Shown here in pieces: positions 1 to 64,000 of a DNA stretch of 64,000 bases. Under the pieces are notes generated by a model. The model saw only the letters and a program-made list of their open reading frames with translations, ran no database searches and had not been told where the DNA came from. This DNA is from Methanoculleus sediminis (GTDB lineage Archaea > Halobacteriota > Methanomicrobia > Methanomicrobiales > Methanoculleaceae): contig NZ_JXOJ01000002.1 of assembly GCF_001017125.1 (NCBI RefSeq), positions 559,017 to 623,016 of the forward strand. The letters are read 5' to 3'. Position numbers and translations under genes: made by a program. Every line of letters begins with the position of its first letter. Within the stretch, counting starts at the first letter, position 1.

Positions 1-75
1 AAACCCGCCCCGGCTCCTCTCCCACCCAATATTTAATATTCAGCACGGTCAATCTATGTAGGCATACCGTGCATT

Positions 76-146
76 GCATCGATGGTCTAGTGGTATGACT
101 TTGGCCTTCCAAGCCAATAGCCCGGGTTCAATTCCCGGTCGATGCA
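76..146 (+). tRNA. tRNA-Gly (anticodon TCC)
   Basis: Full cloverleaf by eye: 5' acceptor strand GCATCGA (76-82) pairs with TCGATGC (139-145), followed by discriminator A146. The anticodon stem TTGGC/GCCAA encloses loop CTTCCAA with anticodon TCC at 108-110. The T-arm is present and the CCA end is not encoded. An AT-rich promoter-like stretch lies at about 28-41. It sits two bases from tRNA-Val and the two are probably co-transcribed. Its 3' end (135-146) is duplicated at 14910-14921 inside the mobile element. Confidence 0.95.
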
Positions 147-148
147 TG

Positions 149-222
149 GGGCTCGTGGTCTAGCTGGTTATGACGTCGCCTTCACACGGCGGAGGTCTCG
201 AGTTCGAATCTCGACGAGCCCA
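149..222 (+). tRNA. tRNA-Val (anticodon CAC), integration target
   Basis: Acceptor GGGCTCG (149-155) pairs with CGAGCCC (215-221), discriminator A222. Anticodon stem TCGCC/GGCGG encloses loop TTCACAC with anticodon CAC at 183-185; the T-arm stem is TCGAG/CTCGA. Bases 178-222 recur exactly at 14951-14995, so the 3' part of this gene is the attachment core of the element to its right. The tRNA stays intact after integration. Confidence 0.95.
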
Positions 223-569
223 TCAGAATCGGAACCCTCTGGCGGGGCGCCAGAGGGGTCTGATCCAAAAAGAGTGCCCAATTCTTCGAGTTTCTTAATA
301 CGCCTTTCCAGTTCATCTACTCGGCCAGTTAGCTCAAGTTGTCCAACTTGAGGAATGGCGCCTCCCTCTTCAACCAAGACGAATGCGCGATGACCATTAG
401 ACTCGATTGCAAATATCCGCATATGCTTGCCAATCAGGTCTGCATTCTCTTGTGGGAAGCGAATGAAGGGATATGTTATACCGGGTTTAGGAGTCTTCCC
501 CTGTACTTTGCATTGTCCAATCTCACGCATGTGGTTACCCCATTTAGGCAACGGGGCTTTTGACGACAT
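168..569 (-). CDS. Split tyrosine integrase, N-terminal part (interrupted by attL)
   Basis: Site-specific recombinase N-terminal piece. From ATG 569 it reads about 115 residues of element-specific sequence, including a hydrophobic strand-rich segment and a charged coiled-coil-like helix (VDELERRIKKLEEL), then enters the tRNA-Val core as GLVEIRTRDLRRVK and stops six bases inside the intact tRNA. The catalytic part is at the other end of the element (13768-14995) and reads the same core in the same frame, so excision would restore one continuous protein of about 524 aa. A second possible start is Met14 (MREIGQCK). In the integrated state this fragment has no catalytic residues and would be inactive, although it could still bind DNA. 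The coding sequence overlaps a 10-bp hairpin at 235-257. Confidence 0.8.
   Translation of the reverse strand: MSSKAPLPKWGNHMREIGQCKVQGKTPKPGITYPFIRFPQENADLIGKHMRIFAIESNGHRAFVLVEEGGAIPQVGQLELTGRVDELERRIKKLEELGTLFGSDPSGAPPEGSDSDGLVEIRTRDLRRVKATS
178..222 (+). repeat. attL core: 45-bp direct repeat in the tRNA-Val 3' part
   Basis: This 45-bp stretch from the anticodon stem to the discriminator base is identical to 14951-14995. The copies are flanked by unrelated bases on the right (TCAG here, CTCG there). Upstream, similarity continues with a gap into the tRNA 5' half and the tRNA-Gly 3' end. On the minus strand the core is translated in the same frame at both ends (GLVEIRTRDLRRVK), as expected if attP lies inside the integrase gene. 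Confidence 0.93.
235..257. repeat. GC-rich hairpin just inside the element
   Basis: CCCTCTGGCG (235-244) and CGCCAGAGGG (248-257) form a perfect 10-bp stem with a GGG loop; TCAGA (223-227) and TCTGA (259-263) can extend it. It lies 13 bases after tRNA-Val and inside the integrase N-terminal coding sequence. It could be a recombinase arm site or limit tRNA read-through. No T-run follows, so a classical terminator is unlikely. Confidence 0.6.
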
Positions 570-843
570 AAACCTTGTGAAATGGGTTCTATCGGATAAA
601 AATCCAAAATTTATGCACGTTTTAAATTATTAGTGATTATAGCCCCCAATAGCACCCAATGTAAAATTGCATCCACATTAAGTGAATTTTCACATCGGTG
701 TTTGCGTAAATCCTTACAAAATTAACGATTCCCGACACCATACCGATCATCCAACTTTCATCAAGCTATCGGGGGAGCGATTTCACAACCATGGGCGCGC
801 AAAATAATCATACTATATAAAATAATTCCAATAAACAATTTAA
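570..843. other. Divergent promoter region between integrase and replication operon
   Basis: AT-rich and non-coding as far as I can see. It separates the leftward integrase part (ATG 569) from the rightward operon. It contains AGCACCCAAT (651-660), the complement of part of a 17-bp element repeat found at 6937 and 13471, and ends with the TATA box at 811-822. Confidence 0.6.
811..822 (+). promoter_or_regulatory. TATA box of the replication operon (leaderless start at 844)
   Basis: The stretch TACTATATAAAA is a strong archaeal TATA box. Its centre lies about 27 bases before ATG 844, so the transcript should start at or next to that ATG. This argues for a leaderless first cistron followed by Shine-Dalgarno-dependent cistrons at 1192, 2496 and 2750. 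Confidence 0.65.
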
Positions 844-1035
844 ATGACCCAAACCCTACACCTAAATCTCATTAAGCGCGAAAAAAGCGGGAACCCCATG
901 GAGAAGATATATATACAACTACATACAAAAATATATACAATGATTATTAAGCCAGGAGAACGGAAGCGTGCGGCTGAAATCGCCCGAATCGATCCAAAGC
1001 CATCTCCGGCTCATGGTCAGCCGAACAGAATGTGA
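844..1035 (+). CDS. Small basic protein, possible leaderless first gene of the replication operon
   Basis: A 63-aa open frame, basic (many Lys/Arg) and unlike any family I recognise. The main support is position: the ATG is at the predicted transcription start set by the TATA box at 811-822, the usual geometry of an archaeal leaderless mRNA. An internal Met19 (MEKIYIQLH) is a second candidate start. About 156 bases separate it from the next gene, which has its own ribosome site. It may be a short regulatory or leader peptide, or only a 5' leader RNA. Confidence 0.4.
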   Translation: MTQTLHLNLIKREKSGNPMEKIYIQLHTKIYTMIIKPGERKRAAEIARIDPKPSPAHGQPNRM

Positions 1036-1191
1036 AAAGCAAGTTTTCACACAGGGTGCAGAATAATCAAATACCGATACTGCTGCCCGACCAGAACTTG
1101 AAATAACTCGATTGGTGTGGATGATTATGAATTCACCCACAAAGAATCGAGAAACTCTCCGCACGCCGTAAAAATAACAGGTGAATAGTAT

Positions 1192-2427
1192 ATGAGTATT
1201 AGTAATATCAAAATCTCTAAAAAAATATCTTCGGATATTGAAAAAGCAGCGCCGACTGAACCCGTTCAAGTCAATACACTTGGATTGACTGTTGAGAGTG
1301 AAAGTTGGGAAAGTGATTGGGATAGTGAGTGGGAATATGCATGCGGTCATCGCAATCAAACCTTCGCAGATATGCGAGAACAGGAGTGGCTCAACTTCAA
1401 TATCTTTGCCGCTGAGTTACAATTCAGATGTGAAGATAATGGATTTGATTTCGATTACTATCTTATTCCGCTTGAGAAAGAGGGTGAGAAGCCCGTAAAC
1501 AGAATAGATTGGAAAGATCGAACCTCAGGCAGTATTGACGAAAGAAGTGTTAAACAACGCTTAAGGTCTAACCGTGGTAATTACGGGATCGTAGCTTGCG
1601 GTACACTCGAACCTTCAGACGAATCAATTTCTAATAAAGAATTTGAAAGGAGAGTGACCTTCGGTTTCATTGTTTTGGATCGAGATGAAACTGGTGAGTA
1701 TAAGCTACCACAGGAAAAAGTCGCTGAATTGGTTCGTCGCTTCAAGACCTTCACCGTAAAAAGCGATTCTGGCGACCTATATCTCTATGTTGGTGTGACC
1801 GTACCTGTTTTGCGACATGTGTTCAAGAGGTGTGGATCGGAAAATCCCTCGCTAACTTATGAAGGGGCATGTGTTGGGAGACTCTGCTTCAGCAATCAGT
1901 ATGTTGTTGGGGCCGGCTCATATATCCCTGCAACGGACCAAATGAGGATCTATGAGTGCCAAGATAAGACATCTGGTTTTTACCACAGCGAGAGTTATGC
2001 CCGTATTCGAGTTGTAACCAAAGCGGATATCGATTCGATGCCGTTGACTCTCAAAACGGATGGTACACCCTCTAGTGACGAGTATGCAAAGGGCAAAGTG
2101 TCCGCCGTGGATCTTACACTGGCCAATGAGAGCGATCCAGACACCATTGTCAACGCATCTGGATTGACTGTTGAAGAGGTAAGAGCACAGGTTCCAGAGC
2201 TCGACAACCTACTTTCTGGGCCGTGGGCATCCGCAACCTCAAAGCTTCGTTACAAGACCCCCATTAGATTTGTAATGGACGAGAAGACTGCATACTTGCT
2301 CAAGAACAATGGCTTCAGTATCGAGCAGGCATGGGTTATCCTCCGTAAATATCGCAGATCCATGAGGATGTTTCGTGTCCATTACCTCAACCGGCTGCTC
2401 AGTCAGGTATACGGGAGTAGTGCATAA
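1192..2427 (+). CDS. Stand-alone PrimPol-like protein with all three catalytic motifs altered
   Basis: A 411-aa paralogue of the N-terminal primase-polymerase region of the neighbour at 2750. Shared scaffold: FDYYLIPLE, GFIVLD, NQYVVGAGSYIP, LDNLLSG and the helical VILRKYR segment. Compared with the neighbour, motif I has Val161 for the first Asp of DxD, motif II reads GDLY (194-197) in place of GGFH so the His becomes Tyr197, and the GEFR motif becomes GRLC with Arg230 for Glu. Metal and nucleotide binding should therefore be lost while the fold is kept. The N-terminal 60 residues are extra and acidic. ATG 1192 has AGGTGA at 1179-1184. Possible roles (inferred): template-binding subunit, partner or regulator of the active enzyme. 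A shifted DRD at 163-165 leaves slight doubt about full inactivity. Confidence 0.8.
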   Translation: MSISNIKISKKISSDIEKAAPTEPVQVNTLGLTVESESWESDWDSEWEYACGHRNQTFADMREQEWLNFNIFAAELQFRCEDNGFDFDYYLIPLEKEGEKPVNRIDWKDRTSGSIDERSVKQRLRSNRGNYGIVACGTLEPSDESISNKEFERRVTFGFIVLDRDETGEYKLPQEKVAELVRRFKTFTVKSDSGDLYLYVGVTVPVLRHVFKRCGSENPSLTYEGACVGRLCFSNQYVVGAGSYIPATDQMRIYECQDKTSGFYHSESYARIRVVTKADIDSMPLTLKTDGTPSSDEYAKGKVSAVDLTLANESDPDTIVNASGLTVEEVRAQVPELDNLLSGPWASATSKLRYKTPIRFVMDEKTAYLLKNNGFSIEQAWVILRKYRRSMRMFRVHYLNRLLSQVYGSSA

Positions 2428-2495
2428 TTCAGTCAAAATCGCGGAGGATTTTCAGATTCATCCGCGAAAAACAAGTAAAAAGTGGTGATAAAAAA

Positions 2496-2744
2496 ATGGT
2501 AATGATTCGTTATAGCGAAGGCTATGCAAAAGCGGCCTTCTACATTAATCAGTGCGCAGACTGTCGAATAAACGAATACGTCCCTGTGTTAGCGGGTAAA
2601 AAGGGGCGTTCGTCAATTGCGAATAGGAACCCGTTCACATCAGCTGATGGCCAAACACGCACGTCTTCTCACCATACCGATCAGTGTGAGCATAGACATT
2701 CACGGGTAGCCGATCTTAGAGGATATTTTTCAGAGGATAGGTGA
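2496..2744 (+). CDS. Small unknown protein between the two PrimPol genes
   Basis: An 82-aa frame with a good ribosome site, GGTGAT at 2484-2489, before ATG 2496. It is polar and basic. A Cys-x2-Cys pair near residues 19-22 and a later His/Cys cluster (SHHTDQCEHRH) could bind zinc, but this is only a composition hint. It ends four to six bases before the next start; the last bases form the ribosome site of the primase gene, so the two are probably translationally coupled. I recognise no family. It belongs to the replication operon by position. Confidence 0.6.
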   Translation: MVMIRYSEGYAKAAFYINQCADCRINEYVPVLAGKKGRSSIANRNPFTSADGQTRTSSHHTDQCEHRHSRVADLRGYFSEDR

Positions 2745-2749
2745 TTAAA

Positions 2750-5700
2750 ATGGAAGATTCAATAAAAGATTCTAAGGATAAGGTTTCACTCCCGATAGGA
2801 GTTGACAATCTCCCCTCGACAGATGAGCAGAGCCCCTCAAAGGACAAACAAAGAAAGGAGTTAGAGAAGTTTTTCCAAAGACTCTCAGAACTGGAGACCA
2901 CGTGCAAAAATAGGAATCTAGAGTTTGATTATTATTTTATTGCTCTTGAAAGGAGAGGAAAAAAACCTGTACCTTTATGTAATTGGAAATATAGGCCAGC
3001 AAGCTCACTCACTCGGACGGAGGTTCAAGATCGCATACTATACGATTACGGAAATTTCGCAATAGTAGCTACCAATGATCCAGAAAAATTGCATGATAAC
3101 CGAGTGACGATCTGTTTTATTGATCTGGATCTGAACCAAGACGGTAGCTTCAAGCTGCCAAGGGAAAAGGTCTTTGAGATCCTCCATCGTTTTGACAGTT
3201 TCACAGTCAGAACGCGCTCTGGTGGCTTTCATATTTATTTCGCCATCACCGCACCTGAAGCGTGGGAAGTGTGTAAGCAGTATGGAGAGAACGCAGTTCT
3301 AAAACATGATGGTGTGAATTACGGAGAATTCCGTCTTACCAATCAATACGTTGTCGGCGTTGGCTCGTATATTCCAGTGAACGACCAATCACAGAGTCAT
3401 GGATATCGAGAAGAGGCAACGGGGTACTATGAGGTAGAGATTGACAAGCCGATTCGCTTCATATCCGCAGACGATTTGGGAACATTGCTTCACAAAAAGA
3501 CGTGTACCACACCACCCATCAGCACAGGTGGTGGGGTGTGGGCAGTGAATCATGACCAGATCAACGAAATTAAACCTGACAACATTATCAACGCGTATGG
3601 AAAGACCCTTGAGGAAGTTAGAGCACAAGACATAAAACTCGACAACCTACTCTCTGGTGCAGGAGCATCTTTAACGTCCAAGACTCCCGAAAAGGAACCA
3701 GATAAAAGTGAAATGGATTATGCAGCCGTGTCTATTTTAAAAGGCCACGGATTTACTCCAGAGCAGACGTGGGTAATTCTCCGTAAATATAGACCATACG
3801 CCAAGATGCTTGAACGTGATGACTACCTCGAAAGAACAATTGGCAAGGTGTACAAAAATGGGAGTTCGTTCACATCATCCCCCACTATCACATCGACTGC
3901 GGGAGACCCCTCTGACACGGAAACTGAAGAGATTGTTCTGTCACAGTTCCCCGACAAGCTCTCCACGACTCGCCCATGCATCCATTTGTTAGGTCTCCCG
4001 CGAACAGGAAAATCGTATTTCGCTCAAAAAATCTTGGGGACGGAATACAGTTCAGGAGTATATGTGGCACCCAGTCATGAGATACTCAAACAGCAGTATG
4101 CACGGTTTATACAACAATTCCCCAAGAAAACGTGCGTGAGGCTAGTGGGAAAAGGCCAGGAAAGCGTATGCACGTATGTAAATGACCAAGGCAAGAAGTG
4201 CGATTGTGCGCACTGCCTGAAAATGCCGAAATTCAATACAAATGAGACGAAAAAGGATGGTTCTAGCATCTCTCGCGACGACATAATCACATGGTGGGAG
4301 ATGGAAAAGGTCGCAAAAAAAGTTGTTCTGCGATACAAGCACATTGACCCCACCACATTTACTCAAGAAGAATTTCACAAGTTGCTTGAAAGAGATGGGA
4401 AGAAGTATTGCCCATACTACTTGCTGCATTTTTGTGAAAGAGAGGTGGATTATGTCTTCACCACGCAGTATTATACAACAGTTCCCGACGAAAATGAAAG
4501 TATCACATCAATTAAAAAACGAGAAGTCTGTGTCATTGATGAAGATCCTTCGTTTAGGTTCTATTTGCCACGTGATTTTGCTTTGGTCGAGTATAGTTGT
4601 TATCCAGCGAGTACGAAGATCAAAAATAACCTATTTGAGTACGCAGAACCTCTCAACCACCTAAAATCGTACGTAATGCACGTTTATGAGAAAGATAAGA
4701 ATGGAAAGATGATCCAAAAAGCAAAACAACGCCTGAAAGAACATGAGAAAATAATTCTTGATCTCATCAATTATGTTGAAACTGTCCAGAAGTGCATTAG
4801 CGAGTTCAAGGACAAATATGCGGAGATGGAGTTTAATGAGTTGGTCGATGCACTTGAAGAAATTCAGATTTTACCCAATGATGAGAGGGAATCTTCACTT
4901 TACCAAGACGAAGCGACAAAACAGATGATACTGAAGGAGATCGAGCAGTATGAAAGAAAGCAGGGATTTGGAGGAGAGCAGGAATCTGAATCAGGTTTCT
5001 TACTCCGTCCACTATTTGAAATACTTTTGTACCCGTTGATGCCAAGTCCATACTGCACCATAGGTAGAAATCCTCAAACCCTATATCTCGTTGGAGACAA
5101 GGAAAAAATCATTCGAGAACCCCGGTGTGCAGACAAATACATTTTGATTGGTTTTAGCGAAGCGGGGCAGTTTGCAAAGCAATTATTTCCAAACCCAACG
5201 GATAGAATTTGCTATCGCATTGATAGTTTTCCATACAAGCAGAACTTCACGCTTGTGGTAGTATGCGGCAAAGACGCAAAAGAACAGCAGAGGCTGACCA
5301 TGTCATTCATACGAAAGTTGATAGAGAAAAACCGCTCAAGCGCTTGGAAAGTGCCTTCGATGATATTAACGTCTAGTCAGAAACAGCAAGAGGCTCTCGC
5401 GAAGAGGTTGCCAGATGGCACCACTTATGCCTGCCGTAAAGATGAAATAAACACATATCTCCAGAAATGGTGCGAAGGAAATGCGGAAATCTTCTACCAG
5501 AACTCGACTATTAGTCGAGGCATTGATATTCCATGGATGGATGTACTAATCGTACATAGCTGTAATTTTGCACAACCCTACCCCAAGGCAGTGATAGATA
5601 ACTGTGACCGTGCCCTTAAACACATCCTGACAGATATCAAACAGGAGAAAGAAAGGCTCGACTCGCTCGACCCAAAGGAGCCAGGATATAGCGATCACGT

Positions 5701-6571
5701 CAGGGAGATCCAGAATCACATCGATGAACTTAAAGATCTGCATTTCGATATGGCAGAGCCTATGGAAGATAAAAAGTACCATGCGAAAGTTATTCAGCAT
5801 TCAAGTCTTGTTGATGAAACCACCAATTCGGTTCTCCGTCCAACTCCAGTTAATGGGAAGCGGACTGAACAGGCGAAGTTCATCATTATACAAGGGAAAG
5901 AGGAGATGTATCTGAAGTCCGAACTAACACACGATATGCGGGAGATCTGTATCACATCTGAAAAAGAGGCTAGTGCTGTCATTGATCTTATTTACGACTC
6001 GGTGACGAAGGTTAACAGTGAGGCGATCATGCTAAAAGGGACAGGGCATGCGCTTACAGAGATCACCGATTACACAGACGCGGATATTGAAAGAGCAAGT
6101 GAGATCGATGGGATTCAATTCGGGAAATCCTATCATGAGGTCGCTCCCCTGATCGAGGAATTAAAGGCAGAACTTAAGGAATTGAATGAAGAAGTTGATT
6201 CACCAGACGGTCAAGACCAAAAATCCGATATCGTTGGAATTGTTGAAAAGCTGGTCAAGCATCCTGCGTTCGGAAAATGGACAAAGGAAAAACAACGCAC
6301 AGGAAGCATCAGCGTGAGTGCACTTATTCGGTGGGTGCGTTCACGTAGAAGGGAACCTTACTCATTAGCCTCGTGTCGAGAGGCGGTGAATTTTTTGGTG
6401 CAACAGAAATGGGTCTCTGTGAAGCGCTCCAGCCTCGTGCGGGAACACTCGACACTGGAGCGCGATAACGCACGACGCAACGACACTCTCTACATGACTA
6501 AAGCGAACATCAATGCGATCCACGAGGGTTCATTGGGGAAGATTACAATCAACCCGAAACCCTCTAATTAA
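2750..6571 (+). CDS. PrimPol-helicase, element replication protein
   Basis: A replication initiator-type protein of 1273 aa. N-terminal archaeo-eukaryotic primase/polymerase region, about residues 45-240: FIDLD with Asp125 and Asp127, SGGFH with His161, GEFR with Glu193, NQYVVGVGSYIP. A helical segment follows near 345-380. Helicase region: Walker A GLPRTGKS (415-422), Walker B VIDED (597-599), motif SRGIDIP (922-928). Cysteines between Walker A and B (VCTYVNDQGKKCDCAHC, then YCPYY) recall the iron-sulfur domain of XPD/DinG-type helicases. The last 100 residues look like a winged helix. ATG 2750 is preferred because AGGTGAT (2740-2746) is a strong ribosome site; GTG 2741 is the alternative. 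It would unwind and prime the element's DNA. Confidence 0.88.
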   Translation: MEDSIKDSKDKVSLPIGVDNLPSTDEQSPSKDKQRKELEKFFQRLSELETTCKNRNLEFDYYFIALERRGKKPVPLCNWKYRPASSLTRTEVQDRILYDYGNFAIVATNDPEKLHDNRVTICFIDLDLNQDGSFKLPREKVFEILHRFDSFTVRTRSGGFHIYFAITAPEAWEVCKQYGENAVLKHDGVNYGEFRLTNQYVVGVGSYIPVNDQSQSHGYREEATGYYEVEIDKPIRFISADDLGTLLHKKTCTTPPISTGGGVWAVNHDQINEIKPDNIINAYGKTLEEVRAQDIKLDNLLSGAGASLTSKTPEKEPDKSEMDYAAVSILKGHGFTPEQTWVILRKYRPYAKMLERDDYLERTIGKVYKNGSSFTSSPTITSTAGDPSDTETEEIVLSQFPDKLSTTRPCIHLLGLPRTGKSYFAQKILGTEYSSGVYVAPSHEILKQQYARFIQQFPKKTCVRLVGKGQESVCTYVNDQGKKCDCAHCLKMPKFNTNETKKDGSSISRDDIITWWEMEKVAKKVVLRYKHIDPTTFTQEEFHKLLERDGKKYCPYYLLHFCEREVDYVFTTQYYTTVPDENESITSIKKREVCVIDEDPSFRFYLPRDFALVEYSCYPASTKIKNNLFEYAEPLNHLKSYVMHVYEKDKNGKMIQKAKQRLKEHEKIILDLINYVETVQKCISEFKDKYAEMEFNELVDALEEIQILPNDERESSLYQDEATKQMILKEIEQYERKQGFGGEQESESGFLLRPLFEILLYPLMPSPYCTIGRNPQTLYLVGDKEKIIREPRCADKYILIGFSEAGQFAKQLFPNPTDRICYRIDSFPYKQNFTLVVVCGKDAKEQQRLTMSFIRKLIEKNRSSAWKVPSMILTSSQKQQEALAKRLPDGTTYACRKDEINTYLQKWCEGNAEIFYQNSTISRGIDIPWMDVLIVHSCNFAQPYPKAVIDNCDRALKHILTDIKQEKERLDSLDPKEPGYSDHVREIQNHIDELKDLHFDMAEPMEDKKYHAKVIQHSSLVDETTNSVLRPTPVNGKRTEQAKFIIIQGKEEMYLKSELTHDMREICITSEKEASAVIDLIYDSVTKVNSEAIMLKGTGHALTEITDYTDADIERASEIDGIQFGKSYHEVAPLIEELKAELKELNEEVDSPDGQDQKSDIVGIVEKLVKHPAFGKWTKEKQRTGSISVSALIRWVRSRRREPYSLASCREAVNFLVQQKWVSVKRSSLVREHSTLERDNARRNDTLYMTKANINAIHEGSLGKITINPKPSN

Positions 6572-6936
6572 ACTTCAATTTTTAGGGGCGCGCGGACAAT
6601 AACGATATTGCACAGGCTGTCCGCCAAATCCTGAGTTATATTCGAGCAAAATTTAGTTTCCGTTGATTATTGTCAATATTTTCATTTTAAAATTATATAT
6701 AATACATATTTATACTTAAAATTTTTGGAACAATTCCGCCAGAACACGGAGGTATTTACAATTTCCGTGAGAATTGGGGCGATTTTTGAAATATATCGCT
6801 GCAATATTATAATAATTAGATTTTAACCGCGGATTTACTTTCATTTATTCCATGTGGTGTGAGAGTATCCGTTCTCCGCCACGAGATATGTATGCGGAGC
6901 ATATGTGGAGTAATTGTCGGGCTTGTTTGTCTTGGG

Positions 6937-6953
6937 GGAATTGGGTGCTGTGT
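6937..6953 (+). repeat. 17-bp element repeat, copy 1
   Basis: GGAATTGGGTGCTGTGT occurs here and exactly again at 13471-13487, both in non-coding or doubtfully coding element DNA. The core ATTGGGTGCT also appears in inverse orientation at 651-660. It may be a binding site of an element-encoded protein. Confidence 0.5.
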
Positions 6954-7031
6954 ACTCAAATCTCTAATTTAGAAGCCGTTTTCACGCGAAAAGGGGTTTC
7001 GATTAATGTCTATTAACAGAAAAACGAGGGG

Positions 7032-7045
7032 AATTAACGTTAATT
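7032..7045. repeat. 14-bp perfect palindrome AATTAACGTTAATT
   Basis: The two halves are exact reverse complements without spacer, 10 bases before the TACCCTGA/TCAGGGTA dyad. It is plausible as a dimeric protein-binding site or an origin unwinding element. Confidence 0.55.
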
Positions 7046-7163
7046 TAGCCGTATACCCTGATTTTACACAAATTTCACAAAAATTGTGCACTTTCAGGGT
7101 AAATCACTGGCCAATCGCATTTTATGGATTAAAGGAATGGACTGTATATCTAGACCATTAAGA

Positions 7164-9014
7164 TCAAACACCAAATAAAAATTTTTTAAACTTATCTTCA
7201 GAGCATGCTGTGCCCTTATTCTCCTTCAACATCGCGAGATGCGCTTCATGTTCAATTTTTACTAAATTGAACACGGATTCAAGAGAGTGGAAAGTATACC
7301 CATAATTTTCACGAATTTCTTTCACTAGGTCAATTACAGAGTGATAGTATGAGTGTGCATTCTCCAAGAGTGGCGAGACATATGAGATCTGCTCACCTTT
7401 ATGAGTGATGAGATTTCTAGCCCGATATATCCTTTGCAATTGCCATCTCACCCTTTGATTATGGAGGACGATAGTTTCATGGATCTTACTTGCCGAAGAC
7501 ATTTTCTCCATTAGAGAGTAAATGCGGTTTATGAGCAGGGGATTGCGCCCGATTTTAGCATAAAGCTCATCTCGCAAAGGTTCATTCTTTTCCTTTAGAG
7601 CCACTAGTAAAGCACATTTCTCAAATTTCGAATAGTTAGAGGGCATCTTTGAAAATATCTCATTCAGATCGTTTTCGGACACGTTTAGATATAATGAGCG
7701 AAGAAGATCGTTAACCAACTTTTGAATATATTTACGTCCGAGAAGGGGTTCAAACGCGTCGGCAAACTGTAATATCCGTTGTCTCTGATCCGTTGGAGGA
7801 GGAAGCAAGGTCTCCATAGCGGTCCAGATGTTCATTAACTGATTTTCAGCGGTCTTTGACTGAACCGAACATGCATGTAGGTTTAAGGAGTTATAAATGA
7901 GATAACTCGAAGTACCGTCTGTATTTATGAAAAGAGAGGCCATTTCATCCATAGTATTCTGGAGCTCTTTTAATCCAGTATCCCTAATTTTCATCATTGG
8001 TGATACAGTAGGGGGTGCTACAGGTATCGCACGCCCCCCTTCAGAATATGCTAAACCACGGGACTCCCATAACAATTGTTCTTTATGCGTCTTGTACGTT
8101 ACTAGGTTGCTGATTAAAAAGAAAAACCGTTCTGCAATTAACCTTGCCTGAAATGGATCAAGAGCCTTGATATTCTTAAACTTGATAAATATCTGATTTT
8201 TTCTTCTAGTTCGGATGAATTTAGACTCATATTGAGTCATTTGAGGAGAGATAGGGACTTCATCAAGAATTTCACATTCAGTGCCCAATTTCGTTTGATC
8301 TAAATTCTTGAATTGCTCGTCTACCCTGAATAAGACCTCCCATTCTTTTCGCTTCCCAGAAAACAGGCTTAAAAACCCATTAAGCTGGCTCACAGATTCA
8401 ATCGGCTCATTAGAGAAAAAGAAGCGTCTTGTTTCATGAAAGAGATACTGTTGAGTATACCCTAGAGACTGTAATTCAGAGATAAAAACGCGTGCTAGGA
8501 ACTCAATCTCTTTCTTCCCATTCCCCTCTGCTGTATGCGTTAAAAGATTCTTCTTAACCTCATCCAAATAATATACGTTAAAAATTTGATTTAGCGTCTC
8601 TATCTCAGACAGCACCTTTTTGATTGGAATATTAACTTCTGAATCTTCATCTTTGCTTGATATAGACTTGCTGGACGTTTGAGGTGAAGCCCCTTTTACA
8701 ACCTTGTAACTGTTTAATCTCTCAATTACCTTTGGATATCGTAAACCTAAAATCTCCTTCGCCACAAAATCGTTTTTCAGATCCCATGTTAACTCCTCCA
8801 ATATCGGATTCGCTGCTTTTGGTTGAAGAAAACCAGTCTCAATCTCAGACAAGACATCAAGCAACTCAGCACATAGAGCATGAGTATTAAACACTGGAGC
8901 CTTATAGGAATCAATAGTATAATCGAACAGCATTTCTTCCAAAAGCTGAGCGAAAAAGAGCAAATTATCCAAGTCTGGGTTAGAACTCCAGTTTTCAATT
9001 TGAGGTTTCCGCAT
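7164..9014 (-). CDS. Large protein with C-terminal HEPN-type motif, possible RNase effector
   Basis: 616 aa, mostly helical and without transmembrane segments. Near the C-terminus RNLITH (Arg533-His538) fits the R-x4-6-H motif of HEPN ribonucleases. The surrounding helices (VRWQLQRIYRARNLITHKG, then a long helix after 550) match the usual HEPN layout. The first 450 residues are not recognised; a Ser/Lys/Asp-rich linker lies near 130-145. The ATG is preceded by TATATAAAA about 20 bases upstream, so a leaderless mRNA is possible but the spacing is tight. HEPN proteins in mobile DNA often act in abortive infection or toxin systems. That role here rests on the motif and on the neighbouring DUF3800 and 288-aa genes. 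A regulatory or RNA-binding role is possible. Confidence 0.65.
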   Translation of the reverse strand: MRKPQIENWSSNPDLDNLLFFAQLLEEMLFDYTIDSYKAPVFNTHALCAELLDVLSEIETGFLQPKAANPILEELTWDLKNDFVAKEILGLRYPKVIERLNSYKVVKGASPQTSSKSISSKDEDSEVNIPIKKVLSEIETLNQIFNVYYLDEVKKNLLTHTAEGNGKKEIEFLARVFISELQSLGYTQQYLFHETRRFFFSNEPIESVSQLNGFLSLFSGKRKEWEVLFRVDEQFKNLDQTKLGTECEILDEVPISPQMTQYESKFIRTRRKNQIFIKFKNIKALDPFQARLIAERFFFLISNLVTYKTHKEQLLWESRGLAYSEGGRAIPVAPPTVSPMMKIRDTGLKELQNTMDEMASLFINTDGTSSYLIYNSLNLHACSVQSKTAENQLMNIWTAMETLLPPPTDQRQRILQFADAFEPLLGRKYIQKLVNDLLRSLYLNVSENDLNEIFSKMPSNYSKFEKCALLVALKEKNEPLRDELYAKIGRNPLLINRIYSLMEKMSSASKIHETIVLHNQRVRWQLQRIYRARNLITHKGEQISYVSPLLENAHSYYHSVIDLVKEIRENYGYTFHSLESVFNLVKIEHEAHLAMLKENKGTACSEDKFKKFLFGV

Positions 9015-9241
9015 GTGAGAGCACGAATTTTATATAGCTCTGTTAGAGTATATAAAGCATCGTTTTCGGGTGTGAAGCCCTAAAGCGCTGTATTAATTTA
9101 ATCAACTGCCTTAAACGAGCGAGACTGACCTCACATAACAGACTTACACAAGTTCTCATAACTTACTCTTCAACTTGTTGTGATAGATCAAATTAACGAT
9201 CTAAGATACCGCAACAAGGAAGAAACTATGTAGAGGCTAGT
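9015..9241. other. Short AT-rich gap upstream of the HEPN gene
   Basis: Non-coding 227 bases holding a minus-strand TATA-like sequence at about 9026-9038. I see no RNA gene or repeat here. Confidence 0.5.
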
Positions 9242-10297
9242 TTAAAACCAGTTCGAAAGATCGCTCTGATCAGGGTCACTCACTACGATGGGCCTCTCAT
9301 AATAGAAATAATCTCTTTCAAGAGGTTGATCCTCGGTAAGATGATCAAAGTCAAACCTTTGTTGTAGTCTATCGATATCCATCTTTTCACAGGGGAAAAA
9401 AGTGACTTGATACGTTCGATAATAGTAACTTTGATAGTAACTCCCGATCATTGCACCGTGAGACTCATGTTTCCGGCGGTCCAGTAACGTCTCCAAGGTA
9501 GGTTTGAATAGGTAGCCGATCTTTCTCTTTTGATACTTTCTTTTCGGATCGCTATGGAGACACGAATAAACCGCTCCAAGAAGGATATCCACAAGTTGGA
9601 TAAACTGTGATTCATCCATGTTGCTTTTCCTATGGTCAGAATTGATGAACTCTATCTCATAATCAAGAATTGTGATGTGCTCAGTTCGAATGTTTATTTT
9701 GTAAATCGAATGCCATGGGCAATACTTATGATTCTTTTGGCTCCCGTCATCATGATAGATCTTATGGATTGCAATAGTCCCATAATTCTTGAAAAAGTAT
9801 TTTAGTCCACCCAACAGCGCCGTTCTGTAGAAACGGTTATAGATCGTCAATACTCGATCAGAATCCGTGCCAAATTGATCGAGGTTCAATTTTGTGAGAT
9901 TGATACCCAGAATGTTGAAAAAAACCTTTTTACTCCTTGCACATGCACTTGACGATATGTATTCAATCCATCGGCATGCAATCTTAAATCTAGTATCTAA
10001 CTTGTGGATCTCTTTGTAATGGACTTCAGTGTTATTTTTATCATGAAACCCACACATGTGTGAGCATTCATGCTCTGTATCCGACCAATCTTCATACTTC
10101 AAGCATCGATAATTCTTTAGAATCTGTAGGCAGGACTCCTTTTCACTAAGTGGGATGAACAGCACACCAATGTAAACCCACTTACTGTGATCTCGTGGAT
10201 CGATGACTTCAAAGATTTCGTCGGAATAAACTTCGAGATCAAGTCGTTCGTATCTCTTATCAGCACTATCCTGCGGATCAAATACCTCTAATAGCAA
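9242..10297 (-). CDS. DUF3800-like protein (RNase H-like fold)
   Basis: 351 aa. The first strand and acidic pair VYSDE (Asp26, Glu27), the strand VYIGVLFIPL, the IYHDDGSQKN turn (Asp183/184) and the C-terminal helix FIQLVDILLGAVY (Asp237) follow the DUF3800 pattern, a presumed metal-dependent nuclease-like fold common in mobile and defence loci. No ATG exists near the N-terminus. TTG 10297 is chosen because AGTGATC, close to the archaeal ribosome-site consensus, lies just before it and an in-frame stop follows a few codons further upstream. Same strand as the HEPN gene but 227 bases upstream of it. Its substrate is unknown. Confidence 0.72.
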   Translation of the reverse strand: MLLEVFDPQDSADKRYERLDLEVYSDEIFEVIDPRDHSKWVYIGVLFIPLSEKESCLQILKNYRCLKYEDWSDTEHECSHMCGFHDKNNTEVHYKEIHKLDTRFKIACRWIEYISSSACARSKKVFFNILGINLTKLNLDQFGTDSDRVLTIYNRFYRTALLGGLKYFFKNYGTIAIHKIYHDDGSQKNHKYCPWHSIYKINIRTEHITILDYEIEFINSDHRKSNMDESQFIQLVDILLGAVYSCLHSDPKRKYQKRKIGYLFKPTLETLLDRRKHESHGAMIGSYYQSYYYRTYQVTFFPCEKMDIDRLQQRFDFDHLTEDQPLERDYFYYERPIVVSDPDQSDLSNWF

Positions 10298-10492
10298 AGG
10301 ATCACTTGTTAATGATTAATAGATGGGGTATTTAATGTTTTTATTTCTGATGTCTACACGGCAATTACATCTAATAGAAACAAACGATTTAACAAACGGG
10401 AAACGCGTAATCGTAGAGGAGGAAATTCAACATGTTTATCTATTAAGTTACACACCATATGTGCTTACATTAATCGGAGCTGTGCGTTCTTT

Positions 10493-11359
10493 ATGGAAGG
10501 ACGAAGATATTATTCTGTCAGAAAAGGCATAAATCAAGGCGAACTGGATTTTGACTTGAATTTGTTAAAAAGAGCCTTTAATTCAATATATTCTGATTTC
10601 AACAATAAATATTACTTCCAAAAGGCATTCGGGTACAAGTGTGTTGATGATGGCACCGTGCCTGGAACAACAGGCAGTGACATAGAAATCTTCTTTCTAA
10701 GAAAGTTGCTGAAACCAAATCTTTGGCCAATTGGAAAGATGATAGACAATTACTCTGAGGATGATTTGTTCGATGTCATTGAATTGTTGTATGACCTAAT
10801 TGCAAAGCCTCTCGTGGGGTATGAGCACAAGTGGAACAACTGCGGATGGCATTATCAGACCTTTGATGACGAAACTGGACAATCAGAATTCAGGAAAGAA
10901 ATTAATGAGATCCTACGAAGTTACCGTGAAGGATATGAACTGTCTGCAAGTGGTGAAATCCTTTTAATTGGTGACAAAGGACTAGAGGACTTACATCAGG
11001 AAGAGGTGCCTGAGTTCGATCCAGACAACATTGACGAAAGGTTAAAGCAAGCAGTATTAAAATTCCGCCGATACAAATCATCAGATGAAGAAAAGAGGGA
11101 AGCCGTTCGCACTCTTGCTGACATCTTGGAATATTTAAGGGACAAGCTGGGTAAACATGGGACATATCTATTGAGCAAAGATGAAGATGCTCTCTTCAAT
11201 ATCGCCAATAATTTTGGGATTCGTCATCATAATCTCCGCCAACAGACCAACTACGATGCCACCACATGGCTGCCGTGGATGTTTTACATTTACCTTGCAT
11301 CCATCCACCTGTCAATCCGATTGATTCAGCGAGCCAACAGTGAAGCGGACGAAGACTAA
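10493..11359 (+). CDS. 288-aa protein of a widespread unnamed family, possibly HEPN-like
   Basis: Soluble protein, 288 aa. N-terminal part reads RYYSVRKGIN and contains the FGYKCVDDGTVPG and NLWPIGKM segments. The C-terminal helical part carries NNFGIRHHN (Arg244, His245, His246) followed by an aromatic helix pair (WLPWMFYIYLASIHLSIRL). From memory this arrangement occurs in a common bacterial and archaeal family often found in accessory regions; I cannot name it with certainty. The RHHN turn before the last helices resembles the Arg/His site of HEPN-like folds, which is inference. Transcribed away from the DUF3800 gene, with a 195-base divergent gap that should contain both promoters. Confidence 0.6.
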   Translation: MEGRRYYSVRKGINQGELDFDLNLLKRAFNSIYSDFNNKYYFQKAFGYKCVDDGTVPGTTGSDIEIFFLRKLLKPNLWPIGKMIDNYSEDDLFDVIELLYDLIAKPLVGYEHKWNNCGWHYQTFDDETGQSEFRKEINEILRSYREGYELSASGEILLIGDKGLEDLHQEEVPEFDPDNIDERLKQAVLKFRRYKSSDEEKREAVRTLADILEYLRDKLGKHGTYLLSKDEDALFNIANNFGIRHHNLRQQTNYDATTWLPWMFYIYLASIHLSIRLIQRANSEADED

Positions 11360-11393
11360 ACCCGCTCTACTTTCTCTGCCCCTGGGCGTGAAA

Positions 11394-11621
11394 TTAACAC
11401 TCTTTAAGTTCGAATTTTGTTGACCACATTCCACTTTTTATAATGCCAAGTAATATACTTGGCACCTTGCGGTTACAACTTTTTGCGGAGACAAAAATTC
11501 GATTTTCGTCGGTAAAGCGGTCTGTCAGGGGTACAACTTGGCTATTCCAATCCGCTTCGGAATTTGTGAAATGCTGAAGTTGAGCGACCCTCTTAAAATG
11601 CGCTAATATCCTTGAAGTCAT
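11394..11621 (-). CDS. Possible small basic protein, divergent from the acidic-tail gene
   Basis: A 75-aa frame with protein-like composition and no recognised family. It points away from the acidic-tail gene at 11684; the shared 60-base gap contains an AT-rich box (11651-11663) that could serve both strands. There is no good ribosome site. Opposite charge and divergent arrangement with its neighbour are the only hints of partnership. Confidence 0.35.
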   Translation of the reverse strand: MTSRILAHFKRVAQLQHFTNSEADWNSQVVPLTDRFTDENRIFVSAKSCNRKVPSILLGIIKSGMWSTKFELKEC

Positions 11622-11650
11622 CCTTATTCGACCACATGTATTAGAAAGTA

Positions 11651-11663
11651 TTATATATTATAT
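11651..11663 (+). promoter_or_regulatory. TATA box for the acidic-tail gene (leaderless)
   Basis: TTATATATTATAT, centre about 27 bases before ATG 11684, which places the transcription start at the start codon. Confidence 0.6.
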
Positions 11664-11683
11664 ACAACATAATAATATATTGT

Positions 11684-12139
11684 ATGTTAAATAAAAATAT
11701 TAAGGCTGCCTTTGGCAGTCATATGGCTTTAGAGGCTCCTGATGAGGAGTGTGAAAGATGTACGAAGATGGGGATAATTCATCAGTATGAGGATGAAGCG
11801 AACGTTGATCGGGTGAGCCAAGCATATAGACAAGTAATTAATGAGATTGAGCGTGGAAAAGAGCGCTCTGGCCAGCGCTTCTGCAATTATCTGTCTACTC
11901 CTCCCATTGAATTCTTAAAGACTCAGTGTGAAAACGTTATCGATGAGAAGGGGCGGAAATACTCTGTATCTGGCTTGATAGACGATCTTCTGTTCTACAT
12001 GATTACTGATCCAAACCGATGGTACACATTTATGGACGAGTACTATATGGACATAGACGAGTTCGATGACGATATAGATGAATTTGATGAGCTGGATGAA
12101 GATGAAGATGATTTAGACCTCTTTGATGAGGAGGACTGA
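11684..12139 (+). CDS. Unknown protein with an extremely acidic C-terminal tail
   Basis: 151 aa. Residues 1-115 are mixed, with Cys-x2-Cys at 23-26 (CERC) and a helical segment GLIDDLLFYMITDPNRWY. From about 116 to the end roughly two thirds of residues are Asp or Glu (IDEFDDDIDEFDELDEDED and on). The start is supported by a TATA box at leaderless spacing. Long acidic tails occur in DNA-mimic anti-restriction proteins, histone or polymerase chaperones and some antitoxins; which applies here is unknown. No family recognised. Confidence 0.7.
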   Translation: MLNKNIKAAFGSHMALEAPDEECERCTKMGIIHQYEDEANVDRVSQAYRQVINEIERGKERSGQRFCNYLSTPPIEFLKTQCENVIDEKGRKYSVSGLIDDLLFYMITDPNRWYTFMDEYYMDIDEFDDDIDEFDELDEDEDDLDLFDEED

Positions 12140-12453
12140 GTAGTGTTAAAGGTCAGTTGCACAAAACGAAGTCATAATCCGTTTAAGCGGAAAGTGACAC
12201 CAAGTGATGCGTTGCAGTGCAGTCCAAAGCTCTTACAAAAGCCAAGATCTACCGTAAGTCATTCTCGCTGCCATTAATATTGAAATGAAATCGAAATGAA
12301 AAAGATAATCCCGAACTAAACAGAACCAAATTGACCCTCTCTTCTGAGCACACCTCTCCGGGCTGTCAGCATGTGACAACTCGTATATCTGCATAAATTT
12401 TTCCGTGGCCAACGCACCATCAAGACCACATAAGCAGGCCGTACTCAACTTAA
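12140..12453. other. Gap of 314 bases after the acidic-tail gene
   Basis: Lies between two convergent genes. A minus-strand frame of 74 codons (12233-12457) begins with an ATGA overlap at the end of the lipoprotein gene, but its composition is unconvincing. No terminator or repeat is evident. Confidence 0.4.
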
Positions 12454-13434
12454 TCATGAAATCAAGGCGACAATCTGATTGCTAATCCGCGTGAGTGCGG
12501 CGTTTTCTGCATTTATTGTATTAGTAATCTGGTTCAGTTCGCCTAGTAAAGAGGAAACACGCATCGCTTGTGCCGTCATCTGGGATTGATATGACTGTGA
12601 CGATGTTGAGACAGGCTGTCCCATATAGTAGGTGTTCCAATAATTAACCATATCACTGTAGTATGCAGATTCACGGTTGTAATCAGCCGCCTTAACGTTA
12701 TATTGGTCATATAAGGTATTGCAGTATGAAACCTTATTACTATAATCTCGAATTAGGTTTAGATACTCCTTGAAGTCCTTTGGGGTATCAAAGAAAACCG
12801 CCCTGTAGTAGTTACTATTAGCGTCACCATAGACGAGGTAACCTCCAGTAGTTTCTAATGCCACCCACTGACTGGGATCAACTTCAGCTAGTACCCACGC
12901 ATGGTTCCAATCAGACCAGCCTGAATTGGCACGCTCGATGTTTCCAACAGCAATTTTTGCATTTATGCCCGCTGTCTCCACCATATTCCAGACATCAATT
13001 GCCATATCAGCGCAAACAAAGAGGTCTACCATACTGTAGGTATGTGTATTGTGATAGTCTTCGACAATTTGTTCTAACCGTTGTACCTTGCTATCGCTTG
13101 TGTAAGCTCTCACTCCTCCCACGTTAGTCGAACTAGCGATGGTATCAGAGGCTGTGTTTTTAGACAAAGCCGTAGAAACGACTACCGATTCACCAGATCC
13201 AACTGTGACTTCACCTTTCCAAGTAATGTAGTCTGGATGCCGAAGCTCGATTGAATGAACGCCTACAGAAACATCACTAATACTACAAGGCGTCGAGCCG
13301 TGATATTCGGAATCGAGATAGACTTCCGCGCCATTCGGCTCTGACGAAACTGTAATCAACGAAGGACTAACACTGGTGCACCCACACGAGGCAATTAACG
13401 TTAGCAAAACCACTATGCAGATTACAGATCTCAT
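12454..13434 (-). CDS. Lipoprotein with PEGA domain and transglutaminase-like domain
   Basis: Predicted exported lipoprotein of 326 aa. Signal sequence MRSVICIVVLLTLIAS, lipobox Cys17 or Cys19. A PEGA domain at about 27-75 (SSEPNGAEVYLDSEYHG), a surface-exposed small beta domain common in archaea. A transglutaminase-like region with Cys141 (FVCADMAIDVWN), His178 (WNHAWVLAEVD) and an acidic residue near 186-194. The last 90 residues are helical and Ser/Gln/Tyr-rich. ATG 13434 is chosen because ATAATATAAAG at 13455-13465 on this strand gives leaderless spacing. A chromosomal-style surface protein is unusual in such a small element. It could alter the host envelope, for example by receptor masking, but this is inference. 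Confidence 0.72.
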   Translation of the reverse strand: MRSVICIVVLLTLIASCGCTSVSPSLITVSSEPNGAEVYLDSEYHGSTPCSISDVSVGVHSIELRHPDYITWKGEVTVGSGESVVVSTALSKNTASDTIASSTNVGGVRAYTSDSKVQRLEQIVEDYHNTHTYSMVDLFVCADMAIDVWNMVETAGINAKIAVGNIERANSGWSDWNHAWVLAEVDPSQWVALETTGGYLVYGDANSNYYRAVFFDTPKDFKEYLNLIRDYSNKVSYCNTLYDQYNVKAADYNRESAYYSDMVNYWNTYYMGQPVSTSSQSYQSQMTAQAMRVSSLLGELNQITNTINAENAALTRISNQIVALIS

Positions 13435-13445
13435 GAGCAAACTAA

Positions 13446-13631
13446 TTAGAGTGCCTTTATATTATCCTTTGGAATTGGGTGCTGTGTTGCATAAACCTTG
13501 AAATCCATATAACTTTCAGTGAGAGCCCAATCAAGATAAGTGAACTTATACTGGAAGATCTGATAACCAGTAGGCATTAGGTTTTGGGTATTTTGAAGCG
13601 TCGCACTGCTATTTACATACACCACAGACAT
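13446..13631 (-). CDS. Doubtful small protein upstream of the lipoprotein
   Basis: A 61-aa frame with aromatic-rich sequence (YQIFQYKFTYLDWALTESYM). It ends 11 bases before the lipoprotein start. No ribosome site is visible, and the lipoprotein's own TATA box lies inside its 3' end. It also contains the second 17-bp repeat copy (13471-13487). It may be non-coding. Confidence 0.25.
   Translation of the reverse strand: MSVVYVNSSATLQNTQNLMPTGYQIFQYKFTYLDWALTESYMDFKVYATQHPIPKDNIKAL
13455..13465 (-). promoter_or_regulatory. TATA box of the lipoprotein gene
   Basis: Minus-strand ATAATATAAAG centred 26 bases before ATG 13434; a leaderless transcript is expected. Confidence 0.55.
13471..13487 (+). 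repeat. 17-bp element repeat, copy 2
   Basis: Exact match of GGAATTGGGTGCTGTGT with 6937-6953, same orientation, upstream of the lipoprotein gene. Confidence 0.5.
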
Positions 13632-13663
13632 TCTTTATTACGAATCGCCCTGACTCACTTATC

Positions 13664-13855
13664 ATGGTACGTTCTAAGTCTGATTCAAAGGGATCTCTAT
13701 TTAGAATATTTGGAGTTGGAATTATCCTCTGTTCGTTCGGCATAGTTTTGCTTGCTGATGATTGGTTTTATGACGATTGGCTTGGTTTCGCACTAATCCT
13801 TATAGGTGCTGCGATAATCGTAGTTTCATTATTGCTCTTCTTTGCCAAACACTGA
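13664..13855 (+). CDS. Small two-helix membrane protein
   Basis: 63 aa: a basic N-terminus (MVRSKSDSKG), two hydrophobic segments (about 13-31 and 39-59) separated by the acidic turn ADDWFYDDW. Typical of small membrane proteins of unknown role. It overlaps the 3' end of the integrase gene by 88 bases on the opposite strand. No clear ribosome site; possibly leaderless. Confidence 0.5.
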   Translation: MVRSKSDSKGSLFRIFGVGIILCSFGIVLLADDWFYDDWLGFALILIGAAIIVVSLLLFFAKH

Positions 13856-14995
13856 TTACTGTCATTTTTCAAATATGGAGGGATCTCCATTCTCACACTG
13901 ATAATCGATTCCAAGACAGGTGGAACAAGGCGTGTGTCTGCCCAGTACTTCATGTACGCCTGATAGACGAATTCGGGCAGTGGGTGCTTATAATGGCCCC
14001 AATCAACACCACTGACACCATGTGTGAGGATATATGCTCGGTTACTCTGATCCCACTGTATGATATCACCATATTGTTCAGCGAATTTCCGCGTATCTGA
14101 ACTGACAAAGTGTTTTCCTGTCCTAGACAAGGTGACTTTGTTCCGCTTTATCCACTGCTGATAACTCATGTAATGGAACAGTCGCTCCCCATCATCCCTG
14201 TGAAGTATCAATTGTTCAAGGATAGGGCGTAGATCAGGATGAATTGGCACATAGTGCTCCATTCTGATTTTATCCTGATCAGGTGCAACCTGTAAAACAG
14301 GTACCTCACTGTGAAGAGCCATCCGTGCTTGGCCGACAGTCAGTTTATCGATGGTTGCCTCAACACGCTGCCCTGTATATGCACCAAATAGGACAATCCC
14401 CACATGGTTCATGAATTTAGTATAGTCCAATTCTCCCTTTTGATACGCATTTGTAATATGCACGACAACGTTTTCAATGTCTTCTCGTGTCACAATGCGG
14501 GAGGTAATGGTTTTCCGTTCCTTGAGATACTTCGGCGGTTCGAGGAAGAGGGTGAATTGCTGATAGCGGGAATCGAGTTTAAGACGTGAAAGGTGCTTCA
14601 GGTACGATCGAACGAAGTTTAAGACTTTATTCCAAGAATCTTTGCTTTTGTATTTCTCAAGGATGTTTTGATAGAGGCTGTTCAAGACCTTCTGGCTGAT
14701 AACCCCCTTGCTGAAGTCCCAGAACATCTGAGATGCGCGTTGTATCCAATCCTGTGATTTCGGGGACAGTTTATAAAGGCGGGTACTTGTGTATTGGGTC
14801 AGTTCCACCTCCAAGTATCGCAATTCAAGTGTTGCTAAGCTTGGTTGCGATTGTTCACCATGTGGGTATCCTCTGTAACTCCAGTCATCACCAAGTAAGC
14901 ATGTAGCGTCCGGTCGATGCACTTGGGGCTCGTGGTCTAGCTGGTCAGGAGCCTTCACACGGCGGAGGTCTCGAGTTCGAATCTCGACGAGCCCA
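13768..14995 (-). CDS. Split tyrosine integrase, catalytic part (joined to attR)
   Basis: Catalytic portion of the element's site-specific recombinase. After the att core (GLVEIRTRDLRRVK), residues APDQLDHEPQVHRPD are encoded by a tRNA-derived stretch. A helical core-binding region follows, then the catalytic domain: first Arg in GAYTGQRVEAT, KIRMEHYVPIHPDLRP, SDTRKFAEQYGD as the HxxR equivalent, LTHGVSGVDWGHYKH, and the probable nucleophile Tyr in FVYQAYMKYW. It resembles archaeal virus and plasmid integrases. No start of its own is expected here; the frame only continues into flanking DNA to ATG 15048. With the part at 569 it forms a gene of about 524 codons in the circle. Confidence 0.85.
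14910..14950 (+). repeat. Element-borne copy of tRNA-Gly 3' end and tRNA-Val 5' half
   Basis: 12 bp (14910-14921) match the end of tRNA-Gly and 22 bp (14924-14945) match the start of tRNA-Val (147-168), with a CT in place of the single-base spacer step. Then CAGGA stands where the true tRNA has nine bases (169-177). Together with the att core this makes a near-complete but broken tRNA-Val, all inside the integrase reading frame. Confidence 0.85.
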
Positions 14996-15184
14996 CTCGT
15001 TTTTCGGGGATACGGCCACAATCGCAGACTGAATCCCCTTTTCCGCACCTTTTATCAACTCATCAACGAATCGGGACGCATTCGTAACGTTGTTCGCCAG
15101 AAAATTACGGGACTGATCTGATAGAGTAAAGGTGCATTTTCTCCGTTTACGCTCATATTTCTTTTCTTTCGACGGGCGAGGCAT
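14945..15184 (-). pseudogene. N-terminal remnant of a second integrase, cut by the att core
   Basis: From ATG 15184, with GGAG as ribosome site about 9 bases before it, this frame encodes about 60 basic residues (MPRPSKEKKYERKRRK, then TFTLSDQSRNFLANNV) resembling a small ribbon-helix-helix-like DNA-binding module. It then enters the tRNA-Val core in a different frame as WARRDSNSRPPPCEG and stops. In archaeal integrases with internal attP, that phrase is a familiar translation of a tRNA 3' part. So this is probably the N-terminal half of another split integrase, left by an earlier element, whose catalytic half is lost or elsewhere. Tandem dyads lie just upstream. Confidence 0.6.
14951..14995 (+). 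repeat. attR core: 45-bp direct repeat
   Basis: Identical to 178-222. The upstream D-arm is 4 bases short and the anticodon stem is disturbed, so this copy should not give a functional tRNA. Chromosome, or an older element, resumes at 14996. Confidence 0.93.
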
Positions 15185-15202
15185 TTTCTCTTCTCCGTTC
15201 TA

Positions 15203-15234
15203 CTGTCCATACAGTTATGTATCTGTTCATACAG
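15203..15234 (-). promoter_or_regulatory. Tandem operator-like dyads before the integrase remnant
   Basis: CTGTCCATACAG (15203-15214) and CTGTTCATACAG (15223-15234) are spaced exactly 20 bp, two helical turns. Each half-site pair CTGT/ACAG is an inverted repeat. They lie 19-50 bases upstream of ATG 15184, whose product begins like a ribbon-helix-helix protein. Autoregulation is the natural inference. Confidence 0.6.
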
Positions 15235-15503
15235 GTTTTGATTACCTTATGCTCTGTTTAAGGGGTCTTAAAGAGGCGGTAACCAAAAAAAGGTGCAGGG
15301 TCCGCGCGGGACGTTGAAAGAAATGAGGGAAAGCAAACAGGAAGTACGTGCTCTCAGTAAATCATCTGCAACACCGCAGTCATACGGTGGCGATGATGAT
15401 CCGGCTGCCTTCACCAATTAAAGCAATGAAAGCATTTTTCAGGCAGAAACAACTACAACATCGAATATAAAAATCTATTATACTCTATCCTGAATACACA
15501 AAT
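15235..15503. other. Gap upstream of the M48 protease gene
   Basis: No gene seen. A TATA-like box TCTATTATACTC around 15474-15485 lies about 25 bases before ATG 15504, fitting a leaderless start. Confidence 0.5.
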
Positions 15504-16373
15504 ATGAATGAGATCTTTTTAACAGAGAGTATCAAGTACATTGTACTTATTCTCATTGTATTGGGCGCTTCAATCTATTACATTACGCGCAAACAGTTTT
15601 GGCAAAGCTTTGTTGGGCTTATTGTGATGTCTTATTTTCAGGGTCTCCTGATCTCATTATGGCTATTTTCAGATGCGTTCCTTATATTTTTCACAGTGAG
15701 CGTTCTGATCGCGATATACTATTATCTTTTCTTCCACCATTTGTTAGGAATAATCGCTTCTTTGAAATCTAAGCGTTCTCCAGAAACAAAAGAATACGAG
15801 GACTCTAATGTCTTGTCACGGTTGGACGGCATATGGGGTCTCACAATTAAAGACTATGCAATTAAAGTATATGATGGACAGAACTCATTTGGTGCCTTTA
15901 CAAACGTGTACGGCAGTCCAAAGGAGATCCTTATTGGAGAAAAATTGAAGGAAAAACTAAACACTGAAGAGACAGTTTTTGTGATTTCCCATGAAGCCGC
16001 TCACCATGCAAGGAAAAACTGGTATCGGGTTTTCTATTACCTCTTTCCGCTTATTTATATGATTCCATGCAGTATCATTGCATTTTTGTTAGTTTATTTG
16101 GGCATTGCAAACATTTTCTCATTCTGCGCAACTGCAGGACTTCTTTTTATCCTTGGTGTGATTACTGTGCATTATACCTTTTGGAACATGGAGTATATGG
16201 CAGATCTTGGAGCAGTAAGGAAAACAAGTGATAAGATAAATGCGATATCAGCACTTGGAAAAATAGCTGAAACAGTTGAAGAAAAGAGAATCAATAAATT
16301 AGTTAGTTTGCTGACTTCGGATCATCCCTCAACAGAAGATAGAATTTTGAAAATAAGTGCAGAGAAGATGTAA
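15504..16373 (+). CDS. M48-family membrane metalloprotease (HtpX-like)
   Basis: Zinc endopeptidase of 289 aa. N-terminal transmembrane segments near 9-27, 33-52 and 56-80; zinc site HEAAH (His163, Glu164, His167); two more membrane segments at about 178-200 and 203-224; third ligand Glu230 in EYMADLGAV; C-terminal DHPSTEDRI, usual for the family. The active site should face the cytosol, where such enzymes degrade damaged membrane proteins. AT-rich compared with chromosomal genes and next to an integrase remnant, so probably cargo of an older element. The start is supported by TATA spacing. Confidence 0.85.
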   Translation: MNEIFLTESIKYIVLILIVLGASIYYITRKQFWQSFVGLIVMSYFQGLLISLWLFSDAFLIFFTVSVLIAIYYYLFFHHLLGIIASLKSKRSPETKEYEDSNVLSRLDGIWGLTIKDYAIKVYDGQNSFGAFTNVYGSPKEILIGEKLKEKLNTEETVFVISHEAAHHARKNWYRVFYYLFPLIYMIPCSIIAFLLVYLGIANIFSFCATAGLLFILGVITVHYTFWNMEYMADLGAVRKTSDKINAISALGKIAETVEEKRINKLVSLLTSDHPSTEDRILKISAEKM

Positions 16374-16735
16374 TCTTAAGATTATATTTTTATGAATGGC
16401 AAATTCCTAATTTAGAAGTTGCCTCTGAATGTGATCCCGGAGTAACGACTTCTTTTCTCCTCATGAAACCCCTAGTGCACCGTGTCATCTTATTATAGAA
16501 ATTTCTTGCATGTACCGGGACGGCAACCATGGTCTCACGCGAAGAGCGCGAAGCCGCGAAGTGAAGTTACCAGCAGGTATCGCTCAGTCTTCGCGCTCTT
16601 CGCGGCTTCGCGTGAGTTATTAGTGTAGATGACGATACGGTCTCACGCGAAGCCGCGAAGGTGATGTCGGATTTTAGGTTTAGATGACAACAAGTACTAG
16701 GATCGGATCGCAGTCAGCCTCCCCTGCGGCGACCA
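16374..16735. repeat. Intergenic region with GCGAAG palindromic repeats
   Basis: Three related units: 16534-16561 and 16641-16659 in one orientation, 16589-16616 inverted. Each starts CTCACGCGAAG and is built from GCGAAGAGC and GCGAAGCC blocks; facing copies could form a long hairpin. This is probably a small dispersed chromosomal repeat. No gene is visible. The shift from AT-rich to GC-rich sequence occurs here, marking the right edge of the accretion zone. Confidence 0.6.
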
Positions 16736-17003
16736 CTACCTCTTCCACGCACTCCGCCGGGTGCCATAGAGCGCGGAGGTCTCTTCGACGATCTGCCGGC
16801 GGGGGATAACGTCGCGGAGCATGGCGGCAACGGTGCGCTTGAGATCATGAACGATACACAAGAGATCCCAATCCCCGACCCGAACCACCGTCCCACCCTC
16901 CCCGAACCCCACACACCCGATTGACTCCCCCGGCGAATCAAGAACTTTCCATGAACATTTCAAAACCCCTTTCACGCTGCCGCGAGAATCCTGTACACGT
17001 ACC
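16736..17003 (-). pseudogene. Possible transposase C-terminal remnant
   Basis: An open minus-strand frame ends with DWDLLCIVHDLKRTVAAML, reminiscent of the last segment of IS transposases (the usual pattern is W-x-L-x-C-x-x-H-N-L-K-R). No catalytic domain or inverted repeats are seen. It overlaps the likely promoter of the gene at 17004, so it would be only a relic. Weak evidence. Confidence 0.25.
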
Positions 17004-17645
17004 ATGAACGACGGAACGACATCCTATTCAGACCGGGAGATCATCAACAGCTGGGCGGTTGCCGAGATCGGTCCCGGCATCTCCCGCGTCCTCTCCGCGA
17101 AGGGACTGATGCGGCCGAACGCGGACAGGTGCATCGGCTTCTTCTACGTCGATCACGAGGACGGAATCACCTTCCGCATCCACTCCCTCTGCCGGACCGG
17201 GGCGGGAAAGCCGCCGGAGATCGTCGTGAACTTCGAGAACCACGGCGAGGGGCTGATACTCCATTCCGACGAGGTAGGGGCGTATACGCTCCTCTCGAAC
17301 GACGAAGCGAACCGCCTCTCGCTGCTCGAAGAACAGCGATGGCGCATCTATTATGAACCGGAACCGCTCCAGGCAGTAAGGAAGAGGGCCGACCTCGACA
17401 GGTTCAGGGCTCCGGGGTATTTCGACGACGTATCGGTGATCCTTGTCTCGAAAGACCGGGAACTGATCCCCGAAGGCGTGTGGGTCCGCCTGGAAGGCCA
17501 GTCGGACGACGGCGCCTCATTCCGGGGAACGCTCCTGAACGAACCCTACTCGGACTTCGGCGTGCATGAAGGGGATATGGTCACGGTGAGCTTCGCCGAG
17601 GATGAAGAAGGGCGGTTCCTTGTCGCAGAGGTAGAATCGCGCTGA
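17004..17645 (+). CDS. Hypothetical protein with DUF2314-like C-terminus
   Basis: 213 aa, soluble, acidic. The C-terminal half (GVWVRLEGQSDDGASFRGT, then LLNEPYSDFGVHEGDMVTVSF) resembles the beta-barrel of DUF2314 proteins, whose function is unknown. The N-terminal half (EIGPGISRVLSAKGL, GITFRIHSL) looks like a separate small domain. GC-rich and typical of the chromosome. It stands alone; the next genes are on the other strand. Confidence 0.6.
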   Translation: MNDGTTSYSDREIINSWAVAEIGPGISRVLSAKGLMRPNADRCIGFFYVDHEDGITFRIHSLCRTGAGKPPEIVVNFENHGEGLILHSDEVGAYTLLSNDEANRLSLLEEQRWRIYYEPEPLQAVRKRADLDRFRAPGYFDDVSVILVSKDRELIPEGVWVRLEGQSDDGASFRGTLLNEPYSDFGVHEGDMVTVSFAEDEEGRFLVAEVESR

Positions 17646-17773
17646 ACGGGACTCGCCCCACCCCCGGATGGCCGGGGGCCGGACATCATCCGGGAGAGTG
17701 GATCTCTTGCCGGGGTCTCTGCTGCAGGAGGCGAAGGAGAGCAAACGAGAAGACTTCGCTCTCTTTACCCCGG

Positions 17774-17932
17774 TTACCGGATCGCGATCCTGTAGCCGAT
17801 GTATCCTCCCACAAGCGCCCCTACAAATCCGCTGAACAGGAATCCGGTAATTTCACCGGAACCCAGGATGCCCATGAGTGAGGCGATGCCGAAGAGTGCT
17901 CCTATGAGTGCAACGGTTATTCGCCTGAGCAT
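17774..17932 (-). CDS. 52-aa glycine-rich membrane protein
   Basis: A short frame from ATG 17932 to TAA 17774. It encodes MLRRITVALIGALFGIASLM, a short GSGEITG link and a second hydrophobic segment FLFSGFVGALVGGYIGYRI ending in basic residues. Two helices with GxxxG-like small-residue spacing suggest a helical hairpin that self-associates. No ribosome site is obvious. Such tiny proteins are easily missed; function unknown. Confidence 0.6.
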   Translation of the reverse strand: MLRRITVALIGALFGIASLMGILGSGEITGFLFSGFVGALVGGYIGYRIAIR

Positions 17933-18033
17933 TGGTAAGAACGCCTTGTACTCAAGAGCAGAAACGGCAATCGGAACGGTAAGGAAGGTTCTTCAGGTGT
18001 TTGATGGTGCGAAGCGAAACGCTGCTACCGTGC

Positions 18034-18609
18034 CTACTTCCTCAATTTCAAGCGATAGTCCTTCTTTGAAGCGATCTCATCGAGAATCCGGTGAAGAGCC
18101 TTCGACCTCGCCCTGACGTCAAGCCCCGCGGATTCTTCTCCTGCCCGGGAGAGCGCTTCCTCAAGTTCCTCGAGTTCCAGAACGGTTGCAGCAATACAGT
18201 AGTAGGTTTTTGAACGGCCTTCGTTGAAGTTGTCCAGCATCTCCCTGAGGAACAACCCCCGCTGTTCCTGTATCTTCCGGAATGCGGGCACTCCATGCCG
18301 GGATATAAACGAGATATCCTCCTCGAGTGTCTGGTAGCACTTAAAAGAATCGTGCTCTTTACCGGCTTCCCGGTGTCTCTTCCATCTTTCGCACGTATCG
18401 CTCTCTGCGCACTCCCAGCAGAACTCGATCCCCTTTCTCTTCACGGCGCACGTGATAAACGGGCAACCGACAGCCATCCGGGTCGGACTCTTGCACCCGA
18501 AACATCGGCTCTCCGCGTCGGTGTTGTACATGGGGCAGAGCCGACAGGAGAGTCCGCAGATGCCGATATCGGGATACTCGATATGCATGATCGTTGTTAC
18601 GTGCGACAC
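18034..18609 (-). CDS. DUF3795 cysteine-rich protein
   Basis: 191 aa (184 if ATG 18588 is used; the first codon at 18609 is GTG and lies within GGAGAGGTG). The N-terminus has the family's cysteine pattern: GICGLSCRLCPMYN, CFGCKSP, CPFITCAVKRKGIEFCWEC, which probably binds zinc or an iron-sulfur cluster. The rest is helical and charged. The DUF3795 family is common in methanogens and anaerobes; its biochemical role is not established. It stands apart from its neighbours. Confidence 0.8.
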   Translation of the reverse strand: MSHVTTIMHIEYPDIGICGLSCRLCPMYNTDAESRCFGCKSPTRMAVGCPFITCAVKRKGIEFCWECAESDTCERWKRHREAGKEHDSFKCYQTLEEDISFISRHGVPAFRKIQEQRGLFLREMLDNFNEGRSKTYYCIAATVLELEELEEALSRAGEESAGLDVRARSKALHRILDEIASKKDYRLKLRK

Positions 18610-18801
18610 CTCTCCGGATATCTCTTATGATAGCGTCGCGAGAGTTCTGTAAACTTCAACCGGGCCCGGCCTGAAATTCCGGCAGCAGACCTCCGGCGCT
18701 GAACCGTTCTCAAAAAGGGGATCGGGAACTTCCAGGCGATCCCGTGCGAAACCCGGAGTTCCGCCTTTCGTCCGGCACCCCCGCGTGCAGCCCCGGATCC
18801 T

Positions 18802-19302
18802 TCACAACGCTTTGATCACGTTCTCGACCACGGACTCGAGATCCTCGCCCGAACACGCGACGGTGAGATCGGCATACCTCTCATACAGCGGGACGCGCTC
18901 GTCGTACATCCCGCGAAGACTCTGGCCGGGAAGGAGGACAATCCCCCGGGTCGTGATGTTCTTGAGCCTTGCCTCCATCTCCGCATACGGGATCTCCAGA
19001 TACACGACCAGCCCCGCCGACTTCAGGTGCGCCATCGCGTCCTCGCTGCAGACCACGCTGCCGCCCGTCGCGATCACCGCACGGCTGGAGTGAAGGGAGA
19101 GGATCGTCTCCTCCTCGATCCGCTTGAACGCGTCCGGCCCGTCCGTATCAAGGATCTCCTGCAGCATCCTCCCGGCCCGTTCCTGTATCAGGATATCCGT
19201 ATCGATGAACTGCATGCCGAGGGTTTTTGCAAGGACGACGCCCACGGTGCTCTTCCCCGCACCGGGCATTCCGATGAGGACGATGTTTCTGTGGTGATGC
19301 AT
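18802..19302 (-). CDS. Shikimate kinase-like (AroK-type) P-loop kinase
   Basis: 166 aa, the normal length of bacterial-type AroK. Walker A GMPGAGKST (11-19), FIDTDILI as the Mg/substrate loop, RIEEE, ATGGSV as the glycine motif, and RGMYDERVPLYERYAD in the lid region. It would phosphorylate shikimate in aromatic amino-acid synthesis. Most archaea use an unrelated GHMP-type shikimate kinase, so either this lineage acquired the bacterial type or the enzyme acts on another small hydroxyl compound. GG-S instead of GGG in the glycine motif also asks for caution about the substrate. Confidence 0.7.
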   Translation of the reverse strand: MHHHRNIVLIGMPGAGKSTVGVVLAKTLGMQFIDTDILIQERAGRMLQEILDTDGPDAFKRIEEETILSLHSSRAVIATGGSVVCSEDAMAHLKSAGLVVYLEIPYAEMEARLKNITTRGIVLLPGQSLRGMYDERVPLYERYADLTVACSGEDLESVVENVIKAL

Positions 19303-19438
19303 GCTGGTTTCCCGGGACCCGATGGGGAGAGGGGCCCTTTGCTGATACCCAGGTGGGATCTCGGCGGGGATGAAGGTTTTGCCCGGGTCGTGCCCGTATC
19401 ACAGAATGGAAGGCGGGGCAGTCCGATAGATCAGGGTT

Positions 19439-19669
19439 TCAGGGTCTTCTGGCACCTCTCACACTTACGAAGACGACGATAACCCCGATAGTGAGAGCGA
19501 TCAGCCCTGATGCCGCCCAGAACGGAGATGGACCGACAATCTCCTCACAGTTTGCGAGACAGAGTATGGGACGCATCCGAAGGATTCCCGTACCCTGCAG
19601 GAACCATAACAGGCCAAGAAACGCTATAAATGCGCCGATAAGTGTTCCGGCGAGTTGTTTTGCTTTCAT
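19439..19669 (-). CDS. Small two-helix membrane protein
   Basis: 76 aa from ATG 19669. TM1 (LAGTLIGAFIAFLGLLWFLQG), loop with two Cys (PILCLANCEEIVG), TM2 (FWAASGLIALTIGVIVVFVSV), basic end. The frame stays open upstream into the transporter gene, but that extension is Pro/Arg-rich and not protein-like, so the internal Met is chosen. Function unknown. Confidence 0.55.
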   Translation of the reverse strand: MKAKQLAGTLIGAFIAFLGLLWFLQGTGILRMRPILCLANCEEIVGPSPFWAASGLIALTIGVIVVFVSVRGARRP

Positions 19670-19766
19670 GCTCGATCGAACGCCCTCTTCGACGCGGGTT
19701 AAGATAATCCCTCCGTCCTGAAGGACCGGGATTCCGTTCGGCACCGGCCGGGCATGCGACGAGGGA

Positions 19767-21017
19767 TCAGCGGGGCGAAGTCCTGGTCTCCTCCCCATGA
19801 CGCCCCGTCACTTCGTCGCTCGCTTCCGCAAGCGTTGCCGCGGGGGTCATCCTCATCTCGACCCCCGCCGCCTCGAGCGCGTAGCCTGCCGCCCTTCCCG
19901 AGAGCGAATGATGCAGGAGAACCACATCGATCTGTTGCGCGAGCAGCATCTCCGCCACCTGCCCACCCTTCCGCTTCTCCAGGTCCGTGAAGGGGTTGGC
20001 AACGATATCCTGCCGCTCGATGCGGTTCTTCTCGGTATCGACGTCGAGGATTGCGAAGTACGGTGCTTCGCCGAAGTGATCGCTGATCAGGCCCTCCCGG
20101 TCCTGTAGCGGCACCGCATACCGCAGATGCGTCTTCTCCTCGGGCTCATAGTGAATGACAACCCTCTCGACGTTCTGAACCCGAATCCGTATCTTCTCCT
20201 CGATTCGTTCGCTCGCACGGTGTGCCTCCTTGAGATCCGATGTCGCCATCTCGACCATCGCCTCCACAAAGATGTAGCGGCCGGAGTTGCGGCCCGTGAT
20301 GCTCTTGATGTTGCTCACCACCGGATCCGATTGGATGATGGTTCGGATCTCGTCGAGCGTATCGTAACCGACCGAGGCGTCCAGGAGGGTCTTCATGCTG
20401 TCTTTCAGGATTCCCCAGCCCGACCGGACGATGAAGACAGCGACGACGACGGCTGCGACCCGGTCCAGCGGTATGCCGAAGAACTGGCCGAGGAGCGCGA
20501 AGAAGACGACCGAGGAGGAGAGGACGTCCACCCGGTGCTGCCTCCCGTCGGCGATCAGGCTCGGAGAGTTGTACTTCTGTCCTACGTTCACCTCGTATGT
20601 GCCGAGGATGTAGGGCACCGGGATGAAGGCGGCGACGGCAAGGAGGATCCACCCGCTGTAGGGCCGGGCGGCGGCATCGCCGGTCAACGCCTCCGCCGCA
20701 ATCTCGAAGGCGGTGAAGAAGATGAGGAGGGCAATGGCTACCGCGACGACGTTTTCGACCTTGTAGAGCCCGTATGGGAAATCCCGGCGCCTGCGCGAGG
20801 AGAGGAGCACCCCGACGATCAACGCAAGCGAGGCGACGACGTCCACGAACGAGTGGATGCCGTCCGCACGGAGGGCAAGGCTCCCCGAATAGACCGAGAG
20901 TGCCAGTTTCGTGACGACCAGCCCGGCGTTGACGGCAAGGGAGAGAAGGGCGACACGCAGGATGACGGACTCCGGCGTCCGGTAAGATCCTGCCGTCTTC
21001 CGAACCGCTTCCTGCAT
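19767..21017 (-). CDS. CDF-family cation efflux protein fused to a NifX-like domain
   Basis: 416 aa. Residues about 15-210 are a cation diffusion facilitator: six hydrophobic segments, metal-site residues in ADGIHSFVDVVASL and ADGRQHRVDVLSS. A cytosolic metallochaperone-like domain follows (DEIRTIIQSDPVVSNIKSI). The last 120 residues (VPLQDREGLISDHFGEAPYF, KGGQVAEMLL, VVLLHHSLSGRAAGYALEAAGVE) match the NifX/NafY type that binds Fe-Mo-type cofactors or metals. The protein would export a divalent metal, and the extra domain could sense or hold metal. The fusion is the notable feature. Confidence 0.85.
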   Translation of the reverse strand: MQEAVRKTAGSYRTPESVILRVALLSLAVNAGLVVTKLALSVYSGSLALRADGIHSFVDVVASLALIVGVLLSSRRRRDFPYGLYKVENVVAVAIALLIFFTAFEIAAEALTGDAAARPYSGWILLAVAAFIPVPYILGTYEVNVGQKYNSPSLIADGRQHRVDVLSSSVVFFALLGQFFGIPLDRVAAVVVAVFIVRSGWGILKDSMKTLLDASVGYDTLDEIRTIIQSDPVVSNIKSITGRNSGRYIFVEAMVEMATSDLKEAHRASERIEEKIRIRVQNVERVVIHYEPEEKTHLRYAVPLQDREGLISDHFGEAPYFAILDVDTEKNRIERQDIVANPFTDLEKRKGGQVAEMLLAQQIDVVLLHHSLSGRAAGYALEAAGVEMRMTPAATLAEASDEVTGRHGEETRTSPR

Positions 21018-21428
21018 GCCGGATCGCCCCTTAATGCATTCTATGGCACGATGTTTCCATTAACCTAACCATTATGCCCTATTTGATAGGAAAGAGGGGA
21101 CGGCGGCATCGCAGCAGCTCCTCATGGCGGAGGATACGGCGGTACGGCTCCGCAGGCGTGAAAGACCGCCGATGTCCGACGGGGCGCCTCACCCATCGGG
21201 GATATCGGCCCCCCTCGGGATAGTCCTGCAGGCTATCGGTGACGTCCGGCCATGTTCTCGAAACATCGAGCATCCGCATGACGGCCATCTGCGGCGATGC
21301 AGAGTTGACAGGGGCGGATCTGTTGGCGAATCCTCTTATTCTCCCCCCTGGTTTTTCCCTGTAGCCGCACACGTCCGTCGGCGCCGGGGAAGAAAACTTA
21401 TGTATGGGAAATATGCTTCTACTGTTAT
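21018..21428. other. Gap of 411 bases between transporter and flavoprotein genes
   Basis: Intergenic between divergent genes. Open frames exist but look like GC-rich shadows. AAAACTTATGTATG (21391-21404) sits about 30 bases before ATG 21429 and may be the flavoprotein promoter. No RNA structure recognised. Confidence 0.5.
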
Positions 21429-22241
21429 ATGGAAGATCGGCCCATAAAGGTCCTCGTCATCATGGGCAGCGCCCGGAAGGCAAACACCTACCGCGCAGCC
21501 GAACGGGTCCGCGAGATCCTCAAAGAGACCGCACCGGTGGAGTGGGAGTACGCCATGCTCGGGGACGTCGGCCTGGAGCAGTGCCGCGGGTGCTACACCT
21601 GTTTTGACCGGGGAGAGGAGTTCTGCCCCATCAAGGACGATTCGGCCCTCCTTGAGCGGAAGATGCACGACGCGGACGGGGTGATCTTCGCCACCCCGGT
21701 GTACGGGTTCCAGGTCTCGGGGCTGATGAAGGTCTTCATCGACCGCCACTCCTACATCTTCCACCGCCCCCGCTTCTTCCGGCAGAAAGCGCTCCTCCTC
21801 ACCACCGTCGGGGTGATGGGAGACAAGGACGTGCTGGATTACCTCAACGCGGTGGCCCGCATCTGGGGCTTCGAGGTCGTCGCCCGGGCGGGGATCTTCT
21901 CCCACGCGAAGATGGGCCCGCTCCCCGCCTACCGGCTGCGGGAGAACGAAGAGAAACTGCAGGCGGCGGCAAAGGCCTTTCTCGCCGCGCTCCGGAGGGA
22001 AACGCCGAGGAGGCCGGGGTTCTTCGACGTGATGGCGTTCCACATCGGGCGGGCGCCCTGCGACGAGCTCGGCGACCGGAGCCCCGCGGACCACGCCTAC
22101 TGGGACGGGAAGGGGTGGTTCGAGAAGGGGAGGCGCTACTACGTGGACGTTCCGGTCAATCCGGTCTACCATGCGTTGGGCACGGTGGCGGAGTGGTACC
22201 TGCGGCGGCGGTTGCGGAGGGATCTGAGGGAGGTGAGGTGA
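21429..22241 (+). CDS. Flavodoxin-fold FMN reductase / iron-sulfur flavoprotein-like
   Basis: 270 aa. FMN-binding P-loop MGSARKANTYR, then GCYTCFDRGEEFCPIKDD, a Cys pattern as in NADPH-dependent FMN reductases and iron-sulfur flavoproteins, ATPVYGFQVSGLMKVFIDR as the second flavin loop. The extra C-terminal 70 residues are aromatic- and Arg-rich. Likely moves electrons in anaerobic redox or oxygen-defence reactions; the partner is unknown. Whether the three Cys hold a cluster is not decidable here. Confidence 0.8.
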   Translation: MEDRPIKVLVIMGSARKANTYRAAERVREILKETAPVEWEYAMLGDVGLEQCRGCYTCFDRGEEFCPIKDDSALLERKMHDADGVIFATPVYGFQVSGLMKVFIDRHSYIFHRPRFFRQKALLLTTVGVMGDKDVLDYLNAVARIWGFEVVARAGIFSHAKMGPLPAYRLRENEEKLQAAAKAFLAALRRETPRRPGFFDVMAFHIGRAPCDELGDRSPADHAYWDGKGWFEKGRRYYVDVPVNPVYHALGTVAEWYLRRRLRRDLREVR

Positions 22242-22385
22242 GCAAGGCGGAGGGTTTGGTTGCCACGAGCAAAACCACCCTCCATCTAAAAATTACAGTC
22301 ATTGATTAAAGTCGTCCAATCACAGACCAAGACCACCCCCCCAGTGAGATCCAATAAACCGATATATAATTTCTCCAAACATGCC

Positions 22386-22403
22386 ACCATATATATATAT
22401 GGT
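22386..22403 (+). promoter_or_regulatory. 18-bp palindromic TATA element
   Basis: ACCATATATATATATGGT is a perfect palindrome. It includes a TATA box about 35 bases before ATG 22432. The ACC/GGT ends make it look like a combined promoter and operator for the small gene and the HNH nuclease. Confidence 0.55.
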
Positions 22404-22431
22404 TACGTGCAATTGCCATCTGTGAAGTACT

Positions 22432-22563
22432 ATGGCGCGCGAACCCAAAACCTTCAAAGGCACTATGAGAAAGTGGGAAACCGGTGACGGGAGAAAGAAA
22501 GGACAATCTGAAAAGATGTTCGAAAATCTCATGGGCTCCGGAACTACAAAAAGGAGAAAGTAG
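22432..22563 (+). CDS. 43-aa basic protein upstream of the HNH gene
   Basis: The frame from ATG 22432 to TAG 22561-22563 encodes MAREPKTFKGTMRKWETG followed by DGRKKGQSEKMFENLMGSG and ends in KRRK. It is strongly basic, lies under a palindromic TATA element, and stops 21 bases before the HNH start. It could be a nucleic-acid-binding accessory or an antitoxin-like partner of the nuclease, but no family is recognised. Confidence 0.5.
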   Translation: MAREPKTFKGTMRKWETGDGRKKGQSEKMFENLMGSGTTKRRK

Positions 22564-22584
22564 ACGGTTTGTAGGACGAGATTT

Positions 22585-23088
22585 ATGGCCCCTTCAATTT
22601 TTGATGATAGGACTGATGCAGAAAGGACACGGCAAGCACTTACTTCAGCCAAACAAAGGAGAATCAAAGAGGCAGTAGGGAGCAAATGTGAATTATGTGG
22701 GAAGAAATATCCACTGCGCAATTTGAAGATCCACCACATCGTAGAAGTCCACAAAGCATCGGGAAGTAAAGATCTAAATTCACCCGGAAATTTACTTGTT
22801 CTTTGTTCCATTTGTCATGATGATGTACATCATAAGCCGGTCCCAAAAACAAAGCAGAAAGAGATCGTCAGAAAAAGATCTGAAAAAGTAAAGAAAGAAA
22901 TAAGTGCTATTCTGAGGGATAGAGCAAAAGTAAATGCCACTTCTGACACATCAGGCGTTCTAAAAACTCCGAAGATCGCTCCTGTAAAGATTAAACCTCT
23001 TGATGTGGACTTTCCAGATGTACTGGGCAGTAACTCACCTAAAAGAAAAATTCGAAAAAAAAGAGATGATGATTGGAGCATGTGGTAG
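22585..23088 (+). CDS. HNH endonuclease
   Basis: 167 aa. HNH/zinc core: CELC (Cys35, Cys38), HH (50-51), Asn69 in SPGNL, CSICH (Cys74, Cys77, His78). Metal-dependent nicking or cutting of DNA is expected. The C-terminal 80 residues are Lys-rich without a known fold, likely DNA binding. Ribosome site GGACGAG just before ATG 22585. AT-rich, preceded by a basic 43-aa gene and followed by an unknown membrane protein, so horizontally acquired. It may be a homing-type nuclease or a defence nuclease. Confidence 0.8.
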   Translation: MAPSIFDDRTDAERTRQALTSAKQRRIKEAVGSKCELCGKKYPLRNLKIHHIVEVHKASGSKDLNSPGNLLVLCSICHDDVHHKPVPKTKQKEIVRKRSEKVKKEISAILRDRAKVNATSDTSGVLKTPKIAPVKIKPLDVDFPDVLGSNSPKRKIRKKRDDDWSMW

Positions 23089-23186
23089 GAAAAAAGAACA
23101 TCATTGAACTGCATTATAGTGCGTGAACTATCATTCTTCCGCGAATAAAAGGATAATCTAGCTAAATTATAGGCAGAGGTTTCTCC

Positions 23187-24371
23187 ATGTCCCTTTCATC
23201 TAATACTCTTAAAAAAATTCTACCTCAAGATATGAGAATGAGCAATTTCGTCCGTGATGAGAGAGTAAAGCCATTCGCATCGTATATGCCAATTCTGAGT
23301 TTTCTCAGTGCAAATATTGTAATGGTTTTTCTCTTCGACTATTTCTTCCAAATATCCACTTTATTCGAACTGTTTTCGGTTCCTCTCTACGCTCTGGGCA
23401 TTTTTGCCTCATTTGCAGTTATAAAAACAAGCCTCTTTTTTAGATTTAAGGATACGACTATAGAACGCGAGGGTATAAGAGAAAGATTACCAGAAAATTC
23501 AATCGAAAAGTATAATTCGTGTCCACAGTTAGGTTGGGTAAACAATTATCTTATTCTTCAAAGACTGTTCTTCTTTAATGTCCTCAATGATCTTTTCATT
23601 TTAACCCTATTTTGGGGCTCGCTGTTTTTCATCTTCTACTTTGTCCCATTTAGTTTTGGCCGAATTCCATTGCCACAGGGTTTTAGCGTTACCAATTTTG
23701 TCGCTTTGATCACATTAATAGGCGTTATTGCAGGTTTTTTCCAACTTTATATATCCAATTATAAGGAAACAGTCGTTCAGAGAATGCAAAACACGGTCAG
23801 TAAACATCTGAAGAATTGTTTAAAAGAAGTCTCTCCGTGGGACTTTGTTGAACATCTTAAGGAAGCTTCAAAGAACAGTGAACTCGCGAAAAAGGTAGAA
23901 AATTTCTTAGAGAATGATGAGAACATCTCGCAAAAATACATGAAACGGTACAAGAGCGTGATCAACTCAGGGGGACGACGGGATTACCCCAATCTAGTTA
24001 TATACAACCTACTTTCCCCTGCCACAAGCGATCCAATCAATATCTTCCGAAATATTGACCGTTATGCAGAGTACGAATTACCTGAGCCAGAAAGAGAGGA
24101 ATTGAAAGAAAATTACCGATCATATTTCAACCTGAAGAGACAACAATTCATCAACGAACTCCAAAAGATGGATCTTAACGGTGTTAGAAAAGTTGTATTT
24201 TCAAGTATCATTTTCTTTGACGAAACCTTTTCAGACTACATTTCTCTTAACTTTGAATCAAGTAATCGCACAGAAAATTTGGAATTTTTTGAAGATTTCT
24301 TGCAGGACTATGCCTTGAACTGTGTTTTCGAGTTTTTTGATATCCTATATAATATTCAAGAGATCAAGTAG
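23187..24371 (+). CDS. Unknown multi-pass membrane protein
   Basis: 394 aa. Hydrophobic segments near 33-53, 58-80, 128-155 and 165-187, then a long charged cytosolic part (residues 190-394) with helices (KHLKNCLKEVSPWDFVEHLK, KVENFLENDENIS). No family recognised. AT-rich like the HNH gene 98 bases upstream, so probably the same acquired islet. A membrane-anchored sensor or effector next to a nuclease would fit a defence pair, but nothing in the sequence proves this. Confidence 0.6.
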   Translation: MSLSSNTLKKILPQDMRMSNFVRDERVKPFASYMPILSFLSANIVMVFLFDYFFQISTLFELFSVPLYALGIFASFAVIKTSLFFRFKDTTIEREGIRERLPENSIEKYNSCPQLGWVNNYLILQRLFFFNVLNDLFILTLFWGSLFFIFYFVPFSFGRIPLPQGFSVTNFVALITLIGVIAGFFQLYISNYKETVVQRMQNTVSKHLKNCLKEVSPWDFVEHLKEASKNSELAKKVENFLENDENISQKYMKRYKSVINSGGRRDYPNLVIYNLLSPATSDPINIFRNIDRYAEYELPEPEREELKENYRSYFNLKRQQFINELQKMDLNGVRKVVFSSIIFFDETFSDYISLNFESSNRTENLEFFEDFLQDYALNCVFEFFDILYNIQEIK

Positions 24372-24540
24372 GGACAAATCTTCTTTTCCTATGTTCCTTT
24401 CTTTTCAGAGTGGTTTCATTACAGTACCCCGAAGTCATTCAGTCCTTGTAACAAAGCTAGGAAGTAATACTTGGTTATTTCCCCACCGATCTCACCACAG
24501 CAAAACAGCCTCTGCATCGTAACAAACAAAAAAGAAGTCA

Positions 24541-25032
24541 TCAAAACCCCTCCCCCTTCCTCAATTTAACAGAAACCCCGCCCCCGCGCTCCAGAACAAC
24601 AATCCTCTCCATGATCTCCTCCCGGAGCCCCTCAGGGAGCCGCTCCGCCTGCCAATCCCGCTCCGCAGCAACACTCGCCACGGCGTTCGCCGGGTCCGCC
24701 GCCGCGACGGCCTTCAGGGCATAGTACGCACCCCCGTAGGCGTGCTGGGGGACGTGCGCGGTCGCCACCGCCTGGCCCGCGGCCCGCGCAGCGAAGTGAG
24801 CCGCGTCGTTTCCCTTCGCGTCGCGGGCGGCGGCATGGGCGGCGAGGGAAGCACCCCGGATCTCGGCCATCCGAAACACGCCCGTCCTGACCCAGGTGCG
24901 GCATACCTCGATGGCGCTCCGCGGCCGGTCGTCCCCGGGATAGGCCGCTTCAAAGAGCGGAAGCACCCGCCCGGCGCAGTCCGCGGCCCAGGCCGCCATC
25001 AGCATCTGGTCCTGCTTGCTGTATTTTTTCAC
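24541..25032 (-). CDS. Imm5-like putative immunity protein
   Basis: 163 aa, Ala-rich helical protein with the pattern seen in Imm-5-like families: RSAIEVCRTWVRTG, AAHAAARDAKGNDAAHFAARA, VPQHAYGGAYYALKAVAAAD, and the end LPEGLREEIMERI. The only near start is GTG 25032. Such proteins are named from polymorphic toxin loci, but single copies occur widely without a toxin and none is visible here, so the immunity role is doubtful. GC-rich, unlike the islet to its left. Two dyads lie 59-113 bases upstream. Confidence 0.65.
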   Translation of the reverse strand: MKKYSKQDQMLMAAWAADCAGRVLPLFEAAYPGDDRPRSAIEVCRTWVRTGVFRMAEIRGASLAAHAAARDAKGNDAAHFAARAAGQAVATAHVPQHAYGGAYYALKAVAAADPANAVASVAAERDWQAERLPEGLREEIMERIVVLERGGGVSVKLRKGEGF

Positions 25033-25409
25033 GAACAGGTAGTATGAACTTCCAATATGTTGGTTCTTGAGGTACCGCAGGGAAGGCTACGTCAACGCAG
25101 GTTGACATAGCGTCGACACCCTCTTCTAAGTCAACTTGCGTTGACTTACACGGATCCGCCTCACCCATGAGCACCGCAACGGAGAGCGGGCCGGTCCTCC
25201 TACCGAACCCCCGGACCGGCACCACAGTCGCAAAAGGGGGCGGGAGAGAGGTTGTGAGACGGAATTGCTTCCGTTTTCCAAAATCCCCTGAATACTTGTT
25301 TTCCCGCTTCCTGCAACCGCGTCGGGAACTTCTCTTCGTACGGCGGTATTTATGGTCAGTCGCCATCATCTCTAATAACGAATAACAATAAGATCACGTT
25401 CTACCGAGA
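25033..25409. promoter_or_regulatory. Intergenic region with two GTCAAC-N4-GTTGAC dyads
   Basis: GTCAACGCAGGTTGAC (25091-25106) and GTCAACTTGCGTTGAC (25130-25145) share the same inverted half-sites, 39 bp centre to centre. The two sites are also inverse complements of each other at 15 of 16 positions, so the whole could form a cruciform or hairpin. They lie upstream of the Imm5-like gene on the minus strand and about 265 bases before the acetyltransferase gene. Operator sites for a dimeric regulator are likely. Nothing else is visible in the gap. Confidence 0.6.
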
Positions 25410-25892
25410 ATGATCTTCCTTCGTCAAATCAATCAGGACGACATTGCCGTCATCAAAGGATGGCCTCCCTACCCTGCTGAATTCGGCGATCTCGATTACG
25501 CGCTCAGAGACGGGGGCTGGCTGGACGAATACTCGCAAAAACCCGGCGCGGATATTCTTATCGCCGACGATGAAGGAACGATTGCCGGTTTCTCGATCAT
25601 TGCACGAGAGCCCGGCGGGATTGCCGAGTTCCGGATCGCACTCCACCCGGAGAGATGCGGGCGAGGGGTAGGGAGAACCGTCACCTATCTCTCACTTGTG
25701 CATGGATTTTCCGATACTACAACCGGCGCCGTCCGGCTTATTGTAAGGAAGAATAATCCGCGTGCAAAAAGACTGTATGAAGAGATGCGCTTCCGAAATA
25801 CCGGCGAGTGCATAGAGGAGATCCGGGGAAAACCTGTGGAGTTCTATCGGATGGAGATCAACAGGATTGCATTTTACAGGGCGGGTGCATGA
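25410..25892 (+). CDS. GNAT-family N-acetyltransferase
   Basis: 160 aa single GNAT domain: [34 protein letters not shown] with the acetyl-CoA loop R-x-x-G-x-G/V-G, and [19 protein letters not shown], the usual C-terminal signature. It transfers acetyl from acetyl-CoA to an amine; substrate unknown. It overlaps the next gene by ATGA, so both are probably translated together. Confidence 0.85.
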
Positions 25893-26452
25893 TGAAAGAA
25901 GCATTACTGGTCATCGATGTCCAGAACGAATATTTCTCCGGCAACCTGCCGGTAACATACCCGAAGGCGAGCTTAACCAACATCCTTCAGGCGATGGATG
26001 CCGCACGTGCCGCAGAGATCCCGGTCGTGGTGATCCGGCATACCAGCACCGCTCCGGATGCCCCGTCGTTCCGGTTCGGGACCCCGGCATGGGAACTGCA
26101 TCCCGAAGTGAAGAAGCGGCCGTACGATCTGCTCATCGAGAAGGCCCTGCCCGGGAGCTTCACCGATACCGGCCTTGATGCCTGGCTTAGAGAACATTCC
26201 GTCAGTTCCGTGACCATCTCCGGCTACATGTCCCAGATGTGCTGTGATTCGACCGGCCGGCAGGCATTCCATAACGGGTACGGCGTGAAGTTCCTTTCGG
26301 ATGCCACCGGGACGCTCTCCGTTGCCAACCGGGCCGGGACGATCTCCGATGCCGACCTTCACCGGGCGGTCCTCGTGACCCAGCAGATGCGGTTCTCGCA
26401 GGTGATGACGACCGCAGAATGGATCCGGTCGCTGGAAATTGCGTATGGGTAG
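25889..26452 (+). CDS. Isochorismatase-family cysteine hydrolase
   Basis: 187 aa, usual length. Catalytic triad visible: Asp10 in VIDVQNEYF, Lys in [11 protein letters not shown], Cys in [12 protein letters not shown]. It would hydrolyse an amide or ester bond (nicotinamidase or ureidoglycolate-type enzymes share the fold); substrate not assignable. The start is the ATGA overlap with the acetyltransferase; a longer frame upstream is rejected because it runs through that gene. Confidence 0.85.
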
Positions 26453-26719
26453 GAGGACTCTGGTGACCCATGCGGCGATCGGCGCACGCCCGTACCTGCG
26501 ATCCGTCTCCTCTTCTACCGGGCTGTCCGCCCGGGATACGATCCCGCATATGCGGGGGTATGCAGGATCGGGTTGTCGGGATTTTGCAACTGCAGAGAAT
26601 AGCAGCCGGTTTGAAGAAACCGCGATGCTCCTTTTTCCGGGAAGGATATCCTTACCCCCGATAACGCCTTAATCGGATTAATGCCGGAAGAGATCAATAC
26701 GATACAGGGACAGGAGAGC

Positions 26720-26992
26720 ATGAGCAAGACAATCATTACCGTCGTCGGGAAGGATACCGTGGGAATTATCGCGAAGGTCTGCACGTATCTTGCCGAGAAC
26801 CAGGTCAACGTCGAGGACATCTCGCAGACGATCGTGCAGGGATACTTCAATATGATGATGATCGTCGATACCGGCGGATCGACAAAACCGTATGCCGGGA
26901 TGGTGATCGAACTCGACGAACTCGGTGAGGAGATCGGTGTCCGGATCCGGTGCCAGCGGGAAGATATCTTTACGAAAATGCACCGGATCTGA
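26720..26992 (+). CDS. UPF0237 ACT-domain protein
   Basis: 90 aa ACT domain: KTIITVVGKDTVGIIAKVCT, LAENQVNVEDISQT. ACT domains bind amino acids or similar small ligands. ATG 26720 has AGGAGAG at 26712-26718 and gives the normal length; an earlier in-frame ATG at 26681 lacks such a site. Nine bases before the UPF0210 gene, a pairing conserved in many bacteria and archaea, which suggests that this protein regulates its partner. Confidence 0.9.
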   Translation: MSKTIITVVGKDTVGIIAKVCTYLAENQVNVEDISQTIVQGYFNMMMIVDTGGSTKPYAGMVIELDELGEEIGVRIRCQREDIFTKMHRI

Positions 26993-27001
26993 GGGGATTC
27001 C

Positions 27002-28366
27002 ATGATCAATATTCTCGAGGTGAACGAGACCAACCAGATGATCGAGCAGGAGAAGCTCGACGTCCGGACCATCACGCTCGGCGTCAGCCTTCTCGACTGC
27101 TGCGACGCCGATCTCGACGCCCTGAACCGGAACATCTACGACAAGATCACCCGACTGGGCAAAGACCTCGTCTCGACCGGGAGGGAGATCGAGCTCGAGT
27201 ACGGGATCCCGATCGTGAACAAGAGAATTGCCGTAACCCCCATCGCGCTCGTCGCCGGGCGGGCCTGCAGGTCTCCGGAAGATTTCGTAGAGGTTGCAGC
27301 GACGCTTGACAAAGCCGCACGGAACACGGGGGTCAACTTCCTCGGGGGGTACTCGGCGATCGTCTCGAAGGGGATGACCCCGACCGACGAAGCCCTCATC
27401 CGCTCGATCCCGGCGGCTCTCGCCTCGACCGAGAGGGTCTGCAGCTCGGTGAACCTCGGCTCGACGAAGACCGGGATCAACATGGACGCCGTGAAACTGA
27501 TGGGGGAGATAGTACGGGAGACCGCCGAGGCGACGAAGGAGAACAACTCCCTCGGCTGTGCGAAACTCGTCGTCTTCTGCAACGCCCCCGACGACAACCC
27601 GTTCATGGCCGGAGCGTTTCACGGCGTCTCCGAGGCCGATGCGGTCGTCAACGTGGGCGTAAGCGGCCCGGGGGTCATCAAGCACGCGCTCGAGGGCGTC
27701 CGGGGCAAGAACTTCGAGGTGCTCTGCGAGACGGTCAAGCGGACGGCCTTCAAGGTCACCCGTGCAGGCCAGCTCGTCGCCCAGGAGGCGTCGGAGAGGC
27801 TCGGGATTCCGTTCGGGATCGTCGACCTCTCCCTTGCCCCCACGCCCTCCGTCGGGGACAGCGTCGCCGGGATTCTCGAGGAGATGGGGCTCGAGTCGGT
27901 CGGTGCCCCGGGGACGACAGCCGCACTCGCCCTCTTAAACGACCAGGTGAAGAAGGGCGGGATCATGGCGAGCTCGTTTGTCGGGGGGCTTTCGGGCGCG
28001 TTCATCCCCGTCAGCGAGGACCAGGGGATGATCGATGCGGTGAACCGCGGCGCCCTCACGATCGAGAAACTCGAGGCGATGACCTGTGTCTGCTCGGTCG
28101 GCCTCGATATGATCGCGATCCCGGGCGACACACCTGCCTCGACGATATCCGGCATCATCGCGGACGAGGCGGCAATCGGGATGATCAACCAAAAGACGAC
28201 CGCCGTCCGGCTGATCCCGGTGATAGGGAAGGATGTCGGCGAGACCGTCGAGTTCGGCGGACTGCTCGGGTATGCACCGGTCCAGAGGGTAAACGGGTTC
28301 GGCTGCGCCGACTTCATCAACCGCGGCGGACGGATTCCCGCACCGATTCACAGTTTCAAGAACTGA
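27002..28366 (+). CDS. UPF0210 (DUF711) family protein
   Basis: 454 aa, full length for the family. Typical stretches: [71 protein letters not shown], and the C-terminal [19 protein letters not shown]. Structures of relatives resemble the glycyl-radical/formate-lyase barrel, but the reaction is unknown. Operonic with the ACT protein; ribosome site GAGGGG before ATG 27002. Confidence 0.9.
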
Positions 28367-28382
28367 GTGCCGGGATACCCCC

Positions 28383-29228
28383 TCACCCGGTCTCGAAACT
28401 CGTGACGCCGTAGCACTCATCAAGCGGAAGATCGGGGATCTCCTTCGTGTACATCCGCGCCGTGCCGAAGACCGGGACCATCCCGTGCCGCTCTGCGAGA
28501 AGAATACCGGCGCCGTTCGGCTCCGGCACGTCGAGGAAGAGCGGCTGGCCGGGCACCGCCGCCGCAAGGCCGCAGTAGATCCGTTCGGCGATCTCCGGCG
28601 TGTCGGCAAAGAGCGGACCGATCTTCGCGCCCCTGCGGCACGGCCGCACCTGCCCGTAGCCGCGGACCTCCCCGTCCTCGAGGACTGCCAGCGCCGTCGC
28701 GCCCGGCTGCGCCAGCCAGTGGCGGAGGAACGCCGGCCGTTCTGCCGGGAAGTGGCGTGCGTCGTAGCGGACGAGGGCGTCGAAGGGGACGCCCGCGGCG
28801 TCCGTGAGACCCGGGGGACGGGAGCCCCCGCCGAGACCCTCGTACCTGATGTTCCGGTGCGAGAAGAGGAAGCCGTGGGCCCTGTAGCGATCCTGCATCT
28901 CGAAGACGCCGTCGATCCCGAAGTTGTAGGACTCGGCGAGCCGGTCGGCGCACTCCTGGATCGCAAGACCGACACCCTGGCCCCGATACCCGGGTTTCAG
29001 GATGTAAAATCCGCCGAAGGCGAACTCGTCCGAGTAGACCACGATCGAGAACGAGCCGACCAGGCGGCCGTCGAGAAGCACCGCGAAGAACGCCTGCGGG
29101 TCGACCGCGTAGTAGCATTCTCCGTCGGAAAGGCCGGGGTTCCAGCCCTCCCGTTCCGCCCAGTCGACCGCGATCCCGACTTCGGTCTTCGTCATCGGGC
29201 GAATCGCAATCTCACCTGATGCTGCCAT
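28383..29228 (-). CDS. Double-domain GNAT acetyltransferase (Acetyltransf_18 type)
   Basis: 281 aa. The first GNAT domain holds FYILKPGYRGQGVGLAIQEC, the acetyl-CoA loop, in residues about 80-100. The second domain (about 150-281) has GEVRGYGQVRPCRRGAKIGP and the end LFLDVPEPNGAGILLAERHG, like the C-terminal GNAT-like half of this family. N-acetylation of an unknown substrate. Convergent with the UPF0210 gene, 16 bases between the ends. Confidence 0.85.
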   Translation of the reverse strand: MAASGEIAIRPMTKTEVGIAVDWAEREGWNPGLSDGECYYAVDPQAFFAVLLDGRLVGSFSIVVYSDEFAFGGFYILKPGYRGQGVGLAIQECADRLAESYNFGIDGVFEMQDRYRAHGFLFSHRNIRYEGLGGGSRPPGLTDAAGVPFDALVRYDARHFPAERPAFLRHWLAQPGATALAVLEDGEVRGYGQVRPCRRGAKIGPLFADTPEIAERIYCGLAAAVPGQPLFLDVPEPNGAGILLAERHGMVPVFGTARMYTKEIPDLPLDECYGVTSFETG

Positions 29229-29387
29229 ACCATACTATGCGTACAACACAGCGATGAAGGTTCGGAACCGTTCGCGCTCCGGCCGCACGCGATATGCCCC
29301 TCACCGGACTCCGCCCGCCGTGAGCGATCCGTGGCAAACCTTTTCCTCGAAGAAGTCGCGCAGGGGGATCGGAAGAGGAGATCCGAT

Positions 29388-29780
29388 ATGCCGACAATAG
29401 ATGTGACCGTACAGTACCCCGTCGTCATCACGCCGAATCTCGAGGAGTGCAGGGATTTTTACGTCGAACACTTCGGTTTCGACGTCGTCTTCGATGCCGA
29501 CTGGTACGTGCAGTTGAAGCACGCAAACGGCATCGAACTCGGGTTCATGAAACCGAACCTCTCCACCCAGCCCGCGTTTCTTCACGACGCATACGGCGGA
29601 GAGGGCATCATCGTCACCTACGATGTGGCGGACGCCGGAAGGGAGTACGGGAAAGCGCAAAAGATTGAGGGCGTAGAGATCGTATACCCCTACACCGAGG
29701 AAGAGTGGGGCCAGAAGCACTTCATCCTCAAAGATCCGGCCGGGATCTTCGTCGATATCGTCCAGCAGCTCCCTCACTAG
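29388..29780 (+). CDS. Glyoxalase/VOC superfamily protein
   Basis: 130 aa in two beta-alpha-beta3 halves: LEECRDFYVEHFGFDVVFD and the end HFILKDPAGIFVDIVQQL. VOC proteins bind metal and act as lyases, dioxygenases or resistance proteins; the usual metal ligands are only partly present (H-F-I-L, E in GIELGFM), so the function is open. ATG 29388 is preferred because AGAGGAG (29374-29380) precedes it; upstream in-frame codons are not convincing. Confidence 0.8.
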   Translation: MPTIDVTVQYPVVITPNLEECRDFYVEHFGFDVVFDADWYVQLKHANGIELGFMKPNLSTQPAFLHDAYGGEGIIVTYDVADAGREYGKAQKIEGVEIVYPYTEEEWGQKHFILKDPAGIFVDIVQQLPH

Positions 29781-29957
29781 AAGACAGCCGAACGGACATG
29801 GTTCTGAACCGGAGAAATACGCAGCATTTTCGCCATCGGGTGCGTGCAAGGCCGATACTTCGTTAGCACTTCAACATCACGCGAATCGGGCTCCGGCACC
29901 GTCGGCGAGTTCGGAACCCTTCCGGCGCAACCGCGCGTGGACAAAAAGGGGTTGGGT

Positions 29958-30881
29958 TCAGACCTCGATTCCGAACTGTTCCGTATCGATCCAGTCCATC
30001 TTAACCAGGGACCAGAAATCTATCGCGAGGCCGTGAAGGACGTAATCATAGGGGAGCCATCCGTAGCCCTCTTCTCCCCAGTCGTCTCCCCACGAATTGC
30101 GGATCAGGAACGCCCCCTTTGTCGTTTTGCCGCACCGTGTGTTTTTGATCTCCATGTCGTCGTCATAACCGGCCGCGACGACGGCATGCCCCCACTCCGC
30201 CCGCTCTCCGGGGCAGGGGAACGGGATGCCCCCCTCGGCGTCCGCCGCCGCAAAGGAGGGGAACCCGTAAAACCCGAACATGGAGGGGATTCCTGCGGCC
30301 AGGTATTTTTTAACGCTGAACAGTACCTCTTCCGCGGCCACGCTGCCCCCCAGCGGATCGTGGCAGAAGTAATCGACCGCGGCGTATTTTCCTGCAACCG
30401 CACACAGAAACGGCGACGGATCCAGGTCGAACTCCGGCGTGGTATCCGTGTACGGCCAGTACATCTCGGGAGGCACCCCGCAGAGCGCCAGGGCGCCCAT
30501 CGTGTTCCGGAGCCATGCCCCCGTATTCCCCGTAACCCCCATCAGGTTGCGGGTCATCTTGTACACGAAAAGACGCGATCCGTTGATGTGCTTATTAAAA
30601 GCCCGTCTCTGAAAATATTCGACGATACCGACGGCGGCGTGCGCCGTACAGGATCCGAGAGTCAGCTGGTCCTCGACTTCGGAGAACCATTCCCGGAGGT
30701 CCATGCTGGAGAGCAACGACTCGGACTTCATCCCGGGCGCGATACCCAGTTTCTCGGCCATCTCAGGGATGTTCGCATCCCGTTCCGTATAATCCCGGAG
30801 ATCCGGATACGGCGGCAGCCACCCGGTTGCGTGTTTCTCACCGGTCGTTCGATCGAACGCCATTTTATAGAAGCCTAACAT
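29958..30881 (-). CDS. Papain-like (C1 family) cysteine peptidase
   Basis: 307 aa. Active site of clan CA: Gln72 and Cys78 in DQLTLGSCTA, His in EWGHAVVAAGYDDD, Asn in LIRNSWGDDWGEEGYG. No signal peptide or propeptide is visible; the N-terminus reads TGWLPPYPDLRDYTERD, like stand-alone archaeal and bacterial C1A homologues. GAGGTGA lies a few bases before ATG 30881. It would cleave peptides, probably in the cytosol. Separate from the surface-protein pair further right. Confidence 0.88.
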   Translation of the reverse strand: MLGFYKMAFDRTTGEKHATGWLPPYPDLRDYTERDANIPEMAEKLGIAPGMKSESLLSSMDLREWFSEVEDQLTLGSCTAHAAVGIVEYFQRRAFNKHINGSRLFVYKMTRNLMGVTGNTGAWLRNTMGALALCGVPPEMYWPYTDTTPEFDLDPSPFLCAVAGKYAAVDYFCHDPLGGSVAAEEVLFSVKKYLAAGIPSMFGFYGFPSFAAADAEGGIPFPCPGERAEWGHAVVAAGYDDDMEIKNTRCGKTTKGAFLIRNSWGDDWGEEGYGWLPYDYVLHGLAIDFWSLVKMDWIDTEQFGIEV

Positions 30882-31263
30882 GAGAAGTCACCTCATCATC
30901 TTACTGCGGCCGGCTGCGCGATCCGCTGATTGCCGGCCAGAAACGTACATGGCTGAACCGACCTTGTTCGGTCGCGAGCGGCCGATATTGAAAAGAATGG
31001 ATGGAGTGCTGTAATAGGAAACTGCTGATATTCGCGGACGCCTTTACGCTCAACAGATAAAACACTTGCGACGACAGATGCTACCCGATCGGCCTGATCA
31101 TCCGGTTCGGTTCTACTCCGTGGGGCCGGCGACTCCGCAGGCCTGGACGAACCGCTTCCGCTCCGCACCGGCGATACCTGCCCTTCACGCGGACGTGCGT
31201 GGTCTCGTAGTGGAGCCGGACGATCCCACCGACACCGCTCTTCTTCCGGATAGCGCGTACGGG
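30882..31263. other. Gap of 382 bases
   Basis: Between two minus-strand genes. No convincing frame, RNA gene or repeat. It should hold the promoter of the papain-like peptidase. Confidence 0.5.
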
Positions 31264-31875
31264 TTACGTTCTGTCCGCGTCGGCCGGGCTCAGGTCGATC
31301 GTCCCGGGCATCTCCACAGTTCCTTTAATGGAGCAGATCTTCAGGCTCTGGCTCCCGAGGAGGAGATTGAGCGTGAGATTGGCGACAAGCGTGCCGAACA
31401 AGATGCTCTCCGGCTGATCATCCTTCAGTGTTATCTTCGCATCCTGGACGGTGACGTTGGGCTCCGCCTCGAAACGGTAGCGGATGTTCGTGAGAGCCAT
31501 GCACCCGCACTTCGTCGTCACATCCACATAGGCCCGAAACGGCGGAAGATCCCGGCTGAATTTTGCAATAATAGCCGTCTCCTCCTTTTTTTTGACCGCG
31601 TCCCGGTACTCCTCCTCCTTCATCATCTCCTCGACGGTCACCTGTATCAGGCCCTCCGCAAGGTGTGCTGTCAGTGTCTGTGCGATCTTTCGCGTCACGG
31701 ATCTCCTGGCGGCCTCCGCCGTCCGGCCGGAACCCTTCGCATACTCCGTATAGCCGTCGGCCTCCGAGAAATCCTTCACCGTTTTGTTCTCCATCGCGGT
31801 GGTCAGGTTCATCTCGAGTTCGTGGTCGAACAGGGCTTCTTCAAGGCTTTTGCATCGCAGTGCCGCCTGCGTCAT
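31264..31875 (-). CDS. Unknown protein coupled to the Big_2 surface protein
   Basis: 203 aa from ATG 31875, overlapping the stop of the upstream gene in ATGA. Helical, Glu/Lys-rich first half (SLEEALFDHELEMNLTTAME, VEEMMKEEEYRDAVKKKEE) and a strand-rich second half (FRAYVDVTTKCGCMAL, LTLNLLLGSQSLKICSIKG). No signal peptide or membrane segment. No family recognised. Translational coupling suggests it works with the Ig-like surface protein, perhaps binding its short cytosolic tail. Confidence 0.7.
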   Translation of the reverse strand: MTQAALRCKSLEEALFDHELEMNLTTAMENKTVKDFSEADGYTEYAKGSGRTAEAARRSVTRKIAQTLTAHLAEGLIQVTVEEMMKEEEYRDAVKKKEETAIIAKFSRDLPPFRAYVDVTTKCGCMALTNIRYRFEAEPNVTVQDAKITLKDDQPESILFGTLVANLTLNLLLGSQSLKICSIKGTVEMPGTIDLSPADADRT

Positions 31876-33617
31876 CGTTCCTCGCCTCCTTTCTGGATAC
31901 CGCCGGTGACCTCTACATCCACGGCGGGTCTCGATCCCGGTGCCGCCTTTGCGGCCTCCACGCCTCCCCCCACTTCGACGTGCACGGGGAGATGTTCGCG
32001 TATACGGGTACGCGGACGGCCTTTCAGGTACCTCTGGATCCCGTACGACGCGGTTGCCCCCGTAACCACGGCAAGGATCGCCAGGAGAACCGGATCGACC
32101 GGAGACGGGGAGCCGCCGACCACCACCGTCGCCGAGCCCGCGACACCATCTGCAGTAGCATTGATCGTGACGTTGCCGGCATTTCTCGCAGTGAATAAAC
32201 CGGCTCCATTCACGCTGCCGACGCTCACATTGCTGCACGTCCATGCCACGTCGGCACCCTCCACCACCCGGCCGTCCCGGTCGTAGCAGGTTGCGGTAAG
32301 CTGTCGATCTCGGTCAACTTCAAGTGCGCACGATTCCGGCTGTACCTCGATACGTGCGATCAAGGATTCCCGGGCGACCCGGAGATTCGATCCCCCCTCG
32401 ATTTCTCCGGATCGGGCTGTAACGACCGTCTCTCCTTCGGCAACCGCGGTGAAGAGGCCTTCGTCGTCGATCGTCCCAACCGACTCGTTCGCCGACGCCC
32501 AGGAGACGGGGGTGCCGGGGATTTCGCGGTTATTCCGGTCATAGACCGCGGCCTCCAGCCGCACCGTTTCGCCGACGCCGAGAGTCCCCGACGACGGGGA
32601 GACCGCAATGAATGCAGGCTCCGGTTCAGGCAGTTCGGTTACGATGGTGGGCGTTTCGGGTTCGGGGGTGGATTCGATCACAGTGATCGTTGCCGAGCCC
32701 CGTGCACCGTCGGCCGATGCGGTCACGATCGCCGTGCCTCCCGCCCGGGCATGGAAAAGACCCGTGAAATCCACGGATCCGATCGCAGCATCGCTGCTCG
32801 ACCACGTCATCGTAACGTCGGGCATGACCTCTCCGTACTGGTCTGAGCAGCTCGCGTTCAGCTGCAGGGTATCTTCAACGCCGACACGCTCCTCCTGCGG
32901 AGATACCTCGATCGCCGCCGGCACCGGCGGAGAGCGATTGACCTGAACGATCGCGGACTCAACGACGCCTTCCACGGATGCGGTGATCTCCGCCGATCCC
33001 TCGGAGACGCCGGTGACGGTGCCGCCTGCATCGACCGCCGCAATCGCCTCGTCGCTGCTCTCCCAGGAAACGGCAACATCCGCGATCGGGTTGTCGTTCT
33101 CGTCGAGGCAGGTTGCTTCAAGCTCCCGCGTCTCGTGAGCATCGAGGGCGACAACCGGAGGCTGTATGATGATGGTCGTGAGCCTGCGTGACGGCGGACT
33201 GACGACAACCGGTGCGGTTGCCGTGATCGGCCGCCTCCCGGGCGCTACATTCGGGGGATAACTGGCGGTAACGTCTGCATGGCCGGGAGCTCCGGGGGTA
33301 AATATCCCTCCCTCCACGGTCCCGACAGATGTGTTGCTGCTGGACCAGTTGCAGTTCCCGGTAACATCCGCGGTATAGTTCGCTCGACTCAATGTCGCCG
33401 TGAACTGCAGGGGCGCATCGCCGAGGGCCAGCGTTCCGGCATCCGGAGAGAGGGAGAGGTTTTCAGGGATCCGGCTATGTGTCAGAATTTCGGGGGACAG
33501 GTTGCCCGTCGGTTCACTGTCGACGGCCGGAGCGACGGCTGACCCCTGCACAACCCCACCCGGAAAGAGGAGGAAGGCAAAGAAGCATGCGACTATCAGG
33601 GCATACGGGATGATCAT
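31872..33617 (-). CDS. Surface protein with tandem bacterial Ig-like (Big_2) domains
   Basis: 581 aa from ATG 33617, the start that places the hydrophobic signal segment (MIIPYALIVACFFAFLLFPG) at the N-terminus. About five Ig-like repeats follow, each with a W-x-S-S-x-x-x-x-V/I-G/A-x-V pattern (CNWSSSNTSVGTVEGGIFTP, SWESSDEAIAAVD, TWSSSDAAIGSVDFTGLF, SWASANESVGTIDDEGLF, AWTCSNVSVGSVNGAGLF). Near the end comes one membrane anchor (PVDPVLLAILAVVTGATASY) with a basic tail of about 50 residues. Probably outside the cell, as adhesin or structural protein. Confidence 0.85.
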   Translation of the reverse strand: MIIPYALIVACFFAFLLFPGGVVQGSAVAPAVDSEPTGNLSPEILTHSRIPENLSLSPDAGTLALGDAPLQFTATLSRANYTADVTGNCNWSSSNTSVGTVEGGIFTPGAPGHADVTASYPPNVAPGRRPITATAPVVVSPPSRRLTTIIIQPPVVALDAHETRELEATCLDENDNPIADVAVSWESSDEAIAAVDAGGTVTGVSEGSAEITASVEGVVESAIVQVNRSPPVPAAIEVSPQEERVGVEDTLQLNASCSDQYGEVMPDVTMTWSSSDAAIGSVDFTGLFHARAGGTAIVTASADGARGSATITVIESTPEPETPTIVTELPEPEPAFIAVSPSSGTLGVGETVRLEAAVYDRNNREIPGTPVSWASANESVGTIDDEGLFTAVAEGETVVTARSGEIEGGSNLRVARESLIARIEVQPESCALEVDRDRQLTATCYDRDGRVVEGADVAWTCSNVSVGSVNGAGLFTARNAGNVTINATADGVAGSATVVVGGSPSPVDPVLLAILAVVTGATASYGIQRYLKGRPRTRIREHLPVHVEVGGGVEAAKAAPGSRPAVDVEVTGGIQKGGEER

Positions 33618-33801
33618 CGGCCGGCCTTCGGTATCTTCTCCGCACGATGCTGCCACCAACCGCCGGGATCCCTCCACCGTTCGGCATTTTATCGAGTTAC
33701 GCGCACGACGGTGCGAATCCCCCGAGACACGATGGACGCGAGGTAGGTGACTTCGTGCTACTTATACCTTGGCATGACCCGCGGGCGGAAAGACCCGCAT
33801 A

Positions 33802-34395
33802 TCAGGCCCCGGAAAGCGCCGCCGCAAGGTCCCGGCCGCACCGGTATGCCTGCTCGAGCACCTCCTCCCTCTCCCCGACGATCCCCGGCTCAAAGCAGCT
33901 TAAGACCGGGAGTTCGGCAACCACCTCGTAGCCGAGCGGCCGGAGCGGCAGGGAGAGCGCCTCCAGCGCAACGCCGAGATCGGCGGCGTCCGCCTGCTCG
34001 CCCACCGCAAAAACCACGGCCTTGCGCTTCCGGTCCGCAAGACGGCTGGAGTAGCCCCGGGGACGCTCGTCGGTGAAGTCGTAGAAGGCGTAGAGCCGGT
34101 CGATGAACGCCTTCATCTGGCTGGTGACGTTGTAGTGGTAGACCGGCGAGCCGAGAACGAGCGCATCCGCTTCCGCGATGCGGGGATACAGCAGGGTCAT
34201 GCCGTCGTTGAAGCGGGTGCAGGTCAGGTCACGCCTGCACCGCTCACAACCGACGCAGCCGGCGATGACGTAGCCGGATAAACTGACGGCGCTCACTTCG
34301 CCGCCTGCATCGGAGACCCCGCGGAGAACCTCCGCGAGGAGGCGGGCGGTGTTCCCCCTCGACCTCGGGCTTCCGCTGATGCCAAGCACCTTCAT
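33802..34395 (-). CDS. NADPH-dependent FMN reductase / flavodoxin-like protein
   Basis: 197 aa. Flavin loops GISGSPRSRGNTARLL and GSPVYHYNVTSQMKAFIDRL; cysteines VGCERCRRDLTC in the position used for iron-sulfur clusters in iron-sulfur flavoproteins. Likely an electron carrier or reductase. It starts three bases before the end of the next frame region on the same strand; the cupin gene lies 61 bases upstream. Confidence 0.85.
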   Translation of the reverse strand: MKVLGISGSPRSRGNTARLLAEVLRGVSDAGGEVSAVSLSGYVIAGCVGCERCRRDLTCTRFNDGMTLLYPRIAEADALVLGSPVYHYNVTSQMKAFIDRLYAFYDFTDERPRGYSSRLADRKRKAVVFAVGEQADAADLGVALEALSLPLRPLGYEVVAELPVLSCFEPGIVGEREEVLEQAYRCGRDLAAALSGA

Positions 34396-34456
34396 GCCAG
34401 GATCTCATTGTAGCGGCGGATAAGGGTTCCGGGGGTGCGGCGAGGAACCGGCCCGC

Positions 34457-34918
34457 TCACACCGCAACATCCCGGATATGCCGCTCGCCTGACTCCTCCC
34501 ACGGGGGGACGGTGACGAGCACCTGCCGAAGACGGCCCCGGAAATAGATGCTGTTTCCCGGCGGCACGACGACGACATCTCCCGCCCGGACCCGGTGCTC
34601 GACGCCGCCGATGACGTAGACACCTTCCCCCTCGACGATGTAATAGATGAACGCACTCTTCTCGTGGCAGAACTCTTCCGCATGCCCCGATTCCGTCTCC
34701 TGGTAGACGACCCCGGCCGGGGCGCCCTCTGCCGTATAGACCCGCATCCGGACGCCGTGCTTCTCGAGATGATCCGCCTCCTCGCGCCTGATGACCGCCG
34801 GTTCCATGAGAGAAGGGTAGCGCCGCGGGGCTATGAAGGTGATGCATCGGCCTTCAATCCGGGACACCTCCTCGAGATCCAAGGATTCATATGCATCCAC
34901 CGTATCGTGATGCCCCAT
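34457..34918 (-). CDS. Cupin-domain protein
   Basis: 153 aa. A single cupin barrel: EESGHAEEFCHEKSA-like first motif with His and Glu ligands (GHAEEFCHEKSAFIYYIVEG), second motif GDVVVVPPGNSIYF in which the usual His is absent. Metal-binding or small-molecule-binding role; the enzyme type is unknown. ATG 34918 shares its bases with the divergent ATG 34917 of the next gene; a longer frame to 34963 would overlap that gene further. Confidence 0.75.
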   Translation of the reverse strand: MGHHDTVDAYESLDLEEVSRIEGRCITFIAPRRYPSLMEPAVIRREEADHLEKHGVRMRVYTAEGAPAGVVYQETESGHAEEFCHEKSAFIYYIVEGEGVYVIGGVEHRVRAGDVVVVPPGNSIYFRGRLRQVLVTVPPWEESGERHIRDVAV

Positions 34919-35921
34919 GACCCGGGAATACCCCCGCCCCCGCCTCGTCGTCAGCCGCTGCATCGAGTTCGACCCGTGCCGCTACGACGGCTCGAAGATA
35001 CCGTCCCCCACGGTGGCACGCCTGAAGGAGTATGCCGACTGCATCCCGGTCTGCCCGGAGGTCGAGATCGGGCTCGGCACCCCCCGGGCGACCGTCAGGA
35101 TCGTCCGGATAGGGGGTTCCGATCGCCTCGTGCAGCCGGCTACCGGGCGGGACGTTACGGAGGAGATGACCGCCTTCGCAGCACGATTCCTCGATTCCCT
35201 GCCACCCGTCGACGGTTTTATCCTCAAAGGCGGCTCCCCCACCTCGGGCACCCGGAACGTCCGGGTGTACCCGTCAATGGAAAAGTCCGCGGCGATAGCA
35301 AAGTCCGCAGGATTCTTCGCCCGCGAGGTGCTGAAGCGATACCCGGACCTCCCCGTAGAAGACGAACTGCGCCTGAACAATGCGCGGATCCGCGACCACT
35401 TCCTCTCCGCGGTCTTTACCCTGGCGTCGTTCCGGGGCATCGCAGCAACCGGGAACCGGGAAGCCCTCGTGCGGTTTCATACAGACAACAAGCTCCTCCT
35501 TCTCGCCTCGAGCCAGAAGATGCTGCGGGAGGCAGGAAGGCTCGTCGCAGACCGGGCAGAGGTCGGGCCGGGAGAACTCTTCCTCCGGTACCGCCGGATG
35601 CTCTCTATCGCGCTCGCACGGGCTCCACGGTATACCGGCAACGTCAACGTTCTCCAGCACGCCCTCGGATACTTCAGCGACCGTATCTCAGACGAGGAGA
35701 GAGCCTACTGCATCGGGCTGATCGACCGCTACAGATACGGTCATGCCACCCTGGCCGAACCCCGCGGCCTGCTTCGTTCGTGGGTTATCCGATTCCAGGA
35801 GCCGCACCTGATGCACCAATCGTTCTTCGCACCGTACCCCGCCGAACTCGTAGACCTGCCGGGAGACGTTACCGATCGGGGACGGGATGTCTGGAATATC
35901 AGGGCAGATCCGTCATCGTAA
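34917..35921 (+). CDS. DUF523-DUF1722 fusion protein (YbgA-like)
   Basis: 334 aa. N-terminal DUF523 (VVSRCIEFDPCRYDGSKI, CPVCPEVEIGLGTPR-like segment, KGGSPTSGTRNVRVY) with conserved cysteines. C-terminal DUF1722 (FRGIAATGNREALVRFHTDN, KLLLLASSQKMLREAG, YTGNVNVLQHALGYFSDRIS). The fusion is widespread; a link to tRNA or sulfur chemistry has been discussed for the Cys-bearing part but is not settled. The start overlaps the divergent cupin start by two bases. Confidence 0.85.
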   Translation: MTREYPRPRLVVSRCIEFDPCRYDGSKIPSPTVARLKEYADCIPVCPEVEIGLGTPRATVRIVRIGGSDRLVQPATGRDVTEEMTAFAARFLDSLPPVDGFILKGGSPTSGTRNVRVYPSMEKSAAIAKSAGFFAREVLKRYPDLPVEDELRLNNARIRDHFLSAVFTLASFRGIAATGNREALVRFHTDNKLLLLASSQKMLREAGRLVADRAEVGPGELFLRYRRMLSIALARAPRYTGNVNVLQHALGYFSDRISDEERAYCIGLIDRYRYGHATLAEPRGLLRSWVIRFQEPHLMHQSFFAPYPAELVDLPGDVTDRGRDVWNIRADPSS

Positions 35922-36024
35922 TCGCGGCCCTCGCACGGCAGGCAGGATACCATCATCCGGTATGAGGACTCCCCGGCCCCATAGAAGCCTTTTTCCGGGG
36001 TGATCCGTCGTCGGTTCGACGGAT

Positions 36025-37473
36025 TCATTTATTGAGAAGAAGTTTCTTCAGCGAATCCAGTTCCCTCCTGTCCAGACCCTTTATCAGGACCATTATCATG
36101 ACGTACAGAACCATGCCGCTCCCCACCGCAAGGAGGAGATTCTGCACCGAACAGACCGGGATAAGCAGTATAATCCCGGCCATGACCCCGGATGCGGCGA
36201 CGCTCTTGAAGATGGACGACCAGTATATCCTGAATCTGATATACCTAACGGAGAAAAGAACCGCTACGGCCGCCGTAATCGTGTAGGATATCAGGGTAGC
36301 GATTGCAGCACCGATAAAGCCGACGAACGGGATGAGCAGCAGATTGAGAAGAAGATTGGAGATCGCCGCAAGCACGTGAATAAACAGGTTGAACTGGTTC
36401 TTCTTCACCAGATGGGTGATGTTGATGACGATCTGGTAGATCCCTGCCAGCAGACCGGAAAGCGCAATAAAGGGGATGACGACCGCTCCCGACGCAAACT
36501 GGGGGGTGGTGAAAAGATCCAGGATCGGGCCGGCCAGAGCGGACAACCCTACCACGGCGGGTATGGCCGCCAGCAGGAAATATTTCAATGAAATACTGAG
36601 ATAGAATTTCACCGACTCCATCTCCAGCCGGTCATACAGTCGCGAGAGCTCGGGAAACAGGATCAACTGAATCGGATACATCAACTGGAAGATCAGCCCC
36701 CCGATGACGTATCCCGCAGAATAAATCCCGACGGCAGTAACCCCCAGGAAGAAGCCGACGATGAACCGGTCGCTGGACTCGGTGATCCACCGGATGAGTG
36801 AATTCGGGGTTATCGGCGCCGAGTATCTCAGATATTCCTTAATATAGGTAAACCTCGGCAGGGCAAACCCGATACGGCGTACGATGAGAGCAAGGGATAT
36901 CATAATCTCCAGCAGCATGATGATGAAGATCCCGCCGATCACGCCGATGAGGCCGAACCCCAGTACAAGAAGGATCAGGATGAGTATCAGCCGCCCGAAA
37001 CTGTTGAACAGGGACAGGGCCGCGTAGATTCCGGTCTCGCGGCTGATGCGGAAATAGAATGTCGCCACCAGGTCGACGGCGGTGAGCAGGATCAGAAACG
37101 AGCCGGCTTTTACGAAATACGAGGCCTGAATATCGCCAAACAGCGTCACGGCCAGGAGATCCGAGAGTAGATAGACCGCGAGCGATATCGCAAACCCGGT
37201 GAAACCGACAAAGAAGACGATCGAGTAAAAACCCTCCCGGATAACACCCTCATCTTCTTCTGCGGCCAGAAACCGGAGAAACGCCATATGAAGTCCGACC
37301 AGGGCAAGGGGATAGAGGAGAGAGATCGTGACGTTGATCTGTGCCCAGATCCCGTAGCTGTCGGGCCCCAGCATCTTGGTGACGATCGGGAGGAGGAAAA
37401 ACCCCCCGAGACTGATGAGCATCTGGGTTATCGCTATGAGGCCGATATCCCTCGCGACTCTTTTATGTGACAT
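36025..37473 (-). CDS. Polysaccharide flippase (MATE-like, Wzx type)
   Basis: 482 aa, about 12-14 transmembrane segments throughout. Start of the MATE/Wzx fold: ARDIGLIAITQMLISLGGFF, KMLGPDSYGIWAQINVTISL. It would flip lipid-linked oligosaccharides for surface glycans or protein glycosylation. ATG 37473 (MSHKRVARDIG) places the first segment correctly; the longer frame to 37656 adds a Pro/Arg-rich stretch unlikely to be translated. The ATP-grasp gene follows on the same strand upstream. Confidence 0.88.
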   Translation of the reverse strand: MSHKRVARDIGLIAITQMLISLGGFFLLPIVTKMLGPDSYGIWAQINVTISLLYPLALVGLHMAFLRFLAAEEDEGVIREGFYSIVFFVGFTGFAISLAVYLLSDLLAVTLFGDIQASYFVKAGSFLILLTAVDLVATFYFRISRETGIYAALSLFNSFGRLILILILLVLGFGLIGVIGGIFIIMLLEIMISLALIVRRIGFALPRFTYIKEYLRYSAPITPNSLIRWITESSDRFIVGFFLGVTAVGIYSAGYVIGGLIFQLMYPIQLILFPELSRLYDRLEMESVKFYLSISLKYFLLAAIPAVVGLSALAGPILDLFTTPQFASGAVVIPFIALSGLLAGIYQIVINITHLVKKNQFNLFIHVLAAISNLLLNLLLIPFVGFIGAAIATLISYTITAAVAVLFSVRYIRFRIYWSSIFKSVAASGVMAGIILLIPVCSVQNLLLAVGSGMVLYVMIMVLIKGLDRRELDSLKKLLLNK

Positions 37474-37719
37474 ATTGTGGCATCCCGGTGTTCCGGAGGA
37501 GACGGCAGCACTGGTACCGTTCACGGCTAAAAGGTAACCCCTCATCCGGCCGATGGGCATGGACACACGGTGCGGGAGAACGACGGCGATCGAAGGCTGC
37601 GCGACGGGAGGGGTCGGCATGCCCGGACCGTGGGTTTTACTCTGAATGATGCCCACGCCGGCCGGCTGCGATCGCCGATGATGACGGGATGCATGAGGCG
37701 ATAGAATCCTATCGCCCGA

Positions 37720-38853
37720 TCATCGTTTCGTCCCCGGTCTGCCGTGAGGATAACGCAGCCCGCCGCTGCCGACCAGCCTCGCCAGACGACTGCACGTTCT
37801 CGGGATCTGTACCATGTTCGGAAGAGGGTCGTCGAGACAGAGGTTGGTCCGCGATCGCGCGTCAAAGCACTCCCGTATGATATCGATGCCGGATGCCGGG
37901 TGAGCGCACAGGTGGACCGTGTCTTCGGGAAACGGCCACCGGAACGTTATCCCGGTGTCGTACCGGAAAACCGGCTCGATATCGCCGTTTAATGCCATGT
38001 TGGCCAGCAGAACCGGGAAATTAACGCCGGAGGCGATGGACAGATCGAGAGATCCCCAGAACTTCGGATTGATCTCCATCAGCTTGAACACGCCGTCCCG
38101 GTCGTCTTTCTTAAATTCGACCATGGCTACCCCGTGCCATTGTAACGATTCGAGCAGTTTCAGGCCGATTCTTTTCACGTTCTCGTCGTAGATGCTCTCC
38201 GCACAGGTGCTGGGGCCCCCGGTTACGGGGAACTCCCGTTTCCGCCTGTGCATGAAGTATGCTCTCACCTTACCATGGTTGAAGAGGGCGAAGAATCCAT
38301 ACCCCGCTCCCGGAATATATTCCTGGAGCAGATACCCGGTGAGATCGAGGCGCTCAAATCCCTGTGGGGAGTCGATATAGCGGATTTTGCCGGATCCGTA
38401 CGGATCCTTTGCCACGACGGGAAACTCGGTGATATCCTCGACCGACATATATTCACCGGGAATGGGAACATCAAGAGTTGACGCAAACTGCATCGTCTTT
38501 TGCTTATTGCACGCAACCTGCATCGGCTCATACTCCGCCACGGGAATCCTGGCGAAAGGGAGCAGTTCCTTCTTATGTCGTGAGATTGCAATAGTGGAGA
38601 GATAGCCGACCGGAACAAGGACGTCGACCGGATTTTCCTGGATGTAATTCCCGATGAAGTCGATGAACTGTTCTTCGTCATCGGGATCGGGGCACAAAAC
38701 TCTGTCATGGCAGTACCGTGAATAAAATGAGACGGCTCTGTGATCGGGCGACACGGCTGTGACATGAAAGCCAGCTCTCCCCAGACTTCTCACCGCCCCC
38801 AGAGTATGCGTGTACGCGGCGTCGGTGATCAGCACCTTTACCTGTCGATCCAT
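37720..38853 (-). CDS. ATP-grasp enzyme
   Basis: 377 aa. N-terminal Rossmann-like part (VLITDAAYTHTLGAVRSLGR), ATP-grasp core with PVVAKDPYGSGKIRY, LLQEYIPGAGYGFFALF and the metal-binding VFKLMEINPKFWGSLDL. It ligates a carboxylate to an amine or thiol using ATP. Such genes next to flippases and glycan genes often modify sugars or carrier amino acids; the substrate is unknown. 246 bases lie between this stop and the flippase start. Confidence 0.82.
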   Translation of the reverse strand: MDRQVKVLITDAAYTHTLGAVRSLGRAGFHVTAVSPDHRAVSFYSRYCHDRVLCPDPDDEEQFIDFIGNYIQENPVDVLVPVGYLSTIAISRHKKELLPFARIPVAEYEPMQVACNKQKTMQFASTLDVPIPGEYMSVEDITEFPVVAKDPYGSGKIRYIDSPQGFERLDLTGYLLQEYIPGAGYGFFALFNHGKVRAYFMHRRKREFPVTGGPSTCAESIYDENVKRIGLKLLESLQWHGVAMVEFKKDDRDGVFKLMEINPKFWGSLDLSIASGVNFPVLLANMALNGDIEPVFRYDTGITFRWPFPEDTVHLCAHPASGIDIIRECFDARSRTNLCLDDPLPNMVQIPRTCSRLARLVGSGGLRYPHGRPGTKR

Positions 38854-39349
38854 GTTCCCCCTTCATTTCCGTGTGATACAGTAGCGGACGAGATCGTTCC
38901 CGCAGATCACCCACGTTCTTCCCTCTTTCCATACAGCAGGATTTACCATGAGGCAATAATGAGGATGCGGCATACACGACAACAATCAAAAAGATTTCTG
39001 CCGGGCAGGATCTGCACGAGAAATGTCTTCCAAAAGACGCGCGAGAACCATCTTCCTCTAATAAAGCCCCAAATTCACCGTCTCCGGTGCGGCCTCGGCA
39101 ACGATGTAACAGCACATTATACGTCCTCGACCCTCGGATGCACCGGGTGGAATACCGCCGGACAACCTGTTCCCATGAGCGGAGCGAATACGCTCGTATG
39201 ATGCGAAGAACCGCTCCCCATCCTACCGCATACCGGGTTTGCACGGTTAATCCCGGTACGGCGTCAACTCATACCCCGGAAAGCGGGTGCGCCGGGTGGA
39301 ACCGCCCGTGAAAGTGAACCGTATATACTCGCGGAGAGGAAAGGAATGT
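38854..39349. other. Intergenic region of 496 bases
   Basis: Between the divergent ATP-grasp and methyltransferase genes. Frames here have skewed composition and I accept none. No repeat or RNA gene was recognised. Confidence 0.5.
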
Positions 39350-40189
39350 ATGCACCGGATCATCGACTGGAACGAACTCTGGAAGGCGCTTCACGCGGGT
39401 TCGTCCGAACGTGCCGAAAAAGACCGCGATCCCGCCGCCCACTGGGACAAACGCGCCGCCGCCTACCGGCGGATCACCCAGGACGAGAAGAAAGCGACCG
39501 AACATGAACTCGCGATCCTGGACGTACGATCCGGCGACACCGTGCTCGATATGGGTGCCGGGACAGGGAGGCTGGCCGTGCCGGTTGCCCGGACCGCCGC
39601 CCACGTGACGGCCCTCGACCCCTCGGAGGGCATGCTCTCCGTCCTCCGGGAGCGGATGGCGGAAGAGGGGCTCACGAACTACTCCACGGTCACGATGCGG
39701 TGGGAAGATACGGTTATCTGGAAGGATATCGATCCGCACGACGTCGTCGTCGCGGCGTTCTCGCTCGGGTTCTACGACCTCGCCGCCGCCCTGGAGAAGC
39801 TCGATGCCGCGGCTCGCCGGTCGGTCTACCTCTTCTGGCACGCGGGAGAGTGGCGGAACCCCGACGAGATGGCGCTCTACCGGGCGGTCTTCGGAGAAGA
39901 AGCGACCATGCAGAAGGGCTACCCGGACTACATTTACCCCGTCAACATCCTCCACGACGCCGGGATCTACCCGAACGTCACGATATACCGTGCCGTCTGG
40001 GACGCGGTCTACGACTCCCCCGAAGAGGCCGTCCGGACCTGGGTGGCGATGCACAACCCCGGGATGGAAGACCTCGCCCCCATCAGGGAGTACTTCACCC
40101 GGGCACTCCGCAAAAACGAGTCCGGGAGGTACGTCGAGACGACGGTGCGCCCGACCGCAGCGATCTGGTGGGAGAAAACGAACGGTTAG
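39350..40189 (+). CDS. Class I SAM-dependent methyltransferase
   Basis: 279 aa. SAM motif I VLDMGAGTGRLAVPVA, motif II region VTALDPSEGMLSVLRERM, motif IV DVVVAAFSLGFYDL. The C-terminal 100 residues are extra and rich in Tyr and Asp, probably forming the substrate pocket. The ribosome site GAGAGGAAAGGA precedes ATG 39350; the in-frame ATG at 39287 is further from any site. Substrate unknown. Confidence 0.85.
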   Translation: MHRIIDWNELWKALHAGSSERAEKDRDPAAHWDKRAAAYRRITQDEKKATEHELAILDVRSGDTVLDMGAGTGRLAVPVARTAAHVTALDPSEGMLSVLRERMAEEGLTNYSTVTMRWEDTVIWKDIDPHDVVVAAFSLGFYDLAAALEKLDAAARRSVYLFWHAGEWRNPDEMALYRAVFGEEATMQKGYPDYIYPVNILHDAGIYPNVTIYRAVWDAVYDSPEEAVRTWVAMHNPGMEDLAPIREYFTRALRKNESGRYVETTVRPTAAIWWEKTNG

Positions 40190-40304
40190 CGAATACACCG
40201 TAGCAGCCCGGCAGGATGCAGGCATCCGTTCCGAAGAAGCGCCGTCTCCGGAAAAACAATACTGCTATTGTGATTATGGAGTCACCTATATCCGACGTCG
40301 AGAA

Positions 40305-40314
40305 CCAATATACC
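40305..40314 (+). promoter_or_regulatory. TATA box of the pst operon
   Basis: CCAATATACC centred about 27 bases before ATG 40337, as for a leaderless transcript. No phosphate-responsive operator could be recognised by eye. Confidence 0.5.
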
Positions 40315-40336
40315 TTTTCGTATTCTCGTTCATACC

Positions 40337-41194
40337 ATGACAGGAAAAAGTCTGTCTGGTGCGACCACGGTTGCCGTCGCCGGCATCCTCGTGGCATTCC
40401 TGGTGGCGGCCGGGTGTGTCGGCGGCCAGCCGTCCGATTCTTCGGTATCACAACAGATCACGGTAACGGGCTCGACGACGGTGCTGCCCATCGCAGAGAA
40501 AGCGAGGGAAGCGTTCGAAGACGAATACCCCTCCGCCGGAATCATGGTGAGCGGGGGAGGCTCGAGCGTCGGGATCAAAGCCGTCGGCGAGGGCACCGCG
40601 GATATCGGCATGACCTCGCGCGACCTCAAACCCGAAGAGGTTGCAGGCTACCCCGGTATCGTCAGGCACCACGTCGCCGACGATGCGATCCTTCTCATCG
40701 TTCACCCGGAAAACACCGTCGACCGCCTCACGCTTGACGGGGCGCGGGGCATCTACAACGGCACCTACACGAACTGGAACCAGGTGGGAGGATCCGATCG
40801 GCAGATCGTCGTCGTCGGGAGAGACAGTGCCTCGGGGACGCGGGAGTTCTTCTCGGAATACGTGCTGGAGAAAGAAGACTTCACCAAAACGCAGGAAGAG
40901 TTCAACTCGAACGGCGGAATCCAGCAGAAGGTCTCCCGGACTCCCGGCGCGATCGGCTACGTCGGCCTCGGCTACACCGAAGGCGTGAAGGCGCTCTCGC
41001 TGGACATCGACGGAACCGCCGTCGAGCCCACGCTCGAGAACATTACGGGTAAAAACTACCCGATCAGCCGGCCGCTCTTCATGCTGACGAACGGAGAGCC
41101 GGACGGTCTCGCACGGCAGTACCTCGACTTCATCATGAGCACGGAAGGACAGCAGATCGTGGCGAGCGTCGATTACATCCCGGTGCAGGGGTGA
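40337..41194 (+). CDS. pstS: Phosphate-binding lipoprotein PstS
   Basis: 285 aa. Signal and lipobox FLVAAGC (Cys27). Phosphate-binding family motifs: TVTGSTTVLPIAEKAREAF, SGGGSSVGIKAVGEGTADIG, SRDLKPEE, VVVGRDSASGTREFF. It captures inorganic phosphate outside the cell and passes it to the permease encoded next. First gene of the pst operon; promoter with leaderless geometry. Confidence 0.93.
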   Translation: MTGKSLSGATTVAVAGILVAFLVAAGCVGGQPSDSSVSQQITVTGSTTVLPIAEKAREAFEDEYPSAGIMVSGGGSSVGIKAVGEGTADIGMTSRDLKPEEVAGYPGIVRHHVADDAILLIVHPENTVDRLTLDGARGIYNGTYTNWNQVGGSDRQIVVVGRDSASGTREFFSEYVLEKEDFTKTQEEFNSNGGIQQKVSRTPGAIGYVGLGYTEGVKALSLDIDGTAVEPTLENITGKNYPISRPLFMLTNGEPDGLARQYLDFIMSTEGQQIVASVDYIPVQG

Positions 41195-41226
41195 CCCCGC
41201 CTCTCTTTTGATCGACCGGAGCGACC

Positions 41227-43113
41227 ATGAAGAAAGAACAGGCTGCACCGGTTCCGTTCCAGAGCTTCGGGCGGCTCCGGCGACCCGGGATCGGCCTCAT
41301 CTCAGCCGGGGCAAAGAGACAGCTCGTCGATAGAATCGTCGGCAAACTGCTCCTCTTCGTCGCGCTCTTTGCGATCGTCACCGTCTTTTTCATCATCGTC
41401 TTCCTGCTCCGCGACGGCTACCAGATCGTTCTCGAGACCGGCATATGGAACTTCCTCGTCGGCCAGGACTGGAACCCGGCGGGGCGGGATCCGGCATACG
41501 GCGCATTCCCGCTCATCGTCGGCACGGTCCTGGTGACCGCGCTCGCGATGGCCATCGCCGTCCCGCTCAGTATCGGTACGGCCGTCTTCACCGCGGAGAT
41601 CGCCGGTCCCCGGACGAGATCGGTCGTCAAACCGGCCGTCGAGTTGCTGGCCGGCATCCCCTCCGTCGTCTACGGGTTCTTCGGCCTGATCCTCCTGGCC
41701 GACTGGATCCGCATCGCCTTCGACCAGCCGTCGGGGTCGAGCTGGCTCGCAGGCTCGATCCTCCTTGCAGTCATGGCCATCCCGACGATCACGAGCGTCG
41801 CCGAGGACGCCGTCAGTTCGGTCCCCCGCGAGTTCAGGGAAGGCAGCCTCGCTCTCGGGGCAACCCACTGGCAGACGATCAAGAATGTCGTCGTGCCCCG
41901 TGCGCTCTCCGGCATCGGCGCGGCGATCATCCTCGGGATGGGGCGCGCCATCGGCGAGACGATGGCGGTGCTCATGGTCACGGGGAACGCCGCCGTCATC
42001 CCGGACCCGATAACCGACATCTTCTCTCCCGTGCGGACGCTGACCGGGACGCTGGGGATCGAGATGGGCGAAGTCGCCTTCGGAAGCACGCATTATCACG
42101 CGCTCTTCGGCGTCGCGGTGATCCTGCTCGTCATCACGCTCGCCGTCAACGGCGCGGCAAGGGTCATCGTCAACCGGATGCAGGCTACGGCGCGGCCCAA
42201 ACCGCATCGGGCACTTACAGCTGCGGCCTCGCGCATAACCCACGCCGCATCGGCACCGTTCGGGAGGCTCGCCCACCCGAGGACCTCGCAGCGATGCGCG
42301 TTTCTCCTGATATCGCTCTCGGCTGCGATCGTGCTCGCGGCCCTCGGGGTGATCCTCTTCGAGATCGTCGTCAACGGCGCCGGGGCGATCACCTGGGAGT
42401 TCCTGACCGGGTCCCCGAGAGACCTCGGGCGAGCGGGGGGGATCTTCCCCGCGATCGCCGGGACGTTCTGGCTCGTCACGGGGGCGCTCGCGGTTGCGTT
42501 GCCCCTCGGGATCGCGACCGCCGTCTACCTCATCGAGTACACGGCCGACACCCCGCTGACGCGGGGCATCCGTGCCGCGGTGGACCTGCTGAACGGGACG
42601 CCGTCCATCGTCTTTGGGCTGTTCGGGTTTGCATTCCTCGTCCTCTTCCTGAACTTCGGCGTCTCGCTGATCGCCGGGCAGATCACCCTCGGCCTGATGA
42701 TTCTCCCCACGATCATACGGACGACCGAAGAATCGCTCCGGTCGATCCCCGGCTCACTCCGGGAGGGAAGTTACGCTCTCGGGGCGACGAAGTGGCAGAC
42801 GATCCGGCGGGTGGTTCTCCCCCCGGCGCTCCCCGGGATCCTCACCGGAGCGATCCTCTCCATCGGGCGCGCCGCAGGCGAGACCGCTCCAATCATGTTC
42901 ACCGCGGCGGTCTTCAGCAGCAGATACCTGCCGTCGTCGCTCGCAGAACCGGTGATGGCCCTTCCCTACCACCTCTTCGTCCTCACCACGAGCATTCCGG
43001 GGGCGAGCACGCAGAGCTACGGGACCGCGTTCGTGCTTCTGCTGCTGGTCCTCGCGATCTATCTCGCCGCAATCCTTGTACGGCGGCGATACAACCGGGA
43101 AAAGGTGATGTAA
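41227..43113 (+). CDS. Fused phosphate permease PstC-PstA
   Basis: 628 aa, two ABC permease domains in one chain. First half (PstC-like, about 30-310): GTAVFTAEIAGPRTRSVVKP and the EAA-type loop EFREGSLALGATHWQTIKNV. Second half (PstA-like, about 350-625): GIATAVYLIEYTADTPLTR, SLREGSYALGATKWQTIRRV. Twelve or so membrane segments. In most organisms these are two genes; here one polypeptide supplies both halves of the pore. GGAG before ATG 41227. The PstB start follows three bases after its stop. Confidence 0.93.
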   Translation: MKKEQAAPVPFQSFGRLRRPGIGLISAGAKRQLVDRIVGKLLLFVALFAIVTVFFIIVFLLRDGYQIVLETGIWNFLVGQDWNPAGRDPAYGAFPLIVGTVLVTALAMAIAVPLSIGTAVFTAEIAGPRTRSVVKPAVELLAGIPSVVYGFFGLILLADWIRIAFDQPSGSSWLAGSILLAVMAIPTITSVAEDAVSSVPREFREGSLALGATHWQTIKNVVVPRALSGIGAAIILGMGRAIGETMAVLMVTGNAAVIPDPITDIFSPVRTLTGTLGIEMGEVAFGSTHYHALFGVAVILLVITLAVNGAARVIVNRMQATARPKPHRALTAAASRITHAASAPFGRLAHPRTSQRCAFLLISLSAAIVLAALGVILFEIVVNGAGAITWEFLTGSPRDLGRAGGIFPAIAGTFWLVTGALAVALPLGIATAVYLIEYTADTPLTRGIRAAVDLLNGTPSIVFGLFGFAFLVLFLNFGVSLIAGQITLGLMILPTIIRTTEESLRSIPGSLREGSYALGATKWQTIRRVVLPPALPGILTGAILSIGRAAGETAPIMFTAAVFSSRYLPSSLAEPVMALPYHLFVLTTSIPGASTQSYGTAFVLLLLVLAIYLAAILVRRRYNREKVM

Positions 43114-43116
43114 AAA

Positions 43117-43878
43117 ATGGATGAATCCACGATCCTCGAGACAAGAGACCTCAACCTCTGGTACGGGCAGAACCACGCCCTCATCGATATCTCGATCCGG
43201 ATCCCGAAAAACAGGGTTACGGCGCTCATCGGGCCGTCGGGATGCGGGAAATCAACCCTGCTCCGGTGCTTCAACCGGATGAACGACCTCATCGACTCAT
43301 CGCGAATCACCGGAGAGATCCTCTTTAACGGGAACGGTATCCACGACTCCCTTGCGGACGTATACGCGATCCGCGAGAAGATCGGCATGGTCTTCCAGAA
43401 ACCGAACCCGTTCCAGAAGAGCATCTACGAGAACGTCGCCTACGGCCCCCGCATTCACGGGGTGAGGGAGAAGAAGGCGCTCGACCGTATCGTCGAAGAG
43501 AGCCTGAAGGGTGCCGCGCTCTGGGACGAGGCAAAAGACCGCCTTCATGAACCCGCGCTCGCCCTCTCGGGCGGGCAGCAGCAGAGGCTCTGCATCGCGC
43601 GTTCCCTCGCGGTCGAACCCGAGGTGATCCTGATGGACGAACCCTGCTCCGCCCTCGACCCCATCGCCACAGCAAAGATCGAGGACCTCATCATCCGGCT
43701 TGCCCGGAACTACACCGTCGTCATCGTCACGCACAACATGCAGCAGGCGGCACGGGCCAGCGACTACACCGGGTTCATGTACATGGGAAAACTGGTGGAG
43801 TTCGATATGACCACGAAGATCTTCGAAGATCCCGGCGAAGAACTGACGGAGAACTACATCACCGGACGGTTCGGGTAG
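43117..43878 (+). CDS. pstB: Phosphate ABC transporter ATPase PstB
   Basis: 253 aa, full length. Walker [22 protein letters not shown]-loop [16 protein letters not shown], signature [16 protein letters not shown], Walker [15 protein letters not shown]-loop [13 protein letters not shown]. Powers phosphate import through the fused permease. Ribosome site GGTGAT overlaps the end of the permease gene. Confidence 0.95.
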
Positions 43879-43885
43879 GGAGACT

Positions 43886-44536
43886 ATGGTAGAGAAATTT
43901 CATACGGAACTTGCGTCCCTGAAAGGGGACGTCCTCGTGATGGGCCGCCTCGCGCAGGGCATGCTGCACCGGTCGATGGAAGCGCTCCGGACACGGGACG
44001 CGACGCTCACCGGATCGATCGACCGCGACAAGAAGGATCTCGCGGATTACGACCACGAGATCGAACAGAAATGCCTGAGACTCATCGCCCTCCACCAGCC
44101 GATGGCAAAGGACCTGCGGACGATCGCAGCCTCGATGAAGGTGATCACGAACCTTTACCGCATCGGCCGTTACGGGAAAGACATCGCCATCGTCGTGCCC
44201 GATCTCGCCGACGCTCCGCATGTGGGAAACCTCGTCAGCATCCCCCATATGGGGAATCTCGTCGAGGGGATGATCGCGGATACGCTGATCGCATTCGAGC
44301 GCGAGGACCTCTCCGTGATAGACAACATCATAAAGCAGGAGGAGGTCGTCGACGCCCTCAGGTACTCCATATTCCGCGAGTGCCTCACCTACATGATGGA
44401 GGACCCGAAGAACATCACGCGGTGCACGAACTACGTCATGATCGCCCGGTACCTCGAACGGTGCGGGGACCACGCGTGCAAGATCGCGGAGAAGGTGCAC
44501 TACATGGCGACGGGGGAGCGGATCGAGATCCGGTGA
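43886..44536 (+). CDS. phoU: PhoU-like phosphate regulator
   Basis: 216 aa, two three-helix PhoU repeats: DYDHEIEQKCLRLIALHQPM with AKDLRTIAASMKVITNLYRI, and MMEDPKNITRCTNYVMIARY with LERCGDHACKIAEKVHYM. It binds metal through the conserved acidic helices and tunes Pst activity. Last gene of the operon, GGGAG ribosome site, 7 bases after pstB. Confidence 0.93.
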   Translation: MVEKFHTELASLKGDVLVMGRLAQGMLHRSMEALRTRDATLTGSIDRDKKDLADYDHEIEQKCLRLIALHQPMAKDLRTIAASMKVITNLYRIGRYGKDIAIVVPDLADAPHVGNLVSIPHMGNLVEGMIADTLIAFEREDLSVIDNIIKQEEVVDALRYSIFRECLTYMMEDPKNITRCTNYVMIARYLERCGDHACKIAEKVHYMATGERIEIR

Positions 44537-44600
44537 ACCGTCCGGCACGATAAGAGCAGGTCGAAACCGCCGTGGATAGAGCAAAGGCCCCCACAGGCCA

Positions 44601-44612
44601 TTTTTTATACCC
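44601..44612 (+). promoter_or_regulatory. TATA box of the RNase II-type gene
   Basis: TTTTTTATACCC centred about 27 bases before ATG 44636; leaderless transcript expected. Confidence 0.55.
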
Positions 44613-44635
44613 GTAAACGAATCACTCAAGCAGAG

Positions 44636-46105
44636 ATGCAGAACCAGCAGCCCGTCAACCTCAAGGGCATCGCATGGGCGGCGATGCAGCAGTATGGTTT
44701 TATCCCCGGATTCCCGCCGTCCGTCCTCCGCGAGGTCGGGGGGCTCGACGCAAAGGTCTTCCCGGAGACCCTCGACGACCCCCGCGACCTCCGCTCGCTC
44801 CTCTGGTCCTCGATCGACAACCACGACTCACAGGATCTCGACCAGATCGAGGTCTGCGAGGAAGGGCCGGACGGTGCGATCCTGGTCAGGGTCGCCATCG
44901 CCGACGTCGACGTCTACGTCCCGAAAGATTCGGAGACCGACCGGCACGCCGCCCACAACGGAACATCGGTCTACACCGGGGTCACGACCTTCCCGATGCT
45001 CCCCGACCGCCTCTCGGCGGGCATCACCTCGCTCCTGCCCGGACGTGACCGGATGGCGATCGTCATCGAGTACACCGTCCTTCCGGACGGGAGCGCGGTG
45101 CCCGGCGACGTCTACCGGGCAATCGTTGCGAACCGGGCAAAACTCGTCTACGAGGAGGTCGGCGACTGGCTGGAGGGGAAAGGGCCCGTCCCGGAGACGA
45201 TCGCGGAGACACCCGGCCTCGCGGAGCAGGTTCTCCTCCAGGACGAGGCCGCGGTGCGGATGAGGAAACGCCGGACGGAGAGAGGGGCGCTCGCCCTCGA
45301 GACGATCGAGGCCGAACCGCTCGTTGAGGACAACCGGGTCCTGGGCCTCGTCGTCCAGGAGCAGAACCGCGCCCGGTGCCTGATCGAGGAGTTCATGGTC
45401 GCGGCGAACGGAACCCTGACGGTGTTCCTGAACGCCGCCGATCTCCCCATGATCCACCGGGTCGTCCGCACCCCGAAGAACTGGGACGGAATCGTTGCCG
45501 AGGCGACGGAGCGCGGCGAGACCCTGCCCGCCGAACCGGACGCCGAGGCGCTCACCCGGTTCCTCATCCGGCAGAAAGCAGCCGACCCCGACCGCTTCCC
45601 CGACCTCTCGCTGACGGTGGTGAAACTGATGGGGGCGGGCGAGTACGTGGCCTTCCGGCAGGGCGACGAGCCGATCGGCCACTTTGCTCTCGCCGTCACC
45701 GACTACACCCACGGCACCGCCCCGAACCGGCGCTACGTCGACCTCATCATCCAGCGGCTGGTGAAATCCGTCTTCGACGGCGAGCGCGACCAGCCCTACA
45801 CGCCCGCCGAACTCGACGAACTCGCCCGGCAGCTGACCGACCGGGAGAAGGCGTCGCAGAAGGTCGAGCGCTACGTCCGGAAGGCCGCGGCCGCGGTCCT
45901 CCTCCAGAAGCGGATCGGCGAGACGTTCGATGCGTTCGTCACCGGCGCCTCGGAGAAGGGGACGTACGTCCGGCTGATCGACCCGCCGGCCGAAGGAAGG
46001 ATCGTGCTGGGCGAGCAGGGGCTCAGGGTCGGCCAGAGGGTGCGCGTCCGCCTGATGGAGGCGGACCCCTACAAAGGCTTCATCGACTTCGGGCGCACCC
46101 GGTGA
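44636..46105 (+). CDS. RNase II/RNR-type 3'-5' exoribonuclease
   Basis: 489 aa. RNB catalytic domain with the Asp cluster SSIDNHDSQDLDQIEV (Asp61, Asp67, Asp69) and VRVAIADVDVYV, then TVFLNAADLPMIHR and FRQGDEPIGHFALAVTDYTH. The C-terminus looks like an S1-type RNA-binding barrel (KGTYVRLIDPPAEGRIV). No N-terminal cold-shock domains, as in short archaeal and bacterial relatives. Degrades RNA processively from the 3' end. The start is placed by the TATA box at 44601-44612. Confidence 0.88.
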   Translation: MQNQQPVNLKGIAWAAMQQYGFIPGFPPSVLREVGGLDAKVFPETLDDPRDLRSLLWSSIDNHDSQDLDQIEVCEEGPDGAILVRVAIADVDVYVPKDSETDRHAAHNGTSVYTGVTTFPMLPDRLSAGITSLLPGRDRMAIVIEYTVLPDGSAVPGDVYRAIVANRAKLVYEEVGDWLEGKGPVPETIAETPGLAEQVLLQDEAAVRMRKRRTERGALALETIEAEPLVEDNRVLGLVVQEQNRARCLIEEFMVAANGTLTVFLNAADLPMIHRVVRTPKNWDGIVAEATERGETLPAEPDAEALTRFLIRQKAADPDRFPDLSLTVVKLMGAGEYVAFRQGDEPIGHFALAVTDYTHGTAPNRRYVDLIIQRLVKSVFDGERDQPYTPAELDELARQLTDREKASQKVERYVRKAAAAVLLQKRIGETFDAFVTGASEKGTYVRLIDPPAEGRIVLGEQGLRVGQRVRVRLMEADPYKGFIDFGRTR

Positions 46106-46144
46106 GGGATACCCCTCTAAAGATCGGCACGAAAAAGAGGAGAT

Positions 46145-46966
46145 TTATCGAACCCGGCCCAGGTGGACGTCCACCTGCGGGAAGGCGATCTCGATTCCGG
46201 CCCCCCTGAACGCCCCGACGACGTCGCGGTTCAGGTCCCACTGGACGCCCCAGAAATCCGACGTCTTCGCCCATGCCCGGAGAGCGAGGATCACCGAAGA
46301 GTCGGCCAGTTCGGTGACGATGACCACGGGTTCCGGCGACGAAAGCACCCCTGCGTGGGCTGTCATCAGATCGGTGGCGACCCGGATCGCCTTATTCAGG
46401 TCGCTGTCGTAGGCGACGGCGACCCTGACCTCGACGCGGCGGGTCTCCATCCTGGTGGAGTTGATCACCGGGCTCCCCCAGACGAGGGCGTTCGGGATGG
46501 TGATGTAGGTGTTGTCGGGCTTCAGCAGCTCGGTCGCCATGATACCGACCGAGGTGACCGTCCCGGATATGCCGTTGACCTCGACGAACTCACCCCTGTC
46601 GATGGGGCGGAACGCCGCCAGCCAGACCCCGGCGGCGAGGTTGGTGACGGTGTCCTGGAGGCCGAAACCGAGGATGAGCCCGATCACCGCCGAGAGCCCG
46701 AGCACCACGGAGGAGACGTCGAACCCGAGCGTCGCGAGGACGACGAGGGCGAGGATCACGTAGAGCAGGACAGAGAAGAACCGGATCAGGAACTCGATGA
46801 CCAGACCCGGCAGGTTCGAGGCCCGGGAGAGCATCTTCGTGAAGACGGACGTGAGCACCTTCACCACGATCCATCCGATGATCGCGACAAGCACGGCGAG
46901 AACAACGCTTTCGAGCGTGATGTCGGAGAGCGGAACGGTGAAATTGAGGATTTCTGCGATCTCCAT
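46145..46966 (-). CDS. Small-conductance mechanosensitive channel (MscS family)
   Basis: 273 aa. Three N-terminal helices (VVLAVLVAIIGWIVVKVLTS, LIRFFSVLLYVILALVVLAT, and the pore helix VVLGLSAVIGLILGFGLQDT), then the MscS beta domain with RPIDRGEFVEVNGISGTVTS and ELLKPDNTYITIPNALVWGS. Opens under membrane tension to release osmolytes. Complete; convergent with the RNase gene. Confidence 0.92.
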   Translation of the reverse strand: MEIAEILNFTVPLSDITLESVVLAVLVAIIGWIVVKVLTSVFTKMLSRASNLPGLVIEFLIRFFSVLLYVILALVVLATLGFDVSSVVLGLSAVIGLILGFGLQDTVTNLAAGVWLAAFRPIDRGEFVEVNGISGTVTSVGIMATELLKPDNTYITIPNALVWGSPVINSTRMETRRVEVRVAVAYDSDLNKAIRVATDLMTAHAGVLSSPEPVVIVTELADSSVILALRAWAKTSDFWGVQWDLNRDVVGAFRGAGIEIAFPQVDVHLGRVR

Positions 46967-47102
46967 GCATCAAGATGGCACGGGAGGTCAGATATACCGA
47001 ACCCTCCGGATGGAGGAAAGGAGGGAGGATGCGGTTTACCCGCACCCCGCAAAAGAGCTGAACCGGGCATAAGCCCGGTGCCCCCGCGCGGGGCGGCCGG
47101 AT

Positions 47103-47795
47103 TCAGTACCCGAGCAGCTCCCGGATCAGGACCAGGGTCACCCTCCCGTCGGCATCCTCGCGGTCGAGGATCACGTGCTTGCCGATGTAACTCCCGGTAT
47201 TGTAGGCGTGCTGCGCACGCTGGTTCTCGAGGGGCAGGCAGTACTCCCGGCACCGCCGGAGGGCATCGTCGACGGTCGGCACGATCTTGTTCGTCCCGGA
47301 GACGAGGATGAGGTGCGCCGCCGCGTGAGGCCACGCCCCCATCCGGCTCCCGGTCTTGTCGCACCCGACGATCTCGCCCGAGGCGGCGATCGCCTGCACC
47401 CCGGAGAGGAAGTAGTCCGCGGCGACGCTTTTCCGGCGGAGCGCGTGCCGCTTCCCGGTGTCGTTCTCGGCGGTGATGACCGCGTGGTAGTCCCGCCATC
47501 CCTTCGGGTTCTCTTTGAGCACCCGGTCAAACCCCATCTCGACCAGGGTCGTCGAGTAGCCGTTCATGACCTCGGCTCCTTCGGGCAGCAGATCGACGAC
47601 CGTCCGGAGGGCATCTCCCGCCGTATCGACGAGAATCACCCTTACATTCCGGGCCTCGATCGCCTCGACCGTCTTCTTGAGCGTCGCTTCGTCCGGCGTC
47701 CGGCTCCACCGCTCCGCATCGACCCCGGCATCGGCCATCAGGTTGGCCGCACTGTATTCCGTGGCCTTCGCCATCTGCTGGGTAACATTCGCCAT
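47103..47795 (-). CDS. LUD-domain protein (LutC/YkgG-like)
   Basis: 230 aa. LUD fold: VILVDTAGDALRTVVDLLPE, GAEVMNGYSTTLVEMGF, the GIQA-like segment FLSGVQAIAASGEIVGCDKT, HLILVSGTNKIVPTVDDALR. Relatives take part in lactate oxidation, but in methanogens the single-domain form is of uncertain role. GAGGTGATT precedes ATG 47795. The stop lies 136 bases from the MscS start on the same strand. Confidence 0.85.
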   Translation of the reverse strand: MANVTQQMAKATEYSAANLMADAGVDAERWSRTPDEATLKKTVEAIEARNVRVILVDTAGDALRTVVDLLPEGAEVMNGYSTTLVEMGFDRVLKENPKGWRDYHAVITAENDTGKRHALRRKSVAADYFLSGVQAIAASGEIVGCDKTGSRMGAWPHAAAHLILVSGTNKIVPTVDDALRRCREYCLPLENQRAQHAYNTGSYIGKHVILDREDADGRVTLVLIRELLGY

Positions 47796-47917
47796 TCAAT
47801 CACCTCGCGGTCGGGGGATGCGATCCCACATATACTTCTCGATGAACAGGGCCGTACCGGTTTCACGGCAAGGAAGGTTCCGGCGTGTTTTTTTGGTATT
47901 CCATCCCACAAGAGACT

Positions 47918-48892
47918 ATGAAAAGATGTTACCTCGTCGTCATGGCCTTCCTCCTGGTGCTCGCGGCCGGATGCAGCGGTCCTGCCGAAACAGAAGCCGT
48001 GGAAGAGAACGTGACCACGGAAGACCTCGCGGGCTTCGTCCGGGAGGCCGCCGACTATGCGGCGAGCGCCGGAGAAGACGCGGCCTTCGCTGAATTCAAC
48101 AACGAGGCGGGCAGGTTCTCGCGGGGAGCCCTCTACGTATTCGCTTACGATTACAACGGGACGCTCCTTGCCCACCCCTACGAGAAGGATGCGATCGGCA
48201 CCGACCGCGGAAACTGGATCGACGTCCGGGGGCTGCCGGCGATCCGCATCGGTGCGGCTACGGCGGCAAACGGCGGCGGGTACATCGCCTACCTCTACCC
48301 GGCACCCGAGAACGGGTCGATCGACGAGACGGCGGGAGATACCTACATCCCGAAGATCGTCTACGTCGCCCCTGCCGGTGAGACGTGGTGGGTGGCTTCG
48401 GGCGTCTACCTCTCCGGCGCGGCCGGGCCCGGAACCGAGCCGTATCCCGAACCTGTCTCCGCGATGGTCGGCCTCGTCGAGCGCGGTGCCGCCTACGGCC
48501 GCGAGCAGGGGGCGGAAACGGCGTTTGCCGAGATCTCGAACGCCTCCGGGATGTTTGTCGATCCGGAAGGGCATTACCTCTACGCCTACGACTACAACGG
48601 GACGCTCCTTGCCCACCCCCACCTGCAGGACTCGATCGGCACGAGCCTGATCGGGCGGCAGGACCCGTTCGGGATGGAGAACATCCGGGCGCTCAGGGAT
48701 ACCGCAGAGTCGGGAGGAGGGTTCATCGTCTTCGTCTGGCCGAACCCCGAACAGGAGAACCGCGACGAACTCAAGATCGGCTACGTCCTCCCGGTCGACG
48801 ATACCTGGTGGGTCGGCTCCGGGGTCTACCTAAGCGAGATCACGGGAGAGAGCGCACCCCTCCCCGGCACCCTGAAAGATCAGGGGGCCTGA
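47918..48892 (+). CDS. Lipoprotein with two tandem Cache-like sensor domains
   Basis: 324 aa from ATG 47918; an in-frame ATG at 47885 adds 11 residues before the signal. Lipobox VLAAGC. Two repeats, each with an AYDYNGTLLAHP core and a WW-x-x-SGVYLS end (ETWWVASGVYLSG; DTWWVGSGVYLSE), as in small-ligand-binding Cache domains of chemoreceptors and kinases. There is no cytosolic output domain, so it would act as a free extracellular binding protein, perhaps delivering a ligand to a receptor or transporter encoded elsewhere. Confidence 0.82.
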   Translation: MKRCYLVVMAFLLVLAAGCSGPAETEAVEENVTTEDLAGFVREAADYAASAGEDAAFAEFNNEAGRFSRGALYVFAYDYNGTLLAHPYEKDAIGTDRGNWIDVRGLPAIRIGAATAANGGGYIAYLYPAPENGSIDETAGDTYIPKIVYVAPAGETWWVASGVYLSGAAGPGTEPYPEPVSAMVGLVERGAAYGREQGAETAFAEISNASGMFVDPEGHYLYAYDYNGTLLAHPHLQDSIGTSLIGRQDPFGMENIRALRDTAESGGGFIVFVWPNPEQENRDELKIGYVLPVDDTWWVGSGVYLSEITGESAPLPGTLKDQGA

Positions 48893-49173
48893 CCGGCCCC
48901 CACCTCTTCGCTGTCCCATACGAGGGTGCTCTTCATCTCGGTCATGATCACCCTCGACCCCGGGGGAACCCGGATCGCGTCGCCGATATCCTCGGGCGTT
49001 TGTGCCCAGACGACCTGGTGCCTGAAATCTCCGTCGGGCAGCAGCACCACGACGCTGTAGGTGTTCATGTTCTCCTCGGGAGTGCCCTCTTCCTCTCCCG
49101 GGGCTACGCGGTAGCACGTAAACGTGACCGGCCCCGATTCTTCCCCCATCTTCTCTTCGACTTCGCCTCTCAT
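48880..49173 (-). CDS. Hypothetical 97-aa protein
   Basis: Soluble and acidic, strand-rich (VTFTCYRVAPGEEEGTPEEN, MNTYSVVVLLPDGDFRHQVV). Overlaps the end of the Cache lipoprotein gene by 13 bases, convergent. No family recognised. Composition supports coding. Confidence 0.55.
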   Translation of the reverse strand: MRGEVEEKMGEESGPVTFTCYRVAPGEEEGTPEENMNTYSVVVLLPDGDFRHQVVWAQTPEDIGDAIRVPPGSRVIMTEMKSTLVWDSEEVGAGQAP

Positions 49174-49397
49174 ACGCGTTCCTCATCACCCGGGTGAGCG
49201 CCGGGCTCTCGGGGTTTCGAACGCCCCTCCCCGGACTGCGGGAGACCGCGCCCTCCGCCCGCCGGAAAACCCGCCCCTCTCCCGGGAGCCACCTCCTCTG
49301 GTGCCCTCCTGATAATAAGCTTGCCCCGTGCCGCAGCCTTCGCGTGCGGGGGATGGGTGGTGTGCCGGCGGCGTCGAAAAAAAGTATACCAGGGTTC
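49174..49397. other. Gap with no supported gene
   Basis: GC-rich 224 bases upstream of the 97-aa gene and after the glutamine synthetase stop. I see no gene or clear structure. Confidence 0.4.
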
Positions 49398-50903
49398 TTA
49401 CGCTACGTGAAGGAACTCTTCAACCAGTTCCCGGATCGCTTCGTTGTTGCCGTAGAGCCTCTCGCTCAACCCCCGGTCGTCGAACGCCTTCAGGGTAGAG
49501 ATCCTGCTCTCGATCATGCCCGCCGGGAAGATCCCGTTCTCCTCGAAGACCGCCCGCTTCGCCTCGAGCGCCTCGGCGGACTCGACGCAGGAGGCGGGAA
49601 GCTGCCGGAACTCGGCAAGCCGCTCCTTGAACTCGGGGCGGAAGATGTTCCCGCTGACATAGAGTCTCTCGGCCGCCTCGAGCGCGCCGGGCATCTCGAT
49701 GCCGCGGAGCGCCGCCACGATAAGGCCGGCGACGATCAGGTAGGGATCCGCCGAGCCGTCGGCGACCCGGTACTCGAACGTCTGCTTTGAGGGGCGGTTC
49801 GGCGTAAGGCCGTTCTCGCCGGGGTTGGCGTCGCGGGTCATGCCGTCGGCGCCGACCCAGCCGAGAGGCACCCGGACCACGACCGAGCGGTTGCGGTCGC
49901 CCCAGCAGACCGTCGTCGGGGCTTCCTGGTGGGGGACGAGACGGAGGTAGGAGGTCGGGATGGTGTTCCCGAAGGCCGTCAGGGCGTCGGAGGCGTCGAG
50001 GATACCGGCGATCATCTTCCGGGCGAGCGGGCTCAGTCTGCCCTCCTCGACCAGCAGGTTCCTGCCGTCCTTCTCGACGAGCATGTGGAAGTGCATCCCG
50101 CTTCCCGCCTTGCCGACGGTGATCTTCGGGGCGAAGCTGATCTCGACGCCGTACTGGTTGCCGAGCATCCGGAGAACCCACTTCGCGACGATCAACTGTT
50201 CGACCGCCTGCTCCACCGGCATCGGCAGGAACTCGATCTCGTGTTGCTCGTAGTAGGCATCGTCGTTATAGAAGCATCCGACCTCGGAGTGGCCGTACTT
50301 GATCCTGCCGCCGGCGCGGGCGATCAGCCGCATCGCCTCGTCCCGCAGGTCCGCGAACTTGACGAAGGGTTCGGCCGAGTGGTAGCCCTTCTGGTCGCGG
50401 CCGGGGTAGAGATCGTCCCGCGGGCTGATGACGTAGTACTCGAGCTCGCCGAGGGTCTTGAAGGTGTACCCGGTCCGGCGGGTGAACTCCTCGTCCGCCT
50501 TTCGGAGCACGTATTCGGGCGCGCTCTCGAGAGGCTTCCCGTCGCTGTCGTAGAACGAGCAGAGGAACTCGAGCGTCGGCACCTCGGCGAACGGGCTTAC
50601 GAACGCCGTGCGGTACCGGGGGATGACGTAGAGATCGCTGCTCCCCGCCTCGATGAACGAGAAGAGGTTGCTGCCGTCGACGCGTTCGCCGTCCGAGATG
50701 ATGGTATCGAGATGTTCTTTCGAAGAGATGACGAAATTGAGGGTCTTGAGCTTGCCGTCCTCGGCGGCGTATCGGAAGTTGACCATCTCAATTCCGTTCG
50801 CCTCACAAAACCGTATGATGTCCTCTTTCGTAAAATCAGCCGGATCCTTCTTGAGAAAACGTACCAGCTCGTTGGGGTTCATCAGGATCTCAGAATCTTT
50901 CAT
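49398..50903 (-). CDS. Glutamine synthetase family protein
   Basis: 501 aa. Beta-grasp N-terminal part (NFRYAAEDGKLKTLNFVISS), catalytic barrel with ELEYYVISP, EQHEIEFLPMPVEQAV, MHFHMLVEKDG, VPHQEAPTTVCWGDRNRSVV, TFEYRVADGSADPYLIVAGL. It joins ammonia to glutamate with ATP; as a divergent member it may use another amine. The ATG is placed by a TATA box (50928-50939) at leaderless spacing. Whether it is the main GlnA cannot be told. Confidence 0.85.
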   Translation of the reverse strand: MKDSEILMNPNELVRFLKKDPADFTKEDIIRFCEANGIEMVNFRYAAEDGKLKTLNFVISSKEHLDTIISDGERVDGSNLFSFIEAGSSDLYVIPRYRTAFVSPFAEVPTLEFLCSFYDSDGKPLESAPEYVLRKADEEFTRRTGYTFKTLGELEYYVISPRDDLYPGRDQKGYHSAEPFVKFADLRDEAMRLIARAGGRIKYGHSEVGCFYNDDAYYEQHEIEFLPMPVEQAVEQLIVAKWVLRMLGNQYGVEISFAPKITVGKAGSGMHFHMLVEKDGRNLLVEEGRLSPLARKMIAGILDASDALTAFGNTIPTSYLRLVPHQEAPTTVCWGDRNRSVVVRVPLGWVGADGMTRDANPGENGLTPNRPSKQTFEYRVADGSADPYLIVAGLIVAALRGIEMPGALEAAERLYVSGNIFRPEFKERLAEFRQLPASCVESAEALEAKRAVFEENGIFPAGMIESRISTLKAFDDRGLSERLYGNNEAIRELVEEFLHVA

Positions 50904-50927
50904 ATTTTTTTAACGTTGGCTTCGACC

Positions 50928-50939
50928 GTATAAAAAAGA
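50928..50939 (-). promoter_or_regulatory. TATA box of the glutamine synthetase gene
   Basis: Minus-strand TTTTTTATACGG-type box centred about 28 bases before ATG 50903; leaderless or near-leaderless. Confidence 0.55.
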
Positions 50940-51100
50940 GTGTTCTCCTCTCCGCATCCGTTCGGGCGAGGGCATCATGCTCCCGGATATGGGGGGGATG
51001 CATCACCGGATCGAAGACAAAAACGACCTCTTGAGGGTTGAAAAAGGCAGCACGATCATCTCACAGTAGCCGCGCGACTGATAACGGCTCCGTTCCATCG

Positions 51101-52117
51101 CTAGCCCGCCCTGTCCGGCCTTTCGGGGATCTCCCACACCATCATCGGGACTTTCGGGATGGCGGCACCGGCCTCCTCTCCCCGGAACCCGGCCGCCTCC
51201 GCGAGCACCGCAAGACCAAGCCGGGCGTTCCTCTCCGCATACCCAAACGAGACACGGTCAATGGTGTCGTCCGGGGTATGGGCCGGGCCGTGCTCCTCGC
51301 AGTGGGTTGTCACGGCCGGGTAGCCCCGTTCCCGGAAGGATACGTGGTCCGAAGTGCAGGTATGGACGTTCTCGGTCAGGGTGAAGTTCGTGCCGTAGAG
51401 TGTGTTATAGTCGGCCATGAGTGCCGCGATGCCCGCCGATCGCTCGTCGTAGACGATGTCGAGGACCGAACGGTTCAGCGGATCGTAGCAGGACGAGTCG
51501 TAATTGAGGTAGAGCACGACCGGAACCGCCGCATCGGCCGCGTAGTCGATGCTGCCGAGTCGTCCGACCTCTTCGGCGTTCCAGAACGCGAACTGGACCG
51601 TCCGGTCGAACGAGTGCCCGCTCATCACCCGGGCGAGTTCCAGGACGATCGCGACGCCGCAGCCGTTGTCGGTAGCCCCCGGCGCCCGGGCGGGGTCTGA
51701 TGACGTGCTGTCGTAATGCGCCCCCACCACCACGACTCCGTCGGAGGAGTCGCCGCTTCCCGGGAGCGTGGCGACGATATTATTGGGTTCGCCGCCCCCG
51801 GGCTCCACCTCGAGCCCCGTGATTGCGGCAAGCCTCGCGGAGAGGTACGCACCCGCGTCCCGGTTCCCGTCGGTGCCGTATGCCCGGGTCGAGAAATTCT
51901 GCAGGTCGTAGGTCGTGTCCCGGAGTTCGGACTCATCGATCTCTGCGAGCATCGCAGCGAGCCCGGGGTCGTACTCCCCCCCGGGGGTGCCGGTGGCGGC
52001 TGCCGGGGCGGCTGCAAGGAGAACCGCTACGCCGGCGAGCAGCAGAACTGAGAACGGCATCCCCGGGGAGCGGGCGTGCCACCGAGTGTATGTCCGGTGC
52101 GCTGAATCCCGTTTCAT
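51101..52117 (-). CDS. M28-family secreted metallopeptidase
   Basis: 338 aa. Hydrophobic signal MPFSVLLLAGVAVLLAAAPA after a basic N-terminus. Co-catalytic zinc site: VVVGAHYDSTSS (His), GATDNGCGVAIVLELARVMS (bridging Asp), WNAEEVGRLGS (Glu-Glu), LNYDSSCYD (Asp), and a His in THCEEHGPAHTPDDT. An aminopeptidase acting outside the cell is expected. The signal could also start at internal Met20 (52060). Confidence 0.88.
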   Translation of the reverse strand: MKRDSAHRTYTRWHARSPGMPFSVLLLAGVAVLLAAAPAAATGTPGGEYDPGLAAMLAEIDESELRDTTYDLQNFSTRAYGTDGNRDAGAYLSARLAAITGLEVEPGGGEPNNIVATLPGSGDSSDGVVVVGAHYDSTSSDPARAPGATDNGCGVAIVLELARVMSGHSFDRTVQFAFWNAEEVGRLGSIDYAADAAVPVVLYLNYDSSCYDPLNRSVLDIVYDERSAGIAALMADYNTLYGTNFTLTENVHTCTSDHVSFRERGYPAVTTHCEEHGPAHTPDDTIDRVSFGYAERNARLGLAVLAEAAGFRGEEAGAAIPKVPMMVWEIPERPDRAG

Positions 52118-52342
52118 GCATGATCACGCAGAAGACACCGGAAGGAGGGGTAGAGGTATATACTTTCCGCCGGAAGACGAGAGCGTTATGATCCGATAAA
52201 GAGGGGCTTCCGGACTCGGGTCGGCGGATTTGCGCCCGGGAACCCGGATATGAAGACGCGCCTCCCGGGGCCAGGTATATATTGCACGGCAACGAGATCA
52301 GTCTCTCAACCCGGCCTTAGAAGGATCGCTACAGGAGCAGAT

Positions 52343-52774
52343 ATGCCCGACCGACCATCAGCAAGCGACGAGTCGACCCTCTTACGATGGATGCGGCTTG
52401 AGATCGGCAGGATCAACGACGGTGTCGTCGCGGAGCGCAAACGCCTCTCCCGGCTCCTCGCGGAAGAACACCCGTCATCCGTCACCAAGGGCGGGAACCG
52501 CTACGACTTCGACCGGGACGTCCTTCTTCACCTGGAGCAGGCACTCCCGGGCGAGTTGCAGCGACGGCTCCGGCTTCCGATCCTCTTCTACTTCGACTCC
52601 ACGGTTCCGGACAGTTTCTTCCTCGCGGACGAGGCCGCCGTGCAGGCTCTCCAGGACCTCGGGGAGATCAGTTCCCTCCGCAGAATGCAGGGCGGGAGGC
52701 TCTGGATCGCAAAACCCCTCGCCTACGCCGTCGTGAACAGGTACCCGACGGTCATGCAGATCGTAATGGGGTAG
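52343..52774 (+). CDS. UPF0216 (DUF61) protein
   Basis: 143 aa. Archaeal family pattern: LRWMRLEIGRINDGVVAERK, RLSRLLAEEHPSS, DFDRDVLLHLEQALPGELQR, RLRLPILFYFD. ATG 52343 follows AGGAG (52333-52337). The family is restricted to archaea and its role is unknown. Confidence 0.85.
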   Translation: MPDRPSASDESTLLRWMRLEIGRINDGVVAERKRLSRLLAEEHPSSVTKGGNRYDFDRDVLLHLEQALPGELQRRLRLPILFYFDSTVPDSFFLADEAAVQALQDLGEISSLRRMQGGRLWIAKPLAYAVVNRYPTVMQIVMG

Positions 52775-53018
52775 GGGAATAATCCCCCACGGAGAACAGG
52801 ATGATCATCTCTCCGGCACCCGACAGGGTACCCGCCGCCCGGTGGCCGACGACGGGATACGCGGCCGGCGAGGTGCTTGCCGGCCGGTCATCCACGTGCA
52901 GGCCCTCATCCATCGGCGAGACCGCTGGAGACGGCCGATCCTGTGTTCCAACGACGATACAGGCTATTAACCCGCCGACAACCAGTGCCTGAATGGCGAC
53001 GGTCAATACTGTGGCCAT
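52752..53018 (-). CDS. Possible small secreted or membrane protein
   Basis: 88 aa: one N-terminal hydrophobic helix (VLTVAIQALVVGGLIACIVV) then a polar Pro/Ser-rich tail. A minus-strand TATA-like TATAAAATT at about 53083-53091 lies upstream. It overlaps the DUF61 gene end by 23 bases. No family recognised. Confidence 0.45.
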   Translation of the reverse strand: MATVLTVAIQALVVGGLIACIVVGTQDRPSPAVSPMDEGLHVDDRPASTSPAAYPVVGHRAAGTLSGAGEMIILFSVGDYSPTPLRSA

Positions 53019-53175
53019 CTTCTGCTGGGAGATTCTATCACCCCGCGTGCCGGTAGCGGGAATCTTATTTAAATTTTGTTAATTTTATACATCCGAATGA
53101 TATGTAGTGGTACATATATCCCCTTGAGGTAACGGAAGGACGGCAACCGGCGGCCCGGGCTGTCCACGCACGGCG

Positions 53176-53775
53176 TCAACCGGAACGGCCTGAAAGCGGG
53201 TCGGAATCGCTCTTCTTCGCGACCGTCCTCCGGAACCGCTCAAACACCGGGCGGGTGACCTCGTCCATCTGCCGGTCGAAGTAGTCCACCCATTCCGCGA
53301 CGAGGGCGATCTGCTCCTGCTGCGCGGAGAGGCGCTCCTCGAGGTCGTCGAAGGCCTTCCGGAACCGGCCGGCCTCCTCGACTCTCAGTTCGCGCTCCCG
53401 CTCGAGATCCTCTGCCAGGCGGGCGATCCGGCGCTCCTGCCGGGCCAGCGTATCCCGCATCACCTGAAGCTCGATCACCACCTCGGGCGGAAGCGGAGCG
53501 GCGGCCCGGTCGATCTCTTCTGCCGGTTCTTCCGGTGCAGCCGACTTCCTGCCGGACTTGACCTCTTCGACGATCTCATCGGACGAGAGCCCTCTCCCGG
53601 AGAGTTCCGCGAGTTCCCGGACGATCTTCACCGCCTTCTGCGGAAAGAGCCTGACCCGCCCGATCGTCCGGTAGGTAAAGAGGCTGTCGTAGGTCTGGAT
53701 GAGTGCCCGAACATCCTGCTCCGAAAGTCCGGTGAGGTGCGCAATATCACCGATCTTCAATTCCTTCTCGTTCAT
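53176..53775 (-). CDS. MerR-like regulator with long coiled coil
   Basis: 199 aa. N-terminal winged-helix of MerR type (LKIGDIAHLTGLSEQDVRAL, SLFTYRTIGRVRLFPQKAVK), a linker rich in Glu/Ala/Pro, then a heptad-like coiled coil (ELQVMRDTLARQERRIARLA, EDLERERELRVEE) and a basic end. No effector domain. Probably a DNA-binding dimer; target unknown. Confidence 0.8.
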   Translation of the reverse strand: MNEKELKIGDIAHLTGLSEQDVRALIQTYDSLFTYRTIGRVRLFPQKAVKIVRELAELSGRGLSSDEIVEEVKSGRKSAAPEEPAEEIDRAAAPLPPEVVIELQVMRDTLARQERRIARLAEDLERERELRVEEAGRFRKAFDDLEERLSAQQEQIALVAEWVDYFDRQMDEVTRPVFERFRRTVAKKSDSDPLSGRSG

Positions 53776-53896
53776 GCTGCCGTCCTCCGCGCCCGCCCGC
53801 TTCCCGGGGCGGGAGCCCTACGTAACTCTTTGTCGTCATCAGGTATACGTACGTGCCGGATCACGTTTTTTCCCGCCGGCGTCCCAGTACTGATAC

Positions 53897-54580
53897 ATGA
53901 ACCGGGGAGAGAAGGAGAGCACCGTGGATGGAACGACCGTCATCCGCAAGCCGGTGCGGTCCGCCCGCCTCCAGGTGCGGCCGGACGGAACCCTCCGCGT
54001 GGTCGCCCCCCCGGCGTTCGACGTCGAGGGATTCCTGCAGCGCAACGCGGCCTGGATCGAGAAGCGGCGCCGGGAACTGGACCGGCTGGCCGCCGACGGG
54101 CGCGGGCGGGAGGACCTGCTCCTCCTGCACGGGCGATTCTGCCGCCTGGTTCCGGCTGCGCGGTTCGCGATCGACGAGACTCGCGGGACCGTCGCCTGCC
54201 CGTCCGTCCCCGCTCTCCGGAGAGGGCTCTCCCGGACGCTGAAAGAGGAAGTCCTCGGCCGGCTGGAGGCCTACCCGGATCTCGTCGGCCGTAGAGAGGG
54301 ACGGATCGCCGTGAAGATGCAGAAGACACGGTGGGGAAGCTGCTCGGCGCTCGGCAACCTCAACATCAACCTGCGCGTCGTAGCTCTCCCGGAGACGCTG
54401 CGGGAGTACGTCGTCGTCCACGAAGCCGCCCACCTCCGCGAGCAGAACCACTCCAAACGGTTCTGGCGTCTCGTCGGCGATCGTTACCCCAATTACCAGG
54501 CTGCAGAAGCCGAACTGCGCCGCTACTGGATCATCCTCGAGCGGAACCGGATATGGGGGACGCTCCGGGACATGCGGTGA
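53897..54580 (+). CDS. YgjP-like metallopeptidase domain protein (DUF45)
   Basis: 227 aa. Zinc motif VVHEAAHLREQNHSKRFW (HExxH with a downstream His), preceded by KMQKTRWGSCSALGNLNINL, the conserved family box. Related to SprT/WLM-type peptidases. N-terminal part VRSARLQVRPDGTLRVVAPP is the usual beta entry. Full length. Cytosolic; substrate unknown. Confidence 0.9.
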   Translation: MNRGEKESTVDGTTVIRKPVRSARLQVRPDGTLRVVAPPAFDVEGFLQRNAAWIEKRRRELDRLAADGRGREDLLLLHGRFCRLVPAARFAIDETRGTVACPSVPALRRGLSRTLKEEVLGRLEAYPDLVGRREGRIAVKMQKTRWGSCSALGNLNINLRVVALPETLREYVVVHEAAHLREQNHSKRFWRLVGDRYPNYQAAEAELRRYWIILERNRIWGTLRDMR

Positions 54581-54588
54581 ACGGGGTA

Positions 54589-56139
54589 TCAGGAGTACTT
54601 CCGCCAGAACATGGAAAGTCTCCTCGACTCACCCCACCGCTCGTCGAGCTGGTCGATGATCCCGTTGATCCGCTGCACCTGCTGGCGGATCTTCTCCGTC
54701 GTCTCGGCATCGTCGAGCAGTTCGGCACGCCCCATGATCGCCTGGAGCGGGTTCCTTATGTGGTCGGCGAGGAGAGCGAACTGCTCCATGTTCCGCTCGA
54801 TCTGAGCGTAGGCTTTCGATTTCAGATCTTCGACCTCCCTCTGGGCGGTGACGTCTCTCGCGACGGTGACGACCCTCGCGACCTCGCCGTGCTCGAATAT
54901 CGGGATCCGCATCTCCCGCAGAATCATGGTCCGGTCGCCCGATCTGATAGATCGCTCCGATGTCAGCGACCGACCGGTCCGAATGACCCGCTCGTAGAGT
55001 TGCCGTGTCGCGGGAGGGAGGAACGGCACGACAGCGAAGAGATCCTTCCCGACAACGTTTGTTTCGAGCCCGAGGTCTTCGCACCAGGCGATGAAGGCGT
55101 CGTTCGCGAGAAGAAGGGTGAGACGGGTATCGACAACGGTAACGGTGTCGGTGATGGCGTCGAGGACGATCTGGTAGAGACCCTCCGACTCCCGGAAGAC
55201 GTACTCTGACTGCTTCCGGTCGATCGCGCCCGCGATGATATGGACGGCCGCAGAAAGAAGCGCCACGTCCTCGTCCGCAAAACGGGCGCCGTCGCCGTCC
55301 ATATCAAACCCGAAAAAGCCGACGGCCGCTCCGTTCAGCCGGAGCGGGATCATCAGGGCCGCGGTAGCGCCGTGCCGCTCCAGGAACTCGCGCTCTCCCC
55401 TCTCCGGCCGCCCGTCTCCGGACACCCCGTTCACGATCACGGTCTCGCCTTCGAGAACCCGCACGACCCACCGGGGCGGATCGCCCTTGAAGAGGTTGCG
55501 GGACTCGCCCCGCAACGGAGCCTGACCAGCCCGGCACCATTCGTGCGTCGCGCCAAGCAGCGTCCGCGGGTCGTTGAAGAGAGCGAGATAAACCCTGCAC
55601 GCCCCGCACGCGCGGCCGAGATCCTCGAGCGAGTCGTCGATCGCCGGATCGATCCCTGCCGTGTCCATGAACCGGGCGGGCATCGCCGCGACGGCCTGCT
55701 CGAGGCTGCAGCGGCGGCCGGGTGCATCTTTGCGCTTCGCATCGGCCTCGATACAGGAGAGGAGAAGCCAGACGTCGGCGGTTTCGGGGTCACGGACGGT
55801 GCTGAGCGTTATCCGGGAGGGAAATGAGGATGCATCCCTCCGCCGGGCGGCAACCGTCCCGGTCCACTGCCCGGCAAAGAGAGCGCGGTCGATGCAGTCC
55901 CGCCCCTCTTCGGGGGAGAGCCAGAGGCGGGTCACCGGTTTTCCGACCACTTCTGATAGGTCGTAGCCCCACATGGCAAGCAGCGAAGCGTTGGCAAAAG
56001 CGATACAGCCCTGCCGATCGACGATGCAGATCCCGGAGAGCGAGGTCTCGATAACCTGTTGCAGCATCGCAGCGGTGACGTCGGGCACCGTCTCGGGAGT
56101 CCTGCCGGCCTCCAGGCGGCTCGTCGTATTCGAATCCAT
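54589..56139 (-). CDS. PAS-GAF-PAS signalling protein with DHp-like end but no ATPase domain
   Basis: 516 aa. PAS 1 at about 25-140 (SLSGICIVDRQGCIAFANAS), GAF at about 155-310 (LMIPLRLNGAAVGFFGFDMD), PAS 2 at about 320-440 (DAITDTVTVVDTRLTLLLAN). A helical hairpin then follows with LADHIRNPLQAIMGRAELLD, like the phospho-acceptor helix of histidine kinases (His followed by RNP). The frame stops about 50 residues later, so the HATPase_c domain is missing. No membrane segment, so it senses inside the cell. It could accept phosphate from another kinase or act by dimer contact. Confidence 0.82.
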   Translation of the reverse strand: MDSNTTSRLEAGRTPETVPDVTAAMLQQVIETSLSGICIVDRQGCIAFANASLLAMWGYDLSEVVGKPVTRLWLSPEEGRDCIDRALFAGQWTGTVAARRRDASSFPSRITLSTVRDPETADVWLLLSCIEADAKRKDAPGRRCSLEQAVAAMPARFMDTAGIDPAIDDSLEDLGRACGACRVYLALFNDPRTLLGATHEWCRAGQAPLRGESRNLFKGDPPRWVVRVLEGETVIVNGVSGDGRPERGEREFLERHGATAALMIPLRLNGAAVGFFGFDMDGDGARFADEDVALLSAAVHIIAGAIDRKQSEYVFRESEGLYQIVLDAITDTVTVVDTRLTLLLANDAFIAWCEDLGLETNVVGKDLFAVVPFLPPATRQLYERVIRTGRSLTSERSIRSGDRTMILREMRIPIFEHGEVARVVTVARDVTAQREVEDLKSKAYAQIERNMEQFALLADHIRNPLQAIMGRAELLDDAETTEKIRQQVQRINGIIDQLDERWGESRRLSMFWRKYS

Positions 56140-56297
56140 ACTCAGATTGTCCCGGGCGACCGATCAAAGGCGCCCCGGCCGTTCCGGGGAGCATCGGTAT
56201 GCGACCTCCCCGGATGACCAGGATGATTAATCCCCGGGCCTGGTATTATAACTTTTCGTTTACGCTGCACCGATCCTTCCCCGCAAAAACACCGGGA

Positions 56298-56972
56298 TCA
56301 GGCACCGGTTTCAGCCCTTCGCGAGTAACTGCGGTATGTCACGAGAAGTGCAGCGCCGATCAGGAGGAAGACGGCAAGCGAGACCCAGAATCCGGCTCCC
56401 GGCGGGATGAGGTTCACGACGTAGTCGATGCCGAGAGCGATGGCAAAACTGCCGATGAAACCGCCGATGGCGATGCAGGAGATGACCTCCGTCTTCGTCA
56501 TCCCGAGCATTCTCCCGACGACGGAACCGACGATGCTTCCCGACCCATCGAAGGGGAGAGCCACGAAAGCGATGAGGCCGACGAAGTAGAGCCGCTCAAG
56601 CCACGGACGCCGGTCGAGGAACGTCCTGCCCGCTTCCGTCAGCCGGCTGACCCAGGGGCCGATGTAGGGGATGCGCAGGACCAGCGGAAAGTTCCAGGCC
56701 ATGAAAAGCCCGCCGGCGAAGTCCAGGAACGCCAGGGCGAACGCGGCCAGCCACCACGGAATCCCGCAGAGGATGCAGACGGGGATGATCGTCTCCCGGC
56801 CGAGCGGCGGGACGATGTAGGCGACCATCATCCCGACGAGCAGGAGCCACTGCTCCGCCGGAAGGAAGAACCATACGACGGCAAGAAAGAGACCGCAGAG
56901 CAGGAACGGAACCGTGACCTTCAGCCAGCTCGTCGTATCGCCGTCATCGCCCCACATCTCGATCTGCCGCAT
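56298..56972 (-). CDS. Small multidrug export-like membrane protein (COG2426 type)
   Basis: 224 aa, six hydrophobic segments. Family boxes: YIVPPLGRETIIPVCILCGI, FVALPFDGSGSIVGSVVGRM, KTEVISCIAIGGFIGSFAIA. Annotated elsewhere as putative small multi-drug export protein, without biochemical proof. It stands 158 bases from the PAS gene on the same strand. Confidence 0.8.
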   Translation of the reverse strand: MRQIEMWGDDGDTTSWLKVTVPFLLCGLFLAVVWFFLPAEQWLLLVGMMVAYIVPPLGRETIIPVCILCGIPWWLAAFALAFLDFAGGLFMAWNFPLVLRIPYIGPWVSRLTEAGRTFLDRRPWLERLYFVGLIAFVALPFDGSGSIVGSVVGRMLGMTKTEVISCIAIGGFIGSFAIALGIDYVVNLIPPGAGFWVSLAVFLLIGAALLVTYRSYSRRAETGA

Positions 56973-57016
56973 GAACCGCCGTCACCTGCGGGTGATTCCC
57001 GCGCTTTCCGGGGCCT

Positions 57017-57466
57017 TCACTCCTCACCGGCAGGGCCGGTGGAACCCGGGGCCCCCCGGGTATTCAGGATACGTTCGATGATCTTCGACGAACTGGCAAG
57101 CGAACCGGGATACCCGGGTATCCGGACGACGTCCGCGTCGAGCCCGCGTTCCCGGAGTTTCTGCCGGAGATGCTCCTCGTCGAAATGCTGGTTAAACCCG
57201 AGCGTGATGATGTCGGGCCGGATCTCCGCTATCGGCCTGAACATATCGTGGAGGTCGCCGAGGAGCGCGTGGTCGACCGGCCTTAGTGCCCGGACCATCC
57301 GGAGCCGCTGGTCTTCCGGGAGGATCGGTCTCGGCTTATGTTTCACGTTCGCGTCCCGCGCCACGATCACGAAGAGCTCGTCGCCGAGCTCCCGCGATTC
57401 TTCGAGGTAGTAGAGGTGTCCGGGGTGGAGGATATCGAACGTCCCCGTCGCGACCACGCGGATCAC
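57017..57466 (-). CDS. ribL: FAD synthase (RibL-type cytidylyltransferase fold)
   Basis: 149 aa from GTG 57466. Nucleotidyltransferase signature ATGTFDILHPGHLYYLEESR with HPGH, and the second motif region IPGYPGSLASSSKIIERIL. Archaeal RibL adenylylates FMN to FAD. The GTG overlaps the stop of the JAMM gene (GTGA), giving translational coupling. Only the part after this start is conserved; the frame further upstream runs through the JAMM gene. Confidence 0.88.
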   Translation of the reverse strand: MIRVVATGTFDILHPGHLYYLEESRELGDELFVIVARDANVKHKPRPILPEDQRLRMVRALRPVDHALLGDLHDMFRPIAEIRPDIITLGFNQHFDEEHLRQKLRERGLDADVVRIPGYPGSLASSSKIIERILNTRGAPGSTGPAGEE

Positions 57467-57834
57467 TCGACCACCTCGAGGCGTGTCGCGCTGCCGTCCG
57501 CCCGGTAGCACCGCCAGTCCCGCTTCCCGTAGGGGTAGCCGACGATGATATGGTACCGCCCCACCGTGGGGAAGAACCTGAGATCCGCCGCCGACGGGGA
57601 GAGGACGCCGTTCGGGTGGCTGTGGGCGCTGCCGGCCTGGTGGGTGTCCAGCGGGAGCATATCGATGAAGAACGAGGCGCTCTCTTCCCCGACGACGGTG
57701 CCGGGTACCAGGTCGAGGTCCCGGATAACGCCGTCCCGCTCCCGCAGCACGGCAACGAATTCGTTCGGGTGATGTTCCCGCCCAAGTTCGAAGAGCATCG
57801 AAAGCAGATCCCTGCTGATCCCGCATATGGCCAT
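57463..57834 (-). CDS. JAMM/MPN-domain metalloprotease
   Basis: 123 aa from ATG 57834. JAMM zinc site: Glu25 (HPNEFVAVL), HSHPNGVLSPSAAD with His71, His73 and Asp84. Minimal single-domain form like archaeal deubiquitinase-like or desampylase proteins, which cleave small ubiquitin-like modifiers from targets. Translationally coupled to RibL by GTGA. An in-frame ATG at 57864 is possible but less typical. Confidence 0.88.
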   Translation of the reverse strand: MAICGISRDLLSMLFELGREHHPNEFVAVLRERDGVIRDLDLVPGTVVGEESASFFIDMLPLDTHQAGSAHSHPNGVLSPSAADLRFFPTVGRYHIIVGYPYGKRDWRCYRADGSATRLEVVE

Positions 57835-57925
57835 TCTACTGAATGGTAGGGGAGAAGGAAACATAAGCCCTCGCGTCGGGCATGCATGCCCGGGCCTGCG
57901 CGAGTCCTGAAAAAAATAGGATAGG

Positions 57926-58861
57926 TTAAGGGATGACCCGTTGCTCTTCCGCCGGAGCCTCCGGGGTCACGTTCTCCACTGCGGTCTCATTCTCCACGGG
58001 AGTCACGTTCTCCGCCGGGGTCACGTTCTCCGGCGGCAGGAGATCCGGCGGCACGAGAACCGTGTCGATGATGTGGACGATGCCGTTCTCGGCCGCAAGA
58101 TCGGAAGCAACGAGGGTTGCATTCCCTACCGTGAGGACGTCGTCGGCCGCGCTGACGTTGAGGCTGTCTCCGGTAAGGGCCTCAAGAACCGTCTCGTTGG
58201 TGGCGTTCGCCTCTTCCATCAGGTCTTCCGCGGTGTAGTTCCCTCTCACCACATGGTGCATGAGCAGGGTGTCAAGCATCTCCGTGTCGTTGAAGAGCGC
58301 AGTACGGGTCTCGTTATCGAGTGCCTCGAAAGCGGCGTCGTTCGGAGCAAAGACCGTGTACGGCCCGCCGGCGTTAAGCACCGTCCGCGTGAGTCCGGCT
58401 TGCCCGACGGCATCCGCAAAGGAAGTCAGGTTCGCGTCCCCGGCAACCAGGTCGGCCAGCGTCATGTTCGCCGGTTCCCCCTCCCCGGTCTCATTCCCGT
58501 TCTCCTCGACCATCATCCCCTCCGGGACGACGATGACGACTCCCTGCATGGGTGTCCGCCGCGTCGAAGCGTTGAGCGTACAGCCGTACGGATAGGTTCC
58601 CGTATCGGAGAATGTGTAGTTGAACGTCTCGTTCTGCTCTATCGGCCCGGAGTCGAAGACCCCGCCCGTGCTGGTGACGGTATGGCTCACCTCGTCGTAA
58701 TTCATCCAGGTTACCGTTGTATTGCCCTCGACCGTGAGCGAGGCGGGGATGTACTCTCCGCCGCGGATATCGACGTCGGCAGTCGCCGCGAGAACCGGCA
58801 GGGCAACGAGCCCGAGGGCCAGGACGGCTGCGAGCCCGAGTATGGTTGAATTCATTCTCAT
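57926..58861 (-). CDS. Secreted cupredoxin-fasciclin protein
   Basis: 311 aa. Signal sequence (STILGLAAVLALGLVALPVL). Cupredoxin-like domain at about 28-112: His60 (EVSHTV), Cys94 (YPYGC); the usual second His of C-x2-H is Asn97 and Met105 is displaced by an insertion, so the copper site is probably altered. Fasciclin (FAS1) domain at about 130-265 (GGPYTVFAPNDAAFEALDNE, HHVVRGNYTAEDLM, NGIVHIIDTVLVPPDLL). Then a Pro/Glu/Asn-rich repeat of PxENVT units up to the end, with many N-x-T sites. A surface adhesion or electron-transfer role is possible. Confidence 0.85.
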   Translation of the reverse strand: MRMNSTILGLAAVLALGLVALPVLAATADVDIRGGEYIPASLTVEGNTTVTWMNYDEVSHTVTSTGGVFDSGPIEQNETFNYTFSDTGTYPYGCTLNASTRRTPMQGVVIVVPEGMMVEENGNETGEGEPANMTLADLVAGDANLTSFADAVGQAGLTRTVLNAGGPYTVFAPNDAAFEALDNETRTALFNDTEMLDTLLMHHVVRGNYTAEDLMEEANATNETVLEALTGDSLNVSAADDVLTVGNATLVASDLAAENGIVHIIDTVLVPPDLLPPENVTPAENVTPVENETAVENVTPEAPAEEQRVIP

Positions 58862-58969
58862 GCAGTCTCACCACAGTTAAATGTCCTGGCAGGGAGAACA
58901 GCCGGGATCGTCCCGGAATCGAACCGGAACGCTTCGGCACCGCTCGCCGCTGCCATGGGCAGGAAAATA

Positions 58970-58990
58970 ACAGCACAATTATATAAGTAT
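58970..58990 (-). promoter_or_regulatory. Probable promoter of the cupredoxin-fasciclin gene
   Basis: Minus-strand ACTTATATAATTGTG-type TATA box in an otherwise GC-rich region, about 120 bases before ATG 58861, implying a leader of about 95 bases. Confidence 0.4.
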
Positions 58991-59066
58991 TACTATAAAT
59001 TTCGGGGATCGGCATCCCCGGCCGTCCCTGCCTGCCCTCGCATGAAGATCTGCGGGAGCGGGCCGC

Positions 59067-60491
59067 TCAGAACGGCCCGTCCTGTTCGAAACTCCTCTTC
59101 ATCCTGATGGCGAGTTCCGCCTTGAAGAGTTCTTTTCCGAGGTAGGCGGCGTGGTCGAGCCGGGAGAAGCTTCCGTTTGAAAGAAGGGTGTAAAAGACAT
59201 CTTCCCACGTTTTCCCGCGCACGGCGCGGTTCCGGTGAACCGCGACGATCCGGTCCCCCTCGATACCGATGCGGATGCACCCCAGGGGATCGTAGACGAT
59301 CTCGTCGGGCATGGGAAGCGCATCCTCGACGCTCTCGTACTCCAGCGGCGGCTCCCGCCGCCGCCGCTTCTCCTTCAGGATCAGGAGGTCGAGCCCCAGG
59401 TCTTTGGGGTACGGGCGATCGGTCGTGAGGAACATCATCTCGGTTGCCCGCCGCATCTCCGCGACCGACCCTCGCGTCTTGTCGCTGTGCTCGCTCGTGA
59501 AGACGACGGCGGCCCCGACCTCGTGCGCCATCCCCGCAAGCAGCGCGTTCGCCCCGGGGGAGTCGGCGTCCAGCAGCTCCACGACGTTGCCCGCCCCGAA
59601 GAAGAGCGGGCGGGGTGCATCGGAGAACCCGGCGAGCGATTGCGTCAGCCCGGAACCCGCCGGCTGGAGGAGGGGATCGGCGATCAGGCAGTGGATCCCG
59701 GCCTCCCCGGCGGCGGCAAGGTTCTCTTCAAGCGTCCGCTCACGCGGCACCACGACCGCGGCCGCCCCGGCCTCCGCGACCGCCCGCCCGACGGCAGGGA
59801 TATTCCCCTCGTGCAGGGAGAGCACCAGGTCGGCGCGGGAGAGCGCCGCCGCGATGAGGTCGGGGTCCTGCGTATCGACGGCGAGCGGGCCCTCGATATC
59901 CGCGAGGGCCGAAAAGCATCGCGCGACGTCGTCCGGGGTCGCGTCGAACCCGAATCCCAGGTCGACGATATCGGCTCCGTCGGCAAAGAACCGCCGGACG
60001 TCGGCGGGGAGATCGTCGCGCCTGTGCGCATCCATGATCTCCGCGAGCACCTTCATCCTCGAACCCCCGCCGATCTTTACACCGCGGACGATGAAGTCCG
60101 CCTCCGCCGCCGCTTCCCGGAGCGCCACCTGCCGGCAGGCCTCCTCGCGGCGTCTCTCTGCAAGGAACTCGTCGGCGGGGACGGATCTCGAGAGACGGGC
60201 GGTATCCAGCACAGAGAGGACCAGCGGGAGATCGGCTGCATGCCGCGGCCCGCGGTAGACCGGGACGCCGGTCTCGCGCTCGACCTCGGCAAACGACGCG
60301 GTGCACATCCCGGAGACGATCGCCATGTCGTAGTTGCCGCCGGCAAGCAATCTCCGGAGCTCTTTGGGGGTAAGAAACGATGCAATTTCGCCGGTGACCG
60401 CCACGTCTATCTCGTAGCGGTCGCTAAAGCGCCGGGCTGCCGATTTCACGATGCCGACCGTTGCCGATCCGGTCGGGAGGAGAATGTGCAT
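59067..60491 (-). CDS. Dihydropteroate synthase-like protein
   Basis: 474 aa from ATG 60491 (GTG 60500 is an alternative). N-terminal Rossmann-like part (HILLPTGSATVGIVKSAARR). Central TIM-barrel related to dihydropteroate synthase: VKIGGGSRMKVLAEIMDAHR, GADIVDLGFGFDATPDDVAR, IEGPLAVDTQDPDLIAAALS, AGIHCLIADPLLQPAGSGLT. C-terminal extension specific to methanogens. Thought to belong to methanopterin synthesis, but the step is unproven. Divergent from the PHP gene with about 40 bases between. Confidence 0.85.
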   Translation of the reverse strand: MHILLPTGSATVGIVKSAARRFSDRYEIDVAVTGEIASFLTPKELRRLLAGGNYDMAIVSGMCTASFAEVERETGVPVYRGPRHAADLPLVLSVLDTARLSRSVPADEFLAERRREEACRQVALREAAAEADFIVRGVKIGGGSRMKVLAEIMDAHRRDDLPADVRRFFADGADIVDLGFGFDATPDDVARCFSALADIEGPLAVDTQDPDLIAAALSRADLVLSLHEGNIPAVGRAVAEAGAAAVVVPRERTLEENLAAAGEAGIHCLIADPLLQPAGSGLTQSLAGFSDAPRPLFFGAGNVVELLDADSPGANALLAGMAHEVGAAVVFTSEHSDKTRGSVAEMRRATEMMFLTTDRPYPKDLGLDLLILKEKRRRREPPLEYESVEDALPMPDEIVYDPLGCIRIGIEGDRIVAVHRNRAVRGKTWEDVFYTLLSNGSFSRLDHAAYLGKELFKAELAIRMKRSFEQDGPF

Positions 60492-60534
60492 ACACTTCAC
60501 TTATTATTCTGAGGATGACAAATAATCTGATCTC

Positions 60535-61200
60535 ATGCTGCGGTGCGATCTGCATGTCCACACCAGGTTCTCCAAGGACGGAGAGAGCAGTGTGGAGGAA
60601 ATACTCCGGCGAGCGGAGGCGGTCGGGCTCGACGCCATCGCGATCACCGATCACGACACGGTAGAAGGCGCCCTCTACGCCCTCGAGTGCGACACCCCCG
60701 TGACCGTGATCCCGGGCACCGAGGTCTCGACGAAACAGGGCCATCTCCTCGCACTCGGCATCACGGCACCCCTCCCGGACGGTCTCGACTTCTTCGAGAC
60801 CGTCGCCGTCGCACGTGTCCGGGGCGCTCTCCTGATCCTCCCGCACCCCTACCACCGCTGGCGCCACGGCGTCGGGAGGAGACTCGCGGCCGGTATCGGC
60901 GCGGTGGACGCGGTGGAGGTCTTCAACAGCCGCTACATCACCGGCTCGGCGAACCGGAAGGCCGCAGTCATAGCACGGAAGTTCGGGAAGCCCGGCGTTG
61001 CCGGGAGCGACGCCCACAACGCCCGTTACGTCGGGTTCGGAGTCACCTACATCACGGCCGAGCCCGATGCGGCCTCCATCCTCACCGCGATCAGGGAAGG
61101 GCGAACGATGGCGGGCGGAAGGATGACCCCGCTCCATACCTACACCCGCCAGTCCATCAAGGGCGCTCTCCGTAGAATCCGGCGGACGGTACACCGATGA
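60535..61200 (+). CDS. PHP-domain phosphoesterase
   Basis: 221 aa. Metal ligands: [83 protein letters not shown] enzymes hydrolyse phosphoester bonds; substrates of archaeal members range from nucleotides to histidinol phosphate. Overlaps truA by ATGA. Confidence 0.88.
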
Positions 61201-62009
61201 ACCTGGCGTTCCGCTTCTCGTACTTCGGGGACCGGTTCTTCGGTTCGCAGATGCAGCCCGATCTCCGCACCGTGGAAGGCGAGTTCATCGGGGCCTGCAG
61301 GCATCTGGGGCTCTTCGGCGACTGGCGGAAGGCGAACTTCGCCACCGCCGGCCGCACCGACCGCGGGGTGCACGCCCGGTGCCAGATCTGTTCGTTCCGG
61401 ACCGATAAGCCGGAGCGGGCGATTGAAGCGCTGAACCAGGTGCTCCCCTCAGACATCTGGTGCACGGGGTGGGCCGAGGCTCCGGACGGGTTTCACCCCC
61501 GGTACAGCGCCGTATCGAGGACCTACCGCTACTACTTCTTCGCCCCCGGTGATGCCGCCGCCATGCACGAGGCGGCGCAGGAGTTTCTCGGGCGCCACGA
61601 CTTCTCGGCGTTCGCCCGTGCCGGCGACCGGAACCCCGAGCGGAGGATCCTCGCATCACGGGTCTTTATCGACGGGGAGTTCGCCGTATTCGAGGTGACA
61701 GGCGAGAGTTTCCTCTGGAACATGGTCAGGTGCATGGCAACGATGCTCGGACGGGTGGGAAGAGGCGAGGCCGGGGCGGGGGAGATCGCACGACTTCTTG
61801 CCGGGCCGCCGGAGCAAAGAGTCGTTGCGGCTCCTCCCGACGGGCTGATCCTCTGGGATATCGATTACGGGATTCCCTTCACGCCCCTCCCGATCGGCGC
61901 CAGAAGCAGCCGGTATCTGGGCGACCGGCATCGCTACCACGTCCTCATGGCAACGGTCTCCGCACACCTCGCGGCGGATCACCGGCAGCCCGACACACCC
62001 GGAATATAA
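61197..62009 (+). CDS. truA: tRNA pseudouridine synthase TruA
   Basis: 270 aa. Catalytic Asp in [20 protein letters not shown]. Other family segments: [66 protein letters not shown]. Isomerises uridines at 38-40 of the anticodon arm. Start coupled to the PHP gene. Confidence 0.92.
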
Positions 62010-62427
62010 TACTTCCCAATGGAGCACTATGGTTCAGAGGGGATCGGGAAACCGACCTCCCTTATTATCGCTGTTTTGAAAGGATCAGACCACAGACAAT
62101 GGATCTTCCGGAAGCGGTGCGGCAGGGGAAAACAGCCGTTCCACCCATCATCCGGGGCTGCTTCATTTAATCCTTCTTAAAGGCTGCATTCGATAAGACC
62201 GGACATAGCAGGAATCGCAGCGTGCGGAACTTCTGCCCACTCCCGGGAAAAGACAGCGGCCATTCTCCCCCGGACCGGAACGTTTATCTGGTCGGATGCG
62301 GTTTTAGGAACACCATAGTAAATTAAATTACATTTATTTTTAAGAAAGTTTAGCAGTTAAGTTTAATAATAACCTATTAATATATGCCAGCACAGTCCCG
62401 TTTCAGTACGTCAAGAGGGGAAAGTGG
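62010..62427 (+). promoter_or_regulatory. Long intergenic region before the glycan operon
   Basis: 418 bases; the last 110 are strongly AT-rich (AAATTAAATTACATTTATTT, then TTAATAATAACCTATTAATA) and should contain the TATA box. No ORF with good composition and no repeat. The ribosome site GAGGGGA is at 62415-62421. Confidence 0.5.
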
Positions 62428-63582
62428 ATGTACGACAAGGATCCGGTTCGCGCGAGGCCACCCGCTCACCTGGAGGGGTGGTTCGCCGAAGAAACAACTG
62501 TGCCGTTGCCGCAGTACATGGATGCAGAGAGAGACAGATGGATCGAACGACATCGCCCCCGGAGCATCGGGCAGGAGAGCGCGACAGGCGTCCCGGCCCT
62601 CCGCTGTGAGGTTCAGGAGCAGGTGAACCCTCTGAGGACGCCGGCGGCTCCGGGAAACCGGCGGGCGGTGAACGAAACCGCCGGGACTGCCGCCGTCGTG
62701 TCCCGACGGCCGGGCAGGATGCGGACGCTTGCGGCGATCCCCTGTTTCGACGAAGAGGTCGCGATCGGTTCCGTCGTCCTGCGAGCCCGGCAGCATGTCG
62801 ACGAAGTTCTGGTGATAGACGACGGATGTACGGACAACACCGTGAAGATTGCCCGGGACGCAGGGGCGACCGTCATCTCGCACGGAGTCCGAAGGGGGAA
62901 AGGGCAGGGGATCAAGAGCGCTCTACGGTATGCGGTCGATCACGACTACGACTGCCTGGTCTTCATGGACGGCGACGGCCAGCACGACCCCGGGGAGATA
63001 CCCCTCCTGGTCGAACAGATCCGCGCCGATGCTGCCGATCTCGTCATCGGCTTTCGGACCTTCGACCAGATGCCGTTTTACAGGCGATTCGGCCGGGCAG
63101 TGCTCGATATCGTCTCCAGCACCGGAAGTTCGATAACCGACTCGCAGTGCGGCTTTCGGGCGCTGAACAGAAAGACCATGGAATCGATGCTCGGTGCGCT
63201 TCGGATGGACGATTTCTCGACGGAATCGGAGATGCTCCGGATCGCCCAGGAGAGACGCTTACGTATCGGGGAGACGCCGATAAACTGCAAATACGGTGAT
63301 TTCGATACATCCACAAAGAACCCTCTCTCTCACGGGATGGAGGTGCTCGGCTCGATATTCTGGCTTGCCGTGGAGAGAAAGCCACTTCTCCATATCGGCC
63401 TGCCCGGGCTTGCCGCGATGCTTGCCGGAGTCTTTTTCTTCCTCCAGTTCCTCCGGGGATTCAGCGAGACCGGCCTCGTCCCGATCGAACAGGGCATGCT
63501 TGCATCGCTCTTCCTGATCCCGGGGACCGTCGCACTCATGCTGGGCCTGGCGCTTGCCCTCGTCGCAAGGATGCGGGAGTGA
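62428..63582 (+). CDS. Family 2 glycosyltransferase with membrane end and extra N-terminus
   Basis: 384 aa. GT-A domain from about 98: RTLAAIPCFDEEVAIGSVVL, DEVLVIDDGCTDNTVKIARD, FMDGDGQHDPGEIPLLV (DxD), SSITDSQCGFRALNRKTME; C-terminal two membrane helices (FLQFLRGF region and LFLIPGTVALMLGLALALVA). DPM1/DPG-synthase-like: transfers a sugar to a lipid carrier. The first 97 residues are Arg/Pro-rich and unlike the family. ATG 62428 has a good ribosome site, but Met98 would give the usual length. Confidence 0.85.
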   Translation: MYDKDPVRARPPAHLEGWFAEETTVPLPQYMDAERDRWIERHRPRSIGQESATGVPALRCEVQEQVNPLRTPAAPGNRRAVNETAGTAAVVSRRPGRMRTLAAIPCFDEEVAIGSVVLRARQHVDEVLVIDDGCTDNTVKIARDAGATVISHGVRRGKGQGIKSALRYAVDHDYDCLVFMDGDGQHDPGEIPLLVEQIRADAADLVIGFRTFDQMPFYRRFGRAVLDIVSSTGSSITDSQCGFRALNRKTMESMLGALRMDDFSTESEMLRIAQERRLRIGETPINCKYGDFDTSTKNPLSHGMEVLGSIFWLAVERKPLLHIGLPGLAAMLAGVFFFLQFLRGFSETGLVPIEQGMLASLFLIPGTVALMLGLALALVARMRE

Positions 63583-63610
63583 ACGATATGATGCAGAGGA
63601 GACGTGAAGA

Positions 63611-64000
63611 ATGATTGGCGTAATACTCGGCACGCGGCCGGAGATCATCAAGATGTCCCCCGTCATCAGGGAGTGCGAACGCAGAGGTATCGACTACTTC
63701 ATCCTTCATACCGGGCAGCACTACTCCTACGAGATGGATCGGCTCTTTTTTGAGGAACTCGAACTCCCCGACCCGGACTACAGCCTCGACGTGGGTTCCG
63801 GCACCCATGCCGGCCAGACGGCAAAGATCATGACCGGCGTCGAGGACGTCCTCGTAAAGGAGTCGCCCGACGTCGTCCTGGTGCAGGGGGACACGAACAC
63901 CGTCATGGCCGCGGCTCTCGCGGCATCGAAGCTGCACATGAAGGTAGGGCATATCGAAGCGGGCCTGCGGAGTTTCAACCGCTGGATGCCGGAAGAGATC
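63611..64000 (+). CDS. wecB: UDP-N-acetylglucosamine 2-epimerase, partial (runs off the window)
   Basis: The first 130 residues are visible: [78 protein letters not shown]. These are the N-terminal motifs of non-hydrolysing WecB/MnaA, which makes UDP-ManNAc for surface polysaccharides. 28 bases after the GT2 gene with GAGGAG as ribosome site; same operon. The C-terminal half is outside. Confidence 0.92.

Follow-up and report, generated by a model that had tools for sequence, protein, structure and literature searches.

A putative pseudo-PrimPol encoded beside an active-looking PrimPol-helicase in an integrated archaeal element

Inactive paralogues of replication enzymes recur, as with PolB2, one half of Pol epsilon and a domain of Twinkle, and we know of no inactive paralogue for the PrimPols. 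The initial annotation of the locus described here knew of no described pair of a PrimPol and an inactivated sister, and in the open-access literature we likewise found neither such a pair nor any description of an inactive AEP paralogue. In the pRN1 replicon, orf56 (copy control) precedes orf904, and the minimal replicon also needs a stem-loop region downstream of orf904 (PMC4234260). The ORF904 variant H145A has no catalytic activity (PMC11009956), W314A and Y352A lower primase activity (PMC8718748), and the ATP1 site in the helix bundle is formed by R309, S310, R311 and H315. Archaeal PolB2 is thought to be involved in repair or regulation (PMC4104785).

The window (the whole 64-kb stretch of DNA that was analysed) sits within the 2.49-Mb genome of a methanogenic archaeon, and a plasmid-like element of about 14.8 kb integrated at tRNA-Val carries both PrimPol genes (Table 1). 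The tRNA-Gly/tRNA-Val tandem at 75-222 is native because it is 95-100 % identical in sister species, with the similarity stopping at the 3' end of tRNA-Val. A second tRNA-Val copy at 14926-14996, identical over a stretch of about 45 nt that spans the tRNA 3' half, is the right att copy. With the tRNA-Val att repeat at both ends, and an att-encoded peptide common to intN and intC, the element has SSV-type anatomy, its integrase gene having been split by integration. Its GC content is 38-46 % compared to about 60 % in the host DNA further on, and its GC3 is 0.40-0.49 compared to 0.82-0.87 in the host; the two PrimPol genes have the same composition as the element. Low GC runs for about 2 kb past the right attachment copy (window 15000-17000), and this stretch is perhaps the remnant of another insertion at the same tRNA. 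The element also has defence-like cargo (window 7164-11359), consisting of an ApeA-like protein (PADLOC E=1.6e-6), a DUF3800/PDC-M04A-like protein (E=4.5e-4) and an AbiJ_NTD4/PDC-S32-like protein (E=2.2e-11).

Table 1. Features of the element, with positions in the window
Feature	Position	Strand	Basis or remark
tRNA-Val(CAC), native host gene, left attachment site	149..222	+	ARAGORN; sister-species comparison
intN, N-terminal part of split SSV-type integrase, crosses tRNA	168..569	-	att-encoded peptide GLVEIRTRDLRRVKA in common with right-end ORF
Operon upstream region, TATA-like sequences and repeated ATAATCA(T), both orientations	800..1130	.	motif counts
Putative pseudo-PrimPol (short protein), 411 aa, PrimPol core and helix-bundle domain, without helicase	1192..2427	+	alignment, profile, tree, codon model
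Short protein, degenerate motif I, V161-L-D163	1672..1680	+	ORF904 D111 lost; E113 position kept as D
Short protein, degenerate motif II, SGDLY	1768..1782	+	Gly to Asp, His to Tyr; ORF904 H145
Short protein, degenerate motif III, GRLC	1876..1887	+	Glu to Arg, Arg to Cys; ORF904 D171 at Glu position
Short protein, helix-bundle domain	2254..2424	+	nucleotide-site Ser to Phe (F360); Trp position to Glu (E364)
82-aa ORF between short and long genes	2496..2744	+	ribosome site; GTGA overlap with long gene; CxxC and CxHxH
PrimPol-helicase (long protein), 1276 aa (alternative ATG at 2750)	2741..6571	+	open reading frame; profile match
Long protein, motif I DLD, intact	3122..3130	+	alignment
Long protein, motif II SGGFH, intact	3218..3232	+	alignment
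Long protein, motif III GEFR, intact	3323..3334	+	alignment
Long protein, Walker A GLPRTGKS, helicase part	3992..4015	+	kept in G102 relative
Long protein, four conserved Cys (C477, C489, C492, C557) between Walker A and VIDED	4169..4411	+	kept in G102 relative
48-nt imperfect hairpin, 3' of replicase	7054..7101	.	z = -3.4
intC, C-terminal part of split integrase, spans right att copy	13768..15048	-	integrase family matches; peptide GLVEIRTRDLRRVKA

The two PrimPol genes are adjacent on the same strand, each with a ribosome site, and we refer to their products as the short and the long protein. The initial annotation reported both reading frames and took the short protein for a paralogue of the N-terminal PrimPol part of the long one, which holds: both frames are present at the positions it gave and, in a MAFFT alignment, the short protein has about 41 % identity to the N-terminal 400 aa of the long one, with structural invariants of the PrimPol core and helix bundle kept and no indel around any motif. 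The blocks NQYVVGxGSYIP, LDNLLSG and VILRKYR, singled out earlier as a scaffold, are common to both proteins, and the replacements noted at the same time (FIDLD to FIVLD, SGGFH to SGDLY and GEFR to GRLC) are all present. The short gene is also intact as described, with GGTGA 7-8 nt before the ATG and no stops.

Neither protein matched above cut-off in direct Pfam, NCBIfam, PHROGs and PADLOC scans, and a single-sequence PDB search with the long domain gave no match. Relatives in the phylum were detected with a three-sequence profile, and several exceed the Pfam cut-off for Prim-Pol PF09250. A nine-sequence profile, built from the long domain plus eight relatives and without the short protein, matches pRN1 ORF904 (3m1m) from the core through the helix bundle (E=1.5e-19). 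Correspondences to ORF904 were counted from H145, V148 and S150 as numbered in PMC11009956, and, since the HMMER alignment has a gap at this point, E196 of the long protein was paired by hand with D171, both being 7 positions from the YVV-strand Tyr. Residues D128, D130, H164, E196, S323, Y327 and Y362 of the long protein correspond in this way to D111, E113, H145, D171, S310, W314 and Y352 of ORF904. The matching residues in the short protein are V, D, Y, R, F, E and Y, in this order; we take D111, E113 and D171 to be the metal-binding acids of ORF904.

The long protein has the catalytic PrimPol set (D128, D130, H164 and E196, the acid that precedes the YVVxxGS strand) and, in K322-S323..D326, the RS-x-x-D motif of the helix bundle, which the profile match reaches. 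Judged by its sequence, it is an active-looking PrimPol. In the helicase part (window 3992-5536), Walker A, VIDED, ISRGxDIPW and the four conserved Cys are placed as in XPD/DinG Fe-S helicases. DEAD_2 gave E=0.79 with the long protein, below the family cut-off, and the motifs and Cys are conserved in two proteins. The arrangement may be of the XPD/DinG-like Fe-S SF2 kind; for a PrimPol, fusion with an SF2 helicase of the Fe-S type would be unusual.

The initial annotation went one residue too far in stating that the short protein has lost all catalytic motifs. The first Asp, the His and the third acid are indeed gone (V161, Y197 and R230), and the second Asp of the DxD is kept (D130 of the long protein, D163 of the short), with a new Asp, D165, two residues on. 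Relative to ORF904, D111 is replaced by V, H145 by Y, D171 by R, Ser310 by Phe and Trp314 by Glu, and an invariant Gly has become Asp and an Arg has become Cys. We looked at 23 columns that nine other PrimPols conserve with no more than one exception. Of these, the short protein retains 15, among which are (long numbering) D130, N184, G195, Q202, Y203, G208, S209, G228 and Y230, and departs at K74, L124, D128, G162, H164, E196, R198 and S323. Five of these 8 departures are at active-site residues (D128, G162, H164, E196 and R198) and one, S323, is at a nucleotide-site residue of the helix bundle. The substitutions hit both the polymerisation centre and the initiation site, where Ser310 to Phe and Trp314 to Glu would remove parts of the initiating-nucleotide site. 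We infer that the short protein would be catalytically dead; D163 and D165 may confer residual metal binding. Because homology extends over core and helix bundle while the catalytic residues are missing, it is, on present sequence comparison, best termed a PrimPol paralogue and not a primase. A register-shifted DxD (D163-x-D165) was considered and judged unlikely, as there are anchors on both sides and no indel between.

An AlphaFold model of the helix bundle (short residues 310-411) has a pLDDT of 82, its top fold match being the RepB' primase 3h20 at an insignificant E=0.84, and the full short protein modelled from a two-row alignment has a mean pLDDT of 40. Among long stretches, the one in which the two proteins are most alike is the linker before the helix bundle (17/25 identical at 316-340), a candidate for a surface common to both.

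In a maximum-likelihood tree the short and long proteins are sisters (99/98), with the relative from genome G102 outside, and the short branch is 3.6 times longer (1.34 compared to 0.37). We read this as a duplication within the lineage, after which the short copy changed fast. Change between the two genes is higher at codon position 3 (0.58) than at positions 1 and 2 (0.43 and 0.37). The initial annotation had set dN/dS beforehand as a check, and we used a codon model with three taxa in which equal time is assumed for the short and long branches (292 or 374 codons). Under this assumption dN/dS is 0.33-0.41 for the short gene and 0.14-0.17 for the long gene, and a value of 1 is rejected for the short gene (2 delta lnL of 19.5 with 292 codons and 29.1 with 374 codons). 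Without it, the rejection is weak (2 delta lnL of 3.4 and 6.5), since the G102 branch is saturated and synonymous sites nearly so. We also simulated neutral evolution from the long sequence to the observed divergence (about 46 % at the nucleotide level), assigning half of the change to the short branch. The expectation is about 13 stops in the short gene, which has 0, and 0/4000 runs were stop-free.

Such a gene might be a duplicate in decay that has no function and is turning into a pseudogene. The missing catalytic residues and the long branch would fit, and replication genes of a host-integrated element may be under weak selection. However, all 411 codons have stayed open and the invariant structural residues are retained; with no stops where about 13 are expected and dN/dS below 1, we consider decay unlikely. 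The frame of the gene is unbroken and, given the equal-time assumption, its dN/dS is not near 1 and it is under purifying selection. Together with the lost residues, this agrees with the initial reading of an apparently non-catalytic copy beside an active-looking PrimPol-helicase.

The initial annotation called this copy a conserved subunit and proposed a search for the same pair in other archaeal elements, and here the result went against it: the pair is a single occurrence in the collections searched. No second short copy was found in 40 genomes of the family, in 232 class-level genomes queried with the long protein, or among 393 genomes of the phylum, 69 of which matched, many to the helix bundle only. 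Plasmid, phage, IMG/VR and species-genome contig collections gave no second copy or pair either, with pattern-based scans that are weak for so divergent a protein, and the viral-contig and genome-contig scans gave no usable relative and one weak Actinomadura match. Among the loci returned, the first Asp is kept in every other member aligned over motif I, the motif II His is Gln in two relatives and the third acid is Ser in one, and none other lacks all. PrimPols with the His to Gln change (L029:9098-11095 and L064) keep the other catalytic residues. The one relative that matches the long protein over its full length (G102, locus L007; 33 % identity) has intact FLDID, SGGYH and GELR motifs and no inactive partner beside it. 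The first 80 or so codons of this relative are in another frame, joined at an A-run (L007:12165-12185), which may reflect decay, sequencing error or a programmed frameshift. Another archaeal PrimPol relative (L031:6170-8199) is divided between two frames that overlap (138 + 554 aa) and precedes an SF1-like helicase.

In the region upstream of the operon, ATAATCA has 5 copies in 570-1191 compared to 0.34 expected, and all 3 ATAATCAT in the 64-kb window fall within 800..1130, the pattern having been chosen after the repeats were seen. The ATAATCA(T) repeats are possibly an operator or iterons. A 63-aa ORF (window 844-1035) begins about 25 nt past the TATA-like CTATATAAAAT, like a leaderless archaeal transcript, and could be the first gene of the operon. 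We found no trace of a lost helicase in the stretch that separates the short gene from the long one. The 82-aa ORF located there has no family match in family-profile scans; its Cys and His suggest that it is possibly a small zinc protein, and it is a possible third member of the operon. The hairpin about 480 bp downstream of the replicase gene is a candidate origin structure.

Taken together, these observations indicate that the short protein is probably a pseudo-primase regulating or assisting initiation by its active partner. We hypothesize that the PrimPol and helix-bundle part of the neighbouring gene was duplicated inside the lineage of the element, and that the copy lost its metal-binding, catalytic and initiating-nucleotide residues, either lost the helicase or lacked it from the start, and has been maintained by selection as a folded protein. 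The short protein would be expressed from the upstream region that also serves the replicase, presumably by co-transcription, and would keep a PrimPol core and linker-helix-bundle surfaces in common with its partner. It would bind that partner and/or the template or origin of the element with no primer made, and as a non-priming competitor or co-binder would set how often the PrimPol-helicase initiates. To a duplicate pseudo-primase kept under selection and setting initiation frequency in this way we give about even credence. The more specific proposal, in which the dead PrimPol paralogue sits in a dedicated heteromeric complex with the active PrimPol-helicase, controls initiation of the mobile element and is the first AEP/PrimPol pseudoenzyme, is put forward tentatively. 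Initiation control is favoured because the short gene occupies the slot before the replicase as orf56 does, and because of the 3' hairpin and the upstream ATAATCA(T) repeats. By analogy, we infer that the regulation would be negative in sign.

Alternatively, and this is the main rival to initiation control, the short protein may be a positively acting non-catalytic subunit of a heteromeric primase, architectural or for loading like PriL/PriX or the inactive half of other polymerases, that holds the template or helps to assemble or load the PrimPol-helicase, in which case priming would be weaker without it. The lost residues, the homology and the selection count for this reading as they do for initiation control, and there are precedents for inactive polymerase or primase domains retained in replication systems, in PolB2 (PMC4104785), in the N-terminal domain of Twinkle (PMC9723800) and in PriL, which modulates PriS (PMC3973330). 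We nevertheless regard it as less likely than initiation control, since the nearest full-length relative of the long protein does without such a partner, which is therefore not generally needed, and since the short protein has also lost helix-bundle nucleotide-site residues expected of a subunit presenting template or NTP. It is also conceivable that the short protein is active still, with D163-x-D165 serving as a shifted DxD in a rearranged site, or with another chemistry; the kept D163 and the presence of D165 would allow this, but with Arg for the third acid, Tyr for the His and Asp for a nearby invariant Gly it is very unlikely. The defence-like neighbours in the element raise the idea of an interference factor aimed at other elements, which would titrate the origins or PrimPol-type replicases of related viruses or plasmids (superinfection exclusion). 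That idea seems hardly probable, as the short gene is grouped with the replicase and not with the defence-like genes, and the closest kin of the short protein is its own partner.

Returning to initiation control, the active and inactive sisters adjoin in a small element, and the biochemistry of the pRN1 relative is known down to single residues. It can therefore be tested directly whether a dead primase holds back or aids its active sister. The standalone PrimPols of about 370 aa in family f8, genus g87 (L049, L050, L052, L053) resemble the short gene in having no helicase, and a separate ORF of 650-670 aa follows directly in the two loci read (L068, L069); in contrast to the short protein, all keep the D/H/E motifs, and no active PrimPol sister is directly beside them. 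The N-terminal pseudo-primase domain of Twinkle (PMC9723800) is similarly primase-derived, without primase activity and retained in a replicative helicase system, but it has a TOPRIM fold, is fused to the helicase and has no active partner. PriS-PriL and PriX also combine a catalytic AEP with a non-catalytic helical partner, yet PriL and PriX are not inactivated AEP cores, whereas the short protein is directly paralogous to its partner and contains the dead core. Inactivated archaeal PolB2 (Rogozin 2008, Makarova 2014; PMC4104785) is likewise a paralogue with replaced catalytic residues in an operon with replication or repair genes; it belongs to DNA polymerase family B and is widespread in archaea, whereas the short protein is an AEP/PrimPol with one instance, in a mobile element and beside its active sister. 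By profile, pRN1 ORF904 (PF09250 core and helix bundle; PDB 3m1m, 1ro0, 6gt7) has the same core and helix bundle, and the long protein has all of its catalytic positions, although ORF904 is fused to an SF3 helicase (PMC3973330) and the helicase part of the long protein is SF2-like. Both replicons have an extra gene upstream of the replicase, and it is in the orf56 slot that the short gene lies; in pRN1 that gene encodes a small repressor, whereas here it would encode an inactive PrimPol.
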